This document shows, one piece after another, positions 1 through 64,000 of a DNA stretch of 64,000 nucleotides. A program made the translations under genes and the position numbers. Within the stretch, counting starts at the first letter, position 1, and every line of letters begins with the position of its first letter. Below the pieces are notes generated by a model. The model was not told where the DNA came from. It searched no databases and saw only the letters and a list, made by a program, of their open reading frames with translations. The stretch is from Clostridiales bacterium (GTDB lineage: Bacteria > Bacillota > Clostridia > Oscillospirales > Oscillospiraceae), in assembly GCA_022764045.1 (NCBI GenBank), contig JALERU010000028.1:1-64000 (forward strand). Reading direction: 5' to 3'.

Positions 1-143
1 TTCCAGTTGCACAGCGTCCGCAATATTTCTCCGATCTCTCTCCGCTTTTCTCCATAAAATACTTTCCTCCGATACTTCGGCGCGAATACGATATGATACT
101 TGCAATTCCATTTTGTATGAGATAAACTATTGGTGTCATTCAT
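1..143 (-). mobile_element. tnpA: IS200/IS605-family transposase TnpA, N-terminal part, truncated by window edge
   Basis: Minus-strand translation MNDTNSLSHTKWNCKYHIVFAPKYRRKVFYGEKRREIGEILRTLCNW matches the conserved N-terminus of IS200-type TnpA (Y1 HUH transposases). Confidence 0.9.
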
Positions 144-249
144 CGTGATGACCTCCCTTTGCTTTTTTGGGGGCAGTTGGCAGACCGCTCTTATATTCTA
201 AAGCAAAGGGAGTTTTCCTGTCTACATTATCGCCACAAGGCTTCTTTTG

Positions 250-277
250 AACCACTCGTCTAGCGAGTGGTTTTCTT
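250..277. repeat. Short inverted repeat accactcg-tctag-cgagtggt, possible subterminal hairpin of the IS200-like element
   Basis: Perfect 8-bp arms upstream of tnpA; IS200/IS605 ends characteristically carry hairpins. Confidence 0.5.
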
Positions 278-286
278 GCTACAAAA

Positions 287-320
287 AGGCTTCCTCCCTC
301 TCGGGTGGAAGCCTTTTTCT
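287..320. terminator. Intrinsic terminator-like hairpin
   Basis: aggcttcc...ggaagccttttt with T-run. Confidence 0.6.
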
Positions 321-362
321 GTGTGTTAAGGACCGCCCCTTCTCCGGGGGCACGTGGCCGCA

Positions 363-695
363 TTATCCCAGGACCTTCGCCTGATATCCCTCGCCCCAGT
401 TCCACATGGCGTCCAGGACGGGCTTCAGGCTGTTTCCCAGCTCAGTTAGCGTATATTCCACCCGAGGAGGCACTTCCGGATAGACGGTTCGGATCAGCAG
501 GCCGCTGTCCTCCATTTGCCGCAGCTGGGTGGTGAGCACCTTTTGGCTGACGCTGCCCAGGGATTTTTTCAGCTCTCCAAACCGCTTGGTTCCTGTCAGG
601 AGATCGCGCAGGATCAGCACCTTCCATTTGTTGCTGATTAGCGTCAGCGTAGTCTCTACCGGGCAGGCCGGAAGCTCTTTTCCCGTTGCCGGCAT
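363..695 (-). CDS. HxlR-family winged-helix transcriptional regulator
   Basis: CPVETTLTLISNKWKVLILRDLLTGTKRFGELKKSLGSVSQKVLTTQLRQMEDSGLL is a classic HxlR domain. Confidence 0.9.
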   Translation of the reverse strand: MPATGKELPACPVETTLTLISNKWKVLILRDLLTGTKRFGELKKSLGSVSQKVLTTQLRQMEDSGLLIRTVYPEVPPRVEYTLTELGNSLKPVLDAMWNWGEGYQAKVLG

Positions 696-1084
696 CGCAT
701 TTCCTCCCCTCTCAAGTTTCATTTCTCCGGTTGGATGGTCTTATTTTATCTCAGGACCGGAGCTTGTGTCAAGATTTCGACCCAAGAAAACGGCAGACAG
801 ACCCCGTGGATAAAAACTTCAAAAAATTTTTTTGCGAAGGAATTTTGTCTAAAAGCCTTGGTTTTTCTAAATTATTTCCTCTCAGTAACTACCTAATGGT
901 TACCTCCAGGTGACCATAGCACAAAATTGTGCGTACTTTTCAAATCTCTTTCCTCGGGGTATGATGCAGACACAAGGACGGGAGACACCCCGCCAAGGAG
1001 ATTCCAGGCGTCCTCTCCCAGGGATCTCTCTGAAAAATGATTCCATTCAACCCCATCAACCATACCATCAAGGAGGAAACCACC

Positions 1085-1714
1085 ATGAAAATCGCAGTCA
1101 TTTGTGCCAACGGAAAAGCTGGCAAGCTCATCGTGCAGGAAGCCCTGAACCGGAACCAGGACGTCACCGCCGTCGTCCGGCGTGAGAACAAGAGCCAGGC
1201 CGCCCAGGTCATCCAGAAGGACCTCTTCCAGCTCACCGCCGAGGATCTGAAGGGCTTTGACGTGGTGGTCGACGCCTTCGGTGTCTGGACCGAGGACACG
1301 CTCCCCCTGCACAGCACCTCTCTAAAGCACCTGTGCGACCTGCTCAGCGGCACAGACATCCGCCTGCTGGTGGTGGGCGGCGCCGGCAGCCTCTATGTAA
1401 ACCCCGAGCATACCCTCCAGGTCATGGACGGCCCCGACTTCCCCGACCTCTTCAAGCCCCTGGCCTCCAACATGGGCAAGGCCCTGGAGGAGCTCCGCCA
1501 ACGGAAGGACGTGAAGTGGACCTACCTCAGCCCCGCCGGCGACTTTCAGGCAAAAGGCGAGCGCACCGGAAGCTACCTGCTGGGCGGCGAAGAGCTCACC
1601 CTGAACAGCCGGGGCGAGAGCATCATCAGCTACGCCGACTATGCCATTGCCATGGTCGACGAAGCTCTCCAGGGCAACCACAACCAACAGCGGATCTCCG
1701 TTGTCCGGGCTTAA
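1085..1714 (+). CDS. NmrA/SDR-like NAD(P)-binding oxidoreductase
   Basis: MKIAVICANGKAGKLIVQEALNRNQDVTAVVRR Rossmann start; divergent from HxlR gene. Confidence 0.85.
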   Translation: MKIAVICANGKAGKLIVQEALNRNQDVTAVVRRENKSQAAQVIQKDLFQLTAEDLKGFDVVVDAFGVWTEDTLPLHSTSLKHLCDLLSGTDIRLLVVGGAGSLYVNPEHTLQVMDGPDFPDLFKPLASNMGKALEELRQRKDVKWTYLSPAGDFQAKGERTGSYLLGGEELTLNSRGESIISYADYAIAMVDEALQGNHNQQRISVVRA

Positions 1715-1816
1715 CCCAAGTTTTTTCCCGGGTAGAGCCTTTCTCCGCTGCCCCAGAGAAACCCCATCACCCTCCCGTTTCTTTTTTCCATCCATCGCCA
1801 GCGAGGAGGCCGTTTT

Positions 1817-2638
1817 ATGAACCGTCTGGAAGAACTGCACACCTTAAATGAAATGTTGCTGGCCGAGATGCCGGAGTACCGGCCCCAGGCGGAGCAGTTC
1901 CCCCGGGAAAACACCGCCCAGCGCCGGCTCCTTCGCAGCCTGATGAATTTGCGGCCTCCCCGCCCTCTGGGGCGAGCCTTTCTCTCCCTTCAGGATCAGC
2001 TTCTGACAGAGGAGTGGGAGGCCAGAGGGGTTGTGTCCGCTGACCACCTTCCTGTCCTTGCCGGCCACCCCCGGCTGGCCCTCTGGCAGGGGGACATCAC
2101 CCAGCTGGCCGCCGATGCCATTGTCAATGCCGCCAACAGCGCCCTTCTGGGCTGTTTTTGTCCCTGCCACGGCTGCATTGACAACGCCATCCATTCCGCC
2201 GCAGGCCTCCAGCTTCGGGAAGACTGCCGGGCCCTGATGGAACAGCAGGGGCACCCTGAGCCCAACGGAAGGGCCAAGCTGACCAGAGCCTACAACCTCC
2301 CGGCCCGTTATGTGCTCCACACTGTGGGGCCCATTGTGGGCAGCACCGTAACGCCAAGGGACCGGAGAAACCTGGCCAACTGCTATCGGTCCTGCCTGGC
2401 GCTGGCGGCAGAGCACGGTCTGGCTACCGTAGCTTTCTGCTGTATCTCCACCGGGGAGTTTCACTTTCCCAACCAGCAGGCCGCTGAAATCGCCGTGGAC
2501 ACGGTGACCCGGTTTCTTCAGCAGAATACCTCCCTCAGAAAGGTGATTTTCAATGTTTTCAAGGATACAGACAAAGCCATCTACCGCCAGCTCCTCGGCC
2601 CCGATTGCCCGGCTGAGAGAGGCCCTGGACCGGGCTGA
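1817..2638 (+). CDS. Zn-containing macrodomain protein, probable protein-ADP-ribose hydrolase
   Basis: DAIVNAANSALLGCFCPCHGCIDNAIHSAAG and YVLHTVGPIV macrodomain motifs with Cys/His insert. Confidence 0.9.
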   Translation: MNRLEELHTLNEMLLAEMPEYRPQAEQFPRENTAQRRLLRSLMNLRPPRPLGRAFLSLQDQLLTEEWEARGVVSADHLPVLAGHPRLALWQGDITQLAADAIVNAANSALLGCFCPCHGCIDNAIHSAAGLQLREDCRALMEQQGHPEPNGRAKLTRAYNLPARYVLHTVGPIVGSTVTPRDRRNLANCYRSCLALAAEHGLATVAFCCISTGEFHFPNQQAAEIAVDTVTRFLQQNTSLRKVIFNVFKDTDKAIYRQLLGPDCPAERGPGPG

Positions 2639-3428
2639 CACCGTGATCATCGGCGCCGGGGCAGGGCTTTCCACCGCCGCGGGCCTGACCTATTCCGGGC
2701 CGCGATTTCAGAAGCACTTCGGAGACTTTGCGGCAGTTTACGGCATCCAGGATATGTACTCTGGCGGGTTTTATCCCTTTGACACCCTGGAAGAATACTG
2801 GGGCTGGTGGAGCCGACACATTTTCATCAACCGCTATGAAAAGGCCCCCCTGCCGGTCTACGACCAGCTCCTGGGCCTGGTGGAAGACAAAGACTATTTT
2901 GTGCTGACCACCAACGTGGATCACCAGTTTCAGCTGGCGGGTTTTGACAAAAAGCGTCTGTTTTACACCCAGGGTGACTACGGCCTGTGGCAGTGTTCTC
3001 TCCCCTGTCACCAGGAAACCTATGACAACGAGGCCGTCATCCGGCAGATGGTCAAAGACCAGAAAAACCGAAAAATTCCCACGGACCTGATCCCCCGCTG
3101 CCCCAAATGCGGCCGTCCCATGACCCCCAATCTGCGGTGCGACGACACCTTTGTCCAGGACGAGGGGTGGTACCGGGCCGCGGAGCGGTACCAGGATTTC
3201 CTCCGCCGCCACCGGCGGGGCCGGGTCCTGTACCTGGAGCTGGGGGTGGGAGGAAATACCCCGGCTATCATCAAATACCCCTTCTGGCGATACACAGCCG
3301 AGAACCCCAAGGCCACCTATGTCTGCGTGAATTTGGGGAAAGCCTGGGCGCCCCGTGAGATTGCCGGGCAGGCCATTTGTCTGAACGGGGAGATTGGGGC
3401 CGTTTTGGACACCATTCCAATGAATTGA
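2553..3428 (+). CDS. SirTM (class M) sirtuin, predicted protein ADP-ribosyltransferase
   Basis: GAGAGLSTAAGLTYSG, TTNVDHQF, CPKCG/LRCDD Zn ligands; Gln where canonical sirtuins have catalytic His (FYTQGDYG); overlaps the macrodomain ORF. Confidence 0.88.
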   Translation: MFSRIQTKPSTASSSAPIARLREALDRADTVIIGAGAGLSTAAGLTYSGPRFQKHFGDFAAVYGIQDMYSGGFYPFDTLEEYWGWWSRHIFINRYEKAPLPVYDQLLGLVEDKDYFVLTTNVDHQFQLAGFDKKRLFYTQGDYGLWQCSLPCHQETYDNEAVIRQMVKDQKNRKIPTDLIPRCPKCGRPMTPNLRCDDTFVQDEGWYRAAERYQDFLRRHRRGRVLYLELGVGGNTPAIIKYPFWRYTAENPKATYVCVNLGKAWAPREIAGQAICLNGEIGAVLDTIPMN

Positions 3429-3492
3429 CACAACAAAACCGCAAAGGCTGCCGTGCCCTTGCGGTTTTGCTGTCTTTTGGGTTTCATGGAGC

Positions 3493-4263
3493 TCAGTCCC
3501 CTTTGTATTTTTCCAAAAATTGCTTGGTGCGGGCCTGCTGGGGGTTTCCAAAAACCTCTTCGGGGGTCCCCTCCTCCACCACCACGCCGCCGTCCATGAA
3601 GAGGACCTGGTCGGCCACGTCACGGGCAAAGCTCATCTCATGGGTGACGATGATCATGGTGGTGTGCTGGTCCGCCAGGCCCCGAATGACCTTTAGAACC
3701 TCGCCGGTGAGCTCGGGGTCCAGGGCGGAGGTGGGCTCGTCAAAGCAGAGGATATCGGGCTTCATGGCCAGGGCTCGGGCGATGGCCACCCGCTGCTGCT
3801 GGCCGCCGGAGAGCTGGTGGGGATAATTCCCCATCCGGTCCTGCAAGCCCATCTGAGCCAACAGCACCTTGCCCTCCTCCCGGATGGCCTCCAGGGATTC
3901 CCCGGTTTTCTCCCCTTTCGCCATGAGCTCCCGGGCCAGGGTGACGTTTTCCAGGGCGGTGTACTGGGGGAAGAGATTGAAGCTCTGAAACACCAGGCCG
4001 AAATGCAGGCGCTTGCGGCGGATCTCACTCTCCCGCTGGGTGGCCGGGTCGGCGGCGTCGAAGAGGGTGTTCCCCTGGACGGCGATGGTCCCCTTGTCGG
4101 GGGTCTCCAGGAAGTTCAGGCAGCGCAGCAGGGTGGTCTTGCCGCTGCCCGAGGAGCCGATGATGGCCAGAACCTGGCCCTCCTCCAGGGAGAAGTTGAT
4201 ATCTTTGAGCACCTTGGTGGCGCCGAAGCTCTTTTCAATGTGTTGTACGTCTAAGATAGCCAT
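3493..4263 (-). CDS. Amino-acid ABC transporter ATP-binding protein (GlnQ-like)
   Basis: Walker A GSSGSGKTT, signature LSGGQQQRVAIARALA, Walker B ILCFDEPTSALDPEL. Confidence 0.95.
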   Translation of the reverse strand: MAILDVQHIEKSFGATKVLKDINFSLEEGQVLAIIGSSGSGKTTLLRCLNFLETPDKGTIAVQGNTLFDAADPATQRESEIRRKRLHFGLVFQSFNLFPQYTALENVTLARELMAKGEKTGESLEAIREEGKVLLAQMGLQDRMGNYPHQLSGGQQQRVAIARALAMKPDILCFDEPTSALDPELTGEVLKVIRGLADQHTTMIIVTHEMSFARDVADQVLFMDGGVVVEEGTPEEVFGNPQQARTKQFLEKYKGD

Positions 4264-4274
4264 GGGAACCCTCC

Positions 4275-5039
4275 TTAGCGGAAGTAGCTGAGCTTGCGCT
4301 CGATGAAGTTGAAGAGGATGGTGAGCACGCCCACGAACACCAGGTAGAACACGCCGGTGTAGAACAGAGGCCAGGTGATCCCCGCCGACTTCATATAGGA
4401 CTCGCCGGACTTAATCAGCTCCGTAATGGCAATAATCCGGGCCAGAGAGGTATCCTTCACCAGGGTAATGATCTCGTTGGACATGGGCGGCACCACGCGC
4501 TTGACCATTTGCAGCAGGGTGATCTTAAAGAAGGTCTGGCGCTTGGTGAGACCCAGCACCTCGGCGGCCTCCCGCTGGCCCACCGGCACCCCCTGAATCC
4601 CGCCCCGGTAGATCACCGAGAAATAGCAGGAGTAGTTGATGACAAAAGCCACTGTGCAGGCGAACATCCGTCCGCTGGCCGCGCTGCCCCAGATATTGTT
4701 GTCAAACCACAGGCCAGGGCCGTAATAGATAATAATCAGCTGAAGCATCAGGGGCGTGCCCCGGACCACCCAAACAATCAGGTCGGTCAGGGCATGGATC
4801 GGCCGGAAGGCCGCCAGAGATTTGACAAATTCGCTGGGCTCCTTGGCCTCCTCCGCCAGCCCCTCTTTCCTCCCAGTGTTCTTTTTGGGCTTCAAAAGGA
4901 ACCGGAAGGGGGTCCACTTGCTCATGGAGCCAAAAGCGATCACCAGGCCCAAGGGAAGGCCGAAGAGCAGCGTCAGGGCAAAGAGCTGGGTTGCCGTGCC
5001 CAAGCCGCCCAACAGGGATTGGGTAACTGTCCAAAACAT
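4275..5039 (-). CDS. Amino-acid ABC transporter permease (HisM/GlnP family)
   Basis: MFWTVTQSLLGGLGTATQLFALTLLFGLPLG..., RGTPLMLQLIIIYYG, EAAEVLGLTKRQTFFKI. Confidence 0.93.
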   Translation of the reverse strand: MFWTVTQSLLGGLGTATQLFALTLLFGLPLGLVIAFGSMSKWTPFRFLLKPKKNTGRKEGLAEEAKEPSEFVKSLAAFRPIHALTDLIVWVVRGTPLMLQLIIIYYGPGLWFDNNIWGSAASGRMFACTVAFVINYSCYFSVIYRGGIQGVPVGQREAAEVLGLTKRQTFFKITLLQMVKRVVPPMSNEIITLVKDTSLARIIAITELIKSGESYMKSAGITWPLFYTGVFYLVFVGVLTILFNFIERKLSYFR

Positions 5040-5130
5040 GGGAAACTCTCCTCTGATCTTTGTTTCTGCATGCTGACCACGGATAAAAAGTGCGCCCTGC
5101 ACTGTTTATCCGTGCCCAGCATAAAAGCCG

Positions 5131-5167
5131 TCCAAAGGCAGAGAGCTGACAGCTCTCTGCCTTTGGA
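5131..5167. promoter_or_regulatory. 17-bp perfect hairpin between substrate-binding-protein and permease genes
   Basis: tccaaaggcagagagct-gac-agctctctgcctttgga. Confidence 0.85.
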
Positions 5168-5197
5168 AATGTTTTCTTGATCGCGTTGCGGGGGAAA

Positions 5198-6031
5198 TTA
5201 CTTTGCGGGGCTCACAACCACCTGCGCGTTGTTGAAGTAGGGGTTGGTGCACTCCATGGAGCCCTTCACTTCGTCGGTGATGGTCATGCCGTTCCAAACC
5301 ACGTCGATGCTCTTGGCGTCCAGCTCCATGATCTTGCTATCCCAGTCGATGACGATGAACTCAATCTCCACGCCCAGCTTTTCCGCCACCAGCTTGGCCA
5401 TGTCAGCGTCAAAGCCGATCCACTGGCCGTCGGCGTCCTTGTAGTCCATGGGCTCGAACTCGGTGATGCCCACGATGAGCTTGCCCTTTTCCTGGATGTA
5501 AGCCACATCGCCGTCGGCGGCGGGGGTGAACTCCTCAGCGGCGGGCTGCTCAACCAGAGCGTCCTGGAGCTTATAGGTCTCAGCGATCTTCTGCATGGAG
5601 CCGTCGGCATAGGACTCTGCCAGCACGTTGTTGATGTAGGCGGCCAGGTCAGAACCCTTGCGGCAGCCGATGCCGTACTCCTCGGTGGTCAGCTTCTCCT
5701 CGCCATAGGTCAGGTCGGGATAGCTGGTGCCCTCGCCGGTCATGGCGGTGGCCATGAGCAGGTCGATGATGGCGGCGTCAGAGGTGCCGGCCTTCACTTC
5801 CATCAGGGCGTCGGCCTGGGTGGCAACGGAGTTGACCTCCCAGCCCTTTTCCTTGGCAGCGGCCTCGCCGGCGCTGCCGGTTTCCACAGCGTAAACCAGG
5901 GTGGCGGGGTCCACAGCAGTGGTGCCCTCTTCGGTTCCCTCGGTGGGGTCGGTGGTGTCATTCTGACCGCAGGCGGCCAGCAGGGTGCAGCACATGAGGG
6001 CTGCCAGCAAAAGCGCGAGTAACTTTTTCAT
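5198..6031 (-). CDS. Amino-acid ABC transporter substrate-binding lipoprotein
   Basis: Lipobox LLAACGQ; GIGCRKGSDL, GKLIVGITEFEPMDYKDADGQWIGFDADMAKLVAEKLG (SBP_bac_3). Confidence 0.95.
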   Translation of the reverse strand: MKKLLALLLAALMCCTLLAACGQNDTTDPTEGTEEGTTAVDPATLVYAVETGSAGEAAAKEKGWEVNSVATQADALMEVKAGTSDAAIIDLLMATAMTGEGTSYPDLTYGEEKLTTEEYGIGCRKGSDLAAYINNVLAESYADGSMQKIAETYKLQDALVEQPAAEEFTPAADGDVAYIQEKGKLIVGITEFEPMDYKDADGQWIGFDADMAKLVAEKLGVEIEFIVIDWDSKIMELDAKSIDVVWNGMTITDEVKGSMECTNPYFNNAQVVVSPAK

Positions 6032-6192
6032 TTCTTAACTCTCCATTCTTTGTCGGTTCCTTTCTCACGATCGTTTAGCACTCTATCGTGATAAAGTATT
6101 AACATGATACCACACCAGAGCGGAATTGCAAGCCCTCTCTGGCTATTTTTCTCCTCTTCCCTCATTTTTGTCGCTTTTGCACAAAGCCACAG

Positions 6193-6723
6193 TTACCCCT
6201 TCGAGGAGAGGACCTTCTCATAGGCGATGCGGAGATCCCCGTCCTCCGGCCCCCCCACCAGAGCGATCTGGCCGCAGCAGCAGAATCCCGCCTTTTCCAG
6301 GGCTCGTCCCATGGGGCGGTTGCCCGGGTGGGTGTCTACCCGGAGAGAGGTATCCCCCGCCTGGGCCGCCTGTTCCAAGGCGAAGGCCAGGCAGGCGCCG
6401 GCGATCCCCCGGCCCATCCAAGCATCCCCCACACAAAGCCGGTGGAGGCTGGTGTATCCGGACCCCTCCGGGCTCTGCCAGGTCCCTTGGATTTGCTGGT
6501 AAGAGGGCTCCGGTTCACGGGTCAGGGTAAAGGCGGCGGCCACAATCCCTCCCTCGATCACCACCCAGGCCCGGCCCAAAACCAGGTCCTCCTCCCAAAC
6601 GTCCCGGGAGGGATATCCCTTTTGCCACTGGTCCAGGCCCAGGGCCTGAAGTCGCCTCTTGGCTTGGTCCGTGATCTGGCAGATTTCCGCCAGGTGGGCA
6701 GGCTTGCCCCGCTGAATCTCCAT
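6193..6723 (-). CDS. GNAT-family N-acetyltransferase
   Basis: LHRLCVGDAWMGRGIAGACLAFALEQA acetyl-CoA binding motif. Confidence 0.85.
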   Translation of the reverse strand: MEIQRGKPAHLAEICQITDQAKRRLQALGLDQWQKGYPSRDVWEEDLVLGRAWVVIEGGIVAAAFTLTREPEPSYQQIQGTWQSPEGSGYTSLHRLCVGDAWMGRGIAGACLAFALEQAAQAGDTSLRVDTHPGNRPMGRALEKAGFCCCGQIALVGGPEDGDLRIAYEKVLSSKG

Positions 6724-6816
6724 GCTGTTTCCTCCTGTTCTTTTCCAAATATAAAAGGGCGGAGGCAGCCAAAACCCGCGCTGCCTCCGCTCTAAAGTGT
6801 CTTGTGGTTGGTTTCG

Positions 6817-8013
6817 TCAATACCGAGTCTCCCGGGCCTGGAGGAAGGTGTCTCCATCCTTGGCCATCTGGCTCAGAACCCCGGCCAGCACGCCGCTGGC
6901 GGACTGGCTGTTCACCAGCACCCGCAAGGCGGAGCCCTGGCTGTCGCCGGCCTTGACCAGGGTCTCATAGGTCTTCGTGGCGTCCTGGAGGGAGGTCAGC
7001 CTCAGGCTGGGGGACCAACAGAGGTAGCCCGCTTCAGAAAGCTCCTTGTCGTCGGCCAAGACGAACCAGGTTTCCTGGCGGAGGATGGCGGCCAGTTGCT
7101 GACTGCCCTGCTGGGCGCTTTCCAGTCGCTGGGCCGGGGTGTCGCCGGTGGGGATCAGCCCCACCTTGTGTCCTCGGCCCACGGCCTGCCGCAGCTGATC
7201 GGCGCACTGATCCAGCTCATCCGCCGGGAAGAAAATCACCGCGCTGCTTCCCACGCTGCCCAACGCGTTCAGTGTGGCGGTGATCTCCGTCTTCGCAGAA
7301 GCCCGCACGCCCATATAAAGGGAAAACTTGGGGGCTGGCTTGGCGTCCGCCGGAATCTCCGGCGCCACGGGGGTATCCGGCCGGGTGGGATTCCCCGTGT
7401 TTCCCGAGGGCTGGGGCACCGTCACGCTGCCGCTGTTGTTTTGGTTGTTGTTGCCGTTGGGCATCTGGCCCTGGCTGTGGCTGTTGGTCCGGCTGCGCAT
7501 AATGGTCGCGGCCGAGCTGAGGAACAGGGAATCGCTGAGAACCGCGTTCCCGTCCTTAATCCGCAGCAGGGGGCCGTAATCCGTGCTGTAAAAGGAATAG
7601 CTCAGGCCAAAATACCGGCAAATCGCATAGGCCGGAACATAGTAAAGTCCGTTCTGCCGCAGGACGTTCCCCGGAACGGGGGTCTCGCCACCCACGGCGG
7701 TGGCGGTACCGTTTTGCAGGTCAAAGGTCAGGGTCTTGCCGGATAGGTTGTAAAACACCAGGTTGTTGTCATTGTCGGTAAAACCGTAGTAAACGCCGAA
7801 ATTGATGCCTGTCACCCGGCTGCTGAAGACGTTCACCGGCACATAGATCCAGCCGCTGTACTGGATGGGCGTGGTCTGGGCCGACTGGGCGGGGAGGGTG
7901 TCGTTCAGGGACAGAAAAAACAGGTTCCCGGCGGCCGACGAGGGCACCACCAGCAGGGACAGCGACACCGCCAGGGCACACAGGAGGGCCAAGGCGGATT
8001 TCACTTTTTTCAT
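6817..8013 (-). CDS. Secreted protein with copper-amine-oxidase N-terminal-like (stalk) domain and possible degenerate polysaccharide-deacetylase-like C-terminus
   Basis: Signal peptide MKKVKSALALLCALAVSLSLLVVPSSAAG; VPVNVFSS...YYVPAYAICRYFGLSYSF; Asn/Gly/Pro linker. Confidence 0.6.
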   Translation of the reverse strand: MKKVKSALALLCALAVSLSLLVVPSSAAGNLFFLSLNDTLPAQSAQTTPIQYSGWIYVPVNVFSSRVTGINFGVYYGFTDNDNNLVFYNLSGKTLTFDLQNGTATAVGGETPVPGNVLRQNGLYYVPAYAICRYFGLSYSFYSTDYGPLLRIKDGNAVLSDSLFLSSAATIMRSRTNSHSQGQMPNGNNNQNNSGSVTVPQPSGNTGNPTRPDTPVAPEIPADAKPAPKFSLYMGVRASAKTEITATLNALGSVGSSAVIFFPADELDQCADQLRQAVGRGHKVGLIPTGDTPAQRLESAQQGSQQLAAILRQETWFVLADDKELSEAGYLCWSPSLRLTSLQDATKTYETLVKAGDSQGSALRVLVNSQSASGVLAGVLSQMAKDGDTFLQARETRY

Positions 8014-8189
8014 CGGGCTCCCCTCCTTTGGGTCTTAGGCTTTGGATAGATTATTTTATCACAAAATGTCCAGTGTTTCAATGGGTGTTTTCTTTGGGAG
8101 AGGGGTTTCCTCTCCCCTGGGCACCATTTCTCTGGTTTGGGGACCTTCGGGAATCGGTTCGTGCGTCTATTACCTACGCTGTGGAACCC

Positions 8190-8260
8190 TAAAGGCTCGC
8201 CCTCATCCGACCCGGCCTCCGGCCGGCCCACCTTCCCCCCCAGGGGAAGGCGATTGGCAA
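8190..8260. repeat. Extragenic palindromic repeat-like segment
   Basis: ccctcatccgacccggcctccggccggcccaccttccccccaggggaaggc: nested GC-rich palindromes in non-coding DNA. Confidence 0.5.
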
Positions 8261-8339
8261 GCCCTATGTGGCTTATGTAGAAAACGACCGTAGTAATCAC
8301 TCTAACGTACCGAAGCACGTAGGCTTCCCCTTGGGGGTC

Positions 8340-8443
8340 GAACTGTCCGGGGGACAGTTCGATACAATCTAATGCGAAGCTCCTTAAACCAGAACTGTCC
8401 GGAGGACAGTTCGATTCAATCCAATGCGAAGCTCCTTAAACCA
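8340..8443. repeat. Tandem direct repeat, two 52-bp units each containing a 9-bp hairpin
   Basis: Units 8340-8391 and 8392-8443 differ at 3 positions; each holds gaactgtcc-N-ggacagttc. Confidence 0.9.
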
Positions 8444-8500
8444 TAGCTGTCAGCGGAGCTGACTGATGAGGGGGCGATATGGTGTATCGGCAGGTAGAAG
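8444..8500. repeat. Dispersed intergenic repeat, copy 1
   Basis: Ungapped 57-bp match with 59764-59820 (47/57 identical by eye); shared core gactgatgagggggcgatatgg. Confidence 0.75.
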
Positions 8501-8644
8501 GTGATCGTCGCCACCTTTCGCCGTGGCAGGATTCCACCCCGGCGATAGAGGCCTCCCTGCCCCGGGAGCCAAATTGCAGGTCTTGCAATTCCCTCTCAGG
8601 TTGGTTATGATAAGGGTATTCTTTCCACACAGGAGGTCTACACC

Positions 8645-8998
8645 ATGTTGTTTTTGTGTTATCCCCGCTGCTCCACCTGTAAAAAGGCCCAGAATTGGCT
8701 GGATGAGAAGGGAATCTCTTACGAATTCCGGGATATTAAAAAGGCCAATCCCTCCCTGGAGGAAATCACCGCCTGGCACCAGGCCAGCGGCCTACCCCTG
8801 AAGAAATTTTTCAACACCAGCGGCCAGCTCTATCGTTCCATGGAGCTATCCAAAAAGCTGCCGGACATGCCCCAGGAGGAGCAGTACGCGCTGCTGGCCT
8901 CCGACGGCCTGCTGGTGAAGCGTCCCTTGGCGGTGCTGGACAGCGGCAAGGTCCTGGTGGGCTTCAAGGAAGCCGACTGGGAACAGCAGCTGGGCTGA
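8645..8998 (+). CDS. ArsC/Spx-family (arsenate reductase-like) protein
   Basis: MLFLCYPRCSTCKKAQNWLDEKGISYEFRDI and KRPLAVLD. Confidence 0.9.
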   Translation: MLFLCYPRCSTCKKAQNWLDEKGISYEFRDIKKANPSLEEITAWHQASGLPLKKFFNTSGQLYRSMELSKKLPDMPQEEQYALLASDGLLVKRPLAVLDSGKVLVGFKEADWEQQLG

Positions 8999-9008
8999 GG
9001 GCAACGCC

Positions 9009-9464
9009 ATGAAACTGTTAGTCAGCGCCTGCCTCATGGGCGTGGGCTGCCGCTATGACGGCCAGAACAATCAGATCCCCCAGCTCAAGGAACTGATGAA
9101 AAAGCACACCTGCATCCCCGTCTGCCCGGAGATCTTCGGGGGGCTCCCCACCCCCCGGCCCCCGGCGGAGCTCCAGGGCGGGAAGGTCGTGAGCAAAGAG
9201 GGCCAGGACGTCACCCAGGCCTTTGTTCAGGGTACAGCGGAGGTTCTTCGCCTGGCCAAGCTCTACGGCTGTAAGGCTGCCCTGCTGAAGGAGCGCAGCC
9301 CCTCCTGCGGCTGCGGGCAGATCTACGACGGCACCTTCACCGGCACCCTGGTGGAGGGGGACGGCCTCACCGCCCAAATGCTCAAGCGAAACGGCGTCAC
9401 CGTCTACGGGGAGTCCCAGCTCCGTGAGCTCATCGACGAGCGCCCCTTCTTTTTCAGCATATAA
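9009..9464 (+). CDS. DUF523 family protein
   Basis: LVSACLMGVGCRYDG, CPEIFGGLPTPRPPAE, LKERSPSCGCGQIYDGTFTG. Confidence 0.9.
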   Translation: MKLLVSACLMGVGCRYDGQNNQIPQLKELMKKHTCIPVCPEIFGGLPTPRPPAELQGGKVVSKEGQDVTQAFVQGTAEVLRLAKLYGCKAALLKERSPSCGCGQIYDGTFTGTLVEGDGLTAQMLKRNGVTVYGESQLRELIDERPFFFSI

Positions 9465-9515
9465 CCAGAGAAACCTGCCGGCCTTTTCTTCCTGTAAGGC
9501 CGGCAGGTTTTGTTG

Positions 9516-9998
9516 TCAGGGTTCGGTGGAAATGGGGTTCCCGTTGAGCACGGCCTGCACCAGGGTGTCCCCCTCGTAGGCCAGCTTCAGGGAGAAAAAG
9601 GGGACCTCTCGGGCCAGCAGGTCCAGGAAGATCTTGTCTCCCGTCCAAATGGGCAGGTCCTTCACCTTGTCCTTGTCCACCCACTCCAGATCCCCCTCGT
9701 CGCAGTCGATGAGGTCGGCCTGGTGGGTGGTGGCGGTGAAGAGGTGCATGTATTCCGTGACCCACCGGTCGGAAACGAAGGTCACCAGGCCCCGGTAGCG
9801 GTAGTCGGTGAGGGTAAGGCCAGTCTCCTCCCTGACCTCCCGCAGCAGACATTCCTCGGGGCTCTCCTTGTCCTCAAACTTGCCGCCGATGCCGATCCAC
9901 TTGTCCTGATTGATGTCGTTCTTCTTTTTCACCCGGTGGAGCATCAGGTACTGCCCCTCCCGCTCAATATAGCACAGGGTGGTGTTCCAATAGTTCAT
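9516..9998 (-). CDS. NUDIX hydrolase (8-oxo-dGTP diphosphatase-like)
   Basis: NUDIX box GGKFEDKESPEECLLREVREETGL. Confidence 0.92.
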   Translation of the reverse strand: MNYWNTTLCYIEREGQYLMLHRVKKKNDINQDKWIGIGGKFEDKESPEECLLREVREETGLTLTDYRYRGLVTFVSDRWVTEYMHLFTATTHQADLIDCDEGDLEWVDKDKVKDLPIWTGDKIFLDLLAREVPFFSLKLAYEGDTLVQAVLNGNPISTEP

Positions 9999-10010
9999 GG
10001 TTCGCCCCCC

Positions 10011-10790
10011 TTAGTAGCTCTGAATGAACCGGTCATAAATATTCCGCACTTCCCCGTCGAGAAAGGGGAGGGCCTGATCCCGAATGGCCCGAGGGACCCC
10101 ATAAAAGGCGGCAGCCACCGCCCCGGCCATGCAGGCGATGGTGTCGCTGTCCCCGCCGATGGAGACAGCGTTCCGGACGGCATCCTCAAAGCTCTCTCCC
10201 TCCAAAAAGGCCTCCATGGCCTGGGGAACGCTGCCGGCGCAAGAGACGTCGAACTGGTAGTCCTCCCGGATTTCATCCAGGGTGAAGTTCAGGGGGTAGT
10301 ACCGGGTCACATGGTCCCGGATAGCCTCCTTTCCCTCCCCTATCCGGGCCAGGTACACCGCCCCGGCCACCGTCATAGCCCCGGCGATGCCGTCGGGGTG
10401 GTTGTGGGTGACCTCCGCCGAGGCCTTGGCCAGGGCCAGACACTGGGGCAGGCTCTCCGCCACCCAGGCCACCGGAGACACCCGCATGGCGCTGCCGTTG
10501 CCCAGGCTGTTGTAGGGCTTGGGCTCTTCCGACGCCAGCCAAGCCTCAAATCTTGGGCCGTAGCCCAGGCCGGGGTATTGCCGTCCCAGCCGCCGCATCT
10601 CCGTGACCAGGTTTTCTTTGAATGCCTCCAGGTCGCCCACCCCCATGAGCACCGCCGATGCCACCGCCGCGGTCATCACGCTGTCGTCTGTCATGCGGCA
10701 GTCGGGCTGGAGGAAAGGGAAGTTTTTTTCTTTGCAGTTTTTCCACTCATAGATGGAGCCCACAATATCGCCAATCAGTGCGCCGAGCAT
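10011..10790 (-). CDS. ADP-ribosylglycohydrolase (DraG-like) family protein
   Basis: MLGALIGDIVGSIYEW, TDDSVMT, GGDSDTIACMAGAVAAAFYG. Confidence 0.93.
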   Translation of the reverse strand: MLGALIGDIVGSIYEWKNCKEKNFPFLQPDCRMTDDSVMTAAVASAVLMGVGDLEAFKENLVTEMRRLGRQYPGLGYGPRFEAWLASEEPKPYNSLGNGSAMRVSPVAWVAESLPQCLALAKASAEVTHNHPDGIAGAMTVAGAVYLARIGEGKEAIRDHVTRYYPLNFTLDEIREDYQFDVSCAGSVPQAMEAFLEGESFEDAVRNAVSIGGDSDTIACMAGAVAAAFYGVPRAIRDQALPFLDGEVRNIYDRFIQSY

Positions 10791-10947
10791 GGGGAGCACT
10801 CCTTTCTGGATTCCGGTTTTTGATGCTCTTATCATACCATATTTTTCCGGTGGTGTCATCTCTTTTGTGGCGGCGGCTGACAGGCCCAAACAACGACCCC
10901 ACCCCCGGCAGGCTGCTGTTCCCGCCGGGGGTGGGGTCTATTGCAAG

Positions 10948-12468
10948 TCAATGTGTAGACAAGGTCTCGTTTTGATGCTTCCCGGCTGCCAGGCCCGCCG
11001 CCATAATCACCAGGCAGACGGCCATTCCCAGGAAGAGGGAGTCGAAGGGCAGATTCATAAAGCTGCCCGCCAGCACGGCGATGGGCCCGGCCACAATGGA
11101 GGCCAGGGCAAACCGCCCGGGGATCTTCCCCTTGAGCCACAGCCCCCCGCACATAGGCAGGAAGACCACCGCCCCCCGCAGACCCATGGAGAGGAAGCCG
11201 AAGTCATTGATCATGGCCCCGGGCACCAGCACCGCCACAATCACCGCCGCCACCAGGATGACCATAATGGTGCCCCGGGTGACCAGGAGGTTGGTTTTGG
11301 ACTCCTTCATGTGGGGGTCCTTCCGCACAAAGATGTCGGTGACCAGGATGGAGGCCATGCCCAGGGCCAGGCCAGAGCCCCCACCCACCACAGTGATGAA
11401 GAGGGTACCCAGCACCACGCCGCCAAAGAGCTTGGGCATGAATTTCGTCACAAACACCGGGAAGACCTGGGAGGTGGTGTCGATCTGAATGAGACCGTCG
11501 GGCACGGCCTGGCCCATGGTCTGGAGGGCGGCCACCTCTTCTGCCGTGATGCACTGGCCCCGCATATACAGGCCAATGAGGATGCAGGCGATGCCGATGG
11601 GGGGGATCAGCAGGGCGCTGAGGAGGGCCCCCTTCCGGGCCGCGCCGTCACTCTTGCCCGACCAGATGGCCTGGGCATAGGTCTGGGTGGAGAGAACCCC
11701 CAGGACCAGGGACAGGCCGGAGCCAATGTCCTTGGAAGGGCCCCGGGCCACCAGAGAGGTAAACCGCTGGTGGACGCTCTCCGCCGAGGTCAGGTCGCTG
11801 AGCTGTCCCAGGGGGGAGCTGGCCAGCAGGGCCTCCAGGGTCTCCATGACCCCGCTGAAGCCGTTGGCCAGGCCGTAGACCAAAATACCGCCCACAATGG
11901 ACGAGACGTACAGCAAAATCAGCTTGGCCACGCCCCCCATGCCGGCCCCCCACACGCCGCCGAAGATCACGTAAAAGGCCATGAGCAGAATGGAGATCAG
12001 GGCGGCAGTGAGATGGTTCAGGGGGAAAATCGTAATGAGCAGTGCCGTGGCCGCCAGCACCTGGGCCACCACGCTGATGAAAATACCCACGGCGTTGAGG
12101 ATACTGCCCAGGGTCTCCGCCTTGGTGCCGTACTCCTTCGAGACGATTTGCAGCAGGGTGGAGCAGCCGCTGTGGCGGTAGGGCTTGGCAAATCCCAGGG
12201 CCAGGATCAGGCAGCCGATGCCGGAGCCCAGGGTGAACCACCAGGCCGACATGCCGAAGGAAAAGGCAAGCTGGGCAGTGCCGATGGTGGCCTGGCCGCT
12301 GACCAAAGTACCCATGATGGCGCCGCAGACAATCCACGGCCCGGCCTTTCCGCCGCCGCTGGAAAAGTCTGCGGCGGACTTTACCTTCCGCCCGGAATAG
12401 ACCCCAATGCCGATGATCAGGGCAATGGTGGCCAGCATACCCACCACGTGCAAGGGACTCAAGTGCAT
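10948..12468 (-). CDS. Sodium:solute symporter family protein
   Basis: ~13 hydrophobic segments; YSGRKVKSAADFSSGGGKAGPW and GMGGVAKLILLYVSSIVGGILVYG, SSS-family features. Confidence 0.88.
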   Translation of the reverse strand: MHLSPLHVVGMLATIALIIGIGVYSGRKVKSAADFSSGGGKAGPWIVCGAIMGTLVSGQATIGTAQLAFSFGMSAWWFTLGSGIGCLILALGFAKPYRHSGCSTLLQIVSKEYGTKAETLGSILNAVGIFISVVAQVLAATALLITIFPLNHLTAALISILLMAFYVIFGGVWGAGMGGVAKLILLYVSSIVGGILVYGLANGFSGVMETLEALLASSPLGQLSDLTSAESVHQRFTSLVARGPSKDIGSGLSLVLGVLSTQTYAQAIWSGKSDGAARKGALLSALLIPPIGIACILIGLYMRGQCITAEEVAALQTMGQAVPDGLIQIDTTSQVFPVFVTKFMPKLFGGVVLGTLFITVVGGGSGLALGMASILVTDIFVRKDPHMKESKTNLLVTRGTIMVILVAAVIVAVLVPGAMINDFGFLSMGLRGAVVFLPMCGGLWLKGKIPGRFALASIVAGPIAVLAGSFMNLPFDSLFLGMAVCLVIMAAGLAAGKHQNETLSTH

Positions 12469-12649
12469 GACAATTTCCTCCTTTTTTTGAACCCATAAGG
12501 CGCAAAAAAACCGGCAATGGGTGCATCACGCACGCCCATTTGCCGGCTTTCAAACAGATTCCGAGAGCAGGGGTGACCGCTCTCCTCCGTTCAAAACAGC
12601 GAAACAGTTTGTACAAAAGGATAATATCATTCCCCGCCTTTTTTGTCAA
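12469..12649 (-). promoter_or_regulatory. Promoter plus structured leader with intrinsic terminator (attenuator/unassigned cis-regulatory RNA) upstream of SSS symporter
   Basis: Minus-strand TTGACA-17-TATTAT (12621-12649); hairpin GAGAGCGGUCACCCCUGCUCUC; then GCCGGCAAAUGGGCGUGCGUGAUGCACCCAUUGCCGGUUUUUUU before the start codon. Confidence 0.7.
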
Positions 12650-12795
12650 GAGTGTGACGGAATTTTTTTGCAGTTGTGGCAGCCCACCCCTGATTTTCTG
12701 TCCAGGGCACAACATTCCCCGCCCCCTCTTGATTTTTTGGCTCCTTTGTGGTGAAATAAAAACCAGCTATTTTGTATGAAAAAGGAGAACCCACC

Positions 12796-13641
12796 ATGAA
12801 ATTTTGGAAAATGAACGGCGCCGGAAATGATTTTATCATTCTGAATAATATCGAGGAAGCCCTTCCCCGGTCCGCCTTCCCTCAGATCGCCAAAACCCTC
12901 TGCACCCCCCACCGGTCTCTGGGGGCCGACGGCTTCATGGTGGTGGACAAGGCCCGGGAAGGGGCCGACTTCCAGATGCTCTTTTTCAACAGCGACGGCT
13001 CTGTGGGCGAGATGTGCGGCAACGGGGCCCGGTGCATCTGCCGCTATGGTTATGAGACCGGCCTGGCCGGGGAGCACCAGGTGGTGGAGACCACCGCCGG
13101 CATCGTCACAGGGGACCGGATCAGCCGGCGCCAATACCGGGTGCGGCTGAACGACCCCACCACCGTCCGCCTCCAGGAGGTCCTGACCGTCGGGGACAAA
13201 GCCTATCCCTGCGCCTATGTGGAGCTGGGCGACCCCGGCCTGCCCCACGCAGTGGTCCCCTACCCCGGCCTGGCTCAGGCCGATCCCCAGGCCCTCTTCC
13301 AACTGGGCCGGGCCCTACGGCATCACCCCCACTTCCCCAAGGGGGCTAACGTGAACTTCTATGAGATCACCGGCCCCGACCAGGTGCTGGAGAAGACCTA
13401 TGAGCGAGGAGTGGAGGATTTCACCCTGGCCTGTGGCACCGGCACAGGCAGCGTGGTCACCGTTCTCACCCTGCTGGGCCAGGTGAGTGGACAAGGCGTC
13501 CAGGTAACCATGGCGGGCGGCACGCTCACCATTGATGTGGAACGGACGGGAGAGACCGTCACCGGTCTCTGGCTCACAGGTCCCACCAATCTGGTGGCCA
13601 AGGGGGAGATTTTTGACGAGGAGCTGTCGGAGGTCTTTTGA
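12796..13641 (+). CDS. dapF: Diaminopimelate epimerase
   Basis: MKFWKMNGAGNDFIIL, GEMCGNGARCICRYGYE, ACGTGTGS. Confidence 0.96.
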   Translation: MKFWKMNGAGNDFIILNNIEEALPRSAFPQIAKTLCTPHRSLGADGFMVVDKAREGADFQMLFFNSDGSVGEMCGNGARCICRYGYETGLAGEHQVVETTAGIVTGDRISRRQYRVRLNDPTTVRLQEVLTVGDKAYPCAYVELGDPGLPHAVVPYPGLAQADPQALFQLGRALRHHPHFPKGANVNFYEITGPDQVLEKTYERGVEDFTLACGTGTGSVVTVLTLLGQVSGQGVQVTMAGGTLTIDVERTGETVTGLWLTGPTNLVAKGEIFDEELSEVF

Positions 13642-13780
13642 TCTTTTGCCGCGGGGAATTGGAGCGGAGGCGTTCTAACCGCCGTCACGCCCGTATCGCC
13701 CCCTCATTCCCACCGCAAAAAGGCTTCCCAGCCCAATGGGCCGGAAAGCCTTTCCCTGCGATATCGCGCGGGATGCCTTT

Positions 13781-14476
13781 TTACAGCTCCCGCAGCCCGT
13801 CCACCAAGGCGGTTTTCTCCAGAGTCTTTCCGTCCTTGTCTTTCAGAACCTTGGCTGGGACCCCGGCCACTACGGTGTTGGGAGCCACGTCGCTGACCAC
13901 CACGGCGCCGGCGGCCACCACGGCCCCCTTGCCCACCCGGCAGCCTTCAATGACCACGGCGTTGGCCCCGATGAGCACGTCGTCCTCAATGACCACAGGC
14001 ACCGCGCTGGCGGGCTCCACCACGCCGGCCAGCACAGCGCCGGCGCCGATGTGACAGTTTTTTCCCACCATGGCCCGTCCCCCCAGGACGGCCCCCATGT
14101 CGATCATGGTCCCGTCGCCGATGACAGCACCGATGTTCACGATGGCCCCCATCATCACCACCGCGTTGTCTCCGATTTCCACTTGTTCCCGAAGGATGGC
14201 CCCAGGCTCAATGCGGGCGTTGAGCTCCCGCTTGTCCAGCAGGGGGATGGCGGAATTGCGGCAGTCGTTTTCCACCACCACCTGATCCACATCGGCCTCG
14301 TGGGCCTGGAGGACAGGGGCAATGTCCTTCCAATCGCCGAAGATAATCTTCGTCTCACCACAGGGGAAAACAGTGGCCTTAGGAAACTCCACCGGCTTGT
14401 TCTCTTTCACAAAGACTCGCACGGGGGTCTGTTTCTCTGCGGTGCGGATTCGTTCAATGATTTCCTGTGCGTTCAT
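13781..14476 (-). CDS. dapH: 2,3,4,5-tetrahydropyridine-2,6-dicarboxylate N-acetyltransferase
   Basis: Left-handed beta-helix hexapeptide repeats ([47 protein letters not shown]). Confidence 0.93.
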
Positions 14477-14595
14477 CTGCACGCCTCCTATCGGGAATTG
14501 GGATGGAGGCAGTATAGCACCTTTTTCTCCAAGATGCAAGCAGCAGCTATTTTTCTTTCATTTTTACGGGCTTAGCGGCCCAGGGAGGTTATTTT

Positions 14596-15687
14596 ATGCA
14601 AGTGATCCAACATCGCCGTGCTCTTCACCAGGTCCCGGAGCTGGACCGGGATCTGCCGGAAACCTTGGCTTACCTCCGTGGGGTCCTCTCTCCCATGAAG
14701 TGTACCCTGTCCTCCCCTATCCCCGGGTCCCTGTGTGCCTTTTTCGATTTTGGACGGCCCAGCGCCATCGCCTTCCGCAGCGATGCCGACGCTCTGCCCA
14801 TCACAGAGAAAACCGGCCTGCCCTTCGCCTCCCGCCACCCCGGCCGGATGCACGCCTGCGGCCATGACGGCCACATGGCCATGGTTCTGGCCCTGGCGGA
14901 ATGGCTCCAGGACCAGGAGGACTTGGCCCACAACGTGCTGCTGGTCTTTCAGCCGGCGGAGGAGACCACCGGGGGCGCCAGGGACCTGTGCCGGAGCGGG
15001 GTCTTTGAAGCCCACCGGGTAACCTGCCTCTTCGGCATGCATCTGTGGCCGGAGCTCCCCGCCGGGGTGATCGCCTCCCGGAAGCGAGAGATGATGAGCC
15101 GGTCCTGCGAGGTGTCGGTGACCATCACCGGCCGGTCCAGCCACATCGCCAAAGCCCAGGAGGGCCTGGACGCCCTGGCCGCTGGGGTGGAATTTTACCG
15201 CCGGGCAGTAGAGCTGGAGTCTGCCCTGCCCTCTGGCCTCTTCCGCCTGCTGAAATTCGGCCGGATGGAGAGCGGCACCGTCCGCAACGCCGTCAGCGGC
15301 AAGACCCTGCTGCTGGGCAGCCTACGAGCCTTTCAGGACGAGGTCTTCCTGGGCCTTCAGCAGGGCCTGCGCCAGATTGGGCGGGAGGTGGAGACCCGCA
15401 CCGGCTGCCAGGTCGCTGTCCAAACCAACGACGGCTACCCCGCCGTGTGGAATCCCGACGACCTTTACAATCAGGTCCGCGCCTGCGGGGTGGACTTTCA
15501 ACAGTTGGAAAAGCCGGTGATGATCTCTGAGGATTTCTCCTGGTACCAGCACCACCTGCCCGCCTTGTTTTTCTTCCTGGGCTGCGGCCCCTCCCCCGCT
15601 CTGCACGCGGACACCTTCGCCTTTGACGAGGCCATTTTGGAGGCGGGGGCAAACTTTTGGATTCGGTTGGCCCAGTCCTTCCGGTAA
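14596..15687 (+). CDS. M20-family amidohydrolase, probable N-acetyl-diaminopimelate deacetylase
   Basis: MHACGHDGHMAMVLALA, FQPAEETTGGARDL, NDGYPAVWN; next to dapH/dapF. Confidence 0.88.
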   Translation: MQVIQHRRALHQVPELDRDLPETLAYLRGVLSPMKCTLSSPIPGSLCAFFDFGRPSAIAFRSDADALPITEKTGLPFASRHPGRMHACGHDGHMAMVLALAEWLQDQEDLAHNVLLVFQPAEETTGGARDLCRSGVFEAHRVTCLFGMHLWPELPAGVIASRKREMMSRSCEVSVTITGRSSHIAKAQEGLDALAAGVEFYRRAVELESALPSGLFRLLKFGRMESGTVRNAVSGKTLLLGSLRAFQDEVFLGLQQGLRQIGREVETRTGCQVAVQTNDGYPAVWNPDDLYNQVRACGVDFQQLEKPVMISEDFSWYQHHLPALFFFLGCGPSPALHADTFAFDEAILEAGANFWIRLAQSFR

Positions 15688-15758
15688 TGTGCAAAATGCC
15701 CGGACCGGGGCGTGATAATCTCCCGGTCCGGGCGTTTCGGCTGTTGGGCAAAAATTTC

Positions 15759-17162
15759 TTAGGTTCCGTTGTGGTTGAAGGCCCCCGCCTCCTTCTGGGT
15801 CAGGTTGTCACAGATCCGGTGGGTCTGGAAATAGGTCAGGGCCCGGTGGAAGTCCCCCACCAGCAGTTGGGCCAGGTTTCGCCCAAAGCCCTGGCGGACC
15901 AGGATGCGCTGCACCACGATGTCCTGGGCGTTTTGGGGCAGGGAGTAGGCGGGCACCTGCCAGCCCCGGACCCGCAGGCGGTCGGCAAAGTCGTAGAGGT
16001 TGAAGGAGACCGCCGCCTCCGGCTTCAGTCGCCAGGTGATGGCGGGAATCCCCTGCTGGGGGTCGCCGCCAAAAATCACCTGGAACACCCCCATCTTCTC
16101 GATCTCCCGGGCCAGGTACTGGGCGGTTTCATAGCAGCTCATGTGGATCATTTGATACCCTGCAAAGCCCAGGCGGAGGAACTGGTAATACTGGGCGATG
16201 ACCTGTCCTGCCGGCCGGGAAAAATTCAGTTGAAAGACTGCCATCTCTCCTCCCAGATAGTTCACCCGAAAGACCAGCCGCTCGGGCAGATCCTTCTTAT
16301 CCCGCCACAGGATAAAGCCGCAGCCCAGGGGGGCCAGGCCGAACTTATGACCGGAGGTGCTGATGGACTTCACCCGGGGATTGCGGAAATCCCACTTCAG
16401 GTCCGGGGCGCAAAAGGGAGCCACGAAGGCCCCAGAGGCCCCGTCCACATGGAGCTCCAGGTCCAGGCCCTTCTCCTGTTGGATACGGTCCAGGGCATGG
16501 CATAGGTCCTCCACCGGCTCGTACTGGCCGGTGAAGGTGAGGCCCAGGGTGGTGACCACCCCGATGGTGTTCTCGTCCAAATAGGGCTCCATGGCCTGGG
16601 GCGTCAGGCCATAGCAGCCCTCCTCCATGGGGACCTGCCGCAGCTCGATGTCCCAGTACCGGGCGAACTTCTCCCAGCACACCTGCACCGGGCCGGTGAC
16701 CAGGTTGGGCCGGCTGGTGTCCTGGCCCGCCCGCTGGCGCCGCTCCTTCCACCGGTAATACATGGCCAGTCCCCCCAGCATGCAGGCCTCGGAGGAGCCC
16801 ACGGTGGAGGTCCCCAGGGTGTTGGCCCCTTCGGGTCCGTTCCAAAGGTTGGCCAGCATGTGGATGCAGCGCCCCTCGATCTCCGCCGTCTGGGGGTATT
16901 CGTCCTTGTCGATCATGTTTTTATCGATGCACAGGTCCATGAGCTCCCGGATTTCCGCGTCCTCATAGGTCTGGCAAAAGGTGGCTAAGTTTTGCTTGGC
17001 GTTGCCGTCCAAAAAGAGCTCGTCCCGCAGCAGCTCCAGGGTGGCTCTCGAGTCGGAGGCGCCCCGGGGGATTCGATACTTGGGGAGCTCTAAGGGAGAG
17101 GTCGCTGTGCCATACACCTTGGCCTCCGCCTTGTCGCGAATGTGAGCTTGTTGATGGATCAT
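15759..17162 (-). CDS. gadB: Glutamate decarboxylase
   Basis: [60 protein letters not shown] (PLP lysine). Confidence 0.94.
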
Positions 17163-17214
17163 CGTGACCTCCTTCTCTCCGCCTCCCCGCCCGGGGCAGG
17201 GAGACAGGCCTTTC

Positions 17215-17970
17215 TTATCCTTTCATCTTCCGCAAATCCCAGCGGGAGGACACCCCGCACTTGCGGTACAGATTTTGCAGGTGCTTTAATAAAGTATTCC
17301 GGCTGATCATCAGCTTATCCAAAATTTCCTCGTTGTTCAGGTCCTGAAAGATCAGCCCCAGCACCTCTCCCTCCCGACGGGTCAGGCCGTGGCGCTGGAT
17401 GAGCTCCTCCAGGGATTGGGCCCTCTGGGAAGCGCTCTCAGGCGCCTGGCTGCAGCGCCAGCAGGCCAGGTTGATGTGATTGGCCAAGGACTGCAGATAA
17501 AAGGCCTCCTGGTCGGTAAACAGGCCGTCGGCCCGGGTGCGGTAGAGGGCCAGGCGGCCCATGGGCCGTCCGGCATAGGTCAGGTTCATCTGGATGCAGT
17601 CGTAGATTCCATAGTTGACATAGGTCTCCCGATAGCTGGGGGAAGCAAAGCGGCTGTCTCCTGACAAGATCTCGCTGTCCCGCACTGCCATCGACTCGGG
17701 GGCGTGGCTGAGCCAGATGGTATAGCCCTGGTCGATGTTCTCCAGCCACTTCCGCTCTCCCTCCTCAAACTCCTTGGGCCGGCAAAAGGGGTCCCGGTGA
17801 ATGAGCTCTTGGGTCTCTGGGTCGATCTCAATGGTGATAAAGCTGCCGTAGGCATAGGGCAGGACGAGTTTAAGCTGGGCCAACAGGGTGTTCTTAAACT
17901 CCTCCATGGTCTGGCAGGCGTGAAGCCGGTACACCACCTCGTTATAGAGCAAAAAATCATTCTTTTCCAT
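17215..17970 (-). CDS. LuxR-type HTH regulator, paralog 1
   Basis: C-terminal [51 protein letters not shown]. Confidence 0.88.
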
Positions 17971-17991
17971 GGCAATCCCTCCTCTGCCTGG

Positions 17992-18744
17992 TCAGGGCCG
18001 CAGCTTCCGCAGGTCCCAGCGGGAGGATACCCCGCACTTGCGGTACAGGTTTTGCAGGTGCTTGAGCAGGGTGTGACGGGAAATGTGGAGCTTTTCCAGA
18101 ATCTCATCGTTGTTCAGATCTTGAAAGACCAAGCCCAGCACCTCGGTCTCCCGGCGGGTCAGGTCGTGCTCCTGGACCAGCTCCTCCAGGGTCTTGGCCC
18201 GGTCCTGCTGGCTGGCTCCCCGGCGGGACATGGTGTAATAGGCATAGTTGATGTGGCCGGCCAGGGCCCGTAAGTAAAAAGCTTCCTCATCGGTAAACAC
18301 CCCGTCGGCCCGGGTGCGGTAGAGGGTGAGCAGGGCCATCACCTGGTGGTCATAGGCCAGGTTCATGCTCATGGTGTCGTAGATGTTGTACTGCAGATAG
18401 AGCTCCTGAAAAATGGTGCTCTCCAGCCGGGCCTCCCCTGCCAGGTCGCTGCTGCGCACCACGATGGACTCAGGGGCGTGGCTCACCCACAGGCTCTCGT
18501 CCTCATGGTCCCGGTCGATCCAGGCCTCCTCCAGGGCAGTGAAGCTCTCCGGCAGGCAAAAGGGATCGCTGTGGCGGATCTCCCGGGTCTGGGGGTCGAT
18601 ATCCACTACAATCAGACTGGCGTAAGCGTAGGGGATAATCAGTTTGATCTGGGCCAGAATGGAGCGTTTCAAATCATCCATGTCTTGGCAGGTGTGAATG
18701 TGATAGATAATTTCATTATATAGCAAGAAATCATTCTTTTCCAT
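17992..18744 (-). CDS. LuxR-type HTH regulator, paralog 2 (tandem duplicate)
   Basis: Shares [11 protein letters not shown] start and [47 protein letters not shown] with paralog 1. Confidence 0.88.
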   Translation of the reverse strand: MEKNDFLLYNEIIYHIHTCQDMDDLKRSILAQIKLIIPYAYASLIVVDIDPQTREIRHSDPFCLPESFTALEEAWIDRDHEDESLWVSHAPESIVVRSSDLAGEARLESTIFQELYLQYNIYDTMSMNLAYDHQVMALLTLYRTRADGVFTDEEAFYLRALAGHINYAYYTMSRRGASQQDRAKTLEELVQEHDLTRRETEVLGLVFQDLNNDEILEKLHISRHTLLKHLQNLYRKCGVSSRWDLRKLRP

Positions 18745-18790
18745 GGTCATTCCTCCGGGGTGGGTCGCTGTTCGCCCTTTGATATGATTA

Positions 18791-18819
18791 ATTTTATCCC
18801 CTGATCTCCTTAATTTCAA
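18791..18819 (-). promoter_or_regulatory. Sigma-A-type promoter for LuxR paralog 2
   Basis: Minus strand TTGAAA-17-TAAAAT. Confidence 0.65.
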
Positions 18820-18886
18820 GAGATTTTCCGGGGAAAAATAAGTATTTCTAACCAGCCCGCAGTACAATCTTCCTCAAAAGTGAGAA

Positions 18887-19060
18887 TTGATGAAGGAAAT
18901 CTTTCGTGTTACAATAGAAAAATGAAAAGGCGTCGTCTCAAATGACCTTCCTTCCGTCTTTTCAAAACCTTCCTTTCTTGTTCAAGTTACCTTTCTTTCC
19001 TTTCGAAAAAGCTGTCTCCCTCCGGAAGAATCCGGAGGGAGACAGCTTTTTCGTTTGTCT
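18887..19060 (+). ncRNA. Candidate sRNA: promoter, pyrimidine-rich body, intrinsic terminator
   Basis: TTGATG-17-TACAAT (18887-18915); body with CCUUCCUUCC, CCUUCCUUUC, CCUUUCUUUCC; perfect 23-bp terminator stem 19004-19026/19031-19053, AGAA loop, T-rich tail; only a 7-codon ORF after the promoter. Confidence 0.6.
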
Positions 19061-19166
19061 CTTTTTTCATTATTTTTAATCATTTATACGCATAGGAAGT
19101 ACTTCTTTTTCCCTTATTAAATAACGCATACCTAATCTATATAGGAATTTTCACTTGGTTTAGCCA

Positions 19167-19382
19167 TTGATTCTAAGGCCAACTCGGGGTATGATACAGG
19201 CAGATCAAGAAACCGCGGTCTTGCCAATCAGCCTTATGAACAAAAGTTTAGAAAAGGAGAGCTTATTGGCAAGAAGCCAACCCAGGCAACCAAGCGCCTG
19301 CGCAACACCTGATCTCGTTTCTCATCTCTCATATATGGCCGCCCCCCGCTGAACAGAAGCAGCGGGGGGCGGCCCTTTTTCT
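19167..19382 (+). ncRNA. Candidate structured small transcript, possibly encoding a short peptide
   Basis: TTGATT-17-TATGAT (19167-19195); CTTGCCAAT 19220-19228 complementary to ATTGGCAAG 19265-19273; terminator stem 19337-19350/19361-19374 plus T-run. Confidence 0.55.
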
Positions 19383-19432
19383 TGCGCTCTATGGGCGGGG
19401 ACGCCGTCCCTCCCCCACTGTCTCCCCCACTG

Positions 19433-20776
19433 TCAGTAATACAAATACTTTTCCGCCTGTCGCCGCAACTGGGCACGGAAGTCCGGGTGGGCCACCGCGA
19501 TGAGGTTCTCCACCCGTTGCTTCACCGTCCGCTGGCGGAGCTTGGCCACGCCATACTCCGTGACCACCAGATCGGTGAGGTTCCGGGACACCGAGACAAC
19601 GGCCCCTGTGTCCAGGAGGGGGACGATGCGGGAGAGGGTCCCCTTCTTGGTGGTAGAGCTCTGGGCCAGAATGGCCCGGCCCCCCTTGGAATGGTAGGCT
19701 CCCCAGGCAAAGTCCGTGGCGCCGCCGGTGCCCGAGTGCTGGAGAGGGCCGATGGACTCAGCGCAGACCTGGCCGGTGAGGTCGATTTGCAGCGAGGCGT
19801 TCACCGAAACCACGTTGTCGTTTCGGGCAATCACATAGGGGTCGTTGGTGTACCGGCTGCGGCGGACACACAGCCGGGGGTGCTGGTCCACAAATTCATA
19901 GAGGAAATTGTCCCCGGAGATGAAGGAACCCACGGTGATCCCCTTGTCGATGTTCTTGTACCGGTTGGTCACCGCCCCGCACTCCATGAGGTGGGCCATG
20001 GAGGTTCCGATTTGTTCCGTGTGGATGCCCAAGTCGTGCTTTTCCTTCAGGTTAAAGCCGATGGCGTTGGGGATGCCCCCGAAGCCCAGCTGGATACAGT
20101 CCCCGTCCTGCACCATCTCCGAGACATACCCGGCGATGGTCCGTTCGGTCTCCCCGATGGGCGGGTCGCTGAGCTGGAAAATGGGCTCGTCCACCTCATA
20201 GATCACATCGGCCATAGACACCGGCAGGGAATTTTCCCCCCAGACCATGGGGGTGCGGGCATTGACCTCGAAAATGATCTTGTCCGCCCGGTAGAGGTTT
20301 TCCAGGGTCATAATCAGGTCACAGCTCAGGTGGACATAGCCGTGCTTGTCCATGGGAGACACCTGGGCCACAAAGACGTTGGGGGGCAGACATTTCTGAA
20401 TCTCCTGGCCGTATTTGTGCTGATCTACCGGGAAGAGGGAGTACAGCCCGCTCCCCCTGGCGGCCACCGACCACTTGTCAAAGAAGAAGGTGTTGATGTG
20501 AAACTTCCCCGCCAGGGCCGGGTCGCTGGTCACCGGGTATTCATACCGGCTGATGGTGTTCCAGCACTCGATCCCCCGCTCCAGCCGGGGGGCGATGGTG
20601 TGGAGATGGCTTAAAAAAACCTTAGGCTCGCTGCCGTGGGTGGACCAGTTGACACAGTCCCCGTCGGCAATCAGGTCCAGGGCGTCCTGGATGGTGCCCA
20701 AGCGCTCCCCATAGAGTTCCTTTGGCGTCTTGCCCCGGTAGGCGTCGGCCAGATAGTTTTTGTGCCACTTGTTCAT
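19433..20776 (-). CDS. Acetyl-CoA hydrolase/transferase-family CoA-transferase (butyryl-/4-hydroxybutyryl-CoA:acetate type)
   Basis: VSPMDKHGYVHLS, GDCIQLGFGGIPNAIG, DQHPRLCVRRSRYTNDPYVIARNDNVVSVNASLQIDLTGQV. Confidence 0.9.
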   Translation of the reverse strand: MNKWHKNYLADAYRGKTPKELYGERLGTIQDALDLIADGDCVNWSTHGSEPKVFLSHLHTIAPRLERGIECWNTISRYEYPVTSDPALAGKFHINTFFFDKWSVAARGSGLYSLFPVDQHKYGQEIQKCLPPNVFVAQVSPMDKHGYVHLSCDLIMTLENLYRADKIIFEVNARTPMVWGENSLPVSMADVIYEVDEPIFQLSDPPIGETERTIAGYVSEMVQDGDCIQLGFGGIPNAIGFNLKEKHDLGIHTEQIGTSMAHLMECGAVTNRYKNIDKGITVGSFISGDNFLYEFVDQHPRLCVRRSRYTNDPYVIARNDNVVSVNASLQIDLTGQVCAESIGPLQHSGTGGATDFAWGAYHSKGGRAILAQSSTTKKGTLSRIVPLLDTGAVVSVSRNLTDLVVTEYGVAKLRQRTVKQRVENLIAVAHPDFRAQLRRQAEKYLYY

Positions 20777-20792
20777 AGCGCGCCCTCCCTTC

Positions 20793-21218
20793 TCAGGCTT
20801 CCACCGGGTCGATGACCTTCATGTAGTGCAGGCAGGTGAGGACGGTCTCCCCGTGCTGGTTGGTCATCACGCACTGGCCGGTGGTCTTCCGCTTCTCCTC
20901 GTTGACCTCGGTGATCCAATAGGTGGCGGTGATGGTATCCCCAAAAAAGACAGGCTTGCGGAACTTCACCTGGTCGTAGCCCATGGCCAGAATGTCGTGG
21001 CCGCTGTCCACCCCCGCCATGCCGCTGACGGTGGAGCACAGGCTAAAGGTCAGGCAGCCGTGAACCAGGCGGGTCCCGTAGGGCATCTTCTTGCAGTACT
21101 CCTCGTTCACATGGGCGGGGAAGAAATCCCCGATGATCCCTGCAAAGAGATAGACGTCGCTTTCGGAAAAGGTCTTAGTGAGGGTAAACTTTTTTCCGAT
21201 TTCAAAATGCAGTGCCAT
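20793..21218 (-). CDS. MaoC-like (R)-specific enoyl-CoA hydratase
   Basis: F.ESDVYLFAGIIGDFFPAHVNEEY hotdog/MaoC motif. Confidence 0.88.
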   Translation of the reverse strand: MALHFEIGKKFTLTKTFSESDVYLFAGIIGDFFPAHVNEEYCKKMPYGTRLVHGCLTFSLCSTVSGMAGVDSGHDILAMGYDQVKFRKPVFFGDTITATYWITEVNEEKRKTTGQCVMTNQHGETVLTCLHYMKVIDPVEA

Positions 21219-21390
21219 GGAAACATCTCCTTCTTTGTGCGGTTTTCTTCGCTTTGGGAATGTGGGAAAGAGCCTCCCTCTTTCCCCTTGCCATCTGATT
21301 CATCCTATGGTAGTATAATATCATCTTTTCCACAGAAACACATCGGATTATTTCCCAATCCTCTGGTACTTTCTCACAAAGGAGGTTCCC

Positions 21391-22311
21391 ATGCAGGTCA
21401 CTGAAATTCTCACCGACCACACCCTCATGGCTCTGGAGCTTCGAGGGAGCGAGGATTACCCCATCCGCTTCTACCTGGACATCATGGACGAGTTCGACCT
21501 GCGGGGCATCCACTGGCACTGGCACCCGGAGCTGGAGTTCAACGTCATCACCCGGGGCACCATGGAGTATTACGTGGAGAACGAGCACCACACCCTCACC
21601 GCCGGCCAGGGCATTGTAAAAAACGCCAACGTTCTCCACATGGCCGAGCCCGCCGCCCACTCCCCCGACGCGGAGATGTTCTCCGTCATCATGGACGCGG
21701 CCTTTATCGCCCCGCCCCGCAGCGTCATTTATCAGAAATACGTGGCCCCCCTCCTGGGCGCCCAGGGGCTGCGGAGCCTCACCCTCTCCCCGGACCTGCC
21801 CTGGCAGCGGCAGATCTTAGACGATCTCCGCCAGGCCTACGCCCTGAGCCAGACGGAAACCGGGGCCTATGAGCTTCACATCCACCGGCTCATGTGCCGG
21901 GTGTGGCAGGGGATTTTTGAGCACGCCAGCCAGCTCCCCCGCCACGACCTGACTCTAACCCAGCGCACTGACCAGGTGCGGGTAAAGGCCATGATCTCCT
22001 ACATTCAGGCTCACTTCCGGGAAAAGGTCACCCTGGACCAGGTGGCCCAGGCGGCCAGCGTCAGCCGGAACACCTGCCTGAACGCCTTCCGCCGGGTGCT
22101 GGGCTTGTCCCCCATGGAATATCTGATCAACCAGCGCCTGGAGCACGCCCTCCACCTGCTTCTCACCAGTGACCTGCCCGTGGCCCAGGTGGCTGAGACC
22201 TGCGGCTTTGGGGACGCCAGCTACTTCGGCAAGGCCTTTCGGAAAAAAACCGGCCTCTCCCCCACCCAATACCGCCACCGCCGCCTCCAGCGGCCGGGGG
22301 ATTCCCTTTGA
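21391..22311 (+). CDS. AraC-family regulator with N-terminal cupin
   Basis: HWHPELEFNVITRGTMEYYVE; HTH VTLDQVAQAASVSRNTCLNAFRRVLGLSPMEYL...FGDASYFGKAFRKKTGLSPTQYR. Confidence 0.94.
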   Translation: MQVTEILTDHTLMALELRGSEDYPIRFYLDIMDEFDLRGIHWHWHPELEFNVITRGTMEYYVENEHHTLTAGQGIVKNANVLHMAEPAAHSPDAEMFSVIMDAAFIAPPRSVIYQKYVAPLLGAQGLRSLTLSPDLPWQRQILDDLRQAYALSQTETGAYELHIHRLMCRVWQGIFEHASQLPRHDLTLTQRTDQVRVKAMISYIQAHFREKVTLDQVAQAASVSRNTCLNAFRRVLGLSPMEYLINQRLEHALHLLLTSDLPVAQVAETCGFGDASYFGKAFRKKTGLSPTQYRHRRLQRPGDSL

Positions 22312-22338
22312 ACCACCAAACCCAAGGAGGATATCATC

Positions 22339-23277
22339 ATGTCAAACCAACCATTTCGCCGTCCTGTGGTGGCCGGCGCAGGGGCCATGGGGGTCACCCT
22401 GGCCCGGCTCTTCGCCCAGCAGGGATATGAGGTGACCCTGTGGAACCGCCGGGAGAGTTCCTTGGAACGGGCTTGGGATGAAATCACCCAGGCCCTGGCC
22501 GCTTTGGAGGGCCAAGGACGGCTCTCCGAGCCCCTGGACACCATTCTGGGCCGCCTCACCTTCACCACCGAATCCACCGTCTATGAAACCGCTGATTTCG
22601 TGGTGGAAAACATCGCCGAGGACTTGGACATCAAGCACACCTTCTTCCGCACCGTCTCCGCTCTGGTGCCGGAGGACGCCCTTCTCACCACCAATACCTC
22701 CGGCCTGCGGGTCACCGACATCGCCCAGGCGGTGAAGCGGCCGGAACGGTTCTGCGGCATGCACTGGTGGAATCCCCCTGACCTCATCCCCCTGGTGGAG
22801 GTCACCAAAGGGGAGGCCAGCAGCCAGGAGACCGCCCAAAGGGTCTATGACCTGGCCCTCTCCCTGGGGAAAAAGCCCGTCATCGTGGACAAGGATATTC
22901 TTGGCATCCTCGGCAACCGTCTCCAGTACGCCGTCCTGCGGGAGGCCCTCCACATCCTGGACCTGGGCGCCGCCACCCCCGAGGCCATCGACGCGGCTAT
23001 GAAGTACGGCCCCGGTTTCCGCTACCCCATCCTGGGCCCCCTGGAGGCCGTGGATCTGGGGGGCCTGCACATCTTCCGGGCGGTGAGCGACTATCTCTTC
23101 GCCGACCTGGGCAAAGAGGAGCAGAGCCCCCTTCTGGGCCGCCTGGCCGATGAGGGACGCAAGGGCGTCACCACCGGCAGCGGCATCTATCAATATGCCC
23201 CCGGCCAGGGGGAGGAAAAACTTCGCTGGCGCAACGATCTCTTCCAAAAAGAACTGGATCTGCTCAAAGACGTATAA
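22339..23277 (+). CDS. 3-hydroxyacyl-CoA dehydrogenase family protein
   Basis: VVAGAGAMGVTLARLFAQQGYEVTLWNR; ENIAEDLDIKHTFF; NRLQYAVLREAL; active-site region MHWWNPPDLIPLVEV. Confidence 0.9.
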   Translation: MSNQPFRRPVVAGAGAMGVTLARLFAQQGYEVTLWNRRESSLERAWDEITQALAALEGQGRLSEPLDTILGRLTFTTESTVYETADFVVENIAEDLDIKHTFFRTVSALVPEDALLTTNTSGLRVTDIAQAVKRPERFCGMHWWNPPDLIPLVEVTKGEASSQETAQRVYDLALSLGKKPVIVDKDILGILGNRLQYAVLREALHILDLGAATPEAIDAAMKYGPGFRYPILGPLEAVDLGGLHIFRAVSDYLFADLGKEEQSPLLGRLADEGRKGVTTGSGIYQYAPGQGEEKLRWRNDLFQKELDLLKDV

Positions 23278-23280
23278 CCC

Positions 23281-23320
23281 GAAAAAAGGAGACCTGCCCG
23301 TGGCAGGTCTCCTTTTTTCG
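23281..23320. terminator. Bidirectional intrinsic terminator
   Basis: aaaaaaggagacctgcc-cgt-ggcaggtctcctttttt, perfect 17-bp stem. Confidence 0.9.
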
Positions 23321-23473
23321 TTTCTTCAGTCTGTTTTGGTCTTCCCTCTCATACTAGACACGCATAAAAAACGTTCGTTTTTGATCGCGCCGCAGGCGCG
23401 TCAGCGTCTGCATGAGACGAGATGACGCGCTCCATACGCGGCATCGCTGTGCCAAAGGCACAGCTTTTTTAAA

Positions 23474-24046
23474 TTAAAGCTTTTCATTTGAAAAGAGGAT
23501 CAGGTCCGCCCCGGTGAGATATTTGTGCAGGGGCTTGAACAGAATCCCAAAGATCACCAGGCACAGCACGATGTCGATGACCATGTAGAAGCCGTTATAT
23601 AGCAGGGAGTAGAACCACGGGGAGGTCATGGTCATGCCGAAAAATTCGTCGGGCATGTACATGGCCCAGACCGTGGCGCCCACCACCCAGTGAACCACAA
23701 ACCGGGCCGCACCGCCCAAAATCGTTCCCAGGAAAACCCCCTTCTCCTTCCCCTTTCCCAGGCCGGCCAGGCCCAGCACGGTGAAGGCCACCAGATAGTC
23801 CCCGAGAATCGACTGCCAGCTGATGGCGAAGCCCCCGTCAAACATCACCTGGAGCAGGCCATAGGCAAAGCCGCTGACCAGGCCCCACTTGATTCCCCAG
23901 CGGACGGCAAAGAGAAAAATGGGAAGCATCCCCAGGGTGATGGACCCGCCCCAGGGCATTTCCCAAATTTTCAGCATGCTGAGGATCTGGGCCAAGGCCA
24001 CGAAGATGGCTCCCTCGCAGAGCATTTGCAATTTTTGGTTTTTCAT
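23474..24046 (-). CDS. thiT: Energy-coupled thiamine transporter S-component
   Basis: Small hydrophobic protein with ThiT-like segments (GGSITLGMLPIFLFAVRWGIKWGL...); downstream of TPP riboswitch. Confidence 0.9.
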   Translation of the reverse strand: MKNQKLQMLCEGAIFVALAQILSMLKIWEMPWGGSITLGMLPIFLFAVRWGIKWGLVSGFAYGLLQVMFDGGFAISWQSILGDYLVAFTVLGLAGLGKGKEKGVFLGTILGGAARFVVHWVVGATVWAMYMPDEFFGMTMTSPWFYSLLYNGFYMVIDIVLCLVIFGILFKPLHKYLTGADLILFSNEKL

Positions 24047-24085
24047 GGTACGTGTTCCTCCTTTGAATATGAGGAAGCGCCAACA

Positions 24086-24120
24086 AAAAAGCCTCCCAGC
24101 GCATACATGCCTGGAAGGTC
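24086..24120 (-). terminator. Expression-platform terminator of TPP riboswitch
   Basis: Minus strand CCTTCCAGGCATGTATGCGCTGGGAGGCTTTTTT. Confidence 0.75.
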
Positions 24121-24126
24121 CTCTGG

Positions 24127-24216
24127 TGGGTTTCCTACGCCGGCATTATCCGGATCAGGTTCCCGGGTCAGGGCGGCGCTACGCCCTCTCTCAGCCGGCA
24201 TGCGCCAGCTCCCCGA
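24127..24216 (-). promoter_or_regulatory. TPP riboswitch (THI element)
   Basis: Minus strand GGGGAGCTGGCGCATGCCGGCTGAGAGAGGG...CCCTGACCCGGGAACCTGATCCGGATAATGCCGGCGTAGGAAACC. Confidence 0.96.
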
Positions 24217-24338
24217 TGGATTGTAGTGCTATTATAACCCAGCGGCAAAGCTCTGTCAAGGCAAATTTCACAAAGAAAAACCCGGAGAGCGTGCCCTACC
24301 CTCACATCCTCCACAATTCCGCTTGGCATACCCTTTTC

Positions 24339-24367
24339 TTGACACCCTTGTGTTCCCACGATATAAT
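24339..24367 (+). promoter_or_regulatory. Consensus sigma-A promoter
   Basis: TTGACA-17-TATAAT, exact consensus. Confidence 0.85.
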
Positions 24368-24536
24368 AAAAACAGTTCATTCATCCCCCTCGCATCTCCC
24401 AAACCAAATTGGGAACGGAAGGGATCTCTTTCTCTATCTATAAAAAACCTTTCCCCCGTCGGCGTGACGTGTTTCACCGTCCGCCCGGTCCCCGACCGTG
24501 ACCCTACATCTCACAACAGAAAGAAGGCGCTTTTCT

Positions 24537-25040
24537 ATGAAATTGACGATGAAACAAAAGGTTTTCTCCCTCAAGGAACGCTTTTTCATCTACGATGAAA
24601 ACGGCCACGATGTCTACCAGGTGGTGGGGAAAATTCTTTCCCTGGGGCATAAACTCACCATTCTGGACAGGGATGACCAGGAGGTTGGCTACATCCACCA
24701 AAAGCTGCTGAGTCTGACCCCCAAATACTTCATCCAGCTCCCCGGCCAGGAGGAGGTGGAGCTCAAAGGCCATGTTTCCCTCCTCCGGGATCACTACACC
24801 CTCAAGGCCCCCGGCGGCGACTGGGAGATCCGGGGCGACTTCCTCAGTCATGAGTACGAGATGATCCAGCGCGGCCAAGTGGTGGCCTCGGTCACCCGAA
24901 AGTTTTTCTCCTGGGGTGACACCTATCTGCTGGACATCTCCCCCGTGGCCTCTCCTCTGCTGGCTTTGAGCGTGATGCTGGCCATCGACTGTGTGATGTC
25001 CGACACCACCAGAAACGCTTCCACCCACGTCAATAATTAA
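24537..25040 (+). CDS. LURP-one-related (YxjI-like) family protein
   Basis: MKQKVFSLKERFFIYDENGHDVYQVVGKILSLGHKLTILDRDDQEVGYIHQKLLSL. Confidence 0.85.
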   Translation: MKLTMKQKVFSLKERFFIYDENGHDVYQVVGKILSLGHKLTILDRDDQEVGYIHQKLLSLTPKYFIQLPGQEEVELKGHVSLLRDHYTLKAPGGDWEIRGDFLSHEYEMIQRGQVVASVTRKFFSWGDTYLLDISPVASPLLALSVMLAIDCVMSDTTRNASTHVNN

Positions 25041-25124
25041 CCAACCCCTCAAAGGGCCCTCTGCCAGCGAAGGGGCCCTCAAAAGATCGGCAATCGTTCT
25101 ATAAAGAAATGGTTGACGCAGCAG

Positions 25125-25161
25125 AAAAAGGAGACCTGCCTGACTGGGCAGATCTCCTTTT
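25125..25161. terminator. Intrinsic terminator between convergent genes
   Basis: aaaaggagacctgcctgactgggcagatctccttttct. Confidence 0.8.
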
Positions 25162-25225
25162 CTTTCTGTTTATTCTCCCTGTGCCGGCCATTTTCACAGG
25201 ATTGCCAGGGGGAGCCAGCGGTTTC

Positions 25226-25759
25226 TTATTCGACCGGAACCTCTGCCAGGAGCTCGTCGAGGATCTCTCTTTCGGTCCCTGGGGATAAGACGCCCTCCTG
25301 GAACCAGATGTCGTAAAAGGTATCCCCAGAGGCGGTCAGGTAATGGTCTTCACTGCCTTGGTCGGTGACGAAGCTCACCTCCAGGTCGGCCACGAGGCTG
25401 GCGGAAGCCGAGTAGTCCGGCGCTTCCGCATTCTCTCCCAGCCGCTGATCCCAAAGGGCCGCCAGGACCTGCTCCAGGGGTTCCCGGGCCGCCGCCTCTG
25501 CCGTGGGTTCCATGCAGGCGGCAAAGTCCATCTCCTCCGCGCCGGGATAGGGGAGCCAAGCCGCTCCGCCCACAGCAGCGCCCTCCTGGAGGATGGTGCA
25601 GCCTCCCCCGTCGTCCTTTTGGATGTCATAGGGCTTGCTGCTCTGCGCCGGCGCCTCAGGCTGTTCGGCGGGTGTTTCGCCCTGTCCGCAGCCACACAGA
25701 GCGGCTAACAGAAAGAGGCTGACCAAAGCGGCAATCAACCAGGTCTTTCTATCCTTCAT
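25226..25759 (-). CDS. Small lipoprotein of unknown function, paralog A
   Basis: Lipobox LLAALCGCGQGE; highly similar to 31579-32148. Confidence 0.85.
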   Translation of the reverse strand: MKDRKTWLIAALVSLFLLAALCGCGQGETPAEQPEAPAQSSKPYDIQKDDGGGCTILQEGAAVGGAAWLPYPGAEEMDFAACMEPTAEAAAREPLEQVLAALWDQRLGENAEAPDYSASASLVADLEVSFVTDQGSEDHYLTASGDTFYDIWFQEGVLSPGTEREILDELLAEVPVE

Positions 25760-25984
25760 AAGGTTCCTCCTTTTCCGGTCCTCTCGTGTCTAATTCGATC
25801 TTTCTGCTGATTTTTCAGCATGAAACATCCCTAATTCATTCAACTTACACGCAAAGATCGTATTGGCACCAGGATTCATACCAATGATAGACGTTTTTAA
25901 GTCCAGTAATTTAGTAAATTTTATCATGAATCAATTATATTGTCAATCATCCCTCCAGATCGTAAACCATATTTCATTTTTTAG

Positions 25985-26012
25985 TTGACAATCGAAAGTA
26001 ATCGAGTATAAT
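25985..26012 (+). promoter_or_regulatory. Promoter of biotin operon
   Basis: TTGACA-16-TATAAT upstream of bioY. Confidence 0.75.
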
Positions 26013-26046
26013 AGGCCTAAACCACAGAACACCGGAGGGCTTCCCC

Positions 26047-26610
26047 ATGACCACCACCAACCGTAAAACCAGAGACTTGATTCAGTGCAGCCTCTTCACA
26101 GCCCTCATTGCCGTGGGGGCCTTTCTTCGGATTCCTATCCCTGTGCTGCCTTTTACCCTGCAATTTCTCTTTACCACTCTGGCCGGCCTTCTGTTGGGGC
26201 CCCGGCAGGGGACCATTTCCGTGGCCGCCTATCTGCTGCTGGGGCTGGCAGGGCTGCCCATCTTCACCGAGGGGGGCGGCTTTTGGTACGTCCTCAAGCC
26301 CAGCTTCGGTTATCTCATCGGTTTCTGCGTGGGCACCTACCTGACGGGCCGGCTGGCGGAGGGCTTTCGGGAGAAGACCATGGGCCACTATCTTATGGCC
26401 AATTTTGCCGGGCTGGCGGCAGTCTATGTCATCGGCATGGTCTACTATTTTATTATTTGCAACTTCGTCATCAACGCCCCCATCGGCCTGTGGCCCCTGG
26501 TGCTGTACTGCTTCCTTCTGGCGGTGCCTGGGGACATTCTTTTGAGCATCCTGGCCGCTATGGTGGCCAAGCGGGTGCAGCCGGTTTTGGCCCGCCAGCA
26601 CGTTCACTAA
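26047..26610 (+). CDS. bioY: Biotin ECF transporter S-component
   Basis: ALIAVGAFLRIPIPVLPFTLQFLFTTLAGLLLGPRQGTISVAAYLLLGLAGLPIF. Confidence 0.95.
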   Translation: MTTTNRKTRDLIQCSLFTALIAVGAFLRIPIPVLPFTLQFLFTTLAGLLLGPRQGTISVAAYLLLGLAGLPIFTEGGGFWYVLKPSFGYLIGFCVGTYLTGRLAEGFREKTMGHYLMANFAGLAAVYVIGMVYYFIICNFVINAPIGLWPLVLYCFLLAVPGDILLSILAAMVAKRVQPVLARQHVH

Positions 26611-26645
26611 AGTTCCATCCTCAGTACGTTCAGGAGGTTTTCCAT

Positions 26646-27635
26646 ATGAATGTATCCACACTGGCCCAGGAAATCATCAGGGGCCGCCGCCTGACCCGCC
26701 GGGATCACCTGTCCTGCTTCCTCACCTGCGACCTGGAGACCCTCTGTCAGGGCGCCGACCAGATCCGCCGGGCCTTAGTGGGGGACAAGGTAGACCTGTG
26801 CTCCATCCTCAACGGCCGCAGCGGCCGCTGTCCCGAGGACTGCAAATACTGCGCTCAGTCGGCCCACTACGCCACCAACTGCGCGGTCTACGATTTTCTC
26901 CCCCAGGAGGAGATTCTGGCCCTCTGCAAACTCCATGAACAGGAGGGGGTCCACCGGTTCTCCATCGTCACCTCGGGCCGTTCCCTCACCGGGGAGGAAT
27001 TTGAGCAAGCCGTCCACGCCTTTGAGACCATGGCCCGGGTATGTCACATCAGCCTGTGCGCCTCCATGGGGTTTTTAGACGCCCAACAGCTCCACCGCCT
27101 CCACCAGGCCGGTGTGACCAGCTACCACCACAACCTGGAAACCTCCCGGCGAAACTTTCCCAACATCTGCACCACCCACACCTACGACAGGAAGGTGGAC
27201 ATGCTGAAAAAAGTGAAGGCCGAAGGTCTGCGGGCCTGCTCCGGGGGAATCATTGGCATGGGAGAGACCTGGGAGGACCGGCTGGACATGGCCCTGAGCC
27301 TGGCCGAGCTGGACGTCGACTCCATTCCCATCAACACCCTCATGCCCATTCCCGGCACCCCCTTAGAACATCTCCCCCCTTTGACAGAGCCGGAGATTTT
27401 GCGCACCATTGCTTTCTTTCGGTACCTCAATCCCCAGGCTGACATCCGTCTGGCCGCCGGCCGGGCCCTGCTGACCCGGGATGGGGAGCTGGCCTTCCAA
27501 TCCGGCGCCTCCGCCACCATCACCGGGGACATGCTCACCACCGTGGCCTGCGCCACTATCCGCAGCGACCGGGCCATGCTGACGAACCTGGGCCGGGATG
27601 TAACCCCGCCCCACAAGAAGGAGGAAACCCCATGA
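26646..27635 (+). CDS. bioB: Biotin synthase
   Basis: CSILNGRSGRCPEDCKYCAQSAHY radical-SAM motif; SYHHNLETSR...CTTHTY. Confidence 0.97.
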   Translation: MNVSTLAQEIIRGRRLTRRDHLSCFLTCDLETLCQGADQIRRALVGDKVDLCSILNGRSGRCPEDCKYCAQSAHYATNCAVYDFLPQEEILALCKLHEQEGVHRFSIVTSGRSLTGEEFEQAVHAFETMARVCHISLCASMGFLDAQQLHRLHQAGVTSYHHNLETSRRNFPNICTTHTYDRKVDMLKKVKAEGLRACSGGIIGMGETWEDRLDMALSLAELDVDSIPINTLMPIPGTPLEHLPPLTEPEILRTIAFFRYLNPQADIRLAAGRALLTRDGELAFQSGASATITGDMLTTVACATIRSDRAMLTNLGRDVTPPHKKEETP

Positions 27636-28330
27636 GCAAATCTCTGTTTATCACTGGCACCGGCACCGAGGTGGGCAAGACCTATGTGACCGGCCTCATC
27701 CTCAAAAAACTGCGGGAGGGCGGCGCCCACCCCGCCTATTACAAAGCCGCCATGAGCGGCAACCGCCGCCGGCCAGACGGCACCCTGATCCCCGGAGATG
27801 CCCTTCAGGTGCAGCAGATGGCCGGCCTCTCCCAGCCCCTGGAGGCCATGTGCCCCTATGTCTATGAACACGCCTACTCCCCCCACCTGGCCGCCCGGCT
27901 GGAGGGGAACCCCGTGGAGCTGGACACCGTGATTGCGGGCTTCCAAGCCCTCTCCCCCGCCCACGATTTCATCACCGTGGAGGGCAGCGGCGGCATCCTG
28001 TGTCCCATCCGCATGGACGGGACCCGGCTCTGGCTGGAGGATATCATCCGGGCTCTGGGACTGTCCGCTGTTCTGGTGGCCGACGCGGGCCTGGGCGCCA
28101 TCAACAGCGTGGCGCTGACCGCGGAATACATGCGAGCCCACAACTTGCCCCTGAAGGGTGTGATATTCAACCACTGCCACCCCGGCCATGAGATGGAAGA
28201 GGATAACATTGCCATGTGTGAGCGCGTAACAGGGCTTCCCACCCTGGCTAAAATCCAGACGGGAGACACCGAGCTGCCCATGGACCTGGACGCGCTGACC
28301 GCCCTGTATGACGAGGTGAAAGAACCATGA
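27632..28330 (+). CDS. bioD: Dethiobiotin synthetase
   Basis: MSKSLFITGTGTEVGKTYVTGLI. Confidence 0.96.
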   Translation: MSKSLFITGTGTEVGKTYVTGLILKKLREGGAHPAYYKAAMSGNRRRPDGTLIPGDALQVQQMAGLSQPLEAMCPYVYEHAYSPHLAARLEGNPVELDTVIAGFQALSPAHDFITVEGSGGILCPIRMDGTRLWLEDIIRALGLSAVLVADAGLGAINSVALTAEYMRAHNLPLKGVIFNHCHPGHEMEEDNIAMCERVTGLPTLAKIQTGDTELPMDLDALTALYDEVKEP

Positions 28331-29517
28331 TCTGGTATCCCTATGAGCAAATGAAAACCATGCACACTCCCTATAAAATCCTGGACGCCCAGGGGGTCTA
28401 TCTCCGCACCGAGGACCAAACCCTCATCGACTCCATCTCCTCCTGGTGGTGCGTGATCCACGGCTATAAGCACCCGGAGCTCACCGCCGCCATCCAAGCC
28501 CAGGCCGGCCGCTTCTGCCATGTGATGCTGGGGGGCCTGACCCACCAGCCGGTGGAGGATCTGGCCGCCAGGCTCCAAGCTTTTCTCCCCGGGGACCTGG
28601 ACCACTGCTTCTTCTCCGACTCCGGCAGCGTGGGAGTGGAGGTGGCCCTGAAAATGGCCCTGCAATACAACACCAACCAGGGCCGCAAGCGCCCCCTGGT
28701 GTTGGCCCTGGAACACGCCTACCACGGGGACACCTTCCGGGCTATGGAGGTGGGAGACGACGAGGACTACCACTTTGCCTTCGACCAGAAGCAAGGGGTG
28801 ATCCACATCCCCACGGAAATCCCCGCCCTGGAGGCGGCCTTCCAGGCCTACCACGACCAGCTCAATTCCTTCCTGGTGGAGCCCCTGCTCCAGGGTGCCG
28901 GCGGCATGCGGATGTATGACCTCCCCTTCCTGGAACGGGCCCGCCAGCTATGCGACCGGTATGACGTGCTGTTAATTTTTGATGAGGTAGCCACCGGCTT
29001 CGGCCGCACCGGCCACCGCTTCGTGGCCGACCGGGTGCTGCCGGATATCCTGGTGCTGGGCAAGGCTCTCACCGGCGGCTACATCGGCCACGCCGCCACT
29101 GTGGCAAACCATAAGGTCTTCCAGGCATTCTACAGCGACGACCCCCGCCGCGCCCTCATGCACGGCCCCACCTTCATGGGCAACGCCCTGGCCTGCGCCG
29201 CCGCCTGCAAGGGCATCGAAATTTTTGAGCGGGAGAACTACATGGCCAAAATCCAGCGCATTGAGGCCATCTCCCGCCGGGAAATGGCGGCCTTCACCGA
29301 CCCCCGGATCAAAGAGGTCCGCATCATGGGCGGCTGCACCTGCGTGGAGGTCTACGACCCCAAAACCCTGGAGGGCTTCCAACAGTTTGCCTACCAGCGG
29401 GGCGTGTTCAGCCGGCCCTTCCTGTCCTACCTCTACTCCATGGTACCCTATGTGATCCAGGAAGAGGAGCTGGTCCAGATCTTTGACACCATGAAGGCCT
29501 GGTTCCGCCGGGGTTGA
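28327..29517 (+). CDS. bioA: Adenosylmethionine-8-amino-7-oxononanoate aminotransferase
   Basis: WYPYEQMKTMHTP, FFSDSGSVGVEVALKMALQY, LLIFDEVATGFGRTG, LGKALTGGYI. Confidence 0.95.
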   Translation: MIWYPYEQMKTMHTPYKILDAQGVYLRTEDQTLIDSISSWWCVIHGYKHPELTAAIQAQAGRFCHVMLGGLTHQPVEDLAARLQAFLPGDLDHCFFSDSGSVGVEVALKMALQYNTNQGRKRPLVLALEHAYHGDTFRAMEVGDDEDYHFAFDQKQGVIHIPTEIPALEAAFQAYHDQLNSFLVEPLLQGAGGMRMYDLPFLERARQLCDRYDVLLIFDEVATGFGRTGHRFVADRVLPDILVLGKALTGGYIGHAATVANHKVFQAFYSDDPRRALMHGPTFMGNALACAAACKGIEIFERENYMAKIQRIEAISRREMAAFTDPRIKEVRIMGGCTCVEVYDPKTLEGFQQFAYQRGVFSRPFLSYLYSMVPYVIQEEELVQIFDTMKAWFRRG

Positions 29518-29652
29518 TCTCAAGCCCAAACACCCCGGTCTGTTCTCTGGACAAACCGGGGTGGGACAATATCATAAGCATGGTCTTTTTCAGGAAAACC
29601 CGGCCAACCTTTGCCGCCGTCCCATTTGGGACGGCTTTTTTCTCTCAGAAAA

Positions 29653-29690
29653 CCGCCCCCGGGCCGACCAAAGGCCAGCCCGGGGGCGGG
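29653..29690. terminator. GC-rich hairpin between bioA and trpB 3' ends
   Basis: ccgcccccgggc...gcccgggggcgg. Confidence 0.6.
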
Positions 29691-29716
29691 AGAGAGGGTT
29701 TCTATGGTTGGGGTAT

Positions 29717-31093
29717 TCAGTCCACCTTGGGCAGGCCGGCAAAGCCCACGGCCAGGTCCTCGTCGGTGGGGATATAGTCGGTCATGGTGCCGTTGTTGAA
29801 CTTCTCATAGGCCACCATGTCGAAATAGCCGGTGCCGGTGAGGCCGAAGACGATGGTCTTTTCCTCGCCGGTCTCCTTGCACTTGAGGGCCTCGTCGATA
29901 GCCACCCGGATGGCGTGGCTGGACTCAGGGGCGGGGAGGATGCCCTCCACCCGGGCGAAGTAGGTGGCGGCTTCAAAGACCTTGGACTGCTCCACGCTGG
30001 TGGCCTCGATGAGGCCGTCGTGATAGAGCTGTCTGACCACGGGGCTCATGCCGTGATACCGCAGGCCCCCGGCGTGGTTGGCCGAGGGGATGAAGCCGGA
30101 GCCCAGGGTGTACATCTTGGCCAGGGGGCAGACCATGCCGGTGTCACAGAAGTCATAGGCGAACTTGCCCCGGGTCAGGCTGGGGCAGGAGGCGGGCTCC
30201 ACGGCGATGATCCGGTAGTCGGCCTCGCCCCGGAGCATCTCGCCCACAAAGGGGGAGATGAGGCCGCCCAGGTTGGAGCCGCCCCCGGCGCAGCCGATGA
30301 CGATGTCGGCCTTGATGCCGTATTTATCCATGGCGGCCTTGGTCTCCAGGCCGATGACGCTCTGGTGGAGCAGGACCTGGTTCAGCACGGAGCCCAGCAC
30401 ATAGCGGTAGCCCTCCTGGCTGGTGGCGGCTTCCACGGCCTCGGAGATGGCGCAGCCCAAAGAGCCGGTGGTGCCGGGGTGGTCAGCCAGGATCTTCCGA
30501 CCTACGTTCGTGGTGTCGGAGGGAGAGGGGGTGACAGAGGCCCCATAGGTCCGCATCACTTCCCGGCGGAAGGGCTTCTGCTCATAGCTTACCTTCACCA
30601 TGTACACCTGGCAGTCCAGGCCCAGATAGGCGCAGGCCATGGACAGAGCGGTGCCCCACTGGCCGGCGCCGGTCTCGGTGGTGACCCCCTTCAGGCCCTG
30701 CTGCTTGGCGTAATAGGCCTGGGCGATGGCGGAGTTGAGCTTATGGGAACCGGAGGTGTTGTTGCCCTCGAACTTGTAATAAATCTTGGCCGGGGTCTGG
30801 AGCTTTTCCTCCAGGCAGTAGGCCCGGACCAGGGGGGAGGGACGGTACATCTTGTAAAAGTCCCGGATCTCCTGGGGGATGGGGATGTAGGCGGTGTCGT
30901 TGTCCAGCTCCTGCTGCACCAGTTCCTTGCAGAACACGCCGCCCAGTTCCTCGGCGGTCATGGGCTGGCCGGTGCCGGGGTTGAGGAGGGGGGCGGGTTT
31001 ATTCTTCATGTCAGCCCGGACATTGTACCATGCCTGGGGCATTTCCTTTTCTACCATATAAATCTTATAGGGGATCTCATTCATTGCTGCCAT
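29717..31093 (-). CDS. trpB: Tryptophan synthase beta chain-like protein, TrpB2 type
   Basis: RPSPLVRAYCLEEKL, GSHKLNSAIAQAYYAKQQGLKGVTTETGAGQWGTALSMA, GCAGGGSNLGG. Confidence 0.93.
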   Translation of the reverse strand: MAAMNEIPYKIYMVEKEMPQAWYNVRADMKNKPAPLLNPGTGQPMTAEELGGVFCKELVQQELDNDTAYIPIPQEIRDFYKMYRPSPLVRAYCLEEKLQTPAKIYYKFEGNNTSGSHKLNSAIAQAYYAKQQGLKGVTTETGAGQWGTALSMACAYLGLDCQVYMVKVSYEQKPFRREVMRTYGASVTPSPSDTTNVGRKILADHPGTTGSLGCAISEAVEAATSQEGYRYVLGSVLNQVLLHQSVIGLETKAAMDKYGIKADIVIGCAGGGSNLGGLISPFVGEMLRGEADYRIIAVEPASCPSLTRGKFAYDFCDTGMVCPLAKMYTLGSGFIPSANHAGGLRYHGMSPVVRQLYHDGLIEATSVEQSKVFEAATYFARVEGILPAPESSHAIRVAIDEALKCKETGEEKTIVFGLTGTGYFDMVAYEKFNNGTMTDYIPTDEDLAVGFAGLPKVD

Positions 31094-31138
31094 GGTAATA
31101 GGCTCCTTTCTGTTTCTTGGGACGAGAGGGGAATAAAA

Positions 31139-31430
31139 AAACGCCTCCGTCCCTTGCATCATTTTGCAGGGACAGAAGCGACTGCTTCTGCGGTGCCACC
31201 CGGCTTGGCGCTCTCGCGCCCACTCAGCGCACTCCAACAAGTGCCGGCACGTGGTAACGGCGTGCTCTCTCCCGTCTCCCCTACTACAGGTTTCCCTGAT
31301 TCGGTTTGCCCTCCCGGGACCATTCCACAGAGTCACGCTTTGCCGCGCTTGCACCGCCCGCGGCTCGCTGAGAAAGGTGTATCTTCTGTGTACTCTTCCC
31401 GTTCTTCGGTTTATGCAAGAGAGTATAGCA
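31139..31430 (-). promoter_or_regulatory. T-box leader, probably tRNA-Trp responsive
   Basis: Minus strand GGGTGGCACCGCAG T-box at ~31190-31203, followed by hairpin CTTCTGTCCCTGCAAAATGATGCAAGGGACGGAGGCG-TTTTTTT, directly upstream of trpB. Confidence 0.93.
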
Positions 31431-31578
31431 CTTCTTTCATCCCTTGTCAAGGTTTTTTTCGCGTCCCTCGGTTCCCGAAAAAAACGACAAAGGGGGCCCG
31501 CCCCACAGGGCAAGACCTCCTTTCTGTCGGATTGTTCACGCTGGATCAAAGGCTTTTTCTGTCCATCGCCCCGGCGGC

Positions 31579-32148
31579 TCACTGGGCCCCTGAATCGGAG
31601 CCAACCGCCTCTGCTTCACTCTGCGCCTCCGCCAGAAGCTCGTCAAGGAGCTCTCTCTCGGTCCCCGGGAGCAATACGCCCTCCCGGAACCAGATGTTGT
31701 AAAAGGCATCCCCAGAAGCAGCCAGGTAATGCGCTTCACTGCCTTGGTCGGTGGCAAAGGTCACCTCCAGATCAGCCACGTTGCTGACGGAAGCCGAGTA
31801 GTCCGGCGCTTCCGCGTCCTCTCCCAGCCGTTGGTCAAAAAGGGTAGCCAGGACCTGCCCCAGGGGTTCACGGGCCGCCTCCTCTGCCGTGGGCTCGAGG
31901 CAAGCGGCAAAGTCCACCTCCTCAGCGCCGGGATAGGGGATCCACTCCCCTCCGCCCACAACAGCGCCTTCCTGGAGGATCATACAGCCTCCCGCGTCGT
32001 CCTTTTGGATCTCATAGGGCTCGCTGACCTGTGCCGGCGCCTTAGGCTGCTCGACAGGTGTTTCGCCCTGTCCGCAGCCGCACAGAGCAGCCAGCAGAAA
32101 AAGGCCGAGAAACGGGACGGTCAACCAAGCTCTCTGTTTTCTCTTCAT
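31579..32148 (-). CDS. Small lipoprotein of unknown function, paralog B
   Basis: MKRKQRAWLTVPFLGLFLLAALCGCGQGETPVEQP; near-duplicate of paralog A. Confidence 0.85.
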   Translation of the reverse strand: MKRKQRAWLTVPFLGLFLLAALCGCGQGETPVEQPKAPAQVSEPYEIQKDDAGGCMILQEGAVVGGGEWIPYPGAEEVDFAACLEPTAEEAAREPLGQVLATLFDQRLGEDAEAPDYSASVSNVADLEVTFATDQGSEAHYLAASGDAFYNIWFREGVLLPGTERELLDELLAEAQSEAEAVGSDSGAQ

Positions 32149-32220
32149 GATCCTCCTCCTTTGATCTCCGCGGCAGATTGGTTCCCTGATTTTCACAGGA
32201 TGCCAAGATTCCTACACTTC

Positions 32221-32862
32221 TTATTCGATACTTCCAAACAAGTATGCCGGAGCATTAAAGCAAAAATAGATGGGGGACGAAGTAAGGTTAGACGTAGAGA
32301 AGAAATTAATAGACGTACCAGTAGAATTGGGAACCGTGCTAAAAGACTTTGGACCTCCCACTACGCCATATGCAGTACCTCCCGAGGACACATTAGAAGT
32401 GTTCGATGTAGTCAGCGTATAAAAAGTCTTTCCTGTGAACTTGTAATTTGTATATATTTTTGAAGCAGCTGTTTCGACTACAAACGAATACTTACCTTTC
32501 TGGGCAATATTCCATATTGCTGTAGGCGCACTAAGTCCACGGGTTGCAATTCCTGTTAATAATTCGCTCGCATAATTTTCTCCCAAAACCCTCTCTTTCT
32601 CTATCTCTAAATACTCAGAGGGGACGTTGATGAACAATGAATATCCATTTTCACGTGCCCAATTTATATAGTAATCCTGATTGTTATAGAATTCCATATA
32701 ATCATTAATATGGGCCACAGTCCCCTCTACATACATAGTAGAGTCTTTTTGACTCATTTCTGTGTTCTCAGTTTCCTCTGCTGCGCCTGCCACAAACACC
32801 ATGCAAGATAATGCCATCATAAGTGCCATCACAAGAGATATCAGTTGCTTTAATTTTTTCAT
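32221..32862 (-). CDS. Secreted hypothetical protein in AT-rich segment
   Basis: Signal peptide MKKLKQLISLVMALMMALSCMVFVAGAAE; no recognised domain. Confidence 0.7.
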   Translation of the reverse strand: MKKLKQLISLVMALMMALSCMVFVAGAAEETENTEMSQKDSTMYVEGTVAHINDYMEFYNNQDYYINWARENGYSLFINVPSEYLEIEKERVLGENYASELLTGIATRGLSAPTAIWNIAQKGKYSFVVETAASKIYTNYKFTGKTFYTLTTSNTSNVSSGGTAYGVVGGPKSFSTVPNSTGTSINFFSTSNLTSSPIYFCFNAPAYLFGSIE

Positions 32863-33220
32863 TATATACCATCCTTCCTTTTCGAAGCTAACTTATTTTT
32901 TTGTATTGTTACCTCCTTTTATTTTTATTAAACCATAAATAAATTCTATTGTCAAGTGTTTTTGTTTTAAATATATTTCATGGTTCCAATGGACTCTCCC
33001 ATAACCACCATCAACAATAAAACTGAAGACTGATTTGTTCCAGACCCTCCATGGCCCGCATCGCCCCAGGAACGCCGCAGGCCATCCCCTTTGGCGCACG
33101 CTCTCTGGCCGGCTGAGGCAGCATATTGTTCCGCCCTACACCATTTTTCATTGCCCTTGCAACCATCCTGTGGTATACTAAACTTATCTAACACAACAAA
33201 ACTGAAAAGGAGCAACCATT

Positions 33221-34093
33221 ATGAAGCGCCGTATCCCACTTTTCCTTCTGGCCCTTCTGCTGCTGGTCAGCGTCCTGCCCATGGGGGCCGGCGCCGCCTT
33301 TAACTTTGGCCGGGGCACCCCCACCGTTCTCATCGGCCTGGAGAACACCGGCCAGGAGACCTGCTATGTCACCCTGCTCTCCCAGGAGGACACCTCCGGC
33401 CCCTGGGTGAAAACCGACGACTTTTCCAAGGTCTACCCCAAGGAGTCCGGCCAGGTCGACCAGGCCATCTGGGAGGCCTTCAACGGCTATGAGGACCCCG
33501 ACGGCTTCCACTTCCTGGGCTTTTTCCAAAACTGTACCCAGTCCAAAACCTTCCTGTGGAACTACTGCCCCCCGGAAACCTTTAAGCTCCTCCTCTACTA
33601 CCCCGACAGCGGCACCTTCCTGGCCAGCGACCAGACCTACAGCCGCTACGCCTACGACAGCTACTACACCGCCACCGTCTCCGGGGACCAGGTCACCCTG
33701 ACCCAGACCGCCACCCTCACCAGCGAAATTCTCTCCCTGGTCATCCGCACCGTGCTCATGGTGGCGATTGCCTTGCTCATCGCCCGGGTCTTCCGTCTGA
33801 GCGGCAAGCAGCTCCCCTTCCTGGCCGGGGTCCACGGGGGCATCGTGCTGGTGCTCAACCTCTTCCTGGCCCTGGTAAATTACCGCTCGGGCTCCAGCCT
33901 CTTCCTGATGGACGCCCTGCTGCTGACCATTGTGGTGGTCATGGTGGAGTGGAAGATCTTTACCCCCGCCCTGCCCAAGCGGGCCGACGACCCCGAGGCC
34001 CCCTGCCCCGTGCGGAAATTCACCCTCATCGCCAACGTGGTGGGCGCCGTGGTGAACATTGCCGCCGCTCTCATCCTTTCCGCGGTGCTGTAA
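33221..34093 (+). CDS. Membrane protein with signal peptide, extracytoplasmic domain and several C-terminal TM helices, unknown function
   Basis: MKRRIPLFLLALLLLVSVLPMGAGA; TM segments IRTVLMVAIALLIARVF, GGIVLVLNLFLALV, FLMDALLLTIVVVMV. Confidence 0.75.
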   Translation: MKRRIPLFLLALLLLVSVLPMGAGAAFNFGRGTPTVLIGLENTGQETCYVTLLSQEDTSGPWVKTDDFSKVYPKESGQVDQAIWEAFNGYEDPDGFHFLGFFQNCTQSKTFLWNYCPPETFKLLLYYPDSGTFLASDQTYSRYAYDSYYTATVSGDQVTLTQTATLTSEILSLVIRTVLMVAIALLIARVFRLSGKQLPFLAGVHGGIVLVLNLFLALVNYRSGSSLFLMDALLLTIVVVMVEWKIFTPALPKRADDPEAPCPVRKFTLIANVVGAVVNIAAALILSAVL

Positions 34094-34155
34094 AAAACGC
34101 AGACATACAAAAACCCGGACGCCTTCCGCGTCCGGGTTTTCTCTTTGGGTTCCGT

Positions 34156-34302
34156 TCACAAACAGCGGTCTGTCCAGCAGACCCCTGCCGTCTCTCCAGT
34201 CCCGTCTCCCATGGCCTGCTGGATTTTCGGCCAAAAGGGAAAGATCAGCAGGGCGATGAGCAAGATGACGGCGATGATGATATTTCTCCGGTTCCTGTTC
34301 AT
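34156..34302 (-). CDS. 48-aa single-TM microprotein overlapping the rnc stop codon
   Basis: MNRNRRNIIIAVILLIALLIFPFWPKIQQAMGDGTGETAGVCWTDRCL; ATG overlaps rnc TGA (ATGA); below ORF-track length cutoff. Confidence 0.6.
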   Translation of the reverse strand: MNRNRRNIIIAVILLIALLIFPFWPKIQQAMGDGTGETAGVCWTDRCL

Positions 34303-34982
34303 ACGCCCGCCTTCTCCAGGGCCAGCACGGCGGCCTTGGCCGCGGCCTGCTCGGCCTCCTTCTTGCTTCTGCCCTGGCCGGCGCCGATGGACTTGCCGTT
34401 GAGGCGGACCTCCATTTGGAAGGTCTTGGCGTGGTCGGGGCCGCTCTCGCCGATGAGATGATAGGCCAACACCTGGCCGCTCTCCCGCTGGATGCGCTCC
34501 TGCAGCGTGGTTTTATAGTCCCGCCCAGCGGCGGTCTTCTCCTTTTCCTGGTCCAGCACCAGGCTGTGGATCAGCTTCCGGGCCTGTCCGATGCCCCCGT
34601 CCAGATAGACGGCGGCCAGCATGGCCTCCACCGCGTCGGCCTGGATCGAGGGCCGGGCCCGGCCGCCGCCGTGGTCCTCTCCCCTGCCCAGCTTTAAGTA
34701 GCTGCCCAGGTCCAGGCTCCGGGCCACCTCCACCAGGCTGCCCTCGCACACCAGGGCCGCCCGGATGCGGGTGAGATCCCCCTCGGGCAGGTCCGGCCGG
34801 GTGCGGTAGAGATGGTCGGCCACCACCAGCCCCAGAATGGAATCCCCCAGGAACTCCAGCCGCTCGTTGCTGGGCACTCCCTGTGCCCGGTGCTCGTTGG
34901 CATAGGAGCTATGGGTGAGGGCATTTTCCAGCAGACTTCTGTCCCGGAAGGAATAGCCGATTTTTTCTTCTAATGTCTTCAT
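34299..34982 (-). CDS. rnc: Ribonuclease III
   Basis: LTHSSYANEH, NERLEFLGDSILGLVVADHLY, C-terminal dsRBD. Confidence 0.96.
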   Translation of the reverse strand: MKTLEEKIGYSFRDRSLLENALTHSSYANEHRAQGVPSNERLEFLGDSILGLVVADHLYRTRPDLPEGDLTRIRAALVCEGSLVEVARSLDLGSYLKLGRGEDHGGGRARPSIQADAVEAMLAAVYLDGGIGQARKLIHSLVLDQEKEKTAAGRDYKTTLQERIQRESGQVLAYHLIGESGPDHAKTFQMEVRLNGKSIGAGQGRSKKEAEQAAAKAAVLALEKAGV

Positions 34983-35070
34983 CCGTTCCCCTCCTTGCGT
35001 AACCAATAGGCGGTTTGTTCTTTACGACACATTGACACCCCCCGGCCAACGGACGGGGGGTGCGGTTGGG

Positions 35071-35307
35071 TTACATATCGAGTTTGCCCTGCAAATAGCG
35101 AACCAGATCCCCCACGGTCTTGATGGCCGCCAGGTCCTCCTCGCTCATTTCACCAATGTCAAATTCCTCTTCCAGGGCCATAGATAACTCCACGATATCC
35201 AGAGAATCAACGCCCAAATCCTCTTCAAAGTTGGTGTCCATGGAGATATTACTACCATCCACACCCAACTGATCTGCAATCAAGCTCTGTAATTTCTCTA
35301 AAATCAT
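35071..35307 (-). CDS. acpP: Acyl carrier protein
   Basis: [26 protein letters not shown]. Confidence 0.96.
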
Positions 35308-35401
35308 ATCGACCTGCTCCTTTTGGAATCCAATTTGCTCGGGAATGCTGTACTTAATATAGGGACTATTTTCCTGTCTGTCAATACCAAAATCAGAAAA
35401 A

Positions 35402-36439
35402 TCATGCTTCTTTCCGGCCAACGGCCAGTTTCATATGTTCCACGTTGGCGGCAATGTCCCCGGCGATGTCGCCCTGGGCCACCTTTTGGGCCTGGCGGAC
35501 GGCATTGTAGAAGGCGTAGGCGTTGGAAGAGCCGTGGGCCTTAATCACCGGCTGGGAGATGCCCAGCAGGGCGGTGCCCCCGATCTCACTGGAGTCAAAC
35601 CTCTTCTTAAACTCCCCGATGCTGTTTTTCAGCATCAGGGCGGCCATCTTGTTTTTGGCGCTGCCCAGGAGCATGTCCTTCAGGGCGTGGTTGAAGAGGG
35701 CGGCGGCCCCCTCCACAGTTTTCAGGAAAATGTTGCCGGTGAAGCCGTCGGTGACCAGCACGTCGGCCTCCCCTTGGCTGATGGCCTCCCGGCCCTCGAT
35801 GTTGCCGATAAAGTGGATGCGCCCGGCCTCATGGGCCTGGGTAAGCAGGTCGAATGCCTGCTTTTGCAGCTCCATGCCCTTCCCCGGCTCGGCGCCGATG
35901 TTCAGCAGGCCCACTCGGGGCTGGGGAATCCCCAGAAACCGCTGGGCGTAATAGGCCCCCATGTAGGCGAACTGGAGCAGATACTCCGGGGTGCACTCGG
36001 CGGTGGCGCCGCAGTCGATAAGCACCATGCTCCCCGTGGCGTTGGGCACCACCGGGGCCAGGGCCGCCCGGCGAATCCCCCGGATTCGTTTGATGACCAG
36101 GGTGGCCGCCGACAGCAGGGCGCCGGTGGAGCCGGCGGAGACAAAGGCGTCCCCCCGCCCCTCCTTCAGCAGCTTCAGGCCCACAGTCATGGAGGAGTCG
36201 GGCTTGTCCTTAAAGGCCCGGGCGGGGTTATCTGACATTTCAATGACCTGGCTGGCGTGGGCAATCTCCACCCCCTTGGGGATGGTCTTATGGCCCAACT
36301 GCTCCAAGCAGCCCAGAATCTCCTCCGTCCGTCCCGTCAGGAGGATCTCCACCCCCAGCTCCTGGGCAGCCCGGAGGGCCCCCTCCACAGGGGCCAGGGG
36401 TGCGTTGTCACCGCCCATGGCATCCACGATGATTTTCAT
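35402..36439 (-). CDS. plsX: Phosphate acyltransferase PlsX
   Basis: [53 protein letters not shown]. Confidence 0.96.
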
Positions 36440-36549
36440 AGGTACGCCTTCTTTCTTTTTCATACTCATTCTTGATTCCATTCTTTCATCAAGAACACCC
36501 ATGCTTGGCATGCTCGCATCGTGCAAATGCACGCTGCGCCGTCTCATGC

Positions 36550-36591
36550 AAAACCTTATCAAAATCTTTTAAAAGATTTTGATAAGGTTTT
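36550..36591. repeat. Perfect 42-bp palindrome without spacer, possible terminator of trmFO
   Basis: aaaaccttatcaaaatctttt|aaaagattttgataaggtttt. Confidence 0.9.
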
Positions 36592-36595
36592 CGTA

Positions 36596-37903
36596 TCACA
36601 CTTTACCCAGTCCGTCCAGAACCTCCAGGGCCCGCTGGGACAGGGCCGCGTTCTTATTCCTCTTTCCCTTCACCCGGTAGCCCAGAGGGGGCATGATGCC
36701 GAAATTCACGTTCATGGGTTGGAAGCTGGCCACCGTCTCGTTGCTCACATACAGGGCCAGAGCCCCGATGGCGGTCTCCTGGGGGAAGTTGATGGGTTCC
36801 TTCCCTTCCAGCCGCCGGGCCAGCTCCAGGGCCGCCAGACAGCCTGAAGCGGTGGACTCCACATAGCCCTCCACCCCCGTCACCTGGCCGGCAAAGACCA
36901 GCCGGGGCTCTGCCTTCACCCGGTAATACCGGTCCAGCAGCCGGGGGGAATTGAGATACGTGTTCCGGTGCATCACTCCGTAGCGGACAAATTCCGCGTT
37001 TTTCAGGGCGGGGATCATAGAGAACACCCGCTTCTGCTCAGGCCAGGTCAGATGGGTCTGAAAGCCCACCAGGTTGTAAATGCTCCCCCCTGCGTTGTCC
37101 CGCCGCAGTTGGACCACGGCGAAAGGCTCCTTCCCCGTCTTGGGGTCCCGGAGGCCCCGGGGCTTTAGGGGGCCGTAGCACAGGGTCTGCTCCCCCCGCC
37201 GGGCCATGACCTCCACGGGCATACACCCCTCAAAGACGTTCTTATCCTCAAAGCCGTGGACGGGAGCCTCCTTGGCGGCGCACAGTTCCTTCCAAAAGGC
37301 CAGGTATTCCTCCTGGGTGAGGGGACAGTTGATGTAGTCCGCCGTGCCCTTGTCATACCGGGAGGCAAACCAGGCGCTGTCCATGTCGATGCTCTCAAAG
37401 GTCACCAGGGGGGCCGCCGCGTCGTAAAAATGCAGATAGCCGCTGTCGGGGAATCGCTTGGCAATGTCCTCCGCCAAGGCGTCGGAGGTGAGAGGCCCCG
37501 TGGCCACGATGACCTGCCCTTCCTGGGGTAGGGCCGTCACCTCTCCCTCCTCCACGGTGATGTTGGGGTGGCTGCGGATGGCGTCGGTGATGGTCTGGGA
37601 AAAGGCCAGCCGATCCACCGCCAGGGCGCCCCCGGCAGCCACCCGATGGGTATCGGCGCACCGGAGGATCAGGGAATCCAGCCGCCGCAGCTCCTCTTTC
37701 AGCAGGCCCACAGCGTTTTCCAGCTGGTCTGACCGCAGAGAGTTGGAGCACACCAACTCCCCGAAGAGCTCCGTGTGGTGGGCGGGGGTCATTTTCCGGG
37801 GCTTCATCTCCCGCAGGTTGACGGGAACCCCCCGCTTGGCCAGCTGCCAGGCGGCCTCACAGCCAGCCAGGCCGCCGCCGATGACGGTTACTTGTTCACG
37901 CAT
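36596..37903 (-). CDS. trmFO: Methylenetetrahydrofolate-tRNA (uracil-5-)-methyltransferase
   Basis: MREQVTVIGGGLAGCEAAWQLAKRGVPVNLREMKPRKMTPAHHTELFGELVCSNSLRSD. Confidence 0.96.
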   Translation of the reverse strand: MREQVTVIGGGLAGCEAAWQLAKRGVPVNLREMKPRKMTPAHHTELFGELVCSNSLRSDQLENAVGLLKEELRRLDSLILRCADTHRVAAGGALAVDRLAFSQTITDAIRSHPNITVEEGEVTALPQEGQVIVATGPLTSDALAEDIAKRFPDSGYLHFYDAAAPLVTFESIDMDSAWFASRYDKGTADYINCPLTQEEYLAFWKELCAAKEAPVHGFEDKNVFEGCMPVEVMARRGEQTLCYGPLKPRGLRDPKTGKEPFAVVQLRRDNAGGSIYNLVGFQTHLTWPEQKRVFSMIPALKNAEFVRYGVMHRNTYLNSPRLLDRYYRVKAEPRLVFAGQVTGVEGYVESTASGCLAALELARRLEGKEPINFPQETAIGALALYVSNETVASFQPMNVNFGIMPPLGYRVKGKRNKNAALSQRALEVLDGLGKV

Positions 37904-40214
37904 TGGGTTCCTCCGGCTCACTCTTTTTGGTGGTTTTCTTGGCGGCAGTCTTTTTGGCTGTTGTCTTCTTTGCCGCCGTCTTTTTTTCGGTGGTCTTCTT
38001 CGCCGCCGTTTTCTTGGTGGTCTTCTTTTCCTCGGCGTCCCCTTCCTTGGTCTCTGCTGCCTCGGTCTTGGCCTCCTCGGTCTTTTTCTTCCGGTAGCCC
38101 CCCCGCTTCTCCTCGGGCACAAAGGCGGGGCAGGCCTCGTTGATGCAGAAGGGCTTCTTAAAGCCCCGGCCGGATTTCTTAAACATGGTCCAGCCGCACT
38201 CGGGGCAGTTGTCCTTCACGGGCACGTCCCAGGTCATGAAGTCGCAGGCCCGGCCCAGCTTATCCCCGTTGCGCTCGCAGCCGTAATAGGTGTAGCCGTT
38301 CCGGGAGGTCTTTTTCAGCAGCCGGCTGCCGCACTTGGGGCACTTGCCGGGCATCTCAATGACCAGGGGCTTGGTGAAGGTACACTCGGGGAAGCCGGGG
38401 CAGGCCAAAAAGCGGCCGAACCGCCCGGACTTAACCACCATCTGCCGCCCGCACACATCGCAGACCTCGTCGGAGACCTCGTCGGGGACCTTGATCCGGG
38501 TGCCGTCCAGGTCCTTTTCCGCCTGGGTCATCTCCTGGCTGAAGTCCTGGTAAAAGTCCCGGAGGACCGCCTTCCAGTTTTCCTCGCCGCTTTCCACCTT
38601 GTCCAGGCGGTTTTCCATGGCGGCGGTGAAGTCATAGTCCACAATGTCGTTGAATTTGTCTTTCATAAGCCCCGTGACCACCTCACCCAAGGGGGTGGTG
38701 TGGAGGTGCTTGCCGTCCTTGACCACATACTCCCGGTTCATAATGGTGGTGATGGTGGGGGCGTAGGTAGAGGGCCGTCCGATGCCCTTTTCCTCCAGGG
38801 CCCGGATGAGGGTAGCCTCGGTGTACCGGGTGGGGGGCTGGGTGAACTTCTGCTCGGGCTTGGTGCCCGCCTTGACCACGGTCTCCCCCTCCTGCAGGTT
38901 GGGCAGGCGGGACTGGACCTCCTCCCCGTCGTCGTCCCGGCCTTCCTCGTAAACGGCCAGGAAGCCGGGGAACTTCACCTCCGACCGGCTGGCCTTAAAG
39001 ACGTACCCGGCGCTGGTGACCTCGATTCCCACGCTGTCATACACCGCCCCGGCCATCTGGCTGGCCAGGAAGCGGCTCCAGATGAGCTTATACAGCCGGA
39101 ACTGCTCGGCAGTGAGGTCTTTCTTAATGCTCTCGGGGGTAAGGGTCACGTTGGAGGGCCGGATGGCCTCGTGGGCGTCCTGGGCCCCGGCCTTGGTCTT
39201 AAACTGCCGGGGGGCATCCGGCAGATATTCCTGTCCATACCGGGCCCCGGCAAAAGACCGGGCAGCGGCCACGGCCTCGTCCGACAGCCGCAGAGAGTCG
39301 GTACGCATGTAGGTGATGAGACCCACGGTCCCCTCCCCCTCAATATCCACGCCCTCATAGAGCTGCTGGGCAATGGACATGGTCCGCCGGGGGCTCATAT
39401 TCAGCTTCCGGGAGGCCTCCTGCTGCAGGGAGCTGGTGATGAAGGGGGGTGCCGGAGAGCGGTGTTTGTCCTGGCGCTTGATCTTGCTGACCACAAAGGG
39501 GGCGTCCTGGATGGCGGCGAGCACGTCGGCCACCTCCTCCTGGGACTTCAGCTCCATCTTCTTCTCCCGGCCGTAAAACTGGGTTTTGAAGCTGCCCTGG
39601 TTGGGGGCGATCCGGTCCAGGGTAACCTCCAAGGTCCAATACTCCTCGGGGACAAAGGCCCGGATTTCCTCCTCCCGCTCGGCCACCAGCCGGGTGGCCA
39701 CCGACTGGACCCGCCCGGCAGACAACCCCCGGCGGATCTTCTTCCACAGCAGGGGGGAGAGCTCATAGCCCACAATCCGGTCTAAAATCCGCCGGGCCTG
39801 CTGGGCGTCCACCAGGTTCTGGTCGATCTCCCGGGGGGCGGCGATGCTCTCGGTGACCACCTTCTTGGTGATCTCGTTAAAGGTCACCCGGCTGGTCTTG
39901 CTGTCAGGGAGCTCCAGCAGCTCCTTCAAGTGCCAGGAGATGGCCTCCCCCTCCCGGTCCGGGTCGGTGGCCAGATACACCTTTTGGCTGCTGTCCGCCG
40001 CGTCCTTCAGTTGGGCGATGGTCTCCTCCTTTCCCTTGATGGGCTGATAGTCGGGTTCAAAGTTTCCGTGTTCCAGATCCACGCCCATTTTGCTCTTGGG
40101 CAGGTCCCGGACATGGCCCATAGAGGCCAGCACCTGATAGGTGGGCCCCAGATATTTTCCAATGGTTTTTGCCTTGGCTGGCGACTCTACGATCACCAGA
40201 TTTGATTTAGCCAC
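37896..40214 (-). CDS. topA: DNA topoisomerase I with C-terminal Zn fingers and Lys/Ala/Thr-rich tail
   Basis: VIVESPAKAKTIGKYLG, RVQSVATRLVAEREEEI, YMRTDS, three Cys4-type motifs, tail KKTAAKKTTEKKTAAKKTTAKKTAAKKTTKK. Confidence 0.97.
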   Translation of the reverse strand: MAKSNLVIVESPAKAKTIGKYLGPTYQVLASMGHVRDLPKSKMGVDLEHGNFEPDYQPIKGKEETIAQLKDAADSSQKVYLATDPDREGEAISWHLKELLELPDSKTSRVTFNEITKKVVTESIAAPREIDQNLVDAQQARRILDRIVGYELSPLLWKKIRRGLSAGRVQSVATRLVAEREEEIRAFVPEEYWTLEVTLDRIAPNQGSFKTQFYGREKKMELKSQEEVADVLAAIQDAPFVVSKIKRQDKHRSPAPPFITSSLQQEASRKLNMSPRRTMSIAQQLYEGVDIEGEGTVGLITYMRTDSLRLSDEAVAAARSFAGARYGQEYLPDAPRQFKTKAGAQDAHEAIRPSNVTLTPESIKKDLTAEQFRLYKLIWSRFLASQMAGAVYDSVGIEVTSAGYVFKASRSEVKFPGFLAVYEEGRDDDGEEVQSRLPNLQEGETVVKAGTKPEQKFTQPPTRYTEATLIRALEEKGIGRPSTYAPTITTIMNREYVVKDGKHLHTTPLGEVVTGLMKDKFNDIVDYDFTAAMENRLDKVESGEENWKAVLRDFYQDFSQEMTQAEKDLDGTRIKVPDEVSDEVCDVCGRQMVVKSGRFGRFLACPGFPECTFTKPLVIEMPGKCPKCGSRLLKKTSRNGYTYYGCERNGDKLGRACDFMTWDVPVKDNCPECGWTMFKKSGRGFKKPFCINEACPAFVPEEKRGGYRKKKTEEAKTEAAETKEGDAEEKKTTKKTAAKKTTEKKTAAKKTTAKKTAAKKTTKKSEPEEPNA

Positions 40215-40418
40215 GCAATTCCCTCCGAATCTAAGATTGGCAGGTCATCCTGCCGCCAGGCCGCCCAGAGCGGCCGATTTATTGTATCCAGGGAGGTTGT
40301 CCCTGGGGTGGTTCCTTCTGAAATAGGTTGCCATGGTTTCACGTTGGGGAAAGCTGTCACCAAAGGTGACGGACGAGAGATACGATCCGGCAATCGCGGT
40401 AAACAAAAGAGATTTCCC

Positions 40419-41678
40419 TCACTCCACCAGCTCCACCACCGTCCCAAACCGCCGGTCCTCCTGGTCCACCAGCTGGCGCACCTGGAGCAGGGTCAGGGCC
40501 GACATCACCCGACGGGCCGGGATACCCGTCTCCTCCACCAGTTGGTCGGAGGACTTTCTGACCTCCCCCTGCAGGGCCCGCAGGACCACCAACTGATCCT
40601 CGGCAAAGGCCTCAGGGTCCTTTCGCAGGTCCACCACCAGCTTGGCCGAGGACTCCTCCTGGGCGGTCGGCGGGGTTGGCTCCTCAGCCGGGGCCATCAC
40701 CGGGGCCGCCACGGGCCGGGGCGGCTGGGGGATCTGGAGCGTTCCCAGCCGCTGGGACAGCTTCTCCGGGGGCATGGGAGCCTTGGGGTGAAGGGTTTCC
40801 GGATACAAGAATTGGTATTCCTCCACCACATCCCAGGCGTCTTGGATCAGCTTGGCCTCGCCCCGGCGGATCAGACCGTTGGGACCTCGGCTCAGGGGGG
40901 CGTCGATGCCGCCGGGGACGGCGAACACATCCCGCCCCTGCTCCAGGGCCCACCGGGCGGTGATAAGGGAACCGCTGGTCTCGGTGCCCTCCACCACCAG
41001 CACCCCCAGGCACAGCCCGGCGATGAGGCGGTTTCGCACCGGAAAATGGGCCCCCACCGGCGGGGTCCCCGGGGGATATTCGCTCACCAGCGCCCCCGCG
41101 GCGGCCACGTCCTCGTAGAGGTCCTGGTGTCCGGCAGGGTAGATCACGTCGATGCCGTTTCCCAGCACCGACACCACCTGTCCCCCGCCCCGCAAAGCCC
41201 CTTGCAGGGCAGCAGCGTCAATGCCCCGGGCGCTGCCGCTGACCACCAGAACCCCTTGGCGGGCCAGCTCCAGGCCCAGCTGCCCAGCGGCCATGATCCC
41301 ATAGGGGCTGGCGTCCCGGGCCCCCACCAAGGCCACGGCGGCCTCCCGGTCCATCTGGGGCAGGGTGCCCTTCACATAGAGCACACAGGGAGCCGTGTCC
41401 AGCTCCCCCAGCCGCCGGGGATAGGCGGCGTCCTGGCGGGTGAGGATTTGAATCCCCAGCCGGCGGCACTGGGTAAGAATTTCCTCCGCCTGGGTCAGGT
41501 CCTTATCCTCCAAAGCCAGGCGCACCTTGGTCGGCAGGCCGGGGATGGCCCGATAGTCCGCCCGCTGGGCGAAATAGGCCTCCTCTGGGGTGCCAAAGTG
41601 GTCCAAAATCCGGGCAGCGTACATACCCGGGGCGGGTCCCCGGGTGCTCAGCCACAGCCAGTGGCGCAGGTTACTCAT
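40419..41678 (-). CDS. dprA: DNA processing protein DprA
   Basis: VALVGARDASPYG, VVSGSARGIDAAALQGAL, VLGNGIDVIYPA, AGLCLGVLVVEG...SGSLITA, FAVPGGID. Confidence 0.95.
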   Translation of the reverse strand: MSNLRHWLWLSTRGPAPGMYAARILDHFGTPEEAYFAQRADYRAIPGLPTKVRLALEDKDLTQAEEILTQCRRLGIQILTRQDAAYPRRLGELDTAPCVLYVKGTLPQMDREAAVALVGARDASPYGIMAAGQLGLELARQGVLVVSGSARGIDAAALQGALRGGGQVVSVLGNGIDVIYPAGHQDLYEDVAAAGALVSEYPPGTPPVGAHFPVRNRLIAGLCLGVLVVEGTETSGSLITARWALEQGRDVFAVPGGIDAPLSRGPNGLIRRGEAKLIQDAWDVVEEYQFLYPETLHPKAPMPPEKLSQRLGTLQIPQPPRPVAAPVMAPAEEPTPPTAQEESSAKLVVDLRKDPEAFAEDQLVVLRALQGEVRKSSDQLVEETGIPARRVMSALTLLQVRQLVDQEDRRFGTVVELVE

Positions 41679-41700
41679 AGCCGCCCACTTCCTTTTCTTG

Positions 41701-42471
41701 TCACTGTGTCCCGCCAAAGCCCATCCGCCACAGCACCACCGCGCCGGCGGCGGCGGCATTGAGGGACTCGCAGCGGTCTGTCATGGGAATCCGCAGGGTC
41801 CGCTGGCTGGCCGCCAGCACCGGCTGGCTCACCCCGCGGCCCTCGCTGCCGATGACCACGGCGGCCCGGTCCAGAGTAATCTGGCGCAGGTCCACCGTGT
41901 CCTCCCGCAGGGCGGTGGCGTAAAGGGGCAGGCCGGCCCTCTTCAGCAGGGGCAGCAGGGCTTCCAGCGTCCCCTCCCACACTGGCAGGCGGAAGCAGGC
42001 CCCCATGGTGGCCCGCAGGGTCTTGGGGTTCCAGGGGTCGGCGCAGCCGGGGAGCAAAATGAGGCCGTCGGCCCCAAAGGCGTCCGCCGTGCGCCACAGG
42101 GTCCCCACGTTTCCGGGGTCCTGGAGGCCGTCCAGCACCAGGTACTTGGCACCTGTCAGCTCCTCCGGCAGGGCGAAGGGAGGCAGGGCGCAAAGAAAGA
42201 GGACCTTCTGCGGGGTCTCGGTGGGGGCCACCGCCTTGAGCAGGTCCGCCGGGACCTCCACCTGCCGGACCCCTTCCGGGAGCTCCGCCAGGGGCGGGCA
42301 CCCCGCCTGCCACAAGACGACCTCCAGCCTGCCCCCCCATTTCAGGGCCTCCGCCAGCATTTTCGGCCCCTCACACACCATCACGCCCTGCTGCCGCCGG
42401 AGCTTGCGGTCTCCGGTGAGCTTGCGCAGGCGGGTGATGAGAGGGTTGGTTCTGCTTGTAATGGTTTCCAT
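41701..42471 (-). CDS. TrmH/SpoU-family RNA 2'-O-methyltransferase
   Basis: LVLDGLQDPGNVGTLWRTADAFGADGLIL, VIGSEGRGVS, IPMTDRCESLNAAAAGAVVLW. Confidence 0.94.
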   Translation of the reverse strand: METITSRTNPLITRLRKLTGDRKLRRQQGVMVCEGPKMLAEALKWGGRLEVVLWQAGCPPLAELPEGVRQVEVPADLLKAVAPTETPQKVLFLCALPPFALPEELTGAKYLVLDGLQDPGNVGTLWRTADAFGADGLILLPGCADPWNPKTLRATMGACFRLPVWEGTLEALLPLLKRAGLPLYATALREDTVDLRQITLDRAAVVIGSEGRGVSQPVLAASQRTLRIPMTDRCESLNAAAAGAVVLWRMGFGGTQ

Positions 42472-42743
42472 CTCCGCCCACTCTCCCCAGCCGGACAATA
42501 CCACAGCATACCGGCGGAAGCCCCGCCGGTATGCCTTTTTCTCATGCATCCCGCCGAAAAGCGGCGGGGATACCTATATAAAAACAGATTGTCGCCCTTC
42601 TGTCAAGGCACCTTTTTCGGTTTTTCTGGCGCTTGGCCCCGGAAATGCGGAATCTCCTGCCAAAAGTTCACTGTTTATTCACATTATCACAGTCCGGCGG
42701 GCTTTGTCAAAGGGGGATTTGCCCGGCGGCCTGCCGGGCAAAG

Positions 42744-42779
42744 AAAGGGAGCACACCTGTTTCCAGGCGTGCTCCCTTT
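42744..42779. terminator. Intrinsic terminator-like hairpin
   Basis: aaagggagcacacctg-tttc-caggcgtgctcccttt. Confidence 0.75.
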
Positions 42780-42878
42780 GAATTTGTTGCAATTTGGCTC
42801 CATGGGTGTAAAAAAGGTGTAAATCTGCTTTCCTTTGTGATTTGCAAGGCCGCAACGCCTTGAACACCCCGGCCAAGC

Positions 42879-44384
42879 TCAATCCAGGGGTTTCATGGTG
42901 GGGAACAAAATCACGTCGCGAATGGAATCGGCGCCGGTGAGGAGCATGGCGCACCGGTCGATGCCGATGCCCAGACCCCCGGTGGGGGGCAAGCCGTATT
43001 CCAGGGCGTTGATGTAATCCTCATCCATCATACCGGCCTCCTCGTCGCCGCCCTCCCGGAGCTCCACCTGCTTCTGGAAGCGCTCCTTCTGGTCGATGGG
43101 GTCGTTGAGCTCGGAGAAGGCGTTGCCCATCTCGCTGCGGCAGATGAAGAGCTCAAAGCGCTCGGTGAGCCGGGGGTCCTTGGGGGAACGCTTGGCCAGA
43201 GGGGACACGTCCACGGGGTGCATGGTGATGAAGGTGGGCTGGATGAGCAGGCCCTCCACCTTCTGGTCAAAGCACTCGTACAGGGCGTGGCCCCAAGTGG
43301 GCTCCACCCCGTCCATGTCCACGCCGATGGCCTTGGCGGCGGCCACAGCGGCCTCGTCGTCCTCAATGGCCATGAAGTCCACCCCCAGATACTCCTTCAC
43401 GGCCTCGGCCATGGTCAGCCGGCGCCAGCCGGGGGTCAGGTCGATCTCCTCCCCCTGCCAGGTGACCTGATAGGTCCCCAGGATCTTCTGGGCGGCGGAG
43501 GACAGGAAGTCCTCAAAGAGGTCCATCATGTCGTTAAAGTCGGCATAGGCCTCGTAAAGCTCCACGGTGGTGAACTCGGGGTTGTGCTTGGTGTCCATGC
43601 CCTCGTTGCGGAAGATCCGGCCAATCTCATACACCCGCTCCAGGCCGCCCACGATGAGGCGCTTTAAGTGGAGCTCGGTGGCGATGCGCATGTACATGTC
43701 GATATCCAGGGTGTTGTGGTGGGTGATGAAGGGCCGGGCGGTGGCGCCGCCGGAGATGGTGTTCAGCACCGGGGTCTCCACCTCCATGTAGCCCCGTCCG
43801 TCCAGGAAAGCGCGGAGGTAGCTCACCATCTGGCTGCGGATCTCAAAATTTCGGCGGGACTCGGGGTTCACAATGAGATCCACATACCGCTGGCGGTAGC
43901 GCAGCTCCTTGTCCTGGAGCCCATGGAACTTCTCCGGCAGGGGGCGCAGAGACTTGGACAGGAGGGTGACGTTCTTGCAGCGCACGCTCATCTCCCCCCG
44001 CTGGGTGCGGAAGACCTCTCCCTCGACGCCCACCAGGTCGCCGATGTCGTATTTCTTAAACTCGTTGTAAACGGTCTCGTCCATCTCATCCCGGCGGGCA
44101 TAAAGCTGGATACGGCCGGTTTTATCCTGCATGTCGCAGAAGCTCACCTTCCCCATGCCCCGCTTGGACATCAGGCGGCCGGCCACGGTGACGGCCTGGC
44201 CCTCCATGGCGTCAAAGTTGTCTTTGATGTCCTGGGTGTGGGCGGACACGGTAAATTTGGTCTGCTGGAAGGGGTCCTTCCCCGCCTCCCGCAGAGCGGC
44301 CAGCTTATCCCGGCGCACCTTGAGGATCTGGGACAGGTCCTGTTCCTGCTCCTGAGGGGCTTCCTTCTTCTTCTTCTCTGCCAT
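42879..44384 (-). CDS. lysS: Lysyl-tRNA synthetase class II
   Basis: GRLMSKRGMGKVSFCDMQD, FRNEGMDTKHNPEFTTVELYEAYADF, GLPPTGGLGIGIDRCAMLLT. Confidence 0.97.
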   Translation of the reverse strand: MAEKKKKEAPQEQEQDLSQILKVRRDKLAALREAGKDPFQQTKFTVSAHTQDIKDNFDAMEGQAVTVAGRLMSKRGMGKVSFCDMQDKTGRIQLYARRDEMDETVYNEFKKYDIGDLVGVEGEVFRTQRGEMSVRCKNVTLLSKSLRPLPEKFHGLQDKELRYRQRYVDLIVNPESRRNFEIRSQMVSYLRAFLDGRGYMEVETPVLNTISGGATARPFITHHNTLDIDMYMRIATELHLKRLIVGGLERVYEIGRIFRNEGMDTKHNPEFTTVELYEAYADFNDMMDLFEDFLSSAAQKILGTYQVTWQGEEIDLTPGWRRLTMAEAVKEYLGVDFMAIEDDEAAVAAAKAIGVDMDGVEPTWGHALYECFDQKVEGLLIQPTFITMHPVDVSPLAKRSPKDPRLTERFELFICRSEMGNAFSELNDPIDQKERFQKQVELREGGDEEAGMMDEDYINALEYGLPPTGGLGIGIDRCAMLLTGADSIRDVILFPTMKPLD

Positions 44385-44459
44385 GTTTTGCAGCTCCTTT
44401 GTTGTTTCTACGATTTCCAAAATAGAAAGGGCGGGGACCCTCTCTATGAAAGATCCAGT

Positions 44460-44933
44460 TTATCTCTGAATTTCCACGATCTGATAGCGAATGTTTCCGG
44501 CGGGGGCCTCCACCACCACCTCTTTCCCGGCCTTCTGGCCCAGCAGGGCCCGGCCGAAGGGGGAGTCCTCAGAGATCCGCCCGTTCATGGGGTCGGCCTC
44601 CTGAGAGCCCACGATCTGATAGCTGAGCTGCTCGTCAAACTCCAGGTCCTTCACCACCACGGTGTTCCCCACGTGGACAATGTCTCTGGCCGACTCCTGC
44701 TCCTCAATGATGGTGTAGTTGGACAGAATCTCGTCCAGCTCCGCAATGCGGGAGTAGAGCTTGCCCTGCTCGTTTTTGGCCTCGTCGTACTCACTGTTCT
44801 CCGACAGGTCGCCGAAGGAGCGGGCCTCTTTAATCAGCTCCGCAACCTCCTTCTCTCGCACGGTTTTCAGGTAGGTGAGCTCCTGTTTCAGTTCTTCCAA
44901 GCGCTCAGCGCTCAGTCTATATTCCTTTGCCAT
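44460..44933 (-). CDS. greA: Transcription elongation factor GreA
   Basis: LEELKQELTYLKTVREKEVAELIKEARSFGDLSENSEYDEAKNEQ. Confidence 0.96.
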   Translation of the reverse strand: MAKEYRLSAERLEELKQELTYLKTVREKEVAELIKEARSFGDLSENSEYDEAKNEQGKLYSRIAELDEILSNYTIIEEQESARDIVHVGNTVVVKDLEFDEQLSYQIVGSQEADPMNGRISEDSPFGRALLGQKAGKEVVVEAPAGNIRYQIVEIQR

Positions 44934-45138
44934 GGCTGTACAACCTCCGATTTTTTGATGGCGGCAATCACGCCCGCGGCCCGGGGTGGCCGGGGGCGGG
45001 TATATGATATCCAGTTTACATATCTTATATATTATAGGAACTTTCCCCCAGCCTGTCAAGGGGTGCGGAGGTGGGTGCCACGCCCGTCTCATAAAAATAC
45101 CAGGAACTGGATAAGCAAGTGTGGTATAATGGGGCAGG

Positions 45139-45340
45139 GTGATAAAGACGGAAAAAATAGTGCAAAAATTCACGGTCATAGAGGATCCCCGGCACTCAGG
45201 ATACATCAAATATAAACTGGCGGATGTATTGAGTGTTATTATGTGTGCGGTGCTTTGCGGATTGGATCATCTGGAAAGCCTTCACGAGTTTGCGGTGGCT
45301 ACGGGATTCCACTCCCCCCGTCACAACGAAATCGCCTTCA
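45139..45340 (+). pseudogene. ISAs1-family transposase N-terminal remnant
   Basis: IVQKFTVIEDPRHSGYIKYKLADVLSVIMCAVLCGLDHLESLHEFA, truncated with no catalytic DDE region. Confidence 0.75.
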
Positions 45341-45366
45341 ATAATCGAGTGTTTTTCCATTTCTTT

Positions 45367-45930
45367 TCATTTCAAAGCAAGATGATTCAACCGGCTTTCA
45401 ATGGCGCCTTGGGTGCGTCCATGCTTTCGTGCCATGCTTCTCATTGACTTTCCTTCCATATACTCAGCTCGTAGCTGGTCATCCTCCGCTTTTGTCCATG
45501 GTTTTCCCCTATTGGGCGTGCTGCCCGTTCTTTTCTTTTCCTCAACAGGACGGCTTTGTAATTGATTGAGCCGAATTCCGATGACATTGGGGGGCCGTTT
45601 TAGGTAATTCGCGATCTGATCAATGTTGCATCCATTTCGACGCATCTGCAATAGCTCATACTCTTCTTCCTCGCTCCACCCATCGCTTCCCCGGAAAAAT
45701 CGCTGTGCGTTTCGCGCACGGCGTTCTTTCCGCTGCGCCTTCTTTTCCTCCTTTAGACGAAGGAGGTATTGTTCGGTTGACTCGATGGAGCAATGCTCCA
45801 ACACCTCTAACAGTGCCTCCTGAACTTCTTCCTTGGCGCAAATATCGTCATCAGGCAACACTCGGCCAGTAAGGGGATCAATCCCCTTACTCAGGCTTTC
45901 AATCATTGTTCTCGCCAGAAAAGGATCCAT
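45367..45930 (-). CDS. Hypothetical protein with two SANT/Myb-like HTH repeats
   Basis: GWSEEEEYELLQMRRNGCNIDQIANYLKRPPNVIGIRLNQL and PWTKAEDDQLRAEYMEGKSMRSMARKHGRTQGAIESRLNHL. Confidence 0.7.
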   Translation of the reverse strand: MDPFLARTMIESLSKGIDPLTGRVLPDDDICAKEEVQEALLEVLEHCSIESTEQYLLRLKEEKKAQRKERRARNAQRFFRGSDGWSEEEEYELLQMRRNGCNIDQIANYLKRPPNVIGIRLNQLQSRPVEEKKRTGSTPNRGKPWTKAEDDQLRAEYMEGKSMRSMARKHGRTQGAIESRLNHLALK

Positions 45931-46140
45931 TTTTTCTTTCCATTCTATGCCCGCATAGGGACTTGATCCATTTACAACTCTCTTCTGTTTTTATCGTAAA
46001 GTATAAGAGTCTCTTTGTCAATCTATTCGCAAACGATAAACCAAACAAGAAACGAATCCAAACCCACAAAAACAGCCCCTTCGCCTCGGCTTCCCGCCTG
46101 GGCGAAAGGGCTGCTGCTGTTTTGGCAAAAAAGGTGGAAA

Positions 46141-46875
46141 TTACTCCTGATCCCAGTTATGATAGACGTTCTGCACGTCGTCGTTGTCCTCCAGGGAGTC
46201 GATCAGCTTCTCCATGTTTTTGATATCCCCGGCGTCGGTGAGCTTCACGTAATTCTGGGGGACCATCTCCACCTGGGCGGAGGCGAAGACATAGCCCTTG
46301 GCTTCCAGGGCCGAGGCCACGTTGCCGCACTCGTCGGGGTCGGTGTAGATGGTGAAGCAGTCCTCTTCGGGCTCGAAGTCGGCGGCGCCGCAGTCCAGGG
46401 CGTCCATCATCACGGTGTCCTCGTCCAGGTCGCCGTCCTCGTTGTCCAGGATGATGACGCCCTTGCGGTCGAAGGACCAGGAGACGCAGCCGGTGGCGCC
46501 CAGGCCCTTGCCGAACTTATCCAGCAGGTGGCGGACCTCGGGGGCGGTGCGCTGGCGGTTATCGGTGAGGGCCTCCACGATGACGGCCACGCCGTTGGGG
46601 CCGTAGCCCTCGTAGACCACGCTCTCGTAGTTGTCGGTGTTGCCGGCGCCCAGGGCGCGGTCAATGGTGCGCTTGATGTTGTCGTTGGGCATGTTCACGG
46701 CCTTGGCCTTGGCAATGACAGTGGCCAGGCGGGAGTTGTTGTTGGGGTCGCCGGAGCCGCCGGTCTTCACGGCCACGATGATCTCCTTGGCGACCTTGGT
46801 GAAGGCGGCGCTGCGCTTGGCGTCGGCCGCGCCCTTGGTCTTCTGAATATTATGCCACTTGGAATGTCCGGACAT
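46141..46875 (-). CDS. yebC: YebC/PmpR-family transcriptional/translational regulator
   Basis: MSGHSKWHNIQKTKGAADAKRSAAFTKVAKEI. Confidence 0.96.
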   Translation of the reverse strand: MSGHSKWHNIQKTKGAADAKRSAAFTKVAKEIIVAVKTGGSGDPNNNSRLATVIAKAKAVNMPNDNIKRTIDRALGAGNTDNYESVVYEGYGPNGVAVIVEALTDNRQRTAPEVRHLLDKFGKGLGATGCVSWSFDRKGVIILDNEDGDLDEDTVMMDALDCGAADFEPEEDCFTIYTDPDECGNVASALEAKGYVFASAQVEMVPQNYVKLTDAGDIKNMEKLIDSLEDNDDVQNVYHNWDQE

Positions 46876-46987
46876 AGGTTTCAATCCCTTCCTATCATAA
46901 GAATGACGGGGGCCCCAGGAGTCCCCTTCTTTGTATTTTTAACTGGATAATTTTATCACAGGAAATGAACCTTGACAAGGCTTCTCC

Positions 46988-47785
46988 TCACAAATATTCA
47001 AAAACCTCCCCCTGATTTTCCGCAATCTCCACCCAAAGGCCGGGGAAAGCCTCCTCCAGCCACCGGGCCACCACCGGGCAGACCACGGTTTCGGTGGAAT
47101 AATGGCCGGCGTCCAGAAGGTTGACCCCCAACTCCCGGGACTCTAAGTACAGGTCGTGCTTCAGGTCCGAAGTCAGGAAGGTGTCGCAGCCCAGTTCCTT
47201 GACCAGGGGGAGCATGCTACCGCAGGCGCCGCCCCCCACGGCCACCCGCCGGACGGGAACCCCGGCGTCCAGGACCCGGATGCCTCCCAGTCCCAGGGCC
47301 TCCTTGGCCCGCTGGGCAAAGGAGGCCAGAAGCATCGGGCCCCCTTCGACCTCCCCCACCCGGCCCACGCCGTAGGGAATCCCCTGCTCATCCACGCCGT
47401 CGGTCTCCAGGGGCACGGGGCACACAAGGCCCAGCCGCCGGGCCAGCTCTGTGTTCACGCCCCCCTCGGCGGCGTCCAGGTTGGTGTGGGCACAGATGGC
47501 GGCGATGCCCTGCTCCACCAGGGCCAGCAGTTTTTTCCCGGTGATGGTCTCGTCGGTGACCTGGCCGATCTTCCCCCAGATCACCGGGTGGTGGGCCAGG
47601 ATGAGCTGGCACCCCTTGTCCGCCGCCTCCCGGATCACCGCTGGGGTGATGTCCAGGGCCACCAGGGCCCGGGTGACTTCCCGGTCTCCCCGGCCCACCA
47701 GGAAGCCCGCGTTGTCAAAATCCATCTGGTACCGGAAGGGGGCCTTTCGGTCCAGCAGGTCGTAGATTTCTTTTACCGTTGCCAT
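46988..47785 (-). CDS. Nif3-like dinuclear metal center protein
   Basis: YQMDFDNAGFLVGRGDREVTRALVALDITPAVI, ILAHHPVIW, CAHTNLDAAEGGVN, DAGHYSTE. Confidence 0.94.
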   Translation of the reverse strand: MATVKEIYDLLDRKAPFRYQMDFDNAGFLVGRGDREVTRALVALDITPAVIREAADKGCQLILAHHPVIWGKIGQVTDETITGKKLLALVEQGIAAICAHTNLDAAEGGVNTELARRLGLVCPVPLETDGVDEQGIPYGVGRVGEVEGGPMLLASFAQRAKEALGLGGIRVLDAGVPVRRVAVGGGACGSMLPLVKELGCDTFLTSDLKHDLYLESRELGVNLLDAGHYSTETVVCPVVARWLEEAFPGLWVEIAENQGEVFEYL

Positions 47786-48477
47786 TGCATCCACTCCTCC
47801 TTCATCCGTTCTAACTCCTCCACCAGGGCCCGCTCTGCCGCCAGGACTTCTGGGGCCAGGGCTGTGCTCTTGGCCATCCCCGCCAGGGCCCGCTGCCGCC
47901 GGCGGAGCAAATGGGTCAAATAATCCAGTCGGTGGGGGTTTTCCTCCCCCTGCCGCTGGCGGCCCGCCCAGAGCTCTCCCGGCGTATAGGCGGGGCTGAC
48001 CCCGCCGGTGGCCGTGAGGATGTTATAAAACTTCTCCCCCTCCCGGGCCAGGGTCTCCCCTTGGATCACATAGCCCTGGTCCACCAGCCAGGCCCTGAGG
48101 ACCTCCTGGGAACTCATGGGTTGAAGAATCAGCCGGACCCTCCGGGTCCAGGGGGCGGCAGCCAAAATCCGGGCCATCAGGTCGCCTCCCATGCCGGCAA
48201 TGACCACGGTGTCCGCCTCCTGGGGGGAGATCCCCGCCAGGCCGTCGCAGCGGCGGAAGGTCATCTGTTCCGCCACCCCGTAGCTCCGGGCGGTGTCCCG
48301 TCCCCGCTGGAGGGGACCCTGGTTCACGTCGGAGGCCACGGCCCCCTGAATCCGGCCGGCCAGCAGGAGCCAGACGGGCAGATAGGCATGGTCGGTGCCC
48401 ACGTCGGCCAGCCGGGCCCCCGGGGGCACCAGGGCGGCGATGGCGGCCAGCCGGGGGGATAGGTCCAGTTGCTTCAT
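47773..48477 (-). CDS. trmK: tRNA (adenine22-N1)-methyltransferase TrmK
   Basis: LSPRLAAIAALVPPGARLADVGTDHAYLPVWLL, VIAGMGGDLMARIL, LILQPMSSQEVLRAWL. Confidence 0.93.
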   Translation of the reverse strand: MKQLDLSPRLAAIAALVPPGARLADVGTDHAYLPVWLLLAGRIQGAVASDVNQGPLQRGRDTARSYGVAEQMTFRRCDGLAGISPQEADTVVIAGMGGDLMARILAAAPWTRRVRLILQPMSSQEVLRAWLVDQGYVIQGETLAREGEKFYNILTATGGVSPAYTPGELWAGRQRQGEENPHRLDYLTHLLRRRQRALAGMAKSTALAPEVLAAERALVEELERMKEEWMQWQR

Positions 48478-48536
48478 GGAGCCCTCCTCTCTCCGCTCAC
48501 AAAAAAGGGGAGCGGTTTCCCGCTCCCCTTTCCGTC

Positions 48537-48746
48537 TTACTTCCGGTTGGCTGCGATGATGGCGTTGAGCTTCTCCACCAGATCCTCCACCGGCTGGTCA
48601 TGGACCAGGCAGGCCTGCTCCACGGTCTCGTTCCGGGAAGCGGGGCAGCCCAGGCAGTGCATGCCGATGTCGATGAAGGCGGGCGCGGTCTCAGGCGCGA
48701 TGTCCAGAATATCGCCCACGATGGTATCTTTGGTGATGGTTGCCAT
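48537..48746 (-). CDS. DUF1858 domain protein
   Basis: DTIVGDILDIAPETAPAFIDIGMHCLGCPASRNETVEQAC. Confidence 0.92.
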   Translation of the reverse strand: MATITKDTIVGDILDIAPETAPAFIDIGMHCLGCPASRNETVEQACLVHDQPVEDLVEKLNAIIAANRK

Positions 48747-48905
48747 AATGACATTCCTCCATTCCTGTTTTTCCGAAGTCAGCATGCCCAAAAGGCCGCT
48801 CCTTCATTCTTTTTGATCCCAGCGGGATTTCAAAAAAGGGGAACTGACCGAGCCGGCAGTTCCCCTTTCCTTGTTTTGTTTCTGCCGGTGCTTGGACGGG
48901 GGGAA

Positions 48906-50867
48906 TTACTCCTCGTCGTAGTCGCCCTCGTCCTCAGCGGCGCGGGCGTCGTTGAGCAGGGCGCGGATGGACAGGGAGACCTTCTTGCGCTCGTAGTCGA
49001 TGTCGGTGATCTTCACGTCCACGATCTGGCCTTCCTCCAACTCGTCGCCGGGCTTCTCGATGCGGTGGTCGGCGATCTGGGAGATGTGGATGAGGCCGTC
49101 CACGCCGGGGACGATCTCGGCGAAGGCGCCGAAGGTCATCAGCTTCACCACCCGGACGCTGGCCACGGAGCCCACCTCGTAGGTGGAGGTAAACTTCTCC
49201 CAGGGGTCCTCGTTGTGGTCCTTCATGCCCAGGGAGATCTTCTTCTTCTCGGGGTCGAAGGAGATGACGTACACGTTGACCTTGTCGCCCACGGAGACCA
49301 CCTCGGCGGGGTTCTTGATGCGGCTCCAGGACAGCTCGGACACGTGGACCATGCCGTCCACGCCGCCGATGTCGACGAACGCGCCGTAGGAAGTCAGGGA
49401 CTTGACGGTGCCCTCGTACTTCTTGCCCTCCTCGATGTTTGCCCAGACCTCGGCGGCCTTGGCGGCGCGCTCCTCGGCCTGGACGGCGCGGATGGAGCCC
49501 ACCACACGGCGGCGGGAACGGTTGACCTCGGTGATGCGCAGCTTCACGTGCTCCTTGATCATCTCAGACAGGTCGGCCCCTCTGGGCTTGCCGGTCTGGG
49601 AGGCGGGGACGAAGACGCGGATGCCCTTGACATTGACCACGATACCGCCCTTGTTGTCCTCGGTGACGGTGCCTTCCAGAACGGTCTTGTCCTCCACGGC
49701 GGCCTCGATGGTATCCCAGTTCTTCACGCTGTCCAGACGCTTCTTGGACAGGGTGGCCACGCCCTCCACGTCGTTGACACGCATGACATAGGTCTCGATC
49801 TCGTCGCCCACCTTCACGATGTCCTCGGGCTTGACAGAGGGGTCGTCGCTGAGCTCAGCCATGGGGATGTAGCCGGCGTGCTTGGTGCCCAGGTCCACGT
49901 TGACCTCGGTGGCGGTGATGCCGGTGACGACACCAGTGACCTTGTCTCCCGTATTTAAAGTTTTGATCGATTTCTCCAGCATTTCAGCGAAGGACTCCTC
50001 GATCTCCTTCACGTTGTTGTTTTCTTCGCTCATTTTGTGTTTGACCTCCTTTATTATCCACCCCGGCGTGGACGCGCCGGCAGTGATTCCCACAGAAGCT
50101 ACCCCGCTCACCTTCCTCCGGTCGAGCTCCTCAGCCCGGCTGATGTGGAAAACCAGCGGGCAGTGTGCCCGGCATAACTCAGCAAGACGGGTCGTGTTGG
50201 AGCTTTTCCGGTCACCGATGACGATCATGGCGCCGCATTGCTCCGCCAAACTCTGCGCTTCTGATTGCCGCATACACGTAGCATTACATATTGTATCAAA
50301 GATTTCGGCGTTTGTACACTCTTTTTTTACTTTTTCTCTGCACGGAGTCCAAATTCTATCCGTTGATGTAGTTTGTGAAACCAAGGTGATGGGTTTTTGT
50401 GAATTTTCTTTGCTTTCCTCCAGAAAATCCCCCAATTCCATCTCATTTCGGAAGATTTTCGCCCCAGTACACCAGCCGGCGATGGCCTTCACCTCCGGGT
50501 GCTCCGGCGAGCCGATGATCACCACCTGCCGGCCCCGGTCGCTGGCCTCCCGGACGATTTCGTGGATCTTGGCCACCTTCACGCAGGTGGCGTCGGCCAC
50601 GGGGCAGCCCATGGCGGCCAGGCGGTCGTAAACGGCCTTCCCCTCCCCGTGGGAGCGGATGATGACGCCGCAGCCGGGGGGAACCTCCTCCAAAGACTCC
50701 ACGCAGCCCACCCCCTGGTCCGCCAACTGGGCGATCACGTGGTCATTGTGGATCACCGGGCCCAGCATCACATAGGGCGCGCCGCTCTGGGCGATCTGCT
50801 GGGCCAGCTCCACCGCCCGGCGCACACCGAAGCAGAAACCGGCGGACTTGGCCAGGATCACCTTCAT
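48906..50867 (-). CDS. ispH: IspH (HMBPP reductase) fused to 4x S1-domain protein
   Basis: N-terminal IspH (AKSAGFCFGVRRAVELA, ATCVKVAKIHEIV, TICNATCMRQ) continuous with four S1 repeats. Confidence 0.95.
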   Translation of the reverse strand: MKVILAKSAGFCFGVRRAVELAQQIAQSGAPYVMLGPVIHNDHVIAQLADQGVGCVESLEEVPPGCGVIIRSHGEGKAVYDRLAAMGCPVADATCVKVAKIHEIVREASDRGRQVVIIGSPEHPEVKAIAGWCTGAKIFRNEMELGDFLEESKENSQKPITLVSQTTSTDRIWTPCREKVKKECTNAEIFDTICNATCMRQSEAQSLAEQCGAMIVIGDRKSSNTTRLAELCRAHCPLVFHISRAEELDRRKVSGVASVGITAGASTPGWIIKEVKHKMSEENNNVKEIEESFAEMLEKSIKTLNTGDKVTGVVTGITATEVNVDLGTKHAGYIPMAELSDDPSVKPEDIVKVGDEIETYVMRVNDVEGVATLSKKRLDSVKNWDTIEAAVEDKTVLEGTVTEDNKGGIVVNVKGIRVFVPASQTGKPRGADLSEMIKEHVKLRITEVNRSRRRVVGSIRAVQAEERAAKAAEVWANIEEGKKYEGTVKSLTSYGAFVDIGGVDGMVHVSELSWSRIKNPAEVVSVGDKVNVYVISFDPEKKKISLGMKDHNEDPWEKFTSTYEVGSVASVRVVKLMTFGAFAEIVPGVDGLIHISQIADHRIEKPGDELEEGQIVDVKITDIDYERKKVSLSIRALLNDARAAEDEGDYDEE

Positions 50868-51490
50868 CCCCTGGCCTCCCGTTCCTGGCGGCTGTCCCGC
50901 ACGGCCCGGATGTGGTCCATAATCTCCTCGGTGACCTTCTCATAGTCCTCAGCGGTAGCCCGGCGGTCCTCTGTGAAGGGTTCATAGGGCTCCCCGATGT
51001 AGACCTTGGTCCGATGAAAGAGCTTCCGCTCAGGGGAGATATACACCGGCAGCACCGGTGAGCCGGTACGGATGGCCATCATGGCCGCCCCGGTTTTCCC
51101 TTCGCCGATCTCGTCGTGGCGGGTGCCTTCGGGGAAGATCAGCAGCTTTTCATTGCCCTTCAGGGCCTTCAGGGCGGTTTTCACCGCCCCCACGTCGGCC
51201 TTGGACCGGCGGACCCAGATGATGAAGCCCAGCCAGTTCATAAAGGGCCCCAGCACAGGCAGGTGTTTCAGCTCCTCCTTGGTCATAATCCATATCTTAT
51301 CCCGGGACGGGAAGGAGTAGACGATGTAAAAGGGGTCCGAGGCGTGGACATGGTTGGCGCAGATGACCGCTTTCCCCTTGGGAATGTTCTCCCGGCCAAA
51401 GACCTTGAGCGGGGTGCGGAAGGCCATAATGGTAAAGATAAACTTGCTGACCAGGTAGACCAACTGGTAAAAGCCCAATGATTTTTTCAC
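50864..51490 (-). CDS. plsC: 1-acyl-sn-glycerol-3-phosphate acyltransferase
   Basis: VICANHVHASDPF and FPEGTRHDE. Confidence 0.92.
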   Translation of the reverse strand: MKKSLGFYQLVYLVSKFIFTIMAFRTPLKVFGRENIPKGKAVICANHVHASDPFYIVYSFPSRDKIWIMTKEELKHLPVLGPFMNWLGFIIWVRRSKADVGAVKTALKALKGNEKLLIFPEGTRHDEIGEGKTGAAMMAIRTGSPVLPVYISPERKLFHRTKVYIGEPYEPFTEDRRATAEDYEKVTEEIMDHIRAVRDSRQEREARG

Positions 51491-52164
51491 AGTCCCAACC
51501 TCTCTTTCACCAGGGTGCGCAAGGCGGCCAGGCTCTCCTCCAGGGTCAGGTCGGAGGTGTCCACCACCACCGCGTCCTCCGCCTGGCGCAGAGGGGCGGT
51601 TTCCCGGTGGGTGTCGGCCCAGTCCCGCTGGGCGATCTGCTCCCGGATGGTCTCCAGGGAGGGAGCCTCCCCCTTTTCCACCAGTTCCTTGTGGCGGCGG
51701 ATGGCCCGCTTTTCCACCGAGGCGGTGAGGAAAATTTTCAGGTCGGCCTGGGGCAGCACCACGGTGCCGATGTCCCGGCCGTCCATAATCACGTGGTACC
51801 TTCTGGCAAAATCCCGCTGCATGTCCAGCAGGAAGGCCCGAACTTGGGGATGGGCCGAGACCTGGGAGGCATAGCGGGAGACCTCATTGGCTCGGATGGC
51901 CTGGGTCACGTCCTCCTCCCCCAGGAACATGTGCTGGAGGCCGTCTTCCCCGTGGCGCAGGGCGATCTGGATTTCCGGCAGCCGGGGCAGGACCTGCCGG
52001 GGATCGGCGCAGTCCCCCCCCTGGCGAGCCACATAGAGGCCCACCGTGCGGTAGATGGCCCCGGTATCTACATATAAAAACCCCAGTTGGGCGGCCAGCG
52101 CCTTGGCCAGGGTACTCTTGCCCGCCCCGGAGGGGCCGTCGATGGCGATGCTGTGAAGGGTCAT
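51487..52164 (-). CDS. cmk: Cytidylate kinase
   Basis: IAIDGPSGAGKSTLAKALAAQLGFLYVDTGAIYRTV, DGRDIGTVVLP. Confidence 0.96.
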   Translation of the reverse strand: MTLHSIAIDGPSGAGKSTLAKALAAQLGFLYVDTGAIYRTVGLYVARQGGDCADPRQVLPRLPEIQIALRHGEDGLQHMFLGEEDVTQAIRANEVSRYASQVSAHPQVRAFLLDMQRDFARRYHVIMDGRDIGTVVLPQADLKIFLTASVEKRAIRRHKELVEKGEAPSLETIREQIAQRDWADTHRETAPLRQAEDAVVVDTSDLTLEESLAALRTLVKERLGL

Positions 52165-53414
52165 GTTGCTCCTTCCTCCTTACAGTGTTGGGCGGCGCTC
52201 TCCCCTGCCACCCGGCCGGTGCACCAGGCGATCTGGAGGTTAAAGCCCCCGGTATAGGCGTCCACGTCCAGCAGCTCCCCGGCCAGGAAGAGGCCAGCGG
52301 TCTTTTTGGACATCATGGTTTTGGGGTCCACTTCCCCTGTCTTCACCCCGCCGGCGGTGATGATAGCCTCTTTGATGGGCCGGGTCCCCGCCAGAGGGAT
52401 GGCAAACCCCTTCATCGTCTCCATGAGCCGCCGCCGCTGGCCGCGGGTCATGGCGTTCACCGGCAGGTCCGGGGGGATCTCCGCCCGTGCGCCCGCCACC
52501 GGCACCATCAGCCGGGGCAGCAGGCCCTCTAAGAAGTTGTGGAAGGCCTTGTTGGGGGCCTGGGCCACGTCCCGGAGAATCCGGGCCTCTAACTTGGCCT
52601 CGTCCAGGGCAGGCTTCAGGTCGATGACAGCGGTGTACTGATCCTTGACCCAGTTGCCGTGGGCGCTGGCGCTGAGGACCAGGGGGCCTGAGAGGCCGAA
52701 GTGGGTGAAGAGCATCTCCCCCTGCTCCTGAAAAACCACCTTTTTCTTCTGGTTTTTCAGGGTGAGGGTGACATTTTTCAGGGACAGCCCCTGCATTTTG
52801 GCGCAGGTGTCCCCCTTTTCCTCCAGGGGGACCAACGAGGGCCGGGGTTCTATCACGGTGTGCCCCGCCGCCTGGGCCAGCCGATAGCCGTCCCCTGTGG
52901 AGCCGGTGGCCGGGTAGGACAGCCCCCCCGTGGCCAGGATCACCGCCCCGGCGGGCAGGGTCCCTTCCTCGGTCTCCACCCCGGTCACCTTTCCTCCTGC
53001 CAGCTCCAGGCCCGTGGCCCGGATATGGCGGAGGACAACCTTTTCCTTTTTCAGGGCGAAAAACAGGGCGTCGATCACATCGGCTGCCCGGTCTGAGCAG
53101 GGAAAAACGCGCCCCCCTCGCTCGGTCTTCAGGGGGACGCCCAGGTTTTCAAAAAATTCCATCACCGCCCCCGGGGGAAACCGGGTGACGGCGCTGTACA
53201 GAAAGCGCCCGTTCCGGGGCACGTTGTTCAGCACCCCCTCCGGGGTGGTGTTGTTGGTCAGGTTGCACCGGCCCTTGCCGGTGATGTACAGCTTGCGGCC
53301 TAGCTTTTCGTTGGGTTCCAGCAGGGTCACCTGGGCCCCTGCCCGGCGGGCAGACAGGGCGGCCATCATCCCGGCCGCGCCGCCGCCCACCACCACCACA
53401 GAAGGCTGGGTCAT
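52161..53414 (-). CDS. HI0933/YhiN-like FAD-dependent oxidoreductase
   Basis: VVGGGAAGMMAALSARRAGAQVTLLEPNEKLGRKLYITGKGRCNLTN. Confidence 0.94.
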   Translation of the reverse strand: MTQPSVVVVGGGAAGMMAALSARRAGAQVTLLEPNEKLGRKLYITGKGRCNLTNNTTPEGVLNNVPRNGRFLYSAVTRFPPGAVMEFFENLGVPLKTERGGRVFPCSDRAADVIDALFFALKKEKVVLRHIRATGLELAGGKVTGVETEEGTLPAGAVILATGGLSYPATGSTGDGYRLAQAAGHTVIEPRPSLVPLEEKGDTCAKMQGLSLKNVTLTLKNQKKKVVFQEQGEMLFTHFGLSGPLVLSASAHGNWVKDQYTAVIDLKPALDEAKLEARILRDVAQAPNKAFHNFLEGLLPRLMVPVAGARAEIPPDLPVNAMTRGQRRRLMETMKGFAIPLAGTRPIKEAIITAGGVKTGEVDPKTMMSKKTAGLFLAGELLDVDAYTGGFNLQIAWCTGRVAGESAAQHCKEEGAT

Positions 53415-54280
53415 TGGTTGTCTTCCTCCATGCTGACGAAGACCCCATACTCCTGCCAGATGTGCTCCAGGCGCTCAAAGTGGTCCACCACGTCGGACTT
53501 GCTCCGGGCAATGGCCACCAGCAGCGCGTTAATCAGGCTCAGGGGGGCCACCAGGGAGTCCACAAAGGAGGCCATGTCGCTCTTGGCCAGCAGGACATAG
53601 TCCGCCGACTTCGCCATGGGGTTCGAGGGGCTGTCGGTGATGGCAATGATCTTCGAGCCCCGCTCGTGGGCGAAGTTGATGGCCCGCACCGTCCGCCGGG
53701 AGTACCGGGGGAAGGACAGGCCGATGACCACATCCCCCTGGGCCACCTGGACGATCTGGTCAAAGATCTCCTGGTTGGCGCTCTCGCCCACGTGGACCAC
53801 ATTGTCGAACATCAGGCCGAAATAGAAGGATAGGAAGCCCGCCAGAGACCCCGAGGATCGGGTGCCCAGAATGTAAATTTTCTTGGCCCCCACAATGGCA
53901 TCCACCGCCGACTGGAAGATGTCCCGGTCGATCTCCTCCATGGTCAGGCGGATCTTTTCCATATCCGACTGCATCACCGTGGAGACCACGTCCTGGTTGC
54001 CGATGATGTCGTTGCTGACCTCGATGCGCTGGATGGAGGTCAGCTTGTTGCGAATCATTTCCTGCAATGCCTTTTGCATGGCGGGGTAGCCGTCATATTT
54101 CAGCTCCGAGGCGAAGCGGACCACCGTGGACTCACTGACGTGCACGGTCTTTCCCAGTTTGCTGGCTGTCATAAAGGCCGCCTTGTCATAGGAGGATAAA
54201 ATGTAATTGGCAATGAGTTTCTGTCCCTTGGAAAAGGTGTTCATTTTGCTGCTGATGAGAGATAAAATGTCCTTCGACAT
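53411..54280 (-). CDS. RpiR/MurR-family regulator with SIS domain
   Basis: N-terminal HTH VHVSESTVVRFASELKYDGYPAMQKAL; SIS domain IYILGTRSSGSLAGFL. Confidence 0.93.
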   Translation of the reverse strand: MSKDILSLISSKMNTFSKGQKLIANYILSSYDKAAFMTASKLGKTVHVSESTVVRFASELKYDGYPAMQKALQEMIRNKLTSIQRIEVSNDIIGNQDVVSTVMQSDMEKIRLTMEEIDRDIFQSAVDAIVGAKKIYILGTRSSGSLAGFLSFYFGLMFDNVVHVGESANQEIFDQIVQVAQGDVVIGLSFPRYSRRTVRAINFAHERGSKIIAITDSPSNPMAKSADYVLLAKSDMASFVDSLVAPLSLINALLVAIARSKSDVVDHFERLEHIWQEYGVFVSMEEDNQ

Positions 54281-54523
54281 AAAAACCGCCCTCCCACGCC
54301 AATCCGGCATCCCCCTGGCCGCCGCCCCCCGAAGGAGCCGCCGGCGGGCAGATCCGGTCTTGGCCATTTCTTTTGGGATCATTATAGCGCGGTTTTTCTC
54401 ATTTTGCAAGAAAAAATTCTTTTACTTGCAGGCCCTTTCTATTTTACGTGTGCTTCCCCTTTTCCGCCAGCGGGCCCCTTTGTTTCGACAAACTTCAGGC
54501 CTCTTTCCCTCCGGGCCCCTCCC

Positions 54524-55246
54524 TCAGCCCCTTGGATGGGGTCCCTCCAACAGGTCGATCTCCTCCTCGCTCAGGGGCCGCCACTGGCCGGGGGCCAGGC
54601 TCCGGTCCAGCGTCAGCCTCCCTTCCCGCACCCGCTTGAGCCGGTGCACCTTCATTCCGCAATGGGCGCACATCCGCCGCACCTGGCGGTTCTTCCCCTC
54701 GTGGATCACCACAGACAAAACGGCCCGCTCCCCCATGGCCCGAACCAGGCGGACCTTGGCCGGCCGCAGCCGCTGGCCGTCCAGGGTCATGGGCCGTGCC
54801 AGTTCCTCCACCGCCTCCGGGCGGAAGGGGGAGACCCAAACCAGGTATTCCTTCTCCACTTCGTGGCGGGGATGGAGGAGGGTGTTGGTCAGCTCCCCGT
54901 CGTCGGTGAGCAGCAGCAGCCCCTCAGAGTCCATGTCCAGCCGCCCCACCGGCCACACCCGCCCGCCGCAGCCGGACACCAAGGCGGCCACCGTGGGCCG
55001 CCCCTTTTCGTCAGAGAGGGTGGTCACCACCCCACGGGGCTTGTAGAGCATCAGCACCCGGCGGCCCCGGCTCCGGCCGATGGCTTTGCCGTCCAGGGCG
55101 ATGGCATCCCGGTGGGGGTCGGCCCGGTCGCCCAGGGCGGCGGGTTTGCCGTTCACCGTCACCCGGCCCTGCTGTATGTATTCCTCCGCCCGGCGGCGGG
55201 AGCAGATTCCCGCCGCCGACAGGAGCTTTTGCAGCCGTTCCTCCAT
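54524..55246 (-). CDS. rluB: Ribosomal large-subunit pseudouridine synthase B-like
   Basis: S4 domain LQKLLSAAGICSRRRAEEYIQQGRVTVNG; VGRLDMDSEGLLLLTDDG. Confidence 0.94.
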   Translation of the reverse strand: MEERLQKLLSAAGICSRRRAEEYIQQGRVTVNGKPAALGDRADPHRDAIALDGKAIGRSRGRRVLMLYKPRGVVTTLSDEKGRPTVAALVSGCGGRVWPVGRLDMDSEGLLLLTDDGELTNTLLHPRHEVEKEYLVWVSPFRPEAVEELARPMTLDGQRLRPAKVRLVRAMGERAVLSVVIHEGKNRQVRRMCAHCGMKVHRLKRVREGRLTLDRSLAPGQWRPLSEEEIDLLEGPHPRG

Positions 55247-55264
55247 GGCTGACCTCTCTTTCTT

Positions 55265-56449
55265 TTATTTCCCGGCCCCCTTGGAAAAGAGGGCCAGCAT
55301 CTCGTCAAATCCCGGTGGCTGGTCGGTTTGCAGCAGAGCCAGGGCCCCCTCCTCCAGCTTCTTTTTCACCACGTCCCGATTGGCACTGCCGGCCCAGACC
55401 AGATAGGTCTGGCCCACCTGCCGCTGGCCCACCCAGAAGGTCACCCGGCCGGCGATCTCTCCCTGGACCACTGGGGCCGGAACCTCTTGGGGCAGGTCGG
55501 TTTTCATGGTGACCTCCTCCCCCTCTCCCAGGGGATAGGCCACCGTCTCCCGGGCGGCCACCGGCAGGGCGTGGAGGAGGCTGTTCCCCACGGGCACCCG
55601 CCCCAGGATCTGTCCCTTTTCCGCCAGCACCTGCCGGGGGAAGGCCGAAAAGCCGTAGTCCAGCAGGGCCTTGTGGTCGGCCCAGTCGTCCCGGTCGTTG
55701 AGGGTGACGCAGATGAGCCTCTGCCCGTCCCGTTCCGCGCTGGACACTAAGGTGCGGCCGGCCTGGCGGATGTAGCCCGTCTTCATGCCGGTGCAGCCGT
55801 CGTACTGCCACAGCAGCTTATTGTGGTTGGTGAGCTGCCGCCCCTCCAGGGTGACGGTCCGGGTGGCCATGATCTCCGCCACCGTGGGGTTGTCCAGGCA
55901 GGCCGCCCCCAGCCTGGCCATGTCCAGGGCGGAGGCGTAGTGGTTCTCGTCTCCCAGGCCGTTGGGGTCGGAGAAGTGGGTGTGGGTCATCCCCAGGTCC
56001 TGGGCCCGCTGGTTCATCCAGTCCACAAAGGTCTCCACATTTCCCCCGCAGATGGCCGCCAGGGCCACCGCCGCGTCGTTGCCCGAGTGGAGGAGCAGGC
56101 CATAGAGGAGGGTTTTCAGGGAAAGCTCCTCCCCCGGCTTCAGGTAGAGGGAGGTTCCCTCAATCCCCGTCCATTCCCGCCGAATGGTGACCGAACGGGA
56201 TAGATCTCCCTCCAGATATTCCGCCGCCACCAGGGCGGTCATCAGCTTGGTGGTGCTGGCAATGGGCCGGGGGGTGGTTTCGTCCCGGGCGTAGAGCACC
56301 CGGCCGGTCTCTCCATCCATCAAAACAGCGGAGGCCGCGGAAACCGCCGGCGCCTCCGCCGCTTGGGTATGGATCACAAACCCCGGCAGCAAGGCGCAGA
56401 GCACCCCCAGGGCGGCAAGTTGTTTTCGCACAGGATTCCCTCCATCCAA
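55265..56449 (-). CDS. dacF: D-alanyl-D-alanine carboxypeptidase (DacF-like)
   Basis: PRPIASTTKLMTALVA, SGNDAAVALA, CTGMKTGYIRQAGRTLVSSA. Confidence 0.94.
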   Translation of the reverse strand: MDGGNPVRKQLAALGVLCALLPGFVIHTQAAEAPAVSAASAVLMDGETGRVLYARDETTPRPIASTTKLMTALVAAEYLEGDLSRSVTIRREWTGIEGTSLYLKPGEELSLKTLLYGLLLHSGNDAAVALAAICGGNVETFVDWMNQRAQDLGMTHTHFSDPNGLGDENHYASALDMARLGAACLDNPTVAEIMATRTVTLEGRQLTNHNKLLWQYDGCTGMKTGYIRQAGRTLVSSAERDGQRLICVTLNDRDDWADHKALLDYGFSAFPRQVLAEKGQILGRVPVGNSLLHALPVAARETVAYPLGEGEEVTMKTDLPQEVPAPVVQGEIAGRVTFWVGQRQVGQTYLVWAGSANRDVVKKKLEEGALALLQTDQPPGFDEMLALFSKGAGK

Positions 56450-56488
56450 ACAGAGTTTCCCCCTTAGTATGGAGCGAACCGGAGGAAT

Positions 56489-56896
56489 TTATCCCTCCGC
56501 CTCCTGTTTTTTCGCTTTCTTTTCCTCCATGAGGCCGGTGATCTTATTGACCACATCGGGAATCATATCCACCACCCGGTCCAGGCTGGTCTCCGGGGCG
56601 GCGTCCACGGCCAGCACCTTCACGGAGGTGCCGTTCACCACCAGGAAGCACACGGGGGTCACCTTCACCCCGGCGCCGCCGCCGCCCCCAAAGGGGTTCT
56701 CCCCCAGGGGCTTGGGGGCCTTGCCGCCGAATTCCGAGCCGCCGGTGCCAAAGCCGAAGGAGATCTTCGACACGGGCACCAGGGTGATTTCTCCGGCCAC
56801 GATGGGCTCTCCCACCACCGTGTTGGCGTCCACCGCCTCCCGGATGCGCCGGATGGTTTCGGCCATGAGTTCATTCACAGGATGATTATTTTCCAT
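56489..56896 (-). CDS. ytfJ: GerW/YtfJ-family sporulation protein
   Basis: NTVVGEPIVAGEITLVPVSKISFGFGTGGSEFG...NPFGGGGGAGVKVTPVCFLVV. Confidence 0.93.
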   Translation of the reverse strand: MENNHPVNELMAETIRRIREAVDANTVVGEPIVAGEITLVPVSKISFGFGTGGSEFGGKAPKPLGENPFGGGGGAGVKVTPVCFLVVNGTSVKVLAVDAAPETSLDRVVDMIPDVVNKITGLMEEKKAKKQEAEG

Positions 56897-57569
56897 TGCT
56901 TGGCTCCCCTTTCTGTTGGGCGGCGGACGCGGCCGCCGCGGCTTTTGTTTCTTTTCGATGGTTCCACAGGGTCTTTAGGGCCGCCACCCCCAGGGGGAGG
57001 CCGATCCCCAGCAACTGGGCCACAGTCAGCGACAGGGCCGCCCGGACGTAGAGCCGGGGCTTTTCCAACTGGTAATCCAGATACAGGGCCACCTGGCGGT
57101 CCTTGAGGACAAAGTTTGCCTCCACAAAGGCCAGCAGGGCCTCGATCACCCCCCAGGCCCGGCCATAGTGGATGGCAGCGTCGGCGGGGTCGGGCTCACT
57201 CCAGGTGAGCTCCAGGGTCAAATGGTCGATTTGCAGGGCGCGGCGGAACTTCCCCGCCGCCGCCCGGACTGCCGGCAGCAGATCTAGGGCCAGGTCCAAG
57301 GCTCCGCCCAGGGTGGGCTTTGGTTTTTCCTTGGGGGGCTTGTCCCGGTTCTTTTGGGCCTTTTTCTCGGCCTTTCGCTGCTTCTTTTCCCGCTTTTGTG
57401 CTTCCTTATCCGGGTCCTTTTTCCGGGGGTATAGGGAGATCCACTTGGGTCCCAGCCGCAGCTTGACCCAGCCGCCAGACTGGTCATAGCCCGCCGCCAC
57501 CCCCAGCCGGAGGAACATCGCCAGCAGCACCAGGGCCGCCAAAACCGCCAGGAGAATCCATGGGATCAT
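56886..57569 (-). CDS. DUF2953 domain protein
   Basis: RLGVAAGYDQSGGWVKLRLGPKWISLYP; IEALLAFVEANFVLKDRQVALYLDYQ; syntenic with ytfJ/scpB. Confidence 0.85.
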   Translation of the reverse strand: MIPWILLAVLAALVLLAMFLRLGVAAGYDQSGGWVKLRLGPKWISLYPRKKDPDKEAQKREKKQRKAEKKAQKNRDKPPKEKPKPTLGGALDLALDLLPAVRAAAGKFRRALQIDHLTLELTWSEPDPADAAIHYGRAWGVIEALLAFVEANFVLKDRQVALYLDYQLEKPRLYVRAALSLTVAQLLGIGLPLGVAALKTLWNHRKETKAAAAASAAQQKGEPSNGK

Positions 57570-58111
57570 AGGCCTTCCTCCTCTCCTTCCCCGCCGCCCT
57601 CGGGCAGCGGGGGCAATTCCTCCAGGCTGGCCAGCCCAAAGCTCCGCAGGAAGACGGAGGTGGTGCCATAGAGGATGGGCCGCCCGGGGGCGTCCAGGCT
57701 GCCCTGGGGGGCAATGAGCTCCCGATCCAGCAGCAGGGACAGGGAGTGAGAACTGTCCACCCCCCGGGCCTGGTCAATGTACACCCGGGTCACCGGCTGA
57801 AAATAGGCCACCAGGGCCAGGGTCTCCAAGGCCGCCGGAGAGAGCTTGTCCGGCTTCTTCCGGGCCAGCAGCCCCCGGATGACCTCCCCCCACTGGGGGG
57901 CAGACACCATCTGCCAGCTGTTTTCCAGCCGGGCCAGCCGCAGCCCCGCGCCCTGGGTCTCATAGTTTCGGGCCAGGGCCTGGCAGGCCTCTTCCACCTG
58001 GGGCAGGGGGCAACCCAGAGCCTGGGCCAGGCGTTCCCCCTCCACCGGCTCTCCCAAGGCAAAGAGGATGGCCTCCAGGGCGCTTTCCAGGTTGTTCCGC
58101 TCCATTGCCAT
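57566..58111 (-). CDS. scpB: Segregation and condensation protein B
   Basis: LESALEAILFALGEPVEGERLAQAL; SPAALETLALVAYFQPVTRVYIDQARGVDSSHSL. Confidence 0.95.
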   Translation of the reverse strand: MAMERNNLESALEAILFALGEPVEGERLAQALGCPLPQVEEACQALARNYETQGAGLRLARLENSWQMVSAPQWGEVIRGLLARKKPDKLSPAALETLALVAYFQPVTRVYIDQARGVDSSHSLSLLLDRELIAPQGSLDAPGRPILYGTTSVFLRSFGLASLEELPPLPEGGGEGEEEGL

Positions 58112-58132
58112 CCCCTCCTTTTCTCTTGGTTT

Positions 58133-58894
58133 TCATGTGGAGATCCGTGAGATCACCGGGTTTTCCATGTCCCCTTCCAGGTGAACTTTTCCCCCCCGGC
58201 AGAGTTCCAGCAGGGCCAAAAAGGTGGCCGTGGCCTCCGACCGGCTCCGGCTGGGCCGAAGGAGCTCTGCCAGTGAAAGGGGGCCCTCCCCTTCCAGCCG
58301 GGTCAGAACCTCCGCCGATTTGGCCTCCACCCGATAGGGCTCCGGCCGAACCACGCCCCGGAACTCCCCCAGGGCGGGGGGAATCTCCCGGCGCCGGCGG
58401 CGGTGCCAGCGTTCTATGGCCCGGGTCAGCTCCTCCTTGCTGTGTTCATAGCGGTACACCCGCTGGGCGAAAGCGGGCTCCGGCCCCTTGGAAAAGGCCG
58501 CCCGCCCCTGGCGGTAGGCTTCCTCCAGTTGGGGGAGCACCGTCAAGACCCGCCGGTAGCTCGCCTGGCGCTGGCGGGCCTCCAGGGAGGCGATGAGTTC
58601 TTCCATCTCCGCCTGGGCCTGGCGGTCCTCCTGGGCCAGGAGCATCTTGGTTTTCAGCAGCATCAACTGGGAGGCCATGGCGATGAATTCCCCCGCCACC
58701 TCCAGGTCCATGGCCCGGCGGGCTTCCATCCAGGCCAAAAACTGCTCCAAAATCTCCGCCAGGGGGACATCCCGGATGGCGAGCTTGTTCTTTTTCAAAA
58801 GATGCAGGATCAGGTCCAGGGGCCCTACGAAATCCTCGGCGGCCTGGGGCCCCTCCTTCCGCACACCCTTCAGATGATAGATCGGCCGTTCCAT
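58133..58894 (-). CDS. scpA: Segregation and condensation protein A
   Basis: FVGPLDLILHLLKKNKLAIRDVPLAEILEQFLAWME. Confidence 0.95.
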   Translation of the reverse strand: MERPIYHLKGVRKEGPQAAEDFVGPLDLILHLLKKNKLAIRDVPLAEILEQFLAWMEARRAMDLEVAGEFIAMASQLMLLKTKMLLAQEDRQAQAEMEELIASLEARQRQASYRRVLTVLPQLEEAYRQGRAAFSKGPEPAFAQRVYRYEHSKEELTRAIERWHRRRRREIPPALGEFRGVVRPEPYRVEAKSAEVLTRLEGEGPLSLAELLRPSRSRSEATATFLALLELCRGGKVHLEGDMENPVISRIST

Positions 58895-58898
58895 CCGG

Positions 58899-59594
58899 TC
58901 ACCTCAGGGCAGCCAGGACCCCTTGGAACACGAAGTCCGACCCCCTTAGCATCCCGTCCACCACCCAGGCCCGGGCGGCCATCAGGAAGCCGTCCAGCAC
59001 CCCGAACCACAGCAGGGCCATGAGAACAATCATGCCATACCGCTCCAGGCGCATCCACTGCAGATACAGCCGGTCCGGCAAAAACATGGCCAGCACCTTG
59101 GAGCCGTCCAGAGGCGGGAAGGGGATCAGGTTGAAGATCCCCAGGCCGATGTTCAGCAAAATCAGCACCGAGAAAAACTCCAGGGCCAGAGCCAGCCCCG
59201 TGGTCTCCCCCTTCACCACCATCACCGCGTACAGGCCGCTGTAAACCAGGGCGGAGAGATAGGCCAGCACAAAGTTGGAGATGGGCCCGGCCAGGGCGGT
59301 GATGGCCATCCCCTGCTTGGGGTGCTTAAAATACCGAGGGTCCACCGGCACGGGCTTGGCCCAGCCGAAGCCCACCACCACCATCATCAAAAGGCCAAAG
59401 ACATCCAGGTGGTGGATGGGGTTGAGGGACAGTCGGTGGCTCCGCTTGGCCGTGGGGTCCCCCAGCCAGTAAGCCGCCAGCCCGTGGCAGACCTCGTGGA
59501 CCACCAGGCACAGCAGAACCGCCACAATCCGCAGCCCCATGGCCCCCATGCTGGTCCAGTCTACCCCTTGGGCCAGCTGAGAAAATACGCCCAT
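58899..59594 (-). CDS. Site-2 protease family (M50) membrane protein
   Basis: CLVVHEVCHGLAAYWLGDPTAK; FNLIPFPPLDGSKVL. Confidence 0.93.
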   Translation of the reverse strand: MGVFSQLAQGVDWTSMGAMGLRIVAVLLCLVVHEVCHGLAAYWLGDPTAKRSHRLSLNPIHHLDVFGLLMMVVVGFGWAKPVPVDPRYFKHPKQGMAITALAGPISNFVLAYLSALVYSGLYAVMVVKGETTGLALALEFFSVLILLNIGLGIFNLIPFPPLDGSKVLAMFLPDRLYLQWMRLERYGMIVLMALLWFGVLDGFLMAARAWVVDGMLRGSDFVFQGVLAALR

Positions 59595-59763
59595 ATCCCG
59601 TCTCCTTCCACCAGTATGCCAAAAAATGGCCCGATTAACCCGGAAATTTCCTTCCAGGCAGAGGGTTGTTTGTCAGTTGATAGTAAATTATATCAAAGAT
59701 TTCCCCATCTGGCAAGGCACACTTCGAGGGGCTGCGGGGGGATTCCACAAGGTCCCGCGCCCT

Positions 59764-59820
59764 TAGCTGTCACCGAAGAGGACTGATGAGGGGGCGATAT
59801 GGAAGAGCGGCGGGCAGAAG
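59764..59820. repeat. Dispersed intergenic repeat, copy 2
   Basis: Matches 8444-8500. Confidence 0.75.
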
Positions 59821-60005
59821 AATCCCGTTCTTCAAAAACCGCAGATGCGGAACGGTGCATAGACAACACCAACTTCGTGCCGATCCCCACCAATGCCGCC
59901 AATCGTTCGGAAAATGAGAATCGTGTGTCTGCTTTTCTGTGATGGACGCCGGAGGAGCTTCGATGGTATCATGAGGGCAATCAAACAGGAAAGGAACGTG
60001 CGATT

Positions 60006-61205
60006 ATGGAACAAGGGAAAGTATTGGAATGTAAGGCCTATTGGGATGAGGCGGGAAAGCTCTTTTCCAGTCTTCCCATTGGAACGCCCGAAATCCTGGA
60101 CAGCATGGAAAAAGTGCCCGCCGCCCTGAAGGAACAGAAGGTTTCCTCGGTGTGCGTTGTGACGGACAAGGGCATTCTCGCCGCCGGCCTGCTGGACGGC
60201 CTCCAGGCCGCCTTAACGGAGGCCGGCATCGCCACCGCAATCTACGACGGCGTAGTCCCCAACCCCACCGTTGCCAACGTGGAAGCGGCAAGGGAGGTCT
60301 ATCTCTCCCACCAGTGCAACGGCATCCTCGCCCTGGGCGGCGGTTCCGTGATGGACTGCGCCAAGGTCATGGCCACCAGAGTGGCCGCCCCGGATACCCC
60401 CGTGATGGACATGCTGGGCCTTTACGCGCCCCAGAGCCCTCTGCCCCCCTTTATCGCCATCCCCACCACCGCAGGCACCGGCAGTGAGACTACCATCGCC
60501 GCCATCATCACCACCGACGAGGACCACAGAAAGCTCATCGTCATGGCGGTGGAGTTCATCCCCGCCTACGCGGTCTTGGACCCCAAGCTGACCCTGGGCC
60601 TGCCAAAGGCCATCACCGCGGCCACCGGCATGGATGCCCTGGCCCACGCGGTGGAGTCCTACATCGGCACCTTCCGCACCGAGTATTCCGACGCTAAGGC
60701 CATTGAAGCTGTGCAGGGCGTCAAGGCCTATCTGAAGCGTGCCTATGACAACGGCGCAGATGAAGCGGCCAGGGAGGGGATGCTGCTGGCCTCCCACAAC
60801 GCAGGGATCTCCTTCACCCGGGGCTTTGTGGGCTACGTCCACAGCATCGCCCACACTCTGGGCAGCGTGTACAACATGCCTCACGGCCTGGCCATCGCCA
60901 TCACCATGCCCTATGTGCTGGAGGCCTGCGGCGAGAGCATCTATGAATCCCTGGGCGATCTGGCCATCCGCTGCGGCATCGCGCCGGCGGGGGCCCAGGA
61001 TAAAGAGGCCGCCCTGGCGTTCATCGATTGGGTCAAGGAACTGAATGCCTCCATGGGCATCCCCTCTGTGGCCGACTGCCTCAAGGAAGAAGACATCCCC
61101 GCCATGGCGGCCATGGCCGATGAGGAGGCCAACCCCACCTATCCCGTCCCCCTGCGCATGGACGCAGAGGAGCTGGCAGCCATCTACCGGAAGATGCTGC
61201 CCTGA
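60006..61205 (+). CDS. Iron-containing alcohol dehydrogenase
   Basis: GGGSVMDCAKVMA, PTTAGTGSETT, GMDALAHAVESYI, VHSIAHTLGSVYNMPHGLA. Confidence 0.95.
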   Translation: MEQGKVLECKAYWDEAGKLFSSLPIGTPEILDSMEKVPAALKEQKVSSVCVVTDKGILAAGLLDGLQAALTEAGIATAIYDGVVPNPTVANVEAAREVYLSHQCNGILALGGGSVMDCAKVMATRVAAPDTPVMDMLGLYAPQSPLPPFIAIPTTAGTGSETTIAAIITTDEDHRKLIVMAVEFIPAYAVLDPKLTLGLPKAITAATGMDALAHAVESYIGTFRTEYSDAKAIEAVQGVKAYLKRAYDNGADEAAREGMLLASHNAGISFTRGFVGYVHSIAHTLGSVYNMPHGLAIAITMPYVLEACGESIYESLGDLAIRCGIAPAGAQDKEAALAFIDWVKELNASMGIPSVADCLKEEDIPAMAAMADEEANPTYPVPLRMDAEELAAIYRKMLP

Positions 61206-61370
61206 CGCAGAAGGACTTGCGAAAGGCACGGCTGACCGCCGTGTCTTTTGCGCCAACCCCCCATTGTTTCCCGGGCGAATTGATCCATGGCCCCCTGCGC
61301 CGCCATACAGGCCGGCAGACTGCCCAATGTCTCTAACCGCCGAAATGAATGGAACAAGGAGGAACCGTTT

Positions 61371-62267
61371 ATGAATTTACTCCACTTGGAATACTTCCGG
61401 GAAGTTGCCATCAGCGAGCACGTGCAGAAAACAGGCGAGAAACTTCACGTCAGCCCCTCGGCCATCAGCGCGGGGATTCGCAGCCTGGAGCAGGAGTTGG
61501 GGGGCAACCTCTTTGACCGGGTCGGCCGCAATATGCGTCTGAATGAATTCGGCAAACGCTTCCTTCCCTATGTGGAGGAGGCCTTCGACTGTCTGCAAAA
61601 CGGCGTGGACGCTGTGCACGCCGCCCAGGGCCGCCATCTGCGGCTGGTCAGCTTTTCTGTTCAGGACGGCGCCCTCTGGGACGAGCTCCTGCTTTCCTTC
61701 GGGGCGGAGCACCCGGATATCCACATCCGCCAGCTCAGCCAGGACCCCGACCGCCAGGGAAAGCTGCTGGAGCAGGCCAACCTGGACTTTATCCTCACCG
61801 ACCTGGACCTGAACAACAGTACCCTGGATCACTGCGATCTGTTCCGGGACAAGCTGGTCCTGGCCGTCTCCAAGGATCACCCCCTGGCCCCCTCCACCGA
61901 TACACCCCGGAGCATTTTTGACTTTCAAGACGATCTCTTCCTCTTTCGCCCCAAAGCAGATATCTTCCAGCAATATGTGGATCAGATTTTCACGGAGATC
62001 GGCTTCCGCCCCTCCAAAACCATGGCCATGGAATACATGCTGCGCTATCGCATGTTTGAAAAAGGGCCGGGCGTCATCATCACCACCCAGTGCGCCGCGC
62101 GCCAGGAAAAATCCCTTTCCGATTCCGCGGTCTGCCTGGAGATTAAGGAGTTTTCCGGCTTTTCCCTGGTGAAAAAGCTCTACTGGAAAAAAAGCGCCCC
62201 CCTCTCCCTCAGCGCCGCCATTTTCAAGGAATACCTTCAAAACTACCCCTATCTTCCCAAAGACTAA
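61371..62267 (+). CDS. LysR-family transcriptional regulator
   Basis: N-terminal HTH LHLEYFREVAISEHVQKTGEKLHVSPSAISAGIRSLEQELGGNLFDRVGRNMRLNEFG. Confidence 0.94.
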   Translation: MNLLHLEYFREVAISEHVQKTGEKLHVSPSAISAGIRSLEQELGGNLFDRVGRNMRLNEFGKRFLPYVEEAFDCLQNGVDAVHAAQGRHLRLVSFSVQDGALWDELLLSFGAEHPDIHIRQLSQDPDRQGKLLEQANLDFILTDLDLNNSTLDHCDLFRDKLVLAVSKDHPLAPSTDTPRSIFDFQDDLFLFRPKADIFQQYVDQIFTEIGFRPSKTMAMEYMLRYRMFEKGPGVIITTQCAARQEKSLSDSAVCLEIKEFSGFSLVKKLYWKKSAPLSLSAAIFKEYLQNYPYLPKD

Positions 62268-62328
62268 CCCCGCCCCGCAACCGTCTGGGGCATCGTTCTC
62301 TCTGTCCGTTCGTTTTTCTCCCAATCTA

Positions 62329-62382
62329 CTCCAAAGAGCCTTTCCAGCGGGATCCTACTACCGCCGGAAGGGCTCTTTGGGG
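62329..62382. terminator. Intrinsic terminator-like hairpin
   Basis: caaagagcctttccagcggg...ccgccggaagggctctttgg. Confidence 0.65.
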
Positions 62383-62468
62383 CGTTTTCCCCTCGGTTGC
62401 AAACGGTCCGGATCTGGTATACAATAAGGAATCCAGCCGCTACGCCGACACAGGAGAGGAGGAATCCC

Positions 62469-63155
62469 ATGGGCGAAAAAAAGACATTTTACACAGAGCT
62501 TGCCTATCTGCTGGGTCTTGTGCTGCTGGCCCTGGGAACCGCCCTGATGGAGAAGGCGGATTTCGGCTTGTCCATGGTGGTCGCCCCCGCCTATTTGGTG
62601 CACCTAAAGGTGTCCCAATCCCTGGAATGGTTTACCTTCGGCATGGCCGAGTACTGTTTGCAGGCTGCCCTGCTTCTGGCGATGTCCTTGGTGTTCCGGC
62701 GGTTCAAACCCATGTATCTCTTCTCCTTCTGCACCGCGCTGCTCTATGGGTTTATTTTGGATGTTTGGATTGGGCTTGTGGAGCATCTCCCCAACAACGG
62801 CCTGGCCGCCCAGTTCGTCTTTTACTTCATAGGGCTCTTTCTGTGCGCCGTCGGCGTTTCCCTGCTCTTCCACACTTATATCGCGCCGGAGGCCTATGAG
62901 CTGCTTGTCAAAGAGATCACCGCACAGCTTCACGGAAACATCGCCGTGATCAAAACAATCTATGACTGCTGTAGCTGCAGCGTTGCGGTGATTCTGTCCT
63001 TCGCCTTTTTTGGGCTCTGGCATTTGGAGGGAGTCAAAGCCGGCACCATCCTGTGCGCGCTGGTCAACGGCTGGCTCATCGGGAAATTCGGGGCCCGGTT
63101 TGAAAAGAACTTCCATTTCCGCGACGCCTTTCGTCTCCGGAAATTTTTCACTTGA
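62469..63155 (+). CDS. YitT/DUF6198-like membrane protein
   Basis: LAYLLGLVLLALGTALMEKADFGLSMVVAPAYLV; about five TM segments. Confidence 0.75.
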   Translation: MGEKKTFYTELAYLLGLVLLALGTALMEKADFGLSMVVAPAYLVHLKVSQSLEWFTFGMAEYCLQAALLLAMSLVFRRFKPMYLFSFCTALLYGFILDVWIGLVEHLPNNGLAAQFVFYFIGLFLCAVGVSLLFHTYIAPEAYELLVKEITAQLHGNIAVIKTIYDCCSCSVAVILSFAFFGLWHLEGVKAGTILCALVNGWLIGKFGARFEKNFHFRDAFRLRKFFT

Positions 63156-63234
63156 CAGAGGCGCTGTTCCATTTGATCCAGACCCGCGTTCTCCCGCGAT
63201 TCCACGCCAAATACCCGACGGCGACCGGCCCCGC

Positions 63235-63819
63235 CTAACCCGCCCCCTCCTTCCGGCACAGCAGCCAGCCGGCGCAGAGCAGCAGCATAAAGTTCCCGCT
63301 CTTCCCCAGCACCCAGATTCCCAGGGCGGCCAGCCCCAGGGCCAGCCCTCTGGTCAGAAAGCCGCACACTCCTTCCCCCGCGCTTGGACCTGCCAGCCAA
63401 GTTACCACTGCCCGGAGGACCCGCCCCCCGTCCAGGGGACCTGCGGGCAGCAGGTTGAACACCCCCAGGGCCAGGCTCACCCCCGTGAGCAGGTAGGCGT
63501 CCACGCCGCCGAACCGACGGCCCCATGCCGCCGCAACCCAGGCCAGGATCAAGCTGGCGGCAGGCCCCGCCAGGGCCACCACGCACTCCTCCCCATAGGT
63601 AAAGACCCGCTCCCGCCGGGGACGGATCACCGCCCCCACGCCGGTGAGGGAAAAACGGTCAACCCGTCCCCCCAGGGCCCGGATGGCCGCCAGATGGCCC
63701 AGCTCATGAACCGCCGCCGCCACCGCCACCCACACCAGCAGCCGAAGGGACGCCGCCAGCAGCAGCGCCCCTAAAATCAGCCAAAAGCCTCCGGTGCTAT
63801 GGATCTTATTGCCCGCCAT
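63235..63819 (-). CDS. SpoIVFB-like site-2 protease (M50)
   Basis: VAAAVHELGHLAAIRALGG; FNLLPAGPLDGGRVL. Confidence 0.9.
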   Translation of the reverse strand: MAGNKIHSTGGFWLILGALLLAASLRLLVWVAVAAAVHELGHLAAIRALGGRVDRFSLTGVGAVIRPRRERVFTYGEECVVALAGPAASLILAWVAAAWGRRFGGVDAYLLTGVSLALGVFNLLPAGPLDGGRVLRAVVTWLAGPSAGEGVCGFLTRGLALGLAALGIWVLGKSGNFMLLLCAGWLLCRKEGAG

Positions 63820-64000
63820 TCTCCCCTCCTTCCGTCACTCGCTCCGGCTGGGTCTCCTCCGCCGGTTCCTGGTCCTGCGCCTGGTCCGTCCCGGCGGGTT
63901 CCTCCCTGTCGAACACCCCCGACCAGAGGGACCGGAAGGTCTCCACCGCCGGCTCTCCCTTGGAGAAGGATTCTCCCATCCGGGCAAACACCGCCTGGAA
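63806..64000 (-). CDS. Hypothetical protein, N-terminus beyond window edge
   Basis: Open minus-strand frame ending ...PERVTEGGENGGQ*, overlapping the M50 start. Confidence 0.55.
   Translation of the reverse strand, partial: FQAVFARMGESFSKGEPAVETFRSLWSGVFDREEPAGTDQAQDQEPAEETQPERVTEGGENGGQ

Follow-up and report, generated by a model that had tools for sequence, protein, structure and literature searches.

A candidate small regulatory RNA gene divergent from a LuxR-type regulator in the gut genus Evtepia

The window analysed here, a stretch of DNA 64,000 nucleotides in length, carries what is, on sequence grounds, a well supported stand-alone small RNA (sRNA) gene divergent from a gene for a LuxR-type regulator, and the undescribed regulatory RNA at this locus is probably real. 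Support for the gene comes from a promoter, a terminator, a local and extreme enrichment in C and U and the presence of a conserved structured RNA in four congeners. As to function, we rather favour an RNA acting in trans to block translation through pairing with Shine-Dalgarno (SD) sequences. The preliminary description of this DNA, which proposed such a gene with anti-SD action, thereby stands for the gene itself, while the action is plausible only. The RNA gene comprises the following features.

18873..18884, forward strand: operator-like box CTCAAAAGTGAG upstream of the promoter (from alignment; putative function)
18887..18915, forward strand: sigma-A-type promoter with extended -10, aligning collinearly with those of the RNA in the relatives
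18922..19058, forward strand: predicted sRNA of ~137 nt (start ±2 nt, end inside the T tail), with a positional counterpart in four species
18923..18964, forward strand: weak 5' hairpin of the sRNA, enclosing C/U patch 1 (fold prediction)
18946-18955, forward strand: C/U patch 1, CCTTCCTTCC / CCUUCCUUCC, a CCTTYCTTYC match
18968-18977, forward strand: C/U patch 2, CCTTCCTTTC / CCUUCCUUUC, a CCTTYCTTYC match, predicted unpaired
18990-19000, forward strand: C/U patch 3, CCTTTCTTTCC / CCUUUCUUUCC, a CCTTYCTTYC match, predicted unpaired
19004..19067, forward strand: intrinsic terminator, a perfect 23-bp hairpin (19004-19053) with AGAA loop and T-rich tail

The promoter originally proposed, TTGATG (18887-18892) and TACAAT (18910-18915) with a 17-nt spacer, was confirmed and found to possess in addition an extended -10 TG at 18907-18908. 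Around the sRNA, six promoter-like sites were seen against 1.7 expected, so that the promoter site by itself is weak evidence. The transcript, earlier put at ~130 nt, is here predicted to span ~137 nt from promoter to terminator. The terminator is just as had been claimed, and the letters after its hairpin are TTTGTCTCTTTTTT. The predicted fold of the sRNA has an energy of -56.9 kcal/mol (z = -9.2), a value that comes nearly entirely from the terminator. Runs of A and T flank the terminator stem on both sides, and it could therefore also halt transcription of the minus strand. The earlier statement that there is no meaningful ORF is fair: there is just a 7-codon ATG ORF (MKRRRLK), which opens at the presumed sRNA start, and a Phe-rich 45-residue frame that crosses the terminator, and reading of the sequence gave no signs that either is used. 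Searches of the curated Rfam families gave no gathering-level match for the sRNA, the low-threshold matches all scoring well under gathering scores, and its own genome holds no further copy.

The pattern CCTTYCTTYC has only three matches in the 64 kb (1.37 expected by chance), and these are the three patches, all inside 54 nt of one strand. A search for all three together gave one occurrence in the window's own genome and none in 400 others from the family. All three patches resemble the ribosomal anti-SD. Their setting was assessed quantitatively against 69 strong terminator-like hairpins found in 317 kb of the same genome, the 60 nt upstream of each being scored. The window terminator ranked first of the 69 both in upstream pyrimidine share (0.80, against a mean of 0.49 and sd of 0.09) and in motif count (6, against a mean of 0.19). 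The claim that the patches are single-stranded holds for patches 2 and 3, for which the predicted unpaired probability is 0.84-0.94, but only partly for patch 1 (0.4-0.7), since the latter lies inside the weak 5' hairpin.

Firmer than the window RNA itself is a conserved RNA in relatives, reached by locating the corresponding LuxR gene across the genus and reading the sequence divergent from it. Four other Evtepia species (G004, G005, G006 and G007) have there a structured RNA of ~175 nt; the loci are L047, L049, L050 and L051 (about 1120-1430; in L049, 2320-2630). Behind a TATAAT box its gene has a 5' hairpin that varies in sequence, yet folds in each of the four species; after this come a junction of three helices, closed by CUGA/UCAG, the C/U-rich stretch CUUCCUCCACACCUUCAUUCUCUUCCUUUUCAU and a GC terminator. 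Alignment columns 102-160, 59 in succession, are invariant in all four despite a LuxR DNA identity of only 78-87%, which is strong evidence that this RNA is under constraint at the level of individual bases. In the covariation test, made on too few sequences, the tested helices showed no double changes, and the two in the 5' hairpin depend on uncertain alignment.

This RNA is absent from Rfam, from the remaining Evtepia genomes and from 396 genomes of the order, and gave no match in the viral collection or phage records. Across 401 genomes of the family, a covariance model found one true match (G004), the rest being strong GC terminators. Read as its reverse complement, the conserved C/U stretch gives a start region, GAAAAGGAAGAGAAUGAAGGUG, in which an SD-like GGAAG is followed by AUG. 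An antisense protein encoded opposite the RNA (GGAAG, then ATG AAG GTG...) was considered and rejected, as in-frame stops follow after ~11 codons in G006 and G007. An order-wide search with the core of the relatives' RNA returned a single 31-nt match (87%) in G428, from another family of the order; it was rejected as an RNA gene, being the antisense of a gene start. That gene start (L209) is a naturally occurring instance of a start region such as the relatives' C/U stretch would cover.

In our reading the window RNA is a positional counterpart of the relatives' RNA with its body rewritten or replaced, homology being unproven, because position, orientation and promoter agree and the body does not, or not visibly. 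Both RNAs are divergent from LuxR in the same orientation, and the distance from the end of the -10 box to the LuxR start is 171 nt in the window versus 164 nt in all four relatives. Alignment of the window promoter with those of three relatives gave local scores of 26-28 (null 15 ± 3), each reached by 3 of 1000 shuffles, and with that of G006 a score of 21, reached by 14 of 1000; the similarity is in part that of the general promoter consensus. An upstream AAAAGTGAG box is also present in the window promoter region, collinear with the relatives. At the place of the operator-like box CTCAAAAGTGAG the relatives have a palindrome, TTCACTAAAAGTGA, of which G004 and G005 each contain one exact occurrence, at the LuxR-divergent locus. 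As a regulon-wide site the palindromic box was rejected, its count elsewhere being not above that of the reversed control.

The two RNAs also share a C/U-rich stretch before the terminator, but its sequence differs, neither the three-helix junction nor the invariant CUUCCUCCACACCUUCAUUCUCUUCCUUUUCAU was found in the window RNA, and the bodies are not alignable. The relatives' covariance model R1 gives the window RNA 25.5 bits, a figure within the 20-37 bits that ordinary GC terminators reach, and homology of the body is thus left without support. Blastn with the window RNA against 15 further genomes of Evtepia and 400 of the family found no sequence homologue and returned only promoter, RBS-antisense and chance matches; the viral collection yielded nothing. 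Such an RNA is missing from this place in G001, in G002 and in E. gabavorous, the closest relative for LuxR1; in E. gabavorous the intergenic region is ~125 nt shorter, with neither patches nor terminator. The conservation in close relatives required in the preliminary description is therefore not one of exact sequence, but position, promoter, C/U stretch and terminator do have counterparts in four species.

In the mechanism that we favour, RNA polymerase would start near 18922 and stop at the 23-bp terminator, and the operator-like palindrome around -45 may place the RNA under the control of the neighbouring LuxR protein itself or another local regulator. The unpaired C/U stretch, to judge from its composition and by analogy, would pair with the purine-rich ribosome-binding sites of at least one mRNA and block initiation of translation, the three patches serving as redundant contact sites in the manner of Listeria LhrC. 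The four other Evtepia species would possess the same gene with a different and strongly conserved body.

Pairing was assessed by duplex computations comparing 224 predicted start regions of the window's own genome with gene interiors. The C/U region prefers start regions by -4.6 kcal/mol, compared to +6.7 for sequences of random composition. Dinucleotide-shuffled versions, however, yield -3.65 ± 0.71, and 5 of 60 reach the real value; since the shuffles nearly match the C/U region, the SD-pairing signal is mostly compositional. SDs rich in purines (AGGAGG, AAGGAG, AAAGGA, GAAAGG) are the norm here. As composition, then, the anti-SD property claimed earlier is real; as a specific function it is putative and plausible, with no target fixed. 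Similarly, SD-like complements of the relatives' seed occur before ATG 59 times in G004 versus 12 in the reversed control, a roughly 5-fold excess that is mostly SD composition. Among the candidate targets inspected (argB, spoIIIAC, pyrD, an AzlD-like gene and a symporter, the names being assigned from sequences) none was consistent across species. As a shared target argB was rejected: its start is complementary in G004, G006 and the window's own genome and eroded in G005 and G007.

The near-equality of the shuffles, together with the failure to find a target among the inspected candidates, would also fit an RNA that is transcribed but whose C/U tracts pair with no mRNA, serving instead as a tract for ribosomal S1 or another protein, as an RNA sponge or merely to keep the terminator free. 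C/U-rich stretches do precede terminators elsewhere in the family, in a selected sample. Such an RNA is nevertheless unlikely, in that no other terminator of the 69 from the same genome comes near the window's pyrimidine value, and the base-invariant C/U tract of the four relatives suggests base-specific contacts.

A second alternative is a cis-acting leader or attenuator, in which the structured RNA senses something and the terminator controls what lies downstream on that strand, which in relatives is a gene for a small membrane protein and one for an MFS transporter. An MFS gene does follow further along this strand in E. gabavorous, G004 and G007, and in the relatives' RNA the three-helix junction adjoins the terminator. 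Against this, terminator and small ORF are set apart by a further promoter (window 19167-19195), conserved and with TATGAT in all, and no obvious antiterminator pairing was seen by eye. Behind this promoter of their own stand the small membrane-protein ORF and then the MFS gene in E. gabavorous, and likewise the MFS gene in G004 and G007. Moreover, the downstream gene of the relatives is gutted in the window, where a large internal deletion has left only its last codons, followed by the convergent CoA-transferase, and the first forward-strand gene after the RNA begins only at 21391; a purely cis role is accordingly quite unlikely. That RNA and terminator are intact despite the ORF remnant argues for a role in trans. 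The promoter region concerned, window 19120-19330 (ATTTTCAC...CATTGA...TATGATACAG), is common to E. gabavorous, G002 and G004 and precedes the small membrane-protein ORF in E. gabavorous and G002; all that is left of this ORF in the window is its RBS together with ~14 codons from the end (GKKPTQATKRLRNT).

That the locus is non-functional, whether as a chance promoter beside a terminator, possibly bidirectional, or as a degenerate copy of the RNA seen in the relatives, is very improbable given a terminator perfect over 23 bp, an intact promoter and three regular patches unlike the product of decay, even though the body has no sequence homologue in any collection searched, E. gabavorous lacks the RNA, the conserved three-helix junction is missing and the small ORF nearby is in decay.

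For a trans-acting RNA, comparison with known sRNAs is instructive. An unpaired UCCC motif is a mark of the classical Firmicute sRNAs. None was found in the window sRNA, the single TCCC of which, at 19017, falls within the terminator stem, and the likeness to RsaE and csRNAs drawn earlier is consequently a loose one. RsaE/RoxS, RNAIII, SprD and FsrA resemble the window patches in having a C-rich motif that is unpaired and presumed to bind the SD; they differ from the window sRNA in the position of UCCC, and the latter matches no Rfam family. By the features tested here, the window RNA is outside every named sRNA family.

The closest mechanistic analogue would appear, by inference, to be LhrC. 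LhrC1-5 of Listeria monocytogenes possess three redundant CU-rich sites, in loops and single-stranded stretches, that cover the ribosome-binding region; LhrC is present in five copies, has UCCC cores and is induced by LisRK (PMC4132741). Common to LhrC and the window RNA are the small size with a terminator, the three redundant CU-rich sites and, putatively for the window RNA, covering of a ribosome-binding region and control by a regulator independent of the neighbourhood. By contrast, the window RNA is single-copy with CUUCC/CUUUCC cores, and it has a LuxR gene as its neighbour and comes from a clostridial genus of the gut, whereas LhrC responds to LisRK; no sequence relation was found between them.

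If real, the RNA would represent an undescribed sRNA family of a gut genus, situated beside a LuxR regulator and, in the window's own genome, glutamate decarboxylase. The stretch invariant in four species offers a concrete seed for a target search. The window RNA would be a case of an sRNA keeping its address and promoter and changing its pairing region, permitting a test of turnover in sRNA target sets. We raise, tentatively and as a doubtful possibility, a fuller version in which place and promoter were kept across the genus while in one lineage the body was rewritten, from a base-perfect antisense of a start region to three generic anti-SD repeats, so coupling LuxR signalling, and possibly glutamate/GABA metabolism, to other mRNAs.

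Evtepia is a common gut genus known for its use of GABA. The window is assigned to the genome of a member of this genus, a relative of E. gabavorous, through protein matches of LuxR1 in Evtepia gabavorous and Candidatus Evtepia faecigallinarum. The neighbouring genes on the LuxR side are these.

17992..18744, reverse strand: LuxR1, LuxR-type regulator (GerE domain), the divergent neighbour, 88% identical to E. gabavorous KLE1738
17215..17970, reverse strand: LuxR2, second LuxR-type regulator in tandem (GAF + GerE)
15759..17162, reverse strand: glutamate decarboxylase (gadB), downstream of the LuxR pair (TIGR01788, 597 bits, cut-off 380)

With the sRNA on the forward strand and these three genes on the reverse, the divergence from a LuxR/gadB unit noted previously is borne out. 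On the other side of the sRNA lie a CoA-transferase-like gene, a MaoC-type hydratase and a 3-hydroxyacyl-CoA dehydrogenase. The tandem LuxR paralogues of the window (17215-18744) are 59% identical to each other, and relatives with the conserved RNA have a single LuxR there, nearer to LuxR2 (60-62%) than to LuxR1 (53-56%). Further along the window, at 24115-24225 on the minus strand, is a TPP riboswitch (Rfam RF00059, 58.3 bits).
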